Made by a program: the position numbers and the translations under genes
Part shown: piece after piece, positions 1 to 37,899 of the stretch
How the letters are laid out: every line of letters starts with the position of its first letter
How positions within the stretch are numbered: position 1 is the stretch's first letter
Assembly (NCBI GenBank): GCA_002783105.1
Contig: PFJN01000036.1
Location: forward strand, 1 to 37,899
Direction of reading: 5' to 3'
DNA from: Candidatus Pacebacteria bacterium CG_4_10_14_3_um_filter_34_15
GTDB lineage: Bacteria > Patescibacteriota > Microgenomatia > UBA1400 > PJMF01
DNA length: 37,899 nucleotides
Notes under the pieces: generated by a model
What the model was told of the DNA's origin: nothing
Seen by the model: only the letters and a program-made list of their open reading frames with translations
Databases searched by the model: none

Positions 1-2654
1 AACTCAATAATTTGTGTTCTACCAGGTATCTTTTCTTTATGTTGTAGAAAATCTAAACCTAAGTTTGGCGTATTACTTACAATATCCTTAAGAAATTTGA
101 TTTGTTCTTCTTCATTTGATGCCCCATAAACCACTTCTCGGTATTCGAGTTTATCTCTAAAAATTGGAAGCAAATAAGGTAAATCTTCCTTAATAATCTC
201 AGTAGACCTCTCCTGAGTTTTTTCATAGTCAAAAAACTTTTTCAAAGATTGTGGTGTTGCGTGTGTAAGATACCTGTTTCGTGCAGCGATAGCAGCTTCA
301 TAAGCAGCTCCTGATGAGACTCGGTCCACAAACTGTAATGTTGATATAATCATTCTTGAATTGTCTGGCTGACTTATATGTTTAGCTGCATTAACGAGTT
401 GGGTAGCAAGTTCATCAGCATAACTACCATTAACATAGTCAGGTAGGTCACCCAAACCTTCAAAAGTCTCAACCATAACTTCAAATAATTTTTCTTTTTC
501 GGGGCGATGGTCAGATGAAAGAGCGGTCTCTTCTTTTATTAAGGATGCAAAATTTTGAAATACTATATTAGCCATTTCGTTTTCTAAGATTCTTGCCTTA
601 TAACGAATTAGGAGTGGCATGAATGATGAAAAGTTTTCAAGAGTGATACCGTTTACAACGTCAAGAATAGTTTGGTCGGAAATGAAGTCTTTGATGTCAC
701 CCTCAGTTTTATAAATATCAAGAACTTCGTGGTCTTTGGAAAAGTGTTGTTGAATTGCCTTAGTGATGTCTGCTTTATCATTTTGATTTAAGCGTTTCTT
801 GTATTGAGCAAATGACCGAAGGACATCAAGTAAAACTTTTTTACTTTCTCTTTTAGTGCCTTTAGTAATTTCTTCAGAGCCCAGAATAGAGATATAGCGA
901 CTGATTAACACGCGCTTTAACCCAATTTTGAGCTGGTTACTATCAATTAAGTAAGAAAAAACTTTTAGGGTTGGAAAAGTTAAATAATCTTTCCACAAGT
1001 CCCTATTAAGGATTTGAGCGACTTCATTATGGTATTCATTTGTTTCTGGTTTTTTCTCTAATCCGGTGAAAACTTCTATGCTGCCGATTACTAGCAAGCG
1101 TAGCTGGTCTGGCAAGAATTGATATTGTCCAAACAAAGCGAGTAGTAATCTAACCACTGCCTCAAAAGAGGAATTATCACCTATGAGCTTTTGTGCGGCA
1201 ACATAATCGCCAGCAAGCAATTTTTGCTCAATATCCTCTGAACTTGTTACATTTTTGGCACGAACTGGTTTTTTAAAATATACGAAAGGAGTAGCATTTT
1301 TAGTTGTAATTAGACGTGTATTCTCCATGAAGTCTCGAAGGTGCTGTCTATTGTTATCTTTATCGCTTTGGATGTCTTCAGGTTTAGACCAGCTGGTTTT
1401 CAACCGTTCAAATGCCTCTGGAAACTCTTGTTTTAATACTAAAACTTTGGCAAGATAACCTACTTCATTTTTGACTATCTCCCATACTTCGGTTTCAGAG
1501 ACTAAATATAGTTCAGCAACCAAGTTGTTAATAAATTGTTTAATTTGCCTAGGGTTCTGACCATAAGCTTGTTTGATTACATAAATGACATCCTCATCAA
1601 GGAGAAGTTCATGTCCCTTACCTGTAGCCTTAATTAATCCTCGGGTATAATCTTCTAGGTCTGCTCCAATAAATTCAGGAGTTCGCAATACAACGCTAAA
1701 AAGCTTGCTTAAAAACTCTGCTGGTTTTTCTTTATATGACTCTGATATTTGCCTACTAATTGCTACATAGTCACAGGGAACTATGAAAATAGCATTAGAA
1801 ACTTCCTTTGGTTCAAAGAACGTTTTAATTGAAGCTAAGACATCAACTGCAGCTTTACCTTGAACTCTATCTACATTATCAAACACGATTACAACCTTGC
1901 CCTCAATTTTACTGAGGATAAGCTTGAATTTTTCCTCAAACTGTTCAGGAGAATTCAAAAATTCTCGACTTTTAATTACGGTTGCAGTTTTTGTATCCTT
2001 AGTGAGGTCCTTCATTAGTTGCTCTACTAATTTTTCGAAAACTTTCTTGATTCCCCATCCTAGAAGGATAGCGACAGAAGCTGATTGGGCAACATAACCA
2101 GATATAAGTAGGATTGATTTTACAATTGGATTACTTTCCCCCAAGCTAATTTGTAACAAAAGCCATGCTAATCCAAAAATACACAGACCAAAAAGCAAGG
2201 AGTTATTCTTAATTATTTGCCATAGTTTTTGAACCCCAGCCTGCCACCCCTTATTAACTACCTTATTTGGGACCATCTTTGTTTTGCTTTGAGTTGAAGT
2301 TGAATGGTAAAGGTCATCAAGTATTTCAGGTGTCAATTCTTCACCTTTTTTCCATAATTTTTTGTCGTTTACGAACTGAAAGAAGCTTAATAAGAAAGTT
2401 CTTCTAAGGGGGTCATTTTGATATTTCCAAGTGTCAAACACATAAACTGGGTACTTGGATTCATCTGTGAGAATTTCAATTATTGAGCTTTTACCAGTAC
2501 CCCATCTTCCAAACAAGCCGATTGTATAGACACCTTGACTAACAATATTTTCAAGTGCTGGAGCAACGTATTCATGGTAGAAACTAAAATACTCACCGTT
2601 TCTACTAGAAACAGGAGCGTCTTTAATAAATTTCAGTTTTAGCTTTCCACTCAT
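1..2654 (-). CDS. KAP family P-loop NTPase (partial, C-terminus beyond the left edge)
   Basis: Read directly on the minus strand: ATG at 2654, MSGKLKLKFIKDAPVSSRNGEYFSFYHEYVAPALENIVSQGVYTIGLFGRWGTGKSSIIEIL (Walker A GRWGTGKSS), hydrophobic helices around 2090-2230, then KVVIVFDNVDRVQ (Walker B). TM segments between Walker A and B are the KAP signature. Absent from the ORF track, probably because it is open at the edge. Confidence 0.88.
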   Translation of the reverse strand, partial: MSGKLKLKFIKDAPVSSRNGEYFSFYHEYVAPALENIVSQGVYTIGLFGRWGTGKSSIIEILTDESKYPVYVFDTWKYQNDPLRRTFLLSFFQFVNDKKLWKKGEELTPEILDDLYHSTSTQSKTKMVPNKVVNKGWQAGVQKLWQIIKNNSLLFGLCIFGLAWLLLQISLGESNPIVKSILLISGYVAQSASVAILLGWGIKKVFEKLVEQLMKDLTKDTKTATVIKSREFLNSPEQFEEKFKLILSKIEGKVVIVFDNVDRVQGKAAVDVLASIKTFFEPKEVSNAIFIVPCDYVAISRQISESYKEKPAEFLSKLFSVVLRTPEFIGADLEDYTRGLIKATGKGHELLLDEDVIYVIKQAYGQNPRQIKQFINNLVAELYLVSETEVWEIVKNEVGYLAKVLVLKQEFPEAFERLKTSWSKPEDIQSDKDNNRQHLRDFMENTRLITTKNATPFVYFKKPVRAKNVTSSEDIEQKLLAGDYVAAQKLIGDNSSFEAVVRLLLALFGQYQFLPDQLRLLVIGSIEVFTGLEKKPETNEYHNEVAQILNRDLWKDYLTFPTLKVFSYLIDSNQLKIGLKRVLISRYISILGSEEITKGTKRESKKVLLDVLRSFAQYKKRLNQNDKADITKAIQQHFSKDHEVLDIYKTEGDIKDFISDQTILDVVNGITLENFSSFMPLLIRYKARILENEMANIVFQNFASLIKEETALSSDHRPEKEKLFEVMVETFEGLGDLPDYVNGSYADELATQLVNAAKHISQPDNSRMIISTLQFVDRVSSGAAYEAAIAARNRYLTHATPQSLKKFFDYEKTQERSTEIIKEDLPYLLPIFRDKLEYREVVYGASNEEEQIKFLKDIVSNTPNLGLDFLQHKEKIPGRTQIIE

Positions 2655-2677
2655 ACTATTTTTGCTTTCTAAGCCAA

Positions 2678-2683
2678 ATTATA
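2678..2683 (-). promoter_or_regulatory. Possible -10 box (TATAAT) for the KAP NTPase gene
   Basis: Minus strand GGGTATAATTTGG about 25 nt upstream of the ATG; weak -35. Confidence 0.4.
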
Positions 2684-2755
2684 CCCAAAAGTCACAATAA
2701 TTCTTTAGTAAGTTATGTCCAAGTTCATTCTACATTTTCGTAAGTAAGCAGTTAT

Positions 2756-2764
2756 TGATATAAT
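2756..2764 (+). promoter_or_regulatory. Extended -10 promoter (TGATATAAT) driving the 2771-2950 leader/ncRNA
   Basis: TG-A-TATAAT motif, followed about 27 nt later by a run of hairpins. Confidence 0.5.
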
Positions 2765-2770
2765 TCAGAA

Positions 2771-2950
2771 CAGAAAATTAAAAACCTAACCCCAGTTCCT
2801 CGGAATTGGGTATGGTCGCAAAAACCACGAAAGTAAAAACCCCTCGCTTGGGGAAGACTTTCGTGGTTATGTTGGGAAACCTTCATAGGGAGCAATCCCG
2901 ATAACTCAGGCGAGGGCTTTTTGTTGTAAAGCCCTTGCAGAAAGGGCTAC
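2771..2950 (+). ncRNA. Candidate structured RNA / 5' leader with potential pseudoknot
   Basis: Hairpin CCCAGTTC-CTCG-GAATTGGG (2791-2810, one G-U); perfect 12-bp stem AACCACGAAAGT/ACTTTCGTGGTT (2823-2834/2857-2868); loop segment CCCTCGCTT (2841-2849) complementary to AGGCGAGGG (2908-2916); GGGA-GCAA-TCCC GNRA hairpin (2888-2899); CTTTTT at 2917-2922; hairpin around AGCCCTT..AAGGGCT just before the ATG at 2951. Confidence 0.5.
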
Positions 2951-3217
2951 ATGAAAAAAAACTCTCAACCATCGAAGAGGAAAACGCTTGACGAAAGGCT
3001 TGGCATTGTCGGGATTGCCTCTGTTGCCGTAATTGGCATGTTTATATTTCAACCTATTGCAAATGTTTGTGGACTTACAGCAGTTTACCTTCTTGTTAAG
3101 CGAAGGAACGATAAAACTGTACCTAAACGAACAAAAGTTTTTGGCTGGGTGCTGGTTATAGTCTGGTTGTTTTTAGTTTTGCTCATAGTTAACTCGCAAA
3201 CGAATGCAGGAGTTTAA
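2951..3217 (+). CDS. Small membrane protein (two predicted TM helices), hypothetical
   Basis: 88-aa ORF with hydrophobic segments VGIASVAVIGMFIFQPIANVCGLTAVYLL and VFGWVLVIVWLFLVLLIV. Confidence 0.55.
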   Translation: MKKNSQPSKRKTLDERLGIVGIASVAVIGMFIFQPIANVCGLTAVYLLVKRRNDKTVPKRTKVFGWVLVIVWLFLVLLIVNSQTNAGV

Positions 3218-3509
3218 GACCAGTATGAAAATATTTCTTTTGATTTTCATCCCCATCATTCTAGTTGTTTTCTTGGTGAGATATGACCTTGATTCTCAGT
3301 TATATAAGGCTGACTCTAGGTTAGAAAATGCTTACAATACCATTGACGAACTTGAGCTTGAAATTGAAGGACTTAAAGATGAGCTAAGCGATATTGAAGA
3401 TTGCAACGATGAGTTAAGCAATGGCATTGATGATGCAATGGATGCAATTGACTCTGGTTATTATGAGGATGCATACAACTATTTGTATGACATTCGTTCT
3501 TGCCGATAG
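3204..3509 (+). CDS. Small N-terminally anchored coiled-coil protein, hypothetical
   Basis: 101-aa ORF: N-terminal TM (IFLLIFIPIILVVFLV), then acidic heptad-like coiled coil; overlaps the preceding ORF by 14 nt. Confidence 0.5.
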   Translation: MQEFKTSMKIFLLIFIPIILVVFLVRYDLDSQLYKADSRLENAYNTIDELELEIEGLKDELSDIEDCNDELSNGIDDAMDAIDSGYYEDAYNYLYDIRSCR

Positions 3510-3558
3510 TAGCCACTTCCCTTTAGTGTGATAAGTTCAAAGCTATCGCTTATCCTTA

Positions 3559-4050
3559 TTGATTTCGGCAGAACCTATTATGACCTCCAGCAAAAGAGTG
3601 GTTGAGACAACACCACAAATTTCTATTTCCAGCGTGAAAGAGTACGTCAGTCACCGCCATCCAATTATCCAGCTTAACTTGACTAGTAGTCACGGCAGAC
3701 AAACGCCTTACTTAGTAAATACCGCGAGAACTGAATGCTATTTTGGTGGCAGTCGTCCGTGGTTCAAGTGTATTCTCTGTAATAAACGAGTCGGAGTGCT
3801 TTACCTTAATGAAGATGGGAATCATTTGTTTTGCCGAGAGTGTTCTAATCTTCGCTATCGTTCTCAGGCAGTTGGAGGAAGCAACAGAATGTTAATGAGA
3901 TACTTTGATGCCGATGAACGAGCTGAAGCCGTTTTTGAGGGGTCACAGAAGGTCAAAATCTGGCATAAAGGTAATCCTACCAGGCGTTTTAAGAAATTTT
4001 TGAAATATCGGCAACAAGCGGAGCGATTAAGCCGTTTATTCACCAATTAG
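3559..4050 (+). CDS. Small zinc-finger protein (two CxxC knuckles), hypothetical; start may be ATG at 3580
   Basis: CILCNKRVGVLYLNEDGNHLFCRECSNLRYRSQ: two CxxC pairs resembling a hypothetical-protein family seen in proteobacterial and phage genomes. Confidence 0.6.
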   Translation: MISAEPIMTSSKRVVETTPQISISSVKEYVSHRHPIIQLNLTSSHGRQTPYLVNTARTECYFGGSRPWFKCILCNKRVGVLYLNEDGNHLFCRECSNLRYRSQAVGGSNRMLMRYFDADERAEAVFEGSQKVKIWHKGNPTRRFKKFLKYRQQAERLSRLFTN

Positions 4051-4117
4051 ATTCGCTATTGCAGAACAATCACCAAAAATTTAGAATGTGACCTACTAGA
4101 CTTCCCCTGTGTTCAGT

Positions 4118-4190
4118 AGAACGCCTTTCAAGTTCTAGTTACATGCAATCCTATTAACTAGCGGCTTAATAGCCGAAGGATTGTAGTAAC
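4118..4190 (+). promoter_or_regulatory. Tandem hairpins in the leader of the replication-initiator-like gene
   Basis: AGAAC..GTTCT (4118-4136) followed by nested GTTAC-..CAATCCT..CGGCT-TAAT-AGCCG-A-AGGATTG-..GTAAC (4138-4190), ending one nt before the ATG at 4192. Confidence 0.5.
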
Positions 4191-4191
4191 T

Positions 4192-5142
4192 ATGAACACC
4201 TCATTTCCCCTTCCTAAGGATAGAGTTAAAATGCTTTTTGACCCCAAGATAGCAAAAGCTGTTGGCACTGACGCAGCCATTATCCTACAAAACATTGAGT
4301 ATTGGGTAACTCGCCGAGAGGAAGAAAGTACAGAATCAAACTACTATGATGGACACTATTGGACATATAATAGTGCCAGGAGATTTGCAGAGATATTTGA
4401 CTGGGTAGATGAACAAAAAGTTAGCCGATGTTTGCGAAAACTTGAAGCCAAAGGCTACCTTATCTCTGGCAATTACAACAAACACAAGTACGACCGAACA
4501 AAATGGTACTCTCTTAGATGTAAACGGAATGCCTGCACACTTTGTAACGGCATCAATCAAAAACGTCTAATGGATTCACCTTCTTTTTCTAATGCAAATG
4601 ACAGAAGTGTCGAACCTATACCAGATACTAAACACAGAGTAGATAAACCACCTATTAAACATTATTCTGGTTTGGGACAAACCAGTGTACATATAAAGGT
4701 AGATGACCTCAACTTTCTTTCTGTTGGTTCTGAGCGAAGCTCTTCGAGCGAGCGTTTTAACGGCGATAGCCGTAGCGTAAAAAAGCGCCCAATGAGTAAG
4801 CGTTTAGCCAAAGAAGCTCAAACACTTAGAAAAAGATTAAGTATAGCGCATGGCTACAACCTTCATTTCTATGAGGCTTGGGAAAAGCGATTTGGTAAAC
4901 CATATCCTTGGCCAGATGATTATGAAAATGATGAATTGTGGGAGAAACTGTCGGAATTAGAGCAAGAATGGGATGAAGAATTTGAAGTATTAATAGAGCT
5001 TTACCTGCTTCAGGATTTTAGAGAAAAAACAAATTATAGGATACATCATTTTCTATCTGACCGAATCCAGACCAACCTTCAAAATAAGATTATTACTTCA
5101 AGTATGAAAAATGAACATAGAGAGAAAATACGCGGAGGTTAA
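4192..5142 (+). CDS. Replication-initiator-like winged-helix protein
   Basis: N-terminus FDPKIAKAVGTDAAIILQNIEYWV..HYWTYNSARRFAEIFDWVDEQKVSRCLRKLEAKGYLISGNYNKHKYDRTKWYSL is typical of plasmid/phage replication winged-helix proteins. Confidence 0.6.
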   Translation: MNTSFPLPKDRVKMLFDPKIAKAVGTDAAIILQNIEYWVTRREEESTESNYYDGHYWTYNSARRFAEIFDWVDEQKVSRCLRKLEAKGYLISGNYNKHKYDRTKWYSLRCKRNACTLCNGINQKRLMDSPSFSNANDRSVEPIPDTKHRVDKPPIKHYSGLGQTSVHIKVDDLNFLSVGSERSSSSERFNGDSRSVKKRPMSKRLAKEAQTLRKRLSIAHGYNLHFYEAWEKRFGKPYPWPDDYENDELWEKLSELEQEWDEEFEVLIELYLLQDFREKTNYRIHHFLSDRIQTNLQNKIITSSMKNEHREKIRGG

Positions 5143-5367
5143 CTTACTTGAAATGAAAATTACTATGAGCCCCTTTAACTATAACTGCAACTACAAGCCC
5201 TCACAAGAGATTTTTAAAAGTCAAGAATGTCTTTTTTTCACACTCAGTGTTATAAACACCTCACAAGCATTTATCTTTTATAAATAACTGCATAATCTAG
5301 GCACGCCTTTGAGTTTCAAATTTTGAGCTCCACCTGTGTGACTTGATGAAGCGCGGAAGCACTCATC

Positions 5368-5586
5368 ATGTCCAAAAGGCATTCTAGCGGTCGACAAGCG
5401 ACGACTGGCTTACCAAACCCCCAAAACAGTCCTGCCCAACAGTACAAATTTTCGAGTGATGAACTCGATAATCTTGTCGATTCTTTTATCGACCTGATTA
5501 TTGACGACTTCATTGAGAAGTATCGCTCTGGCCAGCTAGATATTGCTGAGCTAAAAAGGAAGGAGGTGTCTATGTTGTCAAAGTAG
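5368..5586 (+). CDS. Small hypothetical protein upstream of the recombinase
   Basis: 72-aa ORF in the same orientation as the recombinase; acidic amphipathic C-terminal half. Confidence 0.4.
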   Translation: MSKRHSSGRQATTGLPNPQNSPAQQYKFSSDELDNLVDSFIDLIIDDFIEKYRSGQLDIAELKRKEVSMLSK

Positions 5587-5631
5587 GCCTATTCAATACC
5601 AAAGTAGAATTTATAATTATTCAAAGAATAT

Positions 5632-7209
5632 ATGAAAAATAAAAAAGAAGAAATCAATATTAACCGAGCTTGCCTATATTTAAGGTTCAGTGACCCCAAG
5701 CAAGTGGGTGGCACCTCAATTGCAGTTCAAGAGAAATCATGCAAAGACTATTGTAAGGCACATGACTGGAAAACTGTGTTGGTTGAAAAATACGAAGCGG
5801 TATCAGCCAAAACGACAAATACCAAGCGTGTTGCAGAGTTGGTCGAATTTTGTAAAAGAAACAAAGGCAAGTTTGAGGTCTTGGTAGTGTATAAGCTGGA
5901 CAGGTTTGCTAGGGACCAGCATATGCACCACTACATGAGGGCAGAGCTGATGAAATTAGGAATTTTATTACGTTCAGCAACCGAATCAATTGATGAGAGC
6001 GCCCAAGGACAATTAAACGAAGGTATACTTGCCGCACTGGCTCAATTTGATAATGCTGTCAAATCCGAGAGAGTAAAAGCCGCTCTCTGGCGCAGAGTTG
6101 AAGAAGGCATGTGGCCGTGGCATCCGCCACTTGGCTATATGTCGATTCGCCAGAAAGATGAAAAAGTGAAAGCTCACGTACCTGACCCAGGTCTTGAGCA
6201 AGCAATTGTTGACCTCTTCACGTCCTTTTCGACTGGCACAGTTTCACAGTTTGACTTATCAAAGGAATATGCCAAGAAAAAGTTGAAAAACTACAAAGAC
6301 AGAACCATCAAATTTTCGCCACAGTCGGTCAATAATATCCTTAATAACCGCTACTATATGGGAATATTGGTACATGAAGACGGCAGACACATTCAGGGCA
6401 AGCACAAAGCAATCATTAAGCCAAGTTTGTTCGAAAAGTGCCAATACATCCTACACAAAAAGTCTAATGGCACTGGTGGTGGTCAAAGATTGCATGATAA
6501 TCCAGAGTTTCCCTTAAAACCCACTTTGCGTTGCGCGGTGTGTAAAGAACCTTTAACGGCACAGTTTTCTAATTCTGCCAGAGGTAAGAAAAATCCTCAC
6601 TACTTCTGTAAGAACAATAAATGCAAACTGTTTCGCAAAACCTATAGACGGTCAAAACTAGAAAACGAGTTTGGCATCTACTTGAGGCAAATTAAACCAA
6701 CTCAAGAGTTTGTAAAGCGGTTCCAGGAAAGATTCCTGGACCGCTACCAGGCTCGTGAGCGTGACCTTAAAGGCGAATACTTGAGAAAGTTAGGAGATGT
6801 CCAAAAACTGGAAAAAGAGCTTAAATTTGTTGTTGACCAAGGAAAACAAGGAGTCTTGAAAGGTGATACTTTCAAAAGTGCTATTGAAGAAGCTGAATCA
6901 AAGCTCAGTCTAGCTAAATTATCACTAAGAGAAACACATGGAGAAGAGATTGACGTTCAGCTTCTGTTGGCCTATGCAGAGAGTTTTATTCAAACCATTG
7001 AAAAGGTTTGGTATGACGCACCATTTGAGATTAAGAAGAAAATTCAGAATTTTGTCTTGCCTGGAGGAGTTTATATTACAAAGACCAGAGGAGAGTATTT
7101 CTTTTCAAACCCTCAATTAGGCGGATTGTTCCAACTAATTAATGATTTTGGTGCTGATGATTCAACTGTTGTGACCCCACAGAGAATCGAACTCTGGCTG
7201 CCAGGATGA
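5632..7209 (+). CDS. Large serine recombinase / site-specific integrase
   Basis: Resolvase domain (ACLYLRFSDPKQVGGTSIAVQEKSC..VVYKLDRFARD), recombinase domain, zinc ribbon (CAVCKEPL..YFCKNNKCK), C-terminal coiled coil. Stop codon lies inside the antisense tRNA-Glu gene. Confidence 0.93.
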   Translation: MKNKKEEININRACLYLRFSDPKQVGGTSIAVQEKSCKDYCKAHDWKTVLVEKYEAVSAKTTNTKRVAELVEFCKRNKGKFEVLVVYKLDRFARDQHMHHYMRAELMKLGILLRSATESIDESAQGQLNEGILAALAQFDNAVKSERVKAALWRRVEEGMWPWHPPLGYMSIRQKDEKVKAHVPDPGLEQAIVDLFTSFSTGTVSQFDLSKEYAKKKLKNYKDRTIKFSPQSVNNILNNRYYMGILVHEDGRHIQGKHKAIIKPSLFEKCQYILHKKSNGTGGGQRLHDNPEFPLKPTLRCAVCKEPLTAQFSNSARGKKNPHYFCKNNKCKLFRKTYRRSKLENEFGIYLRQIKPTQEFVKRFQERFLDRYQARERDLKGEYLRKLGDVQKLEKELKFVVDQGKQGVLKGDTFKSAIEEAESKLSLAKLSLRETHGEEIDVQLLLAYAESFIQTIEKVWYDAPFEIKKKIQNFVLPGGVYITKTRGEYFFSNPQLGGLFQLINDFGADDSTVVTPQRIELWLPG

Positions 7210-7243
7210 GAACCTGGTGTCCTAACCGCTAGACGATGGGGCC
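7172..7243 (-). tRNA. tRNA-Glu (anticodon CTC)
   Basis: Minus strand GGCCCCATCGTCTAGCGGTTAGGACACCAGGTTCTCATCCTGGCAGCCAGAGTTCGATTCTCTGTGGGGTCA: acceptor GGCCCCA/TGGGGTC, anticodon stem CCAGG/CCTGG, loop TTCTCAT, T-loop TTCGATT. CCA not encoded. Confidence 0.95.
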
Positions 7244-7263
7244 TTGGCGTGACTTAAGCTGAT

Positions 7264-7292
7264 ATTATACCAAGCGTAACAACCTACTTCAA
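7264..7292 (-). promoter_or_regulatory. Promoter of tRNA-Glu (TTGAAG-N17-TATAAT, extended -10)
   Basis: Minus strand TTGAAGTAGGTTGTTACGCTTGGTATAAT, about 20 nt upstream of the tRNA 5' end. Confidence 0.8.
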
Positions 7293-7321
7293 ACTCAAGC
7301 TAAATGTAAGATTCTTTATAT

Positions 7322-7353
7322 ATTCTCCATCTAATATTAATTATTAGGAGAAT
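7322..7353 (+). promoter_or_regulatory. RBS-sequestering hairpin in the TasA-like gene leader
   Basis: ATTCTCC (7322-7328) pairs with GGAGAAT (7347-7353), plus inner TAATA/TATTA; the SD is inside the stem, ATG at 7356. Confidence 0.55.
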
Positions 7354-7355
7354 GT

Positions 7356-7931
7356 ATGAATATACAAAATACATCAAAAAAAACTTATAAACCACTGTTA
7401 ATTCTTTCAATGTTTGTAGTTTTGGTTATATCAACTACAACAGCATATTTCACTGGTACAACTGAGTCAGATGATAATATTTTTATATCGGGTGACATAG
7501 CAATAGATGTAATTCAGGATAATTTATTTACAGTTGAAGAATGGTTTCCCGGGAGTGAACATACAATAGAATTTTCTATGCTAAACAACGGTACTATTAA
7601 TGAATATGTCAAAGGATATTTAGGAGGAAGCTGGGATAATGAGGAGTTAGATCCATCAGTTTTTAAAATTTCAAAACTTGAACACAAAGAAAATAACGAA
7701 TGGCTAACCATGAGCAATGGTCTAGAACTTGGAGACGAGTTTTACTTGAGTAACGATGGAACAATTCAGACATTAATTGAATTAAATCCAGGATCTAAAG
7801 AAGATTTTAGACTTGGTGTTAAATTAATTGAGACTGTTGGGGAAGAATATCAAAATCAAACATTCGTAGCAAACCTACATTTGGCTGCCAGACAATCAAT
7901 TAATGGTGCTGATTGGCCAAGTATTTATTAA
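7356..7931 (+). CDS. TasA/CalY (camelysin)-like SipW-dependent secreted protein
   Basis: Signal region LLILSMFVVLVISTTTAYFTGTTESDDNIFISGDIAIDV, with LxxG/AYF-type pattern, LNNGTINEYVKGYLGG; next to a SipW-type signal peptidase. Confidence 0.7.
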   Translation: MNIQNTSKKTYKPLLILSMFVVLVISTTTAYFTGTTESDDNIFISGDIAIDVIQDNLFTVEEWFPGSEHTIEFSMLNNGTINEYVKGYLGGSWDNEELDPSVFKISKLEHKENNEWLTMSNGLELGDEFYLSNDGTIQTLIELNPGSKEDFRLGVKLIETVGEEYQNQTFVANLHLAARQSINGADWPSIY

Positions 7932-7936
7932 TTAGA

Positions 7937-8008
7937 TTTATGGGGCGCGCAAAAAAAGTTAGACAAACTTTTTAATACACTCAAAATTAAATTTGCGCGC
8001 CCCATAAA
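7937..8008. repeat. 17-bp perfect GC-rich inverted repeat with nested AT-rich hairpin between the TasA-like and SipW-like genes
   Basis: TTTATGGGGCGCGCAAA (7937-7953) versus TTTGCGCGCCCCATAAA (7992-8008); inner AAAAAGTT (7953-7960)/AACTTTTT (7966-7973). Confidence 0.9.
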
Positions 8009-8013
8009 AAAAT

Positions 8014-8475
8014 ATGAAATACATTCAATACATTATTTTTAATATTTTTCTTATTATATTTTTAATTTTTTCGGTAATAAGCTATCTTGTTGGAGCCAAA
8101 CCATTAATTGTTACTTCTAACTCAATGTCTCCATCAATTGAAAAGGGAGATTTGGTTGTAATAATTAAGGGCGATCAATATGAGATTGGTGACATTATTA
8201 GTTTTCAGAATGAAGGACTTATAGCAACTCATAGAGTTATCAATATTGATTATAGCGATTCAAATGAGAGTATTAAATTTATAACAAAAGGAGACGCGAA
8301 TAAAAATACAGATTTTAGTTTAGTTAAAATTAATAATGTAATTGGAAAGGTAGGCTTCATTATTCCTTTTTTAGGTTTTATATTTTTATTTATTCAATCA
8401 AAATATTCAATTTATGCACTAATCATTATTATTTTAATTTTATTAATAGAGAAAATTAGGCATGATAAAAATTAA
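8014..8475 (+). CDS. sipW: Signal peptidase I, SipW/ER-archaeal type
   Basis: IVTSNSMSPSIEKGDLVVI (catalytic Ser box), GDIISFQNEGLIATHRVI (His-type, no Lys), KGDANKNTD, C-terminal TM. Confidence 0.85.
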   Translation: MKYIQYIIFNIFLIIFLIFSVISYLVGAKPLIVTSNSMSPSIEKGDLVVIIKGDQYEIGDIISFQNEGLIATHRVINIDYSDSNESIKFITKGDANKNTDFSLVKINNVIGKVGFIIPFLGFIFLFIQSKYSIYALIIIILILLIEKIRHDKN

Positions 8476-9541
8476 GTTACTATTATTTATTTCAATGATT
8501 ATATTTTTAGGATTATTAATATCTAGAACGTCATCATTTTATTTTGATTCAGTCAAAGGAGCAAATAACATAATGAAACTAACAGAATGGAAACCCGCTG
8601 AATCAAAATTAGAAATAATTAAAGACGATTTGGTTTACTCAATCGAAGAAAATATCGTCGATCAAAACCCCACAATATTTTTGCAAAACTTAACTACACA
8701 AGAAAACCAATATTTATCATTTCAATATAAAATAGAATCTGATGAAGATGCGTTGGGTTTTGATGATCCAAACTTCATACTATCAATAAATAATGACACT
8801 GTTTTTACGGATAATGTGAATCCAGGGATTTGGCAAAGAACTTTTATTAACTTAAAAGATTACAAATCGAATGACGGCCGATATTTAATTGATTTTATTA
8901 CAAAAAATACTTTTGATGAAATTAAACCACCATCTCTTTATATACAAGAAATTAGCACAGCAAAATTCTTAGCTAAAAAAAATGATTTATTAAAATTTAA
9001 TATTTCAAAAAGTAATTCCAAACTCCACTTAAAATATTCTGTAGATGAAAATGGAGCAATTGTATCAAAGCACCAAATATTATTAGAGCCCTTTGAATTT
9101 TTAGTTTCGGAACAATTTTTGAACAATGAGGTTGAGTACTATTCAGTTGATAGCTTTGGAAATGTAGAAAATTCAAAGTACGCAACAATCTATACAGATT
9201 TCACATTACCAAATAAAATTGAAGAGCTAAATTGCTTTAATGAATCAGATCAAGAGTTGAGTATTACTTTTACAGCACCACATGATGATTTTTCAAATCA
9301 ACCAATATTATATGAAAGCGCAATTTCTAGCACTGAAGTATTAGAAAGCACAGATTGGAATTTATTAGAACAAATTAATCCTGTTAATTTTAAAAAATTT
9401 GGAGTTTCAAATTTGTCATCGAATGGCGGAGCACTAGAAAATCTATTATTTCAAAACATAAATCCTGAAAAAAACTATTTTTCGATTAAATCAATTGATC
9501 AAGCTGGGAACATTTCTGAGATTTCCTCTTGTTTTAGATGA
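8462..9541 (+). CDS. Secreted/anchored beta-rich protein with fibronectin-III-like segment, hypothetical
   Basis: N-terminal TM; late region LTFTAPHDDFSNQPILYESAISS..NYFSIKSIDQAGNISEIS is Fn3-like; overlaps sipW end. Confidence 0.5.
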   Translation: MIKIKLLLFISMIIFLGLLISRTSSFYFDSVKGANNIMKLTEWKPAESKLEIIKDDLVYSIEENIVDQNPTIFLQNLTTQENQYLSFQYKIESDEDALGFDDPNFILSINNDTVFTDNVNPGIWQRTFINLKDYKSNDGRYLIDFITKNTFDEIKPPSLYIQEISTAKFLAKKNDLLKFNISKSNSKLHLKYSVDENGAIVSKHQILLEPFEFLVSEQFLNNEVEYYSVDSFGNVENSKYATIYTDFTLPNKIEELNCFNESDQELSITFTAPHDDFSNQPILYESAISSTEVLESTDWNLLEQINPVNFKKFGVSNLSSNGGALENLLFQNINPEKNYFSIKSIDQAGNISEISSCFR

Positions 9542-10457
9542 CGATTTTCATCATAATGACGGAGTGAAATTATTAAAAACTATAAGCCATTTATTTCATC
9601 CCCAGAAATCTAATAATCATAGATCAAAGATTCTACATCCCAAACCTTTGATGTTTATGACCTTGATTGCTTTGGGATTTTATCAACTAGTTGGTGTTTT
9701 TTCATTTGTGAATTTGCCTAAGGGCAATGTACTTGGATATGCATCTAATATTACAATTTCTCAGATTATTGAGGGGACAAACAAAGAGAGAGTGAGCCAG
9801 GGATTAGTCGCATTGACTTATAATACCTCATTGTCTGAAGCTGCTACAGGTAAAGCTAGAGACATGTTTACCGATCAATATTGGGCTCATACTTCTCCGG
9901 GTGGCAAAGAGCCATGGGATTTTATTAAGAGTGTTAATTATAATTACAAAGTTGCCGGTGAAAATTTGGCACGAGATTTTGATTCAACAACTCCAATGAT
10001 TACAGCCTGGATGAATTCGCCTACGCATAAAGCAAATATAATGAATCCAAGATACCGAGACATAGGTCTTGCAGTTGTTGATGGGAAGCTTAATGGTGTT
10101 GAAACAACTTTAGTTGTTCAAATATTTGGAACTCTGGCTACTGACACAGAATCGTCAACCACTCCAAGCGTTGAAGTTGCGGGAATAACTTTGGAAAATT
10201 TCAAACAACAAGAAGTTTTGGCAACCTCAGTGGTCCCTCAAGGATATTTGTCTCAAGGAATTTTGTTGTCTCCACTTCACTTATTAAAGGCATTTTTCTT
10301 GAGTATTATCTTTTTATTGATAGCAGTACTTTTGTATGATGGATTCGTAGCTGGTCACAGAAAGTCGGTTCGACTTGTTGGCAAAAACCTGGCTCATATA
10401 ATATTATTTATTTTTATTGCATATTTAGTTGTCTTCTTTAAAGGAGGGGTAGTTTAA
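9495..10457 (+). CDS. CAP (SCP/PR-1) domain membrane protein; true start probably downstream of 9495 (GTG 9564 or ATG 9651)
   Basis: TNKERVSQGLVALTYNTSLSEAATGKARDM..WAHTSPGGKEPWDFI..AGENLARDF..AWMNSPTHKANIMNPRYRDIGLAV; C-terminal TMs. Confidence 0.85.
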   Translation: MIKLGTFLRFPLVLDDDFHHNDGVKLLKTISHLFHPQKSNNHRSKILHPKPLMFMTLIALGFYQLVGVFSFVNLPKGNVLGYASNITISQIIEGTNKERVSQGLVALTYNTSLSEAATGKARDMFTDQYWAHTSPGGKEPWDFIKSVNYNYKVAGENLARDFDSTTPMITAWMNSPTHKANIMNPRYRDIGLAVVDGKLNGVETTLVVQIFGTLATDTESSTTPSVEVAGITLENFKQQEVLATSVVPQGYLSQGILLSPLHLLKAFFLSIIFLLIAVLLYDGFVAGHRKSVRLVGKNLAHIILFIFIAYLVVFFKGGVV

Positions 10458-10715
10458 ATGATTGCAGAATTTAAAAGTCACAAAATTGCGTACATAGTTC
10501 TATCAACAGTTTTATTTATTTGTGTGCTATTGTTTCTTCATTTTTGGCCCGATAGAAGTAAGCAGAGAATAGTCGCTGTCTTGATGTCACTATTCTATTT
10601 TTTTTGGGGAATTATTGTGCATAAAAACTCAAAACACATTAACTCAAAAGTTATTTTTGAGTACCTAGCTGTTTCATTATTGTCTGGTACAATTTTGATT
10701 TTACTCACTTTTTAA
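10458..10715 (+). CDS. Small membrane protein, hypothetical
   Basis: 85 aa, three hydrophobic segments; abuts the CAP gene. Confidence 0.5.
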   Translation: MIAEFKSHKIAYIVLSTVLFICVLLFLHFWPDRSKQRIVAVLMSLFYFFWGIIVHKNSKHINSKVIFEYLAVSLLSGTILILLTF

Positions 10716-10759
10716 ACAGAAAAGTGATAAACTAGGGATGATTTTATATAAGGAGAAAT

Positions 10760-11488
10760 ATGAAGGGAATTATTTTAGCCGGTGGCTCTGGAAGCAGATT
10801 GAGACCTCTTACTAAAGTTACTAGTAAGCAGTTATTGCCTGTTTATGATCAGCCAATGATCTATTACCCTCTCAAAACACTTTTGGACGGAGGAATTAGA
10901 GATATTTTAATTATTGTAGCTCCTGACCATGCCGGAGATTTTCTAAAACTTTTGGGCAGTGGTAAAGATTTTGGCTGTAAATTTACTTATGAGATTCAAG
11001 ATAAGCCAGAGGGGATTGCCCAAGCTTTTATTGTTGGACAAAATTTTATTGGCAATGATAGTGCTACCTTAATCCTTGGTGATAATATTTATGAAGACAC
11101 ATTTAAGGATGAAATAGCTTCTTTTAAAACTGGAGCAAGAATTTTTATTAAAGATGTTAAAGACCCTCAAAGATTTGGTGTTGTCGAGTTTGACGAAAAC
11201 AATAGAGCAACTTCAATTGAAGAAAAACCTAAAACACCTAAGTCAAAGTATGCAGTTACAGGAATGTATATTTACGATAATACCGTAATTGAAAAAGTAA
11301 AAAAGCTTCAATCATCTGACAGGGGTGAACTTGAAATTACCGACTTAAATAATCTATACTTAGAGGAGCAGAGCTTAGACGTAGCTTTTGTTGATGGCCG
11401 GTGGTTTGATACAGGAACTTTTGAGTCTTTGCACGAAGCCATAATTTTTGTTAGAAATAGAGAATTAGCAAAGAAGAAGATCAAATGA
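10760..11488 (+). CDS. rfbA: Sugar-1-phosphate nucleotidyltransferase (glucose-1-phosphate thymidylyltransferase-like)
   Basis: [48 protein letters not shown]. Confidence 0.88.
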
Positions 11489-12372
11489 ACCAACGAAAAA
11501 AACTTTTTTTAGCCATAATTGTAGTTTTTTTAATCGGATCTGGTATTTCAAAGGTTGGCGCTCAAGATTCTAACAAAGATGTTGCTCAAGTTACTCAAGA
11601 AGAAACTTCTTTTTCTGGAGATGAAAAGACAGATCTGATTTTTAATAAATCTAGAAGTACTCAAAAAATTTTAGATTTAAAGGTGCTTTATAGAGATCAA
11701 ATAGAAGCATACAGAAATTCAGATAAACAATTTAATATTGCAAAAACTCATTATTTTAATGTTTTAACTTTAATATCTTTGGAAGAACTTGTAGGATCCA
11801 CTAAGCTTGCTATGAGCGATAGGCTGAAAGTTTTAATAACTTATCTAGAATTATTAAGTGCCACTCTTGAAGATACCACGGGAGTAGAGTTAGCTTTAAA
11901 AGAAGAAAGTCTTAAACAAATTCGTGCTACAATTATAGCTTTGAAACTTCATCAAGAAGACATCGCTCTAGCCAAAGACAGAGCTACCTTCAATCTTTTA
12001 GCTGATGATTTTTCATTATTTGTTGAGTCATATGAGCAAGTTAGTTATAGAGCTTTATCTTTAATAAGAATTGGTCAGATTCAAGCTGTTTATGATGCAG
12101 CAACTATAATAGATGCCGATATAAAAAAGAGCAAAGAGGGAGAAGATGTCGGCGCAGTTGTAGAATCAAAAAGAGTGAGAGCATTTCAAGAAATTCAAAG
12201 AAACTTTACTATTACAAATGAGGGCTTAATTAAGCTTAATGATAAGGTAATTTCTCGCGAAGCTGAGGACTTTGGTAGAAACTTTTATGAAGATACTTTA
12301 GTCAATCTTGAACCAATCTATATTCAAATGTCAAAATCTCTGGATCATTTGGAGGAGTTATTAAAACTTTAA
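11485..12372 (+). CDS. Secreted helical hypothetical protein
   Basis: Signal peptide ([21 protein letters not shown]) then a long helical protein; 4-nt overlap with the upstream gene. Confidence 0.55.
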
Positions 12373-12373
12373 T

Positions 12374-12757
12374 ATGAATAAACTTGAGCAAACAAACCAA
12401 ACTGATTTTTCGTATGAGGAGCCAATCTTTTCTGATTTTAATGTTGAGTTGCCAGTTGAGCCAAAGCCAGTAGTACCGGAAATAAAAAATAGTAAAAAGA
12501 AAAAGTTTATTATCATTGGATTAGCAATTTTTTTCTTGATTCTAGTACTTGTAATAGTTATCATTAAATTAAAAAAATCTCCGGTTGAAATAACTAAAGA
12601 TAAAGAATCCGAGGTAATTACAAAAAATTTAGGACCATTTGAGGAACGAATTAAAAATGCAAGAATTGATTTAGAAATTGCAGATCCGTCTAATCAAGAT
12701 CTGACTTATCCTCCAGTTAATATGGAACTTCGTATTGATCAGAAAGAGAAGAGATAA
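12374..12757 (+). CDS. Single-pass membrane protein, hypothetical
   Basis: Pro/acidic N-terminus, KKKKFIIIGLAIFFLILVLVIVIIKLKK TM. Confidence 0.5.
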   Translation: MNKLEQTNQTDFSYEEPIFSDFNVELPVEPKPVVPEIKNSKKKKFIIIGLAIFFLILVLVIVIIKLKKSPVEITKDKESEVITKNLGPFEERIKNARIDLEIADPSNQDLTYPPVNMELRIDQKEKR

Positions 12758-13663
12758 CTAATCAGTTTTTTTCTTACTCATTACATTTTTCAAATTAAAA
12801 CTTATGAAAGTAAGAATTGTCCAAAAAGCTATTGTTGCCATTGGAAGTGTTAGATCGCTGTAAAGTATATTACTAGCAGTCTCGATTATTGCTGTGGGAA
12901 TCATGATGTTTGAACACAACTTTAGAACTTTCTTAAAGTTAAAACTAAAACTATAAATTTTAAAAAGGAAATACACCAAAATTGATTCAATAAACAAAAA
13001 CCAGCTTTTTGATAATAAATATAAAATACTAGAAATAATCGCCATGATTATTTGAATTTTAGGAAAAGACTTATCAATCGATTCTGAGATAGTAGCAGTA
13101 ATTTTTAGTAAAATTTGTTTGTTGAGGCTGTAAGAGCCCAGACCATCAAAAATTGTTGTGAGAGGATACTCGACCCAATCTTCTTTAGAATTTTGATTGT
13201 CTTGGGTTTGATCTTGAGTAGCACTTTGTAGACTATATAAATAATTTTTGTTTATGTAAATTAAAGAGCTATTCTGGAATATTAAATTAGATTCATAGGG
13301 TGGTTCTTGAGTGTTGCTAATTATTCCAAATAATTTTGGTAAATGATGCTTTTTGTAATCTATTGTTGAAGGCCAATAAATATTTACATAATCTTGGTTA
13401 AGCTCTAATTGATTGTCTGCCCATATGATTTCCAAATTTTTGTCAAAGTGATTATTCAAATCATTGAGTGCAAGATTTACATCATCTTTAATTTTGGGAA
13501 GTTTTTTTAGTGCTATGTTCGCGCCATTAACTAATCCAAGGATTAAGATTGTTGAAGCAAAAAATAAAAGTGAGGTCTTCAGGGGTTTTTTTAAAACCTC
13601 AAGATAATATTCTGCAGAGGTGATGCTGGATTTAATTTTTTGAAAATATTTTATTAAAATCAT
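12758..13663 (-). CDS. DUF1189-like multi-pass membrane protein
   Basis: N-terminal IKYFQKIKSSITSAEYYLEVLKKPLKTSLLFFAS, long extracytoplasmic domain, then 4 TM helices. Confidence 0.55.
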   Translation of the reverse strand: MILIKYFQKIKSSITSAEYYLEVLKKPLKTSLLFFASTILILGLVNGANIALKKLPKIKDDVNLALNDLNNHFDKNLEIIWADNQLELNQDYVNIYWPSTIDYKKHHLPKLFGIISNTQEPPYESNLIFQNSSLIYINKNYLYSLQSATQDQTQDNQNSKEDWVEYPLTTIFDGLGSYSLNKQILLKITATISESIDKSFPKIQIIMAIISSILYLLSKSWFLFIESILVYFLFKIYSFSFNFKKVLKLCSNIMIPTAIIETASNILYSDLTLPMATIAFWTILTFISFNLKNVMSKKKTD

Positions 13664-13689
13664 GTTGTTAGTATAGCTTGAACTAGATT

Positions 13690-13711
13690 ATAGCGCGAGA
13701 CCATAGCGCGA
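13690..13711. repeat. Short direct repeat ATAGCGCGA x2
   Basis: ATAGCGCGA at 13690-13698 and 13703-13711 (13-nt period), intergenic. Confidence 0.6.
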
Positions 13712-13769
13712 CTATCACCTTCAGGGAAATTTTGGTACAATTAGTTACCTTTAATAAAAGAAAGTTATT

Positions 13770-14324
13770 ATGTCATTCGATTTTATAGAATTTAAATCCA
13801 AGCTTAGTAAATCGTATGATTTTGTTCTTAATGATATTGCTTCCTTGAGAACTGGTCGTGCAACTGTTCAAATTCTTGATCCAGTGATTGTAGAAGCATA
13901 TGGATCTAAGATGAGGTTAGTAGAAGTTGCTTCAATTCAAACTCCCGATCCTACTATGTTGCTAGTCACACCTTGGGATAGGTCTTTACTTCCAAATATT
14001 GAGAAGGCTATTTCTTCTGCAGAATTAAATTTAAATCCTGTTGTCGATGGAGATATTATTAGAATTAAAATAGCATCTCTTACAGAAGAAAAAAGATTTG
14101 AAATGGTGAAAATTCTTCACAAAAAAATTGAATCGGGAAGAGTGATGTTTAGAAATTTGCGTTCCGATACAAAGCGAGAGATTGAAAAACAAAAAGGGAA
14201 CGATGGAATTAGCGAGGATGATATAAAAAATGAAGTAAAAGAATTAGACGATTTATTAAAACAACATATGGAAAAACTCGATACCTTAACTGTTAATAAA
14301 GAAAAAGAGTTGCTGACAATTTAG
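13770..14324 (+). CDS. frr: Ribosome recycling factor
   Basis: LRTGRATVQILDPVIVEAYGSKMRLVEVASIQTPDPTMLLVTPWD..KIASLTEEKRFEMVK. Confidence 0.95.
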   Translation: MSFDFIEFKSKLSKSYDFVLNDIASLRTGRATVQILDPVIVEAYGSKMRLVEVASIQTPDPTMLLVTPWDRSLLPNIEKAISSAELNLNPVVDGDIIRIKIASLTEEKRFEMVKILHKKIESGRVMFRNLRSDTKREIEKQKGNDGISEDDIKNEVKELDDLLKQHMEKLDTLTVNKEKELLTI

Positions 14325-14325
14325 T

Positions 14326-15438
14326 ATGAGCGTAGTTCTTTTTATCATAATTCTATCTTTCTTGGTCATAATTCATGAACTTGGACATTATTTTGTTGCG
14401 TTGTGGTCAAAGGTTAAAGTTGAAGAGTTTGGCATCGGTTATCCTCCAAAAGCATTTAGACTTTTTAGATGGAAAGGCACTGATTTCACAGTAAACTGGA
14501 TTTCGTTTGGAGGTTTTGTAAAACTTCAGGGAGAAGAGGGAGTAAAAGGAGCATCAAAATTATCGGGCCAATTTTACCAAGCTCCAACGCTAAGGAAATT
14601 AATAATACTTTTAGCTGGCGCCTCTGTTAATTTTATTTTTGGAATTATTGCTTTTACAATTGTTTTTTCAAATATTGGAATTCCGGAAGTAATTTCTGAG
14701 GCCAGAATTGGTAAAATTAGCGTTGGCTCTCCTGCTAAGGAAGTTGGTATTGAGGCTAATACAAATATCATTGGTTTTCAAGCTCTAGATCAAGAAAAAG
14801 TACTTATATCGTCTCCCAATGACTTAGTGGGACAAATCTCAACGCACAAGGGTGAGACTGTTAAAATTTTTACGTCTGGCCATTGCGAAAATCTAACTTG
14901 CGAGAAGATTGAAAAAGAATATGAAGTATATTTAAGACCAGTCGACTCAACCCCCGAAGATCAGGGTTCGCTTGGAGTGGTTTTTGATCAAGTAATCTAT
15001 CGATTTTACCCACCTTTACAAATGCCATTTAAAAGTGTCGCCTTTGGAATAGAGCAGGCAATGTATTTAGGAGTTCAAATCGTTCAGGCATTTTCGCAGA
15101 TAGTACAGGACTTATTCCTACACGCAAAAGTAACTGGAGATGTCGCTGGGCCGGTTGGAATTATTCATCAAGCCAAAGAAATAGGGTTATTTGAGGAAGG
15201 ATTTCTAACAATTTTATCATTTGCAGGTATGTTATCCATAAACTTAGCTGTTATGAACGTGCTTCCATTTCCACCTTTAGATGGAGGAAGAGCTCTATTC
15301 GTAGTACTTGAATTGATATTCAAGAAAAAAAGGACTGAAAAGATTGAATATTACTTGAATTATGGCGGATATATTTTTTTATTAAGCTTAATAGTTATTA
15401 TTACTATTAAAGATGTTTTAAGAATTTTTGGAAAATAA
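14326..15438 (+). CDS. rseP: Site-2 zinc metalloprotease RseP
   Basis: FLVIIHELGHYFVALWSKVKVEEFGIGYPP, PDZ segment, NVLPFPPLDGGRALFVVLE. Confidence 0.94.
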   Translation: MSVVLFIIILSFLVIIHELGHYFVALWSKVKVEEFGIGYPPKAFRLFRWKGTDFTVNWISFGGFVKLQGEEGVKGASKLSGQFYQAPTLRKLIILLAGASVNFIFGIIAFTIVFSNIGIPEVISEARIGKISVGSPAKEVGIEANTNIIGFQALDQEKVLISSPNDLVGQISTHKGETVKIFTSGHCENLTCEKIEKEYEVYLRPVDSTPEDQGSLGVVFDQVIYRFYPPLQMPFKSVAFGIEQAMYLGVQIVQAFSQIVQDLFLHAKVTGDVAGPVGIIHQAKEIGLFEEGFLTILSFAGMLSINLAVMNVLPFPPLDGGRALFVVLELIFKKKRTEKIEYYLNYGGYIFLLSLIVIITIKDVLRIFGK

Positions 15439-15440
15439 TT

Positions 15441-15575
15441 ATGACAAAAAAAACTAAATCTACCACTTTTTCTGAATCTCAGGTAAGCTTATTACATAAG
15501 GACTTATTAAAAACATTAATTACTACTATAATAGTCTTTACTGTTTTGATTTTGATTTATTTGTACTCTAAATAG
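15441..15575 (+). CDS. 44-aa single-TM microprotein (not in the ORF track)
   Basis: MTKKTKSTTFSESQVSLLHKDLLKTLITTIIVFTVLILIYLYSK*, begins 2 nt after the rseP stop. Confidence 0.55.
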   Translation: MTKKTKSTTFSESQVSLLHKDLLKTLITTIIVFTVLILIYLYSK

Positions 15576-15582
15576 AAGCTAG

Positions 15583-15611
15583 TTTACTCGGTTGAATATT
15601 TGAACTATACT
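15583..15611 (+). promoter_or_regulatory. Promoter TTTACT-N17-TATACT for the DUF3048 gene
   Basis: Overlaps the tracked TTG start at 15600, implying that the true start is the ATG at 15645. Confidence 0.6.
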
Positions 15612-15644
15612 CAGCTTTCTATACTTGAAAGGAAATTGAATAAT

Positions 15645-16865
15645 ATGAAATTTACAAGCAAAAAAATACTAATAATGACCCTGATGATTTATGTTTTGTC
15701 ATCGGTGCTTTCTTATTCCACATTTTCATATTTTTTAGGTTCGAGCGATGGCAATAAAATGACCGACAACGCAGTATTAAATGAAGACGGTACTCCAGCA
15801 AATAAAGTAGATACCTTGCTTACAGCTTTACTGGAAATAGATCCATCGGAAGCAAAAACAGAAGCTTGTCCTTTAAATGGAAAATTATTTACAAAACAAG
15901 AGAAAGATGCCTGGGAAATGAAGCGTCCTTTAGCAATCATGATCGAGAATTCTGTAGATGCTAGACCTCAATCCGGATTGGGAGATGCAGATATTGTTTT
16001 TGAAGCTATGGCAGAAGGTGGCGTAACAAGATTTATGGGTCTTTTTTATTGTGGTGTTCAAAGATATAACACTATTATTGCCCCAGTTAGATCAGCAAGA
16101 ACATATTTTGTTGAATACGCATCAGGATTTAATTATCCTCTATATGTTCATGTGGGTGGTGCAAATATACCTGGACCAGCTAACGCACTTGGTCAAATTG
16201 CAGACTATGGTTGGTCACTGGAGAATGATCTAAATCAATTTTCGATTGGTTTTCCAACTTTTGTAAGAAATAATGATAGGTTAGATAGAGAAGTTGCAAC
16301 TGAGCACACAATGCAGGCAACAACTGAAGATTTATGGAGGGTGGCTGCAAAAAGAGACTGGACAAATATTGCCCCAAAAAGAAAGTATGGTAGAACAACA
16401 ATAGGTGGAGACGATTGGAAAGATACCTACAAGAGTTGGTCATTTCAAGATGAGGCTGGTGTAATTGGTGCTACAACAAACATTAAATATGAATTTTGGA
16501 ATGGGTTTAGTGATTTTGGTGTCGAGTGGCAATATGATAAAGATTCAAACTCATACAATCGTCTCATGGCAGGTGCACCTCATATTGATTTAAATATTGA
16601 AGAACAAATCAAAGCATCTAATGTTATAGTACTATTAACAGCCGAGAAGGGTCCTATAGATGAGCTTAGGCACATGCTTTATACAACTATAGGCAAAGGA
16701 AATGCTCTAATCTTTAAAAATGGTGATGCTATTAAGGCTACATGGTCTAAAGCAACAAGAGAATCTGAACTAAAATTCTTTGATCGTAAGGGCGACGAGA
16801 TTGAGTTCGCTCGCGGGCTTACATGGATCTCAGTAGTCGACTTATCAACCAAAGTGACTTACTAA
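15645..16865 (+). CDS. DUF3048 (YerB-like) protein; tracked ORF starts at 15600
   Basis: RPLAIMIENSVDARPQSGLGDADIVFEAMAEGGVTRFMGLF..PVRSARTYFVEYASGFNYPLYVHVGG. Confidence 0.88.
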   Translation: MKFTSKKILIMTLMIYVLSSVLSYSTFSYFLGSSDGNKMTDNAVLNEDGTPANKVDTLLTALLEIDPSEAKTEACPLNGKLFTKQEKDAWEMKRPLAIMIENSVDARPQSGLGDADIVFEAMAEGGVTRFMGLFYCGVQRYNTIIAPVRSARTYFVEYASGFNYPLYVHVGGANIPGPANALGQIADYGWSLENDLNQFSIGFPTFVRNNDRLDREVATEHTMQATTEDLWRVAAKRDWTNIAPKRKYGRTTIGGDDWKDTYKSWSFQDEAGVIGATTNIKYEFWNGFSDFGVEWQYDKDSNSYNRLMAGAPHIDLNIEEQIKASNVIVLLTAEKGPIDELRHMLYTTIGKGNALIFKNGDAIKATWSKATRESELKFFDRKGDEIEFARGLTWISVVDLSTKVTY

Positions 16866-16868
16866 AAT

Positions 16869-17468
16869 ATGAACAACTTGCAAGATTTCATGATTTCTAA
16901 AGTTAGAGTTGAGATGATGGAGTTGTTCTATACTCATATTGAAGAAATGTATTATGTTCGTGAAATTACCCGTGAAGTTAAAGAAGAGATTAATGCTGTA
17001 AGAAGAGAGCTAGACAGAATGTTGGCTGCAGGAATTCTAAAAAGCGAACAAAGAGGTAACAGGCTTTATTATTTTTTGAACAAAAAGTACCCATATTTTC
17101 AAGAAATTCATCAAATGGTGGTAAAAAGCACCGGCTTAGGAAAAAAACTCCGAAAACTAAGAAGAAAATTAGGATCTGTGAGTTTCGTGATGTTTTCAGG
17201 CAGATTTGTCAGAGGTTTGATCCCCCGTCAGGGAGAGATTGATATGCTTGTGATTGGTGATGTAGTTCTTCCAGAACTTGAACTGATTGTCAAATATGAA
17301 GAAAAAAACCTTGGTAGAGAAATTAATTACGCCATTTTTTCTGATGATGAGTTTGAATTTAGAAAAACCAGAAGAGATCCATTTGTGATGGATGTTTTAT
17401 ATGGTAGCAGAATCATGGTCGTAGGAAACGAAGACGATTTTGTAGAGCGAAACTTGCCTGGAGTATAA
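16869..17468 (+). CDS. Winged-helix plus nucleotidyltransferase-like protein, putative regulator
   Basis: YYVREITREVKEEINAVRRELDRMLAAGILKSEQRGNRLYYFLNKKYPYFQEI wHTH followed by a minimal NTase-like region. Confidence 0.6.
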   Translation: MNNLQDFMISKVRVEMMELFYTHIEEMYYVREITREVKEEINAVRRELDRMLAAGILKSEQRGNRLYYFLNKKYPYFQEIHQMVVKSTGLGKKLRKLRRKLGSVSFVMFSGRFVRGLIPRQGEIDMLVIGDVVLPELELIVKYEEKNLGREINYAIFSDDEFEFRKTRRDPFVMDVLYGSRIMVVGNEDDFVERNLPGV

Positions 17469-18863
17469 ATGAAAAATCCAGTTAAAGTTTTTATTTTTAT
17501 TATTTTTTTAACTTTTTTGGCTGGTTTTGTGGCGTTGCCAGAAAGTTGGCCAGTTTCTCTGAATGTTTTTGGAAGAAATTTATCATTTAATTTGAGTGCT
17601 CCCATAATTGATTTTAATTTTTTTGGCAAACAATATTATAAAAAATTTGAACTTAAAAAAGGTTTAGATGTTCAAGGAGGAATTCAAGTGGTTCTTCAGG
17701 CTGATATGTCTCAAATTGAGGAGGCTGACAGAGTAACAGCACTTGAATCTGCTAAAGAAATAATTTTAAGAAGAGTCGATTTATATGGCTTAGCTGAGCC
17801 TGTGGTAAAAACTTTAATTACTGAAAATGATTACAGAATAGTTGTGGAGTTGCCTGGGCTTAACGATCCTCAGCAAGCATTAGAGTTGGTTGGTCAGACT
17901 GCATTATTAGAATTTCAATTGGTAAGATATATCGAGGTGCCTGCTCTAGTTGAGCCAAACTTTGAAGTTGCATCTGATGAAGCTCAGCCACAAACAGTTT
18001 CTTCAGTAACGCTTGAACCAACTGGTCTGTCTGGAAGTCAACTCAAGCGATCGAATATGCAATTCGATCAAACTACCGGAGAGCCAACGGTTTTGCTTCA
18101 ATTTAATGATGAAGGCAGAGAATTATTTGCAAATTTAACAACTGAAAATACTGGAGAGTCACTGGCAATTGTGATTGATAAGCAGGTTTTAATGGCACCG
18201 GTGATTCAATCCCCTATCATAAATGGTCAGGCCACGATTACTGGTAAATTTTCATTGGAAGAAGCGCAAAAATTAAGTATTCAACTTAATGCTGGGGCTT
18301 TACCTGTGCCAATCACTGTTCTAGAGCAAAGGAATATTGATGCTACCTTGGGTGCAGAATCTATTCAAAAAAGCACCTTTGCTGGCTTAGTCGGAATCGC
18401 TTTGGTTATGTTATTCATGATTATTTATTATGGTGTTAAAGGTTTTTTAGCTAGTATTGCACTAATTATCTATGCAATTTTAACCTTGGCAACATACAAG
18501 ATCATTGGTGTAACTATGACACTTCCTGGAGTCGCAGGTCTGCTGTTGTCCGTTGGTATGGCTGTGGACTCAAATATTTTGATTTTTGAAAGAATGAAGG
18601 AAGAACTTAGATTAGAGAAACCATTTGCAGTAGCTTTAGAATTAGGATTTGGAAGGGCTTGGGATAGTATCAAAGATGCCAACTTAGCTACAATTATTAC
18701 AGCTCTGATTTTAATTAACCCGATGGATCTATCTTTTTTAAATAGTGGCGGAATGGTCAGAGGTTTTGGAATCACTCTTCTAATTGGTGTGCTTCTATCA
18801 CTTTTTACGGGCGTTGTTGTGACTCGAACTTTAATGAGATTATTTCTCAAAGGAGCAAAGTAA
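17469..18863 (+). CDS. secD: Protein translocase subunit SecD
   Basis: KKGLDVQGGIQVVLQAD; GVAGLLLSVGMAVDSNILIFERMKEEL. Confidence 0.95.
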   Translation: MKNPVKVFIFIIFLTFLAGFVALPESWPVSLNVFGRNLSFNLSAPIIDFNFFGKQYYKKFELKKGLDVQGGIQVVLQADMSQIEEADRVTALESAKEIILRRVDLYGLAEPVVKTLITENDYRIVVELPGLNDPQQALELVGQTALLEFQLVRYIEVPALVEPNFEVASDEAQPQTVSSVTLEPTGLSGSQLKRSNMQFDQTTGEPTVLLQFNDEGRELFANLTTENTGESLAIVIDKQVLMAPVIQSPIINGQATITGKFSLEEAQKLSIQLNAGALPVPITVLEQRNIDATLGAESIQKSTFAGLVGIALVMLFMIIYYGVKGFLASIALIIYAILTLATYKIIGVTMTLPGVAGLLLSVGMAVDSNILIFERMKEELRLEKPFAVALELGFGRAWDSIKDANLATIITALILINPMDLSFLNSGGMVRGFGITLLIGVLLSLFTGVVVTRTLMRLFLKGAK

Positions 18864-19750
18864 TGAACTTAATGAGATATAGAAAACTATTTTTTGCAAT
18901 TTCGTTGTTTTTTTTAATCCCAGGCTTTGTTTCTTTAATGTTAGTCGGGCTTAAACCTTCAATTGACTTTGTTGGTGGCTCGCAATTAGAAGTTAGGATC
19001 AATGATGAAACCGCTAGCGTGACAGAAATATCCAGCGTTTTATCAGAATTATTTAAAATTGATAACGTAAAATCTGCAGATGATCATAAATATGTGATTA
19101 GTGGCGAAAATATAAATAACGAAATCAAACAACAAGGTTTACTAAAACTTCGAGAAAAATATCAAGAGGTAACTGAACTAAAATTTGAGACAGTAGGTGC
19201 AATTCTAAGTAAAGAACTCTTATCAAAAACACTTACGGCGTTATTTTTGGTTGCAACAATTATTGCAATTTACGTATGGAAGCAATTTGATGAATTAAAG
19301 TATGGGGTATGCGCAATCTTAGCGATGCTTCATGACTCGATAATCTTATTGGGAACTTTTAGTATTTTGGGCTATTTCTTTGGGGTTCAGGTAGACGTTT
19401 TATTTGTGACTGCTCTGCTTACAACTCTTTCATTTTCAGTTCACGACACCATAGTTGTTTATGATCGTATTAGAGAACTCAAGCGAAAAAGACGAGCAGT
19501 TGATTATACTGAGATAGTAAATATGTCAGTAACTGAGACGCTTAGTAGATCTATTAATAACTCTATTACTATTATCTTAATGTTATTTTCTTTGGCGTTA
19601 TTAGGAGGCGATAGTATTAAGTGGTTTGCGGTTACTTTGCTTGTAGGAGCTGTAACAGGAACATATTCATCTACTTTTACAGCAGCGCCGTTGTTATTGC
19701 TTTGGGATGAAATAAAGTTAAAAAGAAGTAATCTCAAGAAGCGGAAGTAA
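18863..19750 (+). CDS. secF: Protein translocase subunit SecF
   Basis: LKPSIDFVGGSQLEVRI; LSFSVHDTIVVYDRIREL; 1-nt overlap with secD. Confidence 0.95.
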   Translation: MNLMRYRKLFFAISLFFLIPGFVSLMLVGLKPSIDFVGGSQLEVRINDETASVTEISSVLSELFKIDNVKSADDHKYVISGENINNEIKQQGLLKLREKYQEVTELKFETVGAILSKELLSKTLTALFLVATIIAIYVWKQFDELKYGVCAILAMLHDSIILLGTFSILGYFFGVQVDVLFVTALLTTLSFSVHDTIVVYDRIRELKRKRRAVDYTEIVNMSVTETLSRSINNSITIILMLFSLALLGGDSIKWFAVTLLVGAVTGTYSSTFTAAPLLLLWDEIKLKRSNLKKRK

Positions 19751-21377
19751 AATTTTTGGCAATTTCCAATAACTGCTCTTTGGTATTTAGTTCTGGATTG
19801 TCTAAGACTTTTTCAAATAAATCATTTAAAATTTCACCAATTATTTTGCCAGGGTTTAAATTTAATTCTTTCATTAAATCATTGCCATCAATTTTTAAAT
19901 CTCTGACAGAAAATGGCTGATGAAGCTGTTCGATCATTCTCTGTTTCATTTCTTCAAGTCGCCAACTTGTTTTTCTAGCACCACTTCCAAGTCTGTCTGC
20001 TTCTCTAACGTCTAAGATATCATTGATATTTTCCAGTCCTACTTTCTTCATAAATCTTCTGATAGACGCGTCACTGTTCTCTGGTTGGTAATGAAACATG
20101 TGGTATCTCACCAGAATAAAAATTCTTTCGATTTCTTCACTAGAGAGTCTTAATCTTTTAGCAATATTCTTTGCCATTCTAGAACCAATAATTTCGTGAT
20201 TATAAAAAGTCGGTTTGCCATCTATAATTTTAAGAGTGCGAGGTTTAGCAATATCGTGTAGCAAGGTAGCAAGCCGAATAATTGGATCTTTAGAAGGACA
20301 TTCATTTAGAGCGTCTAAACTATGAGTCCAAACATCTGCAAAGTGGTGACCTCCCTGCATAACCATTTTTCCTTCTAAAAGCTCAGGAATAATGATTTTT
20401 AATAATCCAGTTTTATCTAGAATTTCAATTGCTTCCTTGGGATAATCACTTTTAATCATCTTTAAAAACTCATCTCTAATTCTTTCCCAACTTATATGTT
20501 CAATCAGATTAGCATTTTTGAGTATCGCCGCGTATGTTTTTTCATCAATTTGCATGTTTAGTTGCACAGAAAATCTGACTGCTCGTAGTAATCTGAGAGC
20601 GTCTTCATTAAATCTTTTGTTGGGATCGCCAACAGTTTTGATAATTTGATATTTAAGATCATTAATACCGCCATAAAGATCGATAATTTCAAAATTATTT
20701 GAGTCTACCTTCATAAGTTCATTAGTTTTAGAAAAATCTAGAGTTGCTAGAAATTTTGTTGAAAACTTTATCGCCATTGAATTGATAGTAAAGTCGCGTC
20801 TACCAAGATCACTTTCTAGGGTTTCGCCCCAAACTACATCCTCAGGTTTTCTGTGGTTTTTATATTCACCATCAGATCTAAAAGTGGTAATTTCAAAAAC
20901 TTCTTCTTTTGGATCGGTGGTTTTTTTAACAGAGCCTTGTTTTTCAGCAATTTTAACTTTTTCAGAATCCATCAGAGATGAGTGAATTTTGGTTGCTTCG
21001 TTAAGATTTATAGTTTTATCATTGGTTGCAGGACTCGCTTCAAAGTTTGGCTCAGTTTTTTCTGATTCAGTTCCTTTAGTCTCATCATCTTTTACTAAAA
21101 TCCCCATTTGTTCTTGTAGATGAGTTTTAGTGACGCTAATTGTTCCAAACTCATTTTCATAAAAATTTTCTGGAAAAATCTTTTGAATTTCTTCTGGTTT
21201 TGCAGACGTTGCGAAGTCATAATCTGATGCAGTTAGGTTATATGCCTTACTATCAGCATCGACTAAAGTATCGCGAACCGCTCCACCAACAATGTAGGCT
21301 TCAAAACCACTCTCTTGTAGTTTGTTAAGGATAAAAAGTGGCTCTGGAGGTATTTTTATGATTGGGGTGTTTTTCAT
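19734..21377 (-). CDS. CCA tRNA nucleotidyltransferase with HD domain
   Basis: YIVGGAVRDTL..SDYDFATSAKPEEIQKIFP..FRSDGEYKNHRKPEDVVWGETLESDLGRRDFTINSMAI..RLLRAVRFSVQL..HDIAKP; carries a ~75-aa insertion. Confidence 0.93.
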   Translation of the reverse strand: MKNTPIIKIPPEPLFILNKLQESGFEAYIVGGAVRDTLVDADSKAYNLTASDYDFATSAKPEEIQKIFPENFYENEFGTISVTKTHLQEQMGILVKDDETKGTESEKTEPNFEASPATNDKTINLNEATKIHSSLMDSEKVKIAEKQGSVKKTTDPKEEVFEITTFRSDGEYKNHRKPEDVVWGETLESDLGRRDFTINSMAIKFSTKFLATLDFSKTNELMKVDSNNFEIIDLYGGINDLKYQIIKTVGDPNKRFNEDALRLLRAVRFSVQLNMQIDEKTYAAILKNANLIEHISWERIRDEFLKMIKSDYPKEAIEILDKTGLLKIIIPELLEGKMVMQGGHHFADVWTHSLDALNECPSKDPIIRLATLLHDIAKPRTLKIIDGKPTFYNHEIIGSRMAKNIAKRLRLSSEEIERIFILVRYHMFHYQPENSDASIRRFMKKVGLENINDILDVREADRLGSGARKTSWRLEEMKQRMIEQLHQPFSVRDLKIDGNDLMKELNLNPGKIIGEILNDLFEKVLDNPELNTKEQLLEIAKNFTSAS

Positions 21378-21393
21378 TTAAACTTATTTTTAA

Positions 21394-21422
21394 TTGACTA
21401 TCTGTTGTTTACAATATATAAT
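21394..21422 (+). promoter_or_regulatory. Near-consensus sigma70 promoter TTGACT-N17-TATAAT
   Basis: TTGACT 21394-21399, 17-nt spacer, TATAAT 21417-21422; points at the hairpins below with no ORF downstream on this strand. Confidence 0.85.
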
Positions 21423-21428
21423 ATCTTT

Positions 21429-21500
21429 AATCAACCGTCACACTTCGGTGAGATGGTTTACCGTTCGAGAGCTCCACTTAGGTGTAGCTCTCATTTTTTT
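21429..21500 (+). ncRNA. Candidate orphan sRNA (~70 nt)
   Basis: Hairpin AACCGTC-A-CAC-UUCG-GUG-A-GAUGGUU (21433-21458), then GAGAGCT..CAC-TTAG-GTG..AGCTCTC (21467-21492) followed by ATTTTTTT. Confidence 0.72.
21467..21500 (+). terminator. Intrinsic terminator of the candidate sRNA
   Basis: 7-bp stem plus inner 3 bp, followed by a 7-T tract (21494-21500). Confidence 0.8.
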
Positions 21501-22142
21501 ACTTTGTCTTTAATATTTAATATATTAGACAAATAATATCTGTTAACTCTTTCTAATTGCTTCAATCTTATAGATAAATAGTTATTATATTTTGTGAATG
21601 GTGTAGCAAATACGGTAATATAGGCATATTTGTTTTTTCTCAACATATTCTCAATCATTTCTGAAAAATCACCATCGCAAGAAAAAATAATAATATGAAA
21701 TGGTTTTTCTACATTTAACAAATCGCCTAATAATTCACTGCATAAATATACGTCAACATTTGATTTAAGTGTTTTTGATTTTTTTAAAATCTCAACTTTG
21801 TTTTTCTTATCACAACCTGAACATTTAAATGATCTATACTTAGCATAGTTAGAATATGATTTTCTTACAAGAGTATGCATCTCATAGCCAGTTTTTTTCT
21901 AGAATTTTAAATTGTTCTAAAGTTCTTGTATCTTTGTTATCTGCTCCTTCAAAATACTTCACGGTTTTAAGTTTTTTGTATGTTATTCTCAGATATTTAT
22001 ACAGTTTGATAAAATCTAATTTTATTCCTGTAGATTTAAGTGCATTTTTGATGTTGCTAGAGTCTAAGTACACGTAAGTATCAAGGTTTTTTAAAATTAT
22101 TTTTTTCATAGATAAATTATTAAGATGATTTGATTTTATCAA
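21491..22142 (-). pseudogene. NYN (LabA-like PIN) domain protein split by a frameshift
   Basis: ORFs 21882-22142 (VYLDSSNIKNALKSTGIKLDFIKLYKYLR..) and 21491-21880 (..KSNVDVYLCSELLGDLL..IIIFSCDGDFSEMIENML) together make one NYN protein; frame change (+1) next to an A7 run (21892-21898). Confidence 0.75.
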
Positions 22143-22237
22143 GTGGGAAGAAGTAAGGCAAATCTAATGTTTTTTTCAAAAGAAGAAAATAATAGTTTCT
22201 CTACTTGGATCGCAAAATTTTATAGTATAGTACCTGT

Positions 22238-23959
22238 ATGAAGTGGTCTCTGAAAAATAAAAAAATTCCAAAACATATTGATGAACTTAAAACAATTATT
22301 TTTGATAATAGAGTAAAAAAAGTTGATGAAAAGGAATTTTTTAATCCCACTCATCCATTAGAACTTTCATTAAAAGATGTCGGAATTGACGAAAAAAATT
22401 TAAAATTGGTAATTAAGAGAATTCTAAAAGCCAAAAAAAACCAGGAATACATTGTAATTTTTGGTGATTATGATGCTGATGGAGTTTGTGCGACCGCTAT
22501 TTTATGGCAAACCTTATATGAAATGGGTTGCAACGTTAAGCCATTTATACCTCATAGAAAAAATCATGGCTATGGAGTCTCAGTTAAGGCAATTGATGCT
22601 ATTTTAGCTGATAAAAAACCTGATTTAGTAATTACAGTTGATAACGGCATCGTAGCGCTTGAACCAATTGAATATCTTAAAAGTAAAAATGTAGATGTAA
22701 TAATTACAGACCATCATCAACCAGAAATGAAGGATGGGAAACCAATTTTTCCCAAAGCTGATTATATTTTGCATACATCCAAACTTTGTGGCGCAACCGT
22801 TTCATGGATGTTAGCTAGAGAAATTGAGGCAACCGATAATTCTAAGAAAAAATTAGCAACAGAGTCACTAGATTTATGTGGGTTGGCGACCATCGCTGAT
22901 CAAGTAAAATTACTTGGTGCAAATAGAAGTTTTGCGAAATTTGGCATTGAAGCAATGAGAAAGACCAAGAGAGTTGGACTAAAATTGCTTTTTGACAAAA
23001 CCATAAAAGATATTGCTGCAATTAACTCTGACACCGTTGGCTATGCAATCGCACCAAGAATAAATGCTATGGGTAGAATGGGCGATGGCATTGTTGCACT
23101 TCGATTCTTATGCACTAAAAGTAAATCACAAGCAGAAAAATTAGTCGATATTTTGATAGAAACAAACGACGAACGGAAAAGCCTTACATACGAACTTTTA
23201 AATCATGCAGAAAAACAAATTGAACTCATCAAAGAAGAAAACATTCTCATTGTTCATTCAGAGCTTTATCATGAAGGAATTCTTGGTTTAATCGCAGGAG
23301 CGATGTTAGAAAAACATAGCAAGCCATCAATTGCTATAAGTATGGGCAAGAAATTTGCCAAAGCTTCGGTGAGATCTGTACCAGGAGTAAACATAGTTGA
23401 ATTTTTACGCACTATTAGAGATGATCTCATTGAAGTTGGCGGACATCCTATGGCGGCTGGATTTGGTTTTGATCCAAACAAGCTTGAAAAAATTAAAACA
23501 AGACTTTTTGCTTTAGCAAAAAAAGAAATTTCTGTTGAGATGCTGGTTAAGGAAATAGAATCTGAGTGTATTTTACCACCTGAGTTGTTCAATGACATGA
23601 CAGCAGAGTTGGTAGAAAGTTTTGAGCCATTTGGACAAGGAAACAGAAGACCACTTTTTGAATTTAGAGATTTAGAAATCATCGAAATTGTTTCTATGGG
23701 AAATGAGGGCGGTCATTTGAGAATTTCATTAAGAAGTTTGGGCGATGGGGAATCTGGAAATGGAGATTCAAAAGGTGGCAGTTCAAATGCGCGCTTAAAA
23801 TCAATTAAAGCAATAGGTTGGCGAATGGGCTCTTTGGTAGACGAATATGAACCAGGGGACAAAGTTTCTGTGATTGGCAGTTTGGAGTTTAATGATTGGA
23901 ATGGCAGGAAATATTTACAGTTAATTTTAAAGGATATTAAAAAGCAGTCTAAAGCTTAA
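22238..23959 (+). CDS. recJ: Single-stranded-DNA-specific exonuclease RecJ
   Basis: YIVIFGDYDADGVCATAIL; VITVDNGI; IITDHHQPE; VGGHPMAAGFGF. Confidence 0.94.
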   Translation: MKWSLKNKKIPKHIDELKTIIFDNRVKKVDEKEFFNPTHPLELSLKDVGIDEKNLKLVIKRILKAKKNQEYIVIFGDYDADGVCATAILWQTLYEMGCNVKPFIPHRKNHGYGVSVKAIDAILADKKPDLVITVDNGIVALEPIEYLKSKNVDVIITDHHQPEMKDGKPIFPKADYILHTSKLCGATVSWMLAREIEATDNSKKKLATESLDLCGLATIADQVKLLGANRSFAKFGIEAMRKTKRVGLKLLFDKTIKDIAAINSDTVGYAIAPRINAMGRMGDGIVALRFLCTKSKSQAEKLVDILIETNDERKSLTYELLNHAEKQIELIKEENILIVHSELYHEGILGLIAGAMLEKHSKPSIAISMGKKFAKASVRSVPGVNIVEFLRTIRDDLIEVGGHPMAAGFGFDPNKLEKIKTRLFALAKKEISVEMLVKEIESECILPPELFNDMTAELVESFEPFGQGNRRPLFEFRDLEIIEIVSMGNEGGHLRISLRSLGDGESGNGDSKGGSSNARLKSIKAIGWRMGSLVDEYEPGDKVSVIGSLEFNDWNGRKYLQLILKDIKKQSKA

Positions 23960-23985
23960 CAGAAAACTCTCATTAAGGTACAATG
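23957..23985 (+). promoter_or_regulatory. Promoter TTAACA-N17-TACAAT for aspS (approximate coordinates)
   Basis: TTAACAGAAAACTCTCATTAAGGTACAATGTACC; the -10 lies in the small palindrome GGTAC-AAT-GTACC. Confidence 0.6.
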
Positions 23986-24008
23986 TACCTCATAAAAGAA
24001 AATAAATT

Positions 24009-25433
24009 ATGTCGAACAAAACTGAATTACCAAGAACTTTAGTGGGAGAAACCCCAGAGCTTGTAGGTAAAACTATTCTACTCAAAGGTTGGGTTGAAAC
24101 GAAAAGAGATCATGGAAAAATTATCTTTATTGATTTGAGGGATAGATCTGGAATTATTCAATGTGTTGGTTTCAAAATGATGGGCGAACTCACAACGGAG
24201 TCTGTTATTTCCATTATTGGAGAAGTTAAATCAAGACCTGAAAGAATGGTTAATAAAGATTTGCCAACGGGGATGGTTGAAATTGATGTAAAAGAGTATG
24301 AAATTTTAAATTTAGCAAAAGAATTACCAATTCAAGTCGAAGGAGATGCCTATGATGTTAAAGAGGAAGCTCGTTTGAAGTATCGATATTTGGATTTAAG
24401 AAGAAATAGGATGAGAAAAAATCTCAAGCTAAGATCAAAAATGATTCAAAGTTTTCGAGAGTATTTATTTGATCATAATTTTATTGAGGTCGAGACACCC
24501 CTTCTTTCATTAGCTACCAAAGAAGGTGCTCGTGATTTCATTGTTCCATCTAGGTTTAATCCAGGAAAATTTTATGCTTTACCTCAAAGTCCTCAACAAT
24601 ATAAACAATTATTGATGACAGCGGGCTTAGAAAATTATTTTCAAATTGCTAAATGTGTTAGAGATGAAGATCTTAGAGCCGATAGAGGTTTTGAGTTTAC
24701 TCAATTAGACATTGAGACCAGTTTTGCATCTCAGGATGAAGTGATGAGTATGGTTGAAGAAATGACAAAGTATGCAGTGAAGGCAGTTGGTGCCAAAATT
24801 AAAGACGAGAAGTTTCCAGTGTTTACATACGAGGAAGCTATCAAGAAATTTGGTTCAGACAAATTTGATTTGAGGACGCAAGAAGATAAAAAAACAGGAT
24901 TGTTAGCGTTTGCTTGGGTGGTTAGATTTCCTTTTTTCAAAAAAGTCGATAAAGAAGACTTAGCAGAAGTAGCTGATGGCAAAAGTGGCTGGACATTTAC
25001 GCACAATCCATTCAGTACACCCCTAGAAGAATATGTTGATCAACATTTAGAGGGTAAGGATTTGGATAAAATTATTGCCGCTCAGTATGATCTAGTTTGC
25101 AATGGTTACGAAGCCGGTGGTGGTTCCATAAGAGCTCATAAACCAGAGGTTTTGAAAGCAACTTTCAAAAATATGGGTTACTCAGAAGCAGAAATTCAAG
25201 CCAGTATAGGACACATGTTGGAAGCATTTGAAGTTGGAACTCCTCCGCACGGTGGTATTGCTATGGGTCTAGATCGTTTGGCAATGATCTTAGCAGGCGA
25301 AACTTCGATCAAAGAAGTAATTGCTTTTCCAATGACTTCATCGGGAAGAACAGCGGTTATGGACGCTCCTGCAGCAGTCGACAAAACTCAATTGGATGAA
25401 TTAGGCTTAAAAGTAGTTGAAAAGAAGAAATAG
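24009..25433 (+). CDS. aspS: Aspartyl-tRNA synthetase (short form, lacking most of the GAD insertion)
   Basis: KYRYLDLRRNRM; FIVPSRFNPGKFYALPQSPQQYKQLLM; RDEDLRADRGFEFTQLDIETSF; HGGIAMGLDRLAMILAG. Confidence 0.95.
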   Translation: MSNKTELPRTLVGETPELVGKTILLKGWVETKRDHGKIIFIDLRDRSGIIQCVGFKMMGELTTESVISIIGEVKSRPERMVNKDLPTGMVEIDVKEYEILNLAKELPIQVEGDAYDVKEEARLKYRYLDLRRNRMRKNLKLRSKMIQSFREYLFDHNFIEVETPLLSLATKEGARDFIVPSRFNPGKFYALPQSPQQYKQLLMTAGLENYFQIAKCVRDEDLRADRGFEFTQLDIETSFASQDEVMSMVEEMTKYAVKAVGAKIKDEKFPVFTYEEAIKKFGSDKFDLRTQEDKKTGLLAFAWVVRFPFFKKVDKEDLAEVADGKSGWTFTHNPFSTPLEEYVDQHLEGKDLDKIIAAQYDLVCNGYEAGGGSIRAHKPEVLKATFKNMGYSEAEIQASIGHMLEAFEVGTPPHGGIAMGLDRLAMILAGETSIKEVIAFPMTSSGRTAVMDAPAAVDKTQLDELGLKVVEKKK

Positions 25434-25442
25434 TCTTCTATC

Positions 25443-26435
25443 TTGCTCATGAAGAGAATTTTTAGTAATAATAAATACAAATTATTTGGAATCGTAATTT
25501 TAGTTATCGCGATTTTTCTTTATAAATCTGCAGATTTAATTATCATGGCTAAAAATTCAACTGAAAAAAAATATGATGTTTATACCAAGCAAGTTTCAGA
25601 AATTCCAGTCCTCAAATCAAAATTTAATTTGCAATCTGAAGATGCAACAAAATCCGCAATATTAGATTTCGATATTAATCACTTATCCTCAAAATCTGTT
25701 TACATAGAAGATGTCGATACAGCAACTCAACTTTTTGAAAAAAATGGCGAGAGAGTGCTTCTTCCAGCTTCAACTACAAAAATTATGACTGCTCTGGTTG
25801 CGAGGCAAGAATACAAACTTGACGATGCTCTTATAATCCCAGATATCACTAAAATTGATGGGTTTAGTGTAGGCTTGTTTAAAGGTGAAAAAATGAGAGT
25901 GGACCAATTATTAAAGGCGATGTTAATTCAGTCAAGCAATGATGCCGCTTATGCTCTAGCACTAAATCACCCGGGAGGATTAGATGGATTTGTAAAATTA
26001 ATGAATCAGAAAGCAACCGATTTTAATTTAAAAAGTACTTATTTTGAAAATCCAGCCGGTTTTGACAATGATTCTCAAAGAAGTTCAGCTCACGATTTAG
26101 CAATCATCAGCAAAGAGTTTATGAAGGATGATTTTTTAAGATTGGTTGTTGGAGCAAAAAAAGACGTTATTACAGACGAAAGTGGAATTTATAAGCATTA
26201 TTTATATAACACTCATGAGCTTTTGGGAATTGATCAATCTGTAGTAGGTATTAAAACAGGAACGACCGAGGGTGCTCACCAGGTACTCATTACCCAATTT
26301 AATAGAGAAGGTAGAAACATCTTAATTATTGTGATGGGAAGTGATGATAGATATGAAGAAACTTCTCAACTAATTGACTGGGTTTTTGATGAGTTTATTT
26401 GGTTAACTCCTGAACAAATTATCGAAAAAAGCTGA
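25443..26435 (+). CDS. D-alanyl-D-alanine carboxypeptidase (peptidase S11)
   Basis: LLPASTTKIMTALVA (SxxK), QSSNDAAYALA (SxN), GIKTGTT (KTG). Confidence 0.92.
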   Translation: MLMKRIFSNNKYKLFGIVILVIAIFLYKSADLIIMAKNSTEKKYDVYTKQVSEIPVLKSKFNLQSEDATKSAILDFDINHLSSKSVYIEDVDTATQLFEKNGERVLLPASTTKIMTALVARQEYKLDDALIIPDITKIDGFSVGLFKGEKMRVDQLLKAMLIQSSNDAAYALALNHPGGLDGFVKLMNQKATDFNLKSTYFENPAGFDNDSQRSSAHDLAIISKEFMKDDFLRLVVGAKKDVITDESGIYKHYLYNTHELLGIDQSVVGIKTGTTEGAHQVLITQFNREGRNILIIVMGSDDRYEETSQLIDWVFDEFIWLTPEQIIEKS

Positions 26436-26447
26436 TATAGTTAGGAT

Positions 26448-27740
26448 ATGAAAATTACTATAATAGGTACTGGTTTTGTTGGAGTAGTTTCAGCTGCAGT
26501 TTACGCATCATTTGGAAATGAGGTGGTGGGCTTAGATATTGACCAAGAAAAAATAAATTCACTCAGAGATAGTAAGGTTCCTTTTTATGAGCCCGGGCTT
26601 GAAGAGCTTTTGGTGACGACTCAAAAAGAGGGAAAACTTACTTTTACCACTTCATATGAAGAAGCAATTACTAACTCAGACGTGATTTTTATTGTTGTAG
26701 GAACTCCTTCATTGGCTGATGGTAACGCTGATCTTAAGTATGTATTTGCGTCTGCTGAATCATTGGCTCCGTATTTGAAAGAAAATGCAATTGTAGTCGT
26801 TAAATCAACCGTCCCGCCTGGAACTTTAAATCAAGTTGAGGAGATCATTAATAAGACAGCAACAGTTAAATACTTTACCGCATCAGTGCCAGAATTTTTA
26901 AAAGAAGGAACGGCTGTTGATGACACCCTTAATCCCGATCGAATTGTGATTGGAGCAAGAGATGATTATTCATTCAAAATCCTAGAGGATTTGCATCAAC
27001 CTTTTAACACAACAATAATAAAAGTATCTCCAGAATCTGCTCAGATGGCTAAATATAGTGCCAATGCATACTTAGCAACGCGGATTACTTTTATTAATCA
27101 AATTGCTGATTTATGCGAAAAAAATGGCGCAAATATTAATGAAGTTGTGCAAGCAATTGGCATAGATAAAAGAATAGGCAAACATTATTGGTATCCTGGT
27201 TTTGGTTATGGAGGTTCATGTTTCCCAAAAGATGTTAAAGAATTAGCTCATTATTCAAGAAAAATTGGAGAAGATGGCAATTTATTTAATAAAATTGCTG
27301 AGATTAATGAAAATCGAATATCTAAATTATTAAATAATTATTCACAAAAAATTGGTGGCTTTGAGGGCAAAACCGTGGCTATATTAGGTTTGTCATTCAA
27401 ACCAAACACAGATGACATGAGAGAAGCGCCAAGTGTTAAGGTTATTCCTTACTTATCGAGTATGGGCGCGATTGTTAAAGGTTATGACCCGAAAGCTTTG
27501 GAAGTTGTTAAACATTTTATTCAAGATGATGAAAAAGTTACATATTATGACTCGATTGCTAAAGCAGTTTCAGGTGCAGACGTAATTATTTCATTGATTG
27601 AGTGGGATGAAATTGTTAACTTTGATTTTTCAAGTGTTAGAGATGAATTAAAAGAGCAGTGGTTTATTGATGCTAGAAATCAATTTAATCCAGAAAAAGT
27701 TGTTGGATTGGGATATAAATATCTTGGTGTAGGGAAATAA
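26448..27740 (+). CDS. UDP-glucose 6-dehydrogenase family
   Basis: MKITIIGTGFVGVVSAAVYASFGNEVVGLDID; STVPPGT; GFGYGGSCFPKDVKEL; ILGLSFKPNTDDMREAPS. Confidence 0.94.
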   Translation: MKITIIGTGFVGVVSAAVYASFGNEVVGLDIDQEKINSLRDSKVPFYEPGLEELLVTTQKEGKLTFTTSYEEAITNSDVIFIVVGTPSLADGNADLKYVFASAESLAPYLKENAIVVVKSTVPPGTLNQVEEIINKTATVKYFTASVPEFLKEGTAVDDTLNPDRIVIGARDDYSFKILEDLHQPFNTTIIKVSPESAQMAKYSANAYLATRITFINQIADLCEKNGANINEVVQAIGIDKRIGKHYWYPGFGYGGSCFPKDVKELAHYSRKIGEDGNLFNKIAEINENRISKLLNNYSQKIGGFEGKTVAILGLSFKPNTDDMREAPSVKVIPYLSSMGAIVKGYDPKALEVVKHFIQDDEKVTYYDSIAKAVSGADVIISLIEWDEIVNFDFSSVRDELKEQWFIDARNQFNPEKVVGLGYKYLGVGK

Positions 27741-27752
27741 ATAGGAATAAGT

Positions 27753-28724
27753 ATGGATCAGCCAAAAATTTTAATTACAGGCGGAACAGGATTTGCTGGA
27801 TCTCATCTGGTAGAAGCGCTCCTGGCACATGGGTACGAGGATATTCACGTCACTTCGTTTAGCGGTAGTTCTGAGTTTATGGAAAAGCTAATAAATAAAG
27901 ATAATATTCATCAACTTGATTTAACAAACAGACAAGATACAGAATCACTTATCAAAGAGTTGCAACCTACTCAGATTTATCATTTGGCCTCTTTTGCTTA
28001 CGTGGGAAAAAGTTTTGAGAAAGCAGAAGAATTATTAAACAATAACATTTCTTTACAATTAAATTTATTGAAAGCAGTCAAAGAATTTGCTCCAAATGCC
28101 AGATTATTAGTGATTGGTTCTGCTGAAGAATATGGCGTAAGTTTGAGTGATGACGAAATTCCTTGTGATGAAGACCACAAGTTTAGACCAATCAATCCGT
28201 ATGCGGTTTCAAAAATTACTCAAGATATGCTGGCTTATGTTTATTACATTTCATTCAATTTAGATATAGTCACTGTTAGACCATTTAATCATATTGGAGA
28301 GAGACAAACTTCTGATTTTGCAATTCCTGCTTTTACAAATCAAGTAGTAGCAATTGAGAGAGGTGAACAAGAGAAACTACTAGTCGGAGATCTTGATGCA
28401 ATTAGAGATTTTACAGATGTGAAAGATATGGTTGAGGCGTACATTGTTGTGATGAATAATGGCCAAAAAGGTGAGGTTTACAACATAGGCAGTGGAATTG
28501 GTGTTCGAATGTCTGATGTTGTTCAAAAATTGGTTTCACTTTCAACAAAAGAGATAATAATTGAAGAGGATAAATCTAGACTTAGACCACATGATATTCC
28601 AAAAATGATTGTAAATAATGATAAAATTAAATCGTTAGGATGGAGTCCAAAAATTTCTTTGGATGATTCTTTGGCTAGAATTATTGAATTTGCTCGCTCA
28701 TCAGGAAAAACTATTAAAGGATAA
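27753..28724 (+). CDS. GDP-6-deoxy-4-keto-D-mannose reductase-like SDR
   Basis: ILITGGTGFAGSHLVEALL; YAVSK; RPFNHIGERQTSDFAIPAFTNQVVAIERG; gmd follows. Confidence 0.85.
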   Translation: MDQPKILITGGTGFAGSHLVEALLAHGYEDIHVTSFSGSSEFMEKLINKDNIHQLDLTNRQDTESLIKELQPTQIYHLASFAYVGKSFEKAEELLNNNISLQLNLLKAVKEFAPNARLLVIGSAEEYGVSLSDDEIPCDEDHKFRPINPYAVSKITQDMLAYVYYISFNLDIVTVRPFNHIGERQTSDFAIPAFTNQVVAIERGEQEKLLVGDLDAIRDFTDVKDMVEAYIVVMNNGQKGEVYNIGSGIGVRMSDVVQKLVSLSTKEIIIEEDKSRLRPHDIPKMIVNNDKIKSLGWSPKISLDDSLARIIEFARSSGKTIKG

Positions 28725-28730
28725 ATTTTT

Positions 28731-29699
28731 ATGAAAAAAGCATTTATTACGGGAATAACTGGACAAGATGGATCTTATTTAGCTGAATTTCTTTTGGAAA
28801 AGGGCTATAAGGTTTATGGCTTAACTAGAAGAACTAGTACCCAAAATTTTGCTCGAATTCAAGGTGTAATCCATAATGAAAATCTAAAATTAATTTCTGG
28901 AGATTTAATTGACCAGCATTCTTTAACTTACGCTCTAAAAGATATCCAGCCAGACGAAGTTTATAACTTAGCAGCTCAATCATTTGTTAAAGCCAGTTGG
29001 GATCAGCCAGTTTTAACAGGTGAGTTTACAGCACTTGGAGTTATTAGAGTTCTAGAAGCAATGCGTTTAGCATGTCCAACCGCAAAGTTTTATCAAGCAA
29101 GTTCAAGTGAAATGTTTGGAAAAGTTCAAGAAGTACCACAAAAAGAAACCACACCTTTCTATCCAAGGTCTCCATATGGAGTAGCCAAGGTTTATGGTCA
29201 TTGGATCACGGTTAATTATCGAGAATCATTTGATATGTTTGCTACTTCTGGGATTCTTTTTAACCACGAATCACCAAGAAGAGGTTTGGAGTTTGTTACT
29301 CGAAAAATTGCCAATGCTGTTGCTAGAATTAAATTAGGTAAACAAGATTATGTTGAGTTAGGAAACTTAGATTCTAAGAGAGATTGGGGCTATGCTAAAG
29401 ATTATGTAGAGGCAATGTGGTTAATGCTTCAGCAAGATAAGCCTGATGACTATGTGATTGCAACAGGAGAAACTCACTCGGTTGAAGATTTTTTACAACT
29501 AAGTTGTAAATGTGCAGGAATTGAAAATTGGAAATCTATTTGGAAACATAATCCAGAGTTTGATCGTCCCGCAGAAGTTGATTTGCTAATTGGAGATTCT
29601 ACAAAAGCACGAGAAAAATTTGGTTGGAAGCCAACGGTAGATTTTGAAGGGTTGGTAAAATTAATGATGGACGCTGAGCTAGAATTAGAAAGTAAATAA
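28731..29699 (+). CDS. gmd: GDP-mannose 4,6-dehydratase
   Basis: [94 protein letters not shown]. Confidence 0.95.
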
Positions 29700-30884
29700 A
29701 TGCAAAAAGCTGTTGTTATAGTTCCAACTTTTAATGAAAGAGAGAATATACAAAAGTTAATTCCGTTGCTTTTAGAAGTTTTCAAACAAATTAAAAACTG
29801 GGAAATGAGTATTTTGGTTGTTGATGATACTTCTCCAGATAAAACCTATGAGGTAGTAGAAAAAATAACTAAAGAAAATAAAGCAGTTAAACTTCTGCTT
29901 AATGCTAAAAAAGAAGGATTGGGTGGAGCATATTTAAAAGGCATGGATTATGCTTTTGGAGAACTTGGGGCAAGTGTTATTTTTCAGTTTGATGCCGATC
30001 TTTCTCATGATCACCTCAAAATTCCTCAATTTATGCAAGAAATAGACGAAGGGGCAGATTTGGTTTTAGGTTCGAGATACGTAAAAGGCGGTGGTATTCC
30101 AGCAAATTGGGGTTTGCACCGAAAATTTTTAAGTGTTGTGGGAAATATTACGATTGCTACTGTTCTAACTAATTTCAACATCCATGATTGGACTACTGGA
30201 TTTAGAGCAGTTAGAAAAAAAGTTTTTGATAAAGTGCGCCCCTATGTTAGTGATGCTAGATTTATGGGTTATACCTATCAGATTGGTTTTCTCAATAGCG
30301 CTTTAAGACAGGGTTTTAAAGTAAAAGAAGTACCATTTATGTTTGTTGATAGAACTATCGGCAAATCGAAACTAGGAGTTGAATATATGAAAAATACTTT
30401 GCTGTATATATTTAAGTTGCGCCTAGATGATTTGCTTAAAAATAGAATTTTTAAATTTGCCTTTGTTGGAGGAGTTGGAACTTTGGTTCAATTGGTTTCA
30501 TTAGCAGTTCTTAGATTGTTATTACCTGACTTTCAGTTTATAGTTTTTACTAGTTTTTTAGTGGCAACATTAATGAGCATTGAGTTAGCTATTATTTCAA
30601 ACTTTACACTTAATAATTTATGGACCTTTGCTGATAGAAAATTAAAGACATCGCAAATACCTGGAAAGTTTATACAATTTAATTTTGCTTCAATGGGGTC
30701 AATTTTAATTCAGTTAGTTATCAATTCTTTGGGGGAAAATTTAATAGGTCTTAAAGATTTGTTTGTTTTGCCAATAATAAATTTCAATGTTGATACGGGA
30801 TTATTTTTTGCTATAACAGGAATATTAATTGGTTTATTTTGGAATTTCTTTGCTTATAACAAATTTATCTGGAAGAAAAAATAA
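29700..30884 (+). CDS. Dolichyl/polyprenyl-phosphate mannose synthase fused to a GtrA-like domain
   Basis: VVIVPTFNERENIQKLIPLLL..VDDTSPDKT..FQFDADLSHDH..GSRYVKGG; C-terminal KFAFVGGVGTLVQLVSLAVLR..NFTLNNLWTF. Confidence 0.92.
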   Translation: MQKAVVIVPTFNERENIQKLIPLLLEVFKQIKNWEMSILVVDDTSPDKTYEVVEKITKENKAVKLLLNAKKEGLGGAYLKGMDYAFGELGASVIFQFDADLSHDHLKIPQFMQEIDEGADLVLGSRYVKGGGIPANWGLHRKFLSVVGNITIATVLTNFNIHDWTTGFRAVRKKVFDKVRPYVSDARFMGYTYQIGFLNSALRQGFKVKEVPFMFVDRTIGKSKLGVEYMKNTLLYIFKLRLDDLLKNRIFKFAFVGGVGTLVQLVSLAVLRLLLPDFQFIVFTSFLVATLMSIELAIISNFTLNNLWTFADRKLKTSQIPGKFIQFNFASMGSILIQLVINSLGENLIGLKDLFVLPIINFNVDTGLFFAITGILIGLFWNFFAYNKFIWKKK

Positions 30885-30890
30885 CCAAAT

Positions 30891-32429
30891 ATGATCAGTA
30901 GTTTGCTTCAGAAAAAACATTATTTTCTTATTGTTGTTTTATTATTTGCAGTCTTTTTGAGATTTTGGAATATTTCCAATACAGTACAATTTTTGGGTGA
31001 TCAAGGACGCGACTCTTTGATTGTGTCAAAGATTTTTAAAGAAAAAGATTTGGTATTTATTGGTCCAGTTACCAGCGTTGGTAATATGTATTTGGGTCCA
31101 CTTTATTATTATTTCATGGTTCCTTTTTTAATGATTTCATATCCAAGCCCGTTGGGTCCAGTTTATGCAGTTGCTTTTTTGGGAGTTCTTACCATCTATT
31201 TAATGTATGCTCTTGGCAAAGAATTAATGGGTGAAAAAGTTGCCTTAGCAGCCACAACTTTAATGGCGTTCTCAGCAACTGTTGTTGCAGGCACCAGGTT
31301 TAGTTGGAATCCAAATCCCGCTCCTTTGGCTTCGTTGGTAATGATTTATTTTGTCTTTAAAGCACTAAGAAAAAATGAAAAATACTGGGTCTTAGTTGTT
31401 TTGTGTTTTAGCGTTTTGATTCAACTTCATTATTTAACTTTATTGTCTGGCTTGGGTTTTGGTAGTTTGTGGTTGTGGCAACTTTATCAAAAACACAAAA
31501 ACAAAAAATCGATCAAAAAGATGATAGTTTTAACGGTCATTGGTGGATTAATTTTTATAATTTCATTAACACCATTAATTTTGTTTGATATAAAACATGA
31601 TGGACTAAATTTCCAAGCATTCAAAAAAATTATTTCTGGAGAAAATAGTTTTGAGCAACAATCATTAACATCTGTAGAAAAAATTAATAAATATTTGGTA
31701 AATACAAAGAATAGAGGAAGCCAAATACTGCTCGAATTATCAATTAGCGATCAGAAAAATTTAAATAATTATTTATTTTTATTTTCAATTGTAATTTTAT
31801 TTTTAAGCCTAAGAGATTCTCAAATTTTAGCCATAAATGGCAAGAGTAAAGATCACTATTTTGGGAAAATTATTATAATTACTTTTTTAATTACTGGAAT
31901 TTTTGGAACAGCTCTGTATAAACATACTATATTTGATCATTATATTGCATATTTATTTCCAGTTTCTTTTTTTGCATTAGGATTAATTGGTGAGTATCTT
32001 TATAAAAAAGGAATATCAGGAAAATTTGCGATTGGTTTGTTTTTGATACTTTTTGCAAATTATAATGTTTCCAAAATGTCTAAGGTACTTTCTTCAACCG
32101 GAAGTACGATGAATAAAATTTGGTCTACTTCAAAAACAATTACCGACAGAGTCATGGACGGTGAAAAATATAATATTGTGTTGCTGACTGGTACGGGCGA
32201 CATTGATGGGCAAAATTATAGATACTTTTTGAGTACGACCGACAAGCCTCCAGTTGAAATGGAGGATAGAGGAAAAATAGACACGCTTTTTATAATTAAT
32301 GATGATAAGGTTTTAAAAAATGTCGCTGATTCTCCTATCTACGAAATTGTTGTTTTTCCAAACAAAACTCCAAGTGAAGTTTATCAAATTGATGATGGTC
32401 CAGAGATCACAGTCTTGAGAAGAAATTAA
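30891..32429 (+). CDS. GT39/PMT-like membrane glycosyltransferase
   Basis: FLRFWNISNTVQFLGDQGRDSLIVSKIF..; multi-pass, extracytoplasmic acidic loop. Confidence 0.8.
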   Translation: MISSLLQKKHYFLIVVLLFAVFLRFWNISNTVQFLGDQGRDSLIVSKIFKEKDLVFIGPVTSVGNMYLGPLYYYFMVPFLMISYPSPLGPVYAVAFLGVLTIYLMYALGKELMGEKVALAATTLMAFSATVVAGTRFSWNPNPAPLASLVMIYFVFKALRKNEKYWVLVVLCFSVLIQLHYLTLLSGLGFGSLWLWQLYQKHKNKKSIKKMIVLTVIGGLIFIISLTPLILFDIKHDGLNFQAFKKIISGENSFEQQSLTSVEKINKYLVNTKNRGSQILLELSISDQKNLNNYLFLFSIVILFLSLRDSQILAINGKSKDHYFGKIIIITFLITGIFGTALYKHTIFDHYIAYLFPVSFFALGLIGEYLYKKGISGKFAIGLFLILFANYNVSKMSKVLSSTGSTMNKIWSTSKTITDRVMDGEKYNIVLLTGTGDIDGQNYRYFLSTTDKPPVEMEDRGKIDTLFIINDDKVLKNVADSPIYEIVVFPNKTPSEVYQIDDGPEITVLRRN

Positions 32430-32449
32430 TAAAAGTGTATGATTAACAG

Positions 32450-33202
32450 ATGAAACCATATCTATCGGTAGTTATTCCTTCATATAATGAAAAAAGCAAT
32501 ATATCAAGAGGTGTTTTAGATGATATTTTAAGGTATTTAAATGATCAAAAATATGAGTGGGAATTAATATTGAGTGATGATGGTTCTACTGACGGAACCA
32601 TTGGTGTTTTAGATGAATTTTCTAAAAAAGATTCTAGAATTCAAGTTTTACACAACAATCATTCTGGTAAGGCTCCAACAGTAAAGGCAGGGATGCTTGT
32701 AGCAACTGGGAAGTGGCGTTTATTTACTGACTTTGATCAATCAACCCCTCTAAAAGAAATTGAAAAACTATTAAAGTATGCAGAAAGAGATGCTCAGATT
32801 GTAATTGGATCCAGAGAAATGATTGGTGCTTTAAGAGATAAAGAGCCGTTTCACCGGCATTTAATGGGTCGAGGATTTAATATTTTAGTTCAAATACTGG
32901 CGATTCCAGGAATTTTAGATACACAGTGTGGTTTTAAATTATTTTCTGGAGAGATCACTGAGAACCTTTTTAATATGTTGCGTGTTTATGGTGGCTCAAA
33001 GACAAGAAAAGATGCTTTTACTGGGGCATTTGATGTTGAATTGCTGTTTATTGCCAAAAAGAAAAACCTCAAAATCAAAGAAGTGCCAATTATATGGCAT
33101 CATAATAAATCGAACAGAGTTAGTCCAATTAAGGATTCCATTAGAATGTTTAGAGACATAATGATTATTAGAATTATGGATTTACTTGGTAAATATAAGT
33201 GA
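32450..33202 (+). CDS. GT2 polyprenyl-phosphate glycosyltransferase (DPM1/ALG5-like)
   Basis: LSVVIPSYNEKSNISRGVLDDILRYL..LSDDGSTDGT..LFTDFDQSTPLKEIEKL..IVIGSRE. Confidence 0.88.
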   Translation: MKPYLSVVIPSYNEKSNISRGVLDDILRYLNDQKYEWELILSDDGSTDGTIGVLDEFSKKDSRIQVLHNNHSGKAPTVKAGMLVATGKWRLFTDFDQSTPLKEIEKLLKYAERDAQIVIGSREMIGALRDKEPFHRHLMGRGFNILVQILAIPGILDTQCGFKLFSGEITENLFNMLRVYGGSKTRKDAFTGAFDVELLFIAKKKNLKIKEVPIIWHHNKSNRVSPIKDSIRMFRDIMIIRIMDLLGKYK

Positions 33203-34508
33203 GATTTTGATGACAGTTTTTATATTATTTTTTTTAACTTTGCTTGTTTACGCCGTTTTCTCATATTCGCTTGTTGATCCCAACCTCGTTCTTTCATCAA
33301 ATGCATATTATTGGAGTTTTCAAAATTGGATGTGGTCGACATTTTTTCATAACGGTCACTTAATGGCATATGTATATTTTGGAATAATAATTTCCCTTTT
33401 CATTTTGTATTTTCATATTTTGGACAAATTAAAAACTAAAAAAATTTCTTTAAAAAAGATTATTAAGAATAAATACGTATTATTATTTTTAGTTTTAATA
33501 TTTCCAATCTTTCTTTCGTATAATGCTTTATCTCATGATGTCTTTAATTATATTTTTTATGCCAGAATGATCGTGAAATATGGAGTTGATTCACGAACAC
33601 ATATACCTTTGGATTTTCCTAATGACTTATGGATTAGATTTATGCATAACACACATGTGACAGATGTCTATGGAAGAGGTTGGACATATTCTTCGATAAT
33701 TCCATATATATTGGGATTTGGAAAATTTTCATTAACACTTGTTTCCTTTAGATTTTGGAACTTTTTTGCCATGATTTTGTTGTATTTCTCAATGCAGTAT
33801 TTTTCCAGAACTTTAAATAATAGAAACATGAATTTATACGAAGCTTCTTTGGTCTTTTTAAATCCACTTTTATTAATTGAAGCCATATCAAATTATCACA
33901 ACGATATTTTGATGATACCATTTGCGGTGTTGGCTGTAAGTTTGTTGATAAAATCAATAACCTCAAAAATTACGGATAACAAGCTAAAGCTGAAATATAT
34001 AGTTTTTTCTTTAATAGCGTTGTCAATTTCTATTTCAATTAAGTTGGCAACTATTGCATTGCTTCCTATTTGGCTGTTAGTAATTGGAGTTAGCTACTTT
34101 TCATTTAAATTTGCGACAAAAATGGCAACGAAATTTAGAATTAAAATTAATGAAGGTGTTTACCAGAAACTTATTTTTACATTTTTTGGTAAATTTGTGG
34201 GATATATTCCAGATTTAGCCGCAGGATTAATGATGATCTTACTTTTTACTCCAAGGTCAAATTACTTCTTACCTTGGTATATGATTTGGGTGATAGTTTG
34301 GATTCCTTTTATGAAATTAAAATTATTTAGAAATCTAATTATTATATTTACTCTTAGTTCATGTTTAAGATATTTACCTTGGTTATTTAATAATTTAGAA
34401 TATACCGATCAAGTACTTAGGAATCAAAAACTAATTACTTGGATTATTCCGGGAATTTTTCTTCTTTCAAGATTTAAAAGAATTGGACAAACAACTGATA
34501 AAAGTTGA
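33186..34508 (+). CDS. GT-C-fold polyprenol-dependent mannosyltransferase-like membrane protein; start may be ATG ~33210
   Basis: Multi-pass; YNALSHDVFNYIFYARMIVKYG..NPLLLIEAISNYHNDILMIPFAVLAV; overlaps the GT2 gene. Confidence 0.65.
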   Translation: MVNISEILMTVFILFFLTLLVYAVFSYSLVDPNLVLSSNAYYWSFQNWMWSTFFHNGHLMAYVYFGIIISLFILYFHILDKLKTKKISLKKIIKNKYVLLFLVLIFPIFLSYNALSHDVFNYIFYARMIVKYGVDSRTHIPLDFPNDLWIRFMHNTHVTDVYGRGWTYSSIIPYILGFGKFSLTLVSFRFWNFFAMILLYFSMQYFSRTLNNRNMNLYEASLVFLNPLLLIEAISNYHNDILMIPFAVLAVSLLIKSITSKITDNKLKLKYIVFSLIALSISISIKLATIALLPIWLLVIGVSYFSFKFATKMATKFRIKINEGVYQKLIFTFFGKFVGYIPDLAAGLMMILLFTPRSNYFLPWYMIWVIVWIPFMKLKLFRNLIIIFTLSSCLRYLPWLFNNLEYTDQVLRNQKLITWIIPGIFLLSRFKRIGQTTDKS

Positions 34509-36126
34509 TAATAAAATTATGTTGAAAAAATTTTTTGAAAAATCAAAAAAGTATAAGCATGGGAATTTAATTATTTTTGGGTTGATTGCTTTTTATTTAG
34601 TTACTCATTTATCGGCTTTAACAAGCCTTCCTGTTTTTGCAGATGAATCTATTTATATTAGATGGGCTCAATTAATTATAGACGATTGGCAGCGATATTT
34701 ATTTTTTCCAATGAACGATGGTAAAACACCATTATTCATTTGGTTGTTGGTACCTTTTCAATTTTTATTTAAGGATCAATTATTTGCCGGAAGATTTGTT
34801 ACCGTATTAGTTGGTCTAGCTCAGGTTCTAATGAATATGAAAATTATTCAAGTGCTTGGTGGTAAAAGAAAAACACAAATTCTCACAGGAATATTTACAA
34901 TAATATTACCCTTCTGGTATTTTCATCATCGAATGGCATTGATGGATGGTTTACTAACATTGCTAGTTTCTGTGACATTTTTATTTCTAGCTAAGGTTTC
35001 AAAAAATCAGCCAAAGAAAGTGTTTGACAAAAATAGTTTGAAGCCAATAATTTTGGCAGGAATTTTCTTTGGGCTGAGCTTACTAACAAAAATTCCTGCA
35101 GTTCTATTTATTCCGGCGTTTTATTTTTCGATTTTTTTGGGAACAAAAAAAGATTTTAAGAGATTGAGAATATCATTTTTTAAAGTTTCTTTTAGCATTG
35201 CAATTGGCTTATCAATGTTTGCGGCTTTAAGAATAAATCCAGTTTTTGGTCAATTATTTAGCAGGGGTGGAGATTTTTTGTTTCCAGTTTCGCAAATCAT
35301 TACAGGAACTTGGAAAGAAACCATTCCAAGCTTCCCAAATTATATTAATTATTTCTTTATATATTTGACTCCGGGAATAATGGTTTTTATAATTTTAGGA
35401 TTATTTTCCAAAAAACACAAAATAACTGCTCACGTTTTATTTTGGTCTGGATTATTTTTTATACTTCCGATAGCCTTGATGGGTAAGTCAGTTTATCCAA
35501 GATATCTGTTTCCAGCTTCATTATTTTTCACTTTATCAGCCATGATGGGACTTGAAAGTATTATTTTTGGCATTTTTGAGAGTCCAAAACTAAATGGAAA
35601 GTCTGATAAGCTTTGGAAAACTTCCTTGGTTGGAGTTTCTGTTGCATTGTTGATCTCAAATAGCATTGTTACTTCAATAAATTATATGCAGTTGTCGGTT
35701 TTAAATTCTAACGATATTCCTTTTGTTGCTTCCGATGTGACGCAGTATTTAACGGAATGGTCTTCTGGACATGGAATTAAAGAAGCTGTCGAACTCATTC
35801 GCAGTCAGGCAGATATTGGAACTGTAGCCGTGGCAACAGAAGGTACTTTTGGCACATTGCCCGATGGTTTATTGATGTATTTTCATAGGACTAATGTTGA
35901 TAATTTATATTTAGAAGGAGTAGGTTATCCAATAAATGGAATACCAAAATTATTTGCTGATAGAGCAAAAAACTATGAGAAAAAATTATTAGTTGTAAAT
36001 TCCCACAGAATGAATTTAAAAATTGATAGCAAATATTTAGTTGCAGAATATTGTCGACCATTTAATGCTCCCTGTTTACAGGTTTGGAATATCACAGAAA
36101 ACTTTCAGGATTATATAAAAGATTAA
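34483..36126 (+). CDS. GT39/ArnT-like membrane glycosyltransferase
   Basis: LPVFADESIYIRWAQLIIDDWQRYLFFPMNDGKTPLFIWLLVPFQ..AGRFVTVLVGL; multi-pass. Confidence 0.82.
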   Translation: MDKQLIKVDNKIMLKKFFEKSKKYKHGNLIIFGLIAFYLVTHLSALTSLPVFADESIYIRWAQLIIDDWQRYLFFPMNDGKTPLFIWLLVPFQFLFKDQLFAGRFVTVLVGLAQVLMNMKIIQVLGGKRKTQILTGIFTIILPFWYFHHRMALMDGLLTLLVSVTFLFLAKVSKNQPKKVFDKNSLKPIILAGIFFGLSLLTKIPAVLFIPAFYFSIFLGTKKDFKRLRISFFKVSFSIAIGLSMFAALRINPVFGQLFSRGGDFLFPVSQIITGTWKETIPSFPNYINYFFIYLTPGIMVFIILGLFSKKHKITAHVLFWSGLFFILPIALMGKSVYPRYLFPASLFFTLSAMMGLESIIFGIFESPKLNGKSDKLWKTSLVGVSVALLISNSIVTSINYMQLSVLNSNDIPFVASDVTQYLTEWSSGHGIKEAVELIRSQADIGTVAVATEGTFGTLPDGLLMYFHRTNVDNLYLEGVGYPINGIPKLFADRAKNYEKKLLVVNSHRMNLKIDSKYLVAEYCRPFNAPCLQVWNITENFQDYIKD

Positions 36127-36149
36127 GATTCTCATTTTCTATTAAAGAA

Positions 36150-36185
36150 GTAAATGTATATAGGTTATACATTTACGAATTTTTC
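36150..36185 (+). terminator. Terminator / palindrome after the glycosylation operon
   Basis: GTAAATGTATA-TAGGT-TATACATTTAC (36150-36176), then GAATTTTT. Confidence 0.65.
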
Positions 36186-36234
36186 ATTTAGACATAAAAT
36201 CTCAGAAATTTATTACTTAGCTAGATGAAAATAA

Positions 36235-36942
36235 ATGCTAAAAAATATTGCTTGGTTTTTTTTATACAAAACGCCTGAGTTTATTTTTTCTCAAAACAAT
36301 GTATTTAGTCATGCTTGTTCTACTCCATTAACAATTTTGATGTCAAATTTAGAAGCTGATGTGTGTGGATCCAATCAAACAAGTGAGAATAGGGCTAAAA
36401 CTTCGCTGGAAGCAGTAAATAAACTCTACAAAATAATTCAATCAGTCAATCAAAGCGATGAATTTAATGAAAAGTTTAGAGTTTCTACAGCAATTAATGA
36501 AGTTCTTTGTTTGATGCGTGGTAAAATTGATTATAAATGTTTTGAATCAAAACTTTTAATAAATAATGATTTATTTTTGATTGGGAATAAGTTATATTTT
36601 CAAGAAGCATTGACATGTATTTTTAATAATTCAATCGAAGCATACAAAGATATTGAACAAAAACCAGTAAGTTTTATTGTTAGGAAAGTGAACGATCAAT
36701 TAAGAATTGATGAGATTGACTATGGATCCGGCATGAATTTCATTTTTCAAAAATTAGTTATAATTAAAGGTATGACTACCAAAAAGAATGGAATGGGACT
36801 AGGATTACATTTTGCCAAGAAAACAGTTGAGAATATTTTTTCTGGCAAAATGATGATTAGAAGTACTGTGGGCTTGGGAACACATATAACTTGGATTATT
36901 CCGCTACAGAAGCCATGTAGCCAAAACCTCTTACCGTCTTGA
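36235..36942 (+). CDS. Short soluble histidine kinase-like protein
   Basis: H-box FSHACSTPLTILMSNLE; N-box ALTCIFNNSIEAYKD; G-boxes IDYGSGM and GMGLGLHFAKKTVE. Confidence 0.8.
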   Translation: MLKNIAWFFLYKTPEFIFSQNNVFSHACSTPLTILMSNLEADVCGSNQTSENRAKTSLEAVNKLYKIIQSVNQSDEFNEKFRVSTAINEVLCLMRGKIDYKCFESKLLINNDLFLIGNKLYFQEALTCIFNNSIEAYKDIEQKPVSFIVRKVNDQLRIDEIDYGSGMNFIFQKLVIIKGMTTKKNGMGLGLHFAKKTVENIFSGKMMIRSTVGLGTHITWIIPLQKPCSQNLLPS

Positions 36943-37570
36943 TGATATTTTTGTTATCGCCTAGAAATATTCTAATTCTTCTAATATATACGTCGAGGGT
37001 TGTGTGAGTGGGTATTTCGGAACCACCGGACCAAACATCATTGATAATCATGGTTCGACTCACAACATGATTCTTGTGCTTAAATAAACAAGCAAGAATT
37101 TGAATTTCTTTTTTCCTCATTGTAGAAGTGATATTATTCAATATTACTTCACCAGTTTTTGGAAATATGCTTACAGGTCCGAGAGAAAGAGAGTGAGAAT
37201 TTTTTAGTTTTTGTTTTGAAAGTAAACTATTTACTCTTAACGAAAGCTCTGAAATCGCAAAAGGTTTTGATAAATAATCATCTGCTCCTACTTCGAATCC
37301 CGCAATTTTATCTTCAGTTCTTGATTTTTGTGAAAGAATTAAAATCCTAGTTTTAAAGTTAAAATCATTGATAAACTCAGCAACTTCAATTCCATCACCG
37401 TCATCTAACACTCTATCTAGTATTACGATATCAAAATCATTTTCTTCTATTAGACTGCATGCTTTGTCAACTGAACTGCATGTATTACATTCAAAATTCT
37501 TGTGTGAAAAATAATCCTTAATCATTTTTGAAAGAGTTATATCGTTTTCGACTATTAGAATATTTTGCAT
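36896..37570 (-). CDS. OmpR-family response regulator (tracked ORF to 37612; likely start Met at 37570)
   Basis: MQNILIVENDITLSKMIKDYF..DIVILDRVLDDGDG..ILILSQKSRTEDKIAGFEVGADDYLSKPF; OmpR wHTH ending TVRGFGYMAS. Confidence 0.93.
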   Translation of the reverse strand: MQNILIVENDITLSKMIKDYFSHKNFECNTCSSVDKACSLIEENDFDIVILDRVLDDGDGIEVAEFINDFNFKTRILILSQKSRTEDKIAGFEVGADDYLSKPFAISELSLRVNSLLSKQKLKNSHSLSLGPVSIFPKTGEVILNNITSTMRKKEIQILACLFKHKNHVVSRTMIINDVWSGGSEIPTHTTLDVYIRRIRIFLGDNKNIIKTVRGFGYMASVAE

Positions 37571-37762
37571 TTCAGCCTTTCTTATAATAAATAATTTTGG
37601 AAAATATCGCATAGCATTTAAAAAGAAACAAGAATCGAGATAAATGAAATAGTTTGATATACTACATGTTAACTAAGTCGGCTGTCAGTCATTGCGTCAG
37701 TTTTTCATTCATCGATTTGTTTAAATCGTAGTAAAATATATATCGGTTGTATTAGACATCAA

Positions 37763-37833
37763 TCCCGGATGGTGAAGTGGCATCACAACAGTTTCTGGAG
37801 CTGTTATCCTAGGTTCGAATCCTAGTCCGGGAT
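37763..37833 (+). tRNA. tRNA-Gln (anticodon CTG)
   Basis: TCCCGGA/TCCGGGA acceptor, D stem GTGA/TCAC, anticodon stem ACAGT/GCTGT with loop TTCTGGA, T arm CTAGG-TTCGAAT-CCTAG. Confidence 0.88.
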
Positions 37834-37835
37834 CA

Positions 37836-37873
37836 TAATAAAAAAAGATAACTTTTGTTATCTTTTTTTATTA
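37836..37873. terminator. Bidirectional-type terminator after tRNA-Gln
   Basis: ATAATAAAAAAAGATAAC-TTTT-GTTATCTTTTTTTATTAT perfect inverted repeat. Confidence 0.8.
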
Positions 37874-37899
37874 TTATTCGGGTTGGTAGATTGAATTTA

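Follow-up and report, generated by a model that had tools for sequence, protein, structure and literature searches.

A small RNA facing a NYN-fold ribonuclease gene as a predicted two-gene module in Patescibacteria

The window, as we call the whole stretch of DNA analysed here, is a 37.9-kb contig (37,899 nucleotides) belonging to a 1.0-Mb genome. It carries a promoter followed by two hairpins and then only by a gene that runs toward them, an arrangement described in an earlier note as an orphan small RNA. The question is what such a short transcript would serve for, and whether the gene that it faces is its partner. The features concerned are the following.

21394..21422, plus strand: sigma70-type promoter of the RNA (-35 TTGACT at 21394-21399, 17-nt spacer, -10 TATAAT at 21417-21422)
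about 21429..21500, plus strand: predicted small RNA (inferred start; covariance-model match 21423-21500)
21433..21458, plus strand: hairpin 1, a covarying 7-bp stem with a 1x1 mismatch and the cap CAC-UUCG-GUG
21459..21466, plus strand: single-stranded linker UACCGUUC, its core CGUUC invariant in 5/5 genomes
21467..21500, plus strand: hairpin 2 with T7 tract, an intrinsic terminator overlapping the NYN stop codon
21491..22109, minus strand: NYN-fold RNase gene, frameshifted, in pieces 22109..~21891 and 21880..21491
21387..22113, no strand assigned: whole RNA and NYN module, similar to a stretch of genome G028 and missing from the equivalent site in G001

The promoter, both hairpins and the T7 terminator lie where they had been described. 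The hairpin 2 stem-loop (21467-21492, loop UUAG) precedes the T7 tract (21494-21500), and the two hairpins have a common layout of 7 bp, 1x1 mismatch, CAC/GUG and a 4-nt loop. The RNA folds with a minimum free energy of -27.0 kcal/mol against -12.9 +/- 2.8 in shuffled sequences (z -5.1; 0/200 shuffles). The promoter, scored against the E. coli consensus in Patescibacteria hosts, is indeed near-consensus, with 11 of 12 positions, and ranks first among 12 promoter-like sites within 3 kb, a number of sites not above chance expectation. The consensus match by itself is little proof, and support for a functional promoter comes from its conservation in relatives (see below). No plus-strand ORF of at least 60 amino acids is found downstream, in agreement with the view that no ORF uses this promoter and that the unit is a self-contained predicted RNA of ~70 nt with its own promoter and terminator. 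A Rfam scan matched the RNA to no known family (best sub-threshold match E=1), the models of tmRNA, 6S, SRP and RNase P RNA included, as the earlier note had anticipated. Elsewhere in the window, positions 2783-2899 (plus strand) match the LOOT RNA (RF03000, 68.1 bits for a threshold of 46.4). A serine-recombinase-like ORF (5632-7209) follows about 2.7 kb downstream and overlaps a tRNA (7172-7243, minus strand); this region looks like an integrated element.

Comparison with other genomes, mostly MAGs and, for the named relatives, MAGs of Patescibacteria/Paceibacterota, leads to the partner. The RNA is present in one of 55 related genomes, G028, of another genus, with 87% identity, and there it lies tail-to-tail with an intact NYN gene, positioned as in the window and preceded by an equivalent promoter. 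A deeper search, with the G028 protein as query against 381 genomes of the phylum, yielded four full-length NYN relatives outside the window's class, with about 45-61% amino acid identity. Three of them (G682, G696 and G442) have the RNA at the equivalent place, each with a TTGAxT-17-TATAxT promoter; in the fourth, G694, the RNA has diverged and retains one capped hairpin. The tail-to-tail pair is thus found in five genomes including the window, three of these outside its class, and the closest NYN relatives accompanied by the RNA have 46-81% amino acid identity. A covariance model of this family (R1) gives strong matches, of 98-103 bits, only in genomes with this NYN gene; these are its training sequences, so that the search establishes absence elsewhere and not new members. 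The next-best match has 28 bits, and matches at or below this score were taken as chance, none of them adjoining a NYN gene. The word "orphan" does not hold: the RNA and the convergent NYN gene together make up a two-gene module.

The five RNAs that form the family align gap-free. The covariance search in relatives and the covariation analysis proposed in the earlier note both gave positive results, the promoter and hairpins being conserved and five base pairs of hairpin 1 showing compensatory change among the five sequences. In hairpins 1 and 2 together 99% of cells are paired; 1/500 shuffles equalled this value and no slid register did. There is almost no variation in hairpin 2 and in the core of the linker, the single-stranded linker is the most conserved part, and ~10 nt at the 5' end vary. 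The caps CAC-UUNG-GUG of both hairpins vary only at the third loop base, the C(UUCG)G tetraloop remarked in hairpin 1 of the window being replaced by UUUG or UUAG in relatives. Between the window and G028, 45 consecutive nucleotides of the RNA are identical, while the NYN genes are saturated at synonymous sites (pS 0.78) with low nonsynonymous change (dN 0.11). These figures indicate an old pair, with strong past selection on both parts. Fixed caps present twice per RNA, one of them on a covarying stem, are the pattern of a protein-binding RNA and point to recognition in trans.

The partner is a soluble NYN-fold protein of ~205 amino acids. In G028 it is intact (205 residues), with 81% amino acid identity to the broken copy of the window, and scores 28.9 bits against Pfam NYN (PF01936; cut-off 24.2), the broken copy alone reaching 23.3. 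Its fold gives structural matches to 2qip and to the NYN domain of MARF1, and the acidic residues D16, D119, D145 and D147 are invariant across six relatives. The earlier note was right that the RNA overlaps the 3' end of a NYN-RNase gene. In the window, however, the reading frame of this gene is interrupted by a stretch of 7 A (T on the plus strand, 21892-21898), one more than the 6 A of the intact homologue. This frameshift may be a real mutation or else an assembly error. A programmed -1 frameshift at the run was rejected since the shift required is +1/-2, which a canonical slip does not fit. The window thus combines a nuclease frame broken by one nucleotide with an intact RNA, the order expected if the RNA is protective.

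The RNA and NYN unit is mobile-looking, as judged from empty sites, differing neighbours and a copy in a viral contig. Similarity between the window and G028 covers ~720 bp; it begins shortly ahead of the -35 box and ends a little upstream of the NYN start codon. In the window the module neighbours cca/recJ-like genes, in G028 it lies next to serS and a gene whose sequence indicates an HD-type protein; empty sites are found at cca/recJ in G001 and, for the G028 insertion, in G074 and G008. A related module lies in a predicted viral contig, flanked by portal-like and terminase-like ORFs, and one copy adjoins a HsdM-like gene (assigned by sequence). The window RNA found no match in a phage collection, nor the G028 NYN protein in phage and plasmid collections. 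Two exact matches of an 18-mer pattern in viral contigs were dismissed as chance, lying in GC-rich surroundings without hairpins, and two further patterns gave zero matches there. NYN matches in rhizobial plasmids come without a clear homologous RNA; downstream of the NYN gene (1192-1809) of a Bradyrhizobium plasmid locus (L360) a sigma54-like TGGCACGACTTATGCT and a strong GC-rich terminator face NYN, and may be unrelated. An integron attC-like cassette end was considered by eye and set aside, as the expected core sites were not seen.

The arrangement extends well beyond this family. Distant NYN homologues of the class (24-44% amino acid identity) gave the first sign, as they also face promoter-RNA-terminator units. 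In a class sample of 142 PF01936 genes with their flanks, a first detector (promoter of at least 10/12 and a terminator at the NYN stop) was positive at 26/141 NYN genes and at 1/549 control genes, this single one being NYN-like by sequence. The RNA-unit label clusters on the NYN protein tree, with 19 changes against a mean of 37.3 in shuffles (0/500). A second detector gave high scores at 37/66 NYN genes of RNA-positive clades versus 0/75 in other clades, and at 8/549 controls, half of them NYN genes; at low promoter scores it is permissive (119/549 controls at 8 or more), and only its high-score and the model-based figures are quotable. Sequence inspection places a unit beside about 60 of the 66 genes of the RNA-positive clades. 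These clades were delimited after the labels had been seen, hence the importance of a blind test, in which a model of RNA family B was run against 156 genomes. Of its 16 matches at 39 bits or more, 14 face a NYN ORF and two are solo; leaving out the four training loci, 10/12 face one. In the Patescibacteria sampled, a promoter-RNA-terminator unit lies opposite about half of the NYN genes, those of particular clades, and many NYN clades of the same genomes have no RNA partner.

Covariation is also found in these other families, with six compensated pairs in family B and seven in family F, whose covariation score was reached in 0/500 shuffles. Families A, B and C, all in one NYN clade, have the common 5' start AUCAC, and the RNA and the NYN protein seem to diversify together. 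Locus L235 (also L097) carries two different NYN-RNA modules side by side, with RNA families B and F; an apparent tandem RNA in L235 and an apparent solo RNA in L351 were discarded, both loci having their own NYN genes. Near position 1501 of L358 a family-B RNA stands alone, without a NYN gene, close to ORFs that resemble a HEPN-nucleotidyltransferase pair (by sequence). In L161 a gene (853-1308 of the reverse complement) for a 151-residue protein without Pfam match is likewise opposed by a strong promoter (TTGACA-TATATT) and a hairpin RNA, CUGUUAGCC..AAACAGGC; this protein may be a third kind to have a convergent RNA.

How might the two halves work together? We privilege, at about even confidence, the hypothesis that the RNA acts in trans to bind and restrain the NYN RNase in the manner of a type III antitoxin. 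It would be the noncoding half of a small mobile module, transcribed constitutively from its own promoter, the other half being the tail-to-tail endoribonuclease gene. Binding to the enzyme would occur at the two similar hairpin caps, each a CAC-UUNG-GUG on top of a 1x1 mismatch, and the bound RNA would inhibit a presumably toxic or defensive RNase, making it an RNA antitoxin with its own promoter. Both parts, their linkage, the covariation, the invariant caps, the changing insertion sites and the conserved active-site residues are read from the sequences. Patchy spread, changing insertion sites, the viral-contig module and the broken nuclease beside an intact RNA are circumstantial evidence that fits a toxin with an RNA antitoxin. 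The two solo RNAs without nuclease fit an antitoxin too, but also other roles. Against the antitoxin reading, the layout is unlike that of known type III loci (convergent, with a separate promoter and another toxin fold). Against one shared binding mode, length and structure of the predicted RNA families change from one NYN clade to another.

The same patchy spread, together with the copy in the predicted viral contig and the one beside the HsdM-like gene, would suit an RNA that serves a NYN-based anti-phage effector as scaffold, sensor or activating cofactor, with the complex of RNA and protein being the active form or triggered by infection. PADLOC matches the NYN proteins to its defence models NYN and HEC-09, but weakly and partially, and the window keeps its RNA despite the broken nuclease frame; we regard this role as unlikely, if worth keeping in mind. 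The earlier note had put the emphasis on the antisense 3' ends of the two transcripts. The NYN stop codon (21491-21493, minus strand) does overlap hairpin 2, and with the convergent layout and the many loci where the RNA terminator falls inside the NYN ORF this could speak for cis-antisense control, in which NYN expression would be held down by transcription from the small RNA promoter or by pairing of the RNA with the 3' end of the NYN mRNA (type I-like or by transcriptional interference). This emphasis is misleading, because conservation of the caps and linker points to recognition in trans. The overlap in the window is about 10 nt. A perfect complement in cis could do without sequence conservation, yet the caps and linker are kept across classes and stem 1 covaries. 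Pairing of the linker or leader with the NYN start region is also not consistently better than in shuffles, and we find such control improbable.

It is quite improbable, in our judgement, that the NYN enzyme matures or degrades a small RNA acting on other cell transcripts. NYN proteins are RNases and the conserved CGUUC linker could serve as a seed, but the defined promoter and terminator leave no obvious need for processing, no target was found, and a mobile pair would need targets in every host. Small nucleases with an adjacent ncRNA are known from the TnpB and IscB systems, and the RNA could by analogy guide the nuclease to its targets through base pairing. Here the linker is the most conserved part and no variable guide segment is seen, only the ~10 nt at the 5' end varying, which makes a guide very improbable. 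We give hardly any credit to a functionless promoter with a bidirectional terminator: the end of the NYN-strand transcript could form the same hairpin, but hairpin 2 has no T tract after it on that strand, conservation of hairpin 1 and the linker extends across classes, and promoters are found again in one clade after another. Caps that stay constant on a covarying stem favour protein binding, since cis-antisense pairing, termination or guiding would not need them.

The apparent orphan small RNA becomes evidence that a protein-RNA module is widespread in a phylum about whose regulatory RNAs and defence biology little is known. The antitoxin proposal is testable, since it specifies the partner gene, the catalytic residues and a likely recognition motif, the two fixed hairpin caps. 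With somewhat less than even confidence, we extend it to a large class of RNA-controlled NYN ribonuclease modules, so far undescribed, in Patescibacteria, comprising some eight RNA families that are each linked to a NYN clade of their own. Together with the DUF3800-RNA pairs, they would form one design (a small nuclease and a convergent, trans-acting structured RNA) and a new type of toxin-antitoxin whose RNA antitoxin is independently transcribed.

Among the closest known systems are the DUF3800 RNAs. Where PMC10910872 cites Weinberg et al. 2017, DUF3800 is given as a RNase H fold with associated ncRNAs. Like the NYN RNAs, these are short and structured, have their own sigma70-like promoter, lie tail-to-tail with a small nuclease-fold gene, and are patchily spread in the same genomes; most of 29 DUF3800 genes inspected show a promoter-RNA-terminator unit. 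One DUF3800 gene adjoins a group I intron match (RF00028, 59 bits; L281, 1097-1281, minus strand). In contrast, the partner of the NYN RNA is a NYN/PIN-like RNase and not a RNase H-fold DUF3800 protein, and the NYN RNA sequences fit no Rfam model. No NYN-linked RNA of 39 NYN-centred loci matched Rfam, nor any the covariance models DUF3800-I to -XI at gathering score. The sRNA-type Rfam matches in NYN-centred and DUF3800 loci are DUF3800-II and -IX, tail-to-tail with DUF3800-type genes, and genome G000, where the neighbour of the RNA is NYN, has no DUF3800 match. A search covering part of the literature found no report on NYN-associated RNAs. With NYN/LabA-like RNases (PF01936; solved structures 2qip and MARF1 NYN) the partner protein has domain, fold and acidic residues in common, though many NYN clades have no RNA partner. 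Type I toxin-antitoxins also have an RNA transcribed against the partner gene with a 3' overlap, but their toxin is a small hydrophobic peptide and not a ~205-residue NYN-fold enzyme, and here the overlap is short and the sequence conservation of trans type. Type III systems (ToxIN, CptIN, TenpIN) likewise join an endoribonuclease to a small structured RNA, and each of the two like hairpins of the window RNA could bind a protomer. Their RNA repeats lie upstream of the toxin, on the same strand and in one operon, and the toxin belongs to the ToxN/AbiQ family with a ToxN-like fold, whereas here the RNA is convergent, has a separate promoter and faces a protein of Pfam NYN and NYN fold. The comparison suggests a broader design of nuclease and convergent RNA, of which the DUF3800 RNAs, described in 2017, would be one branch.
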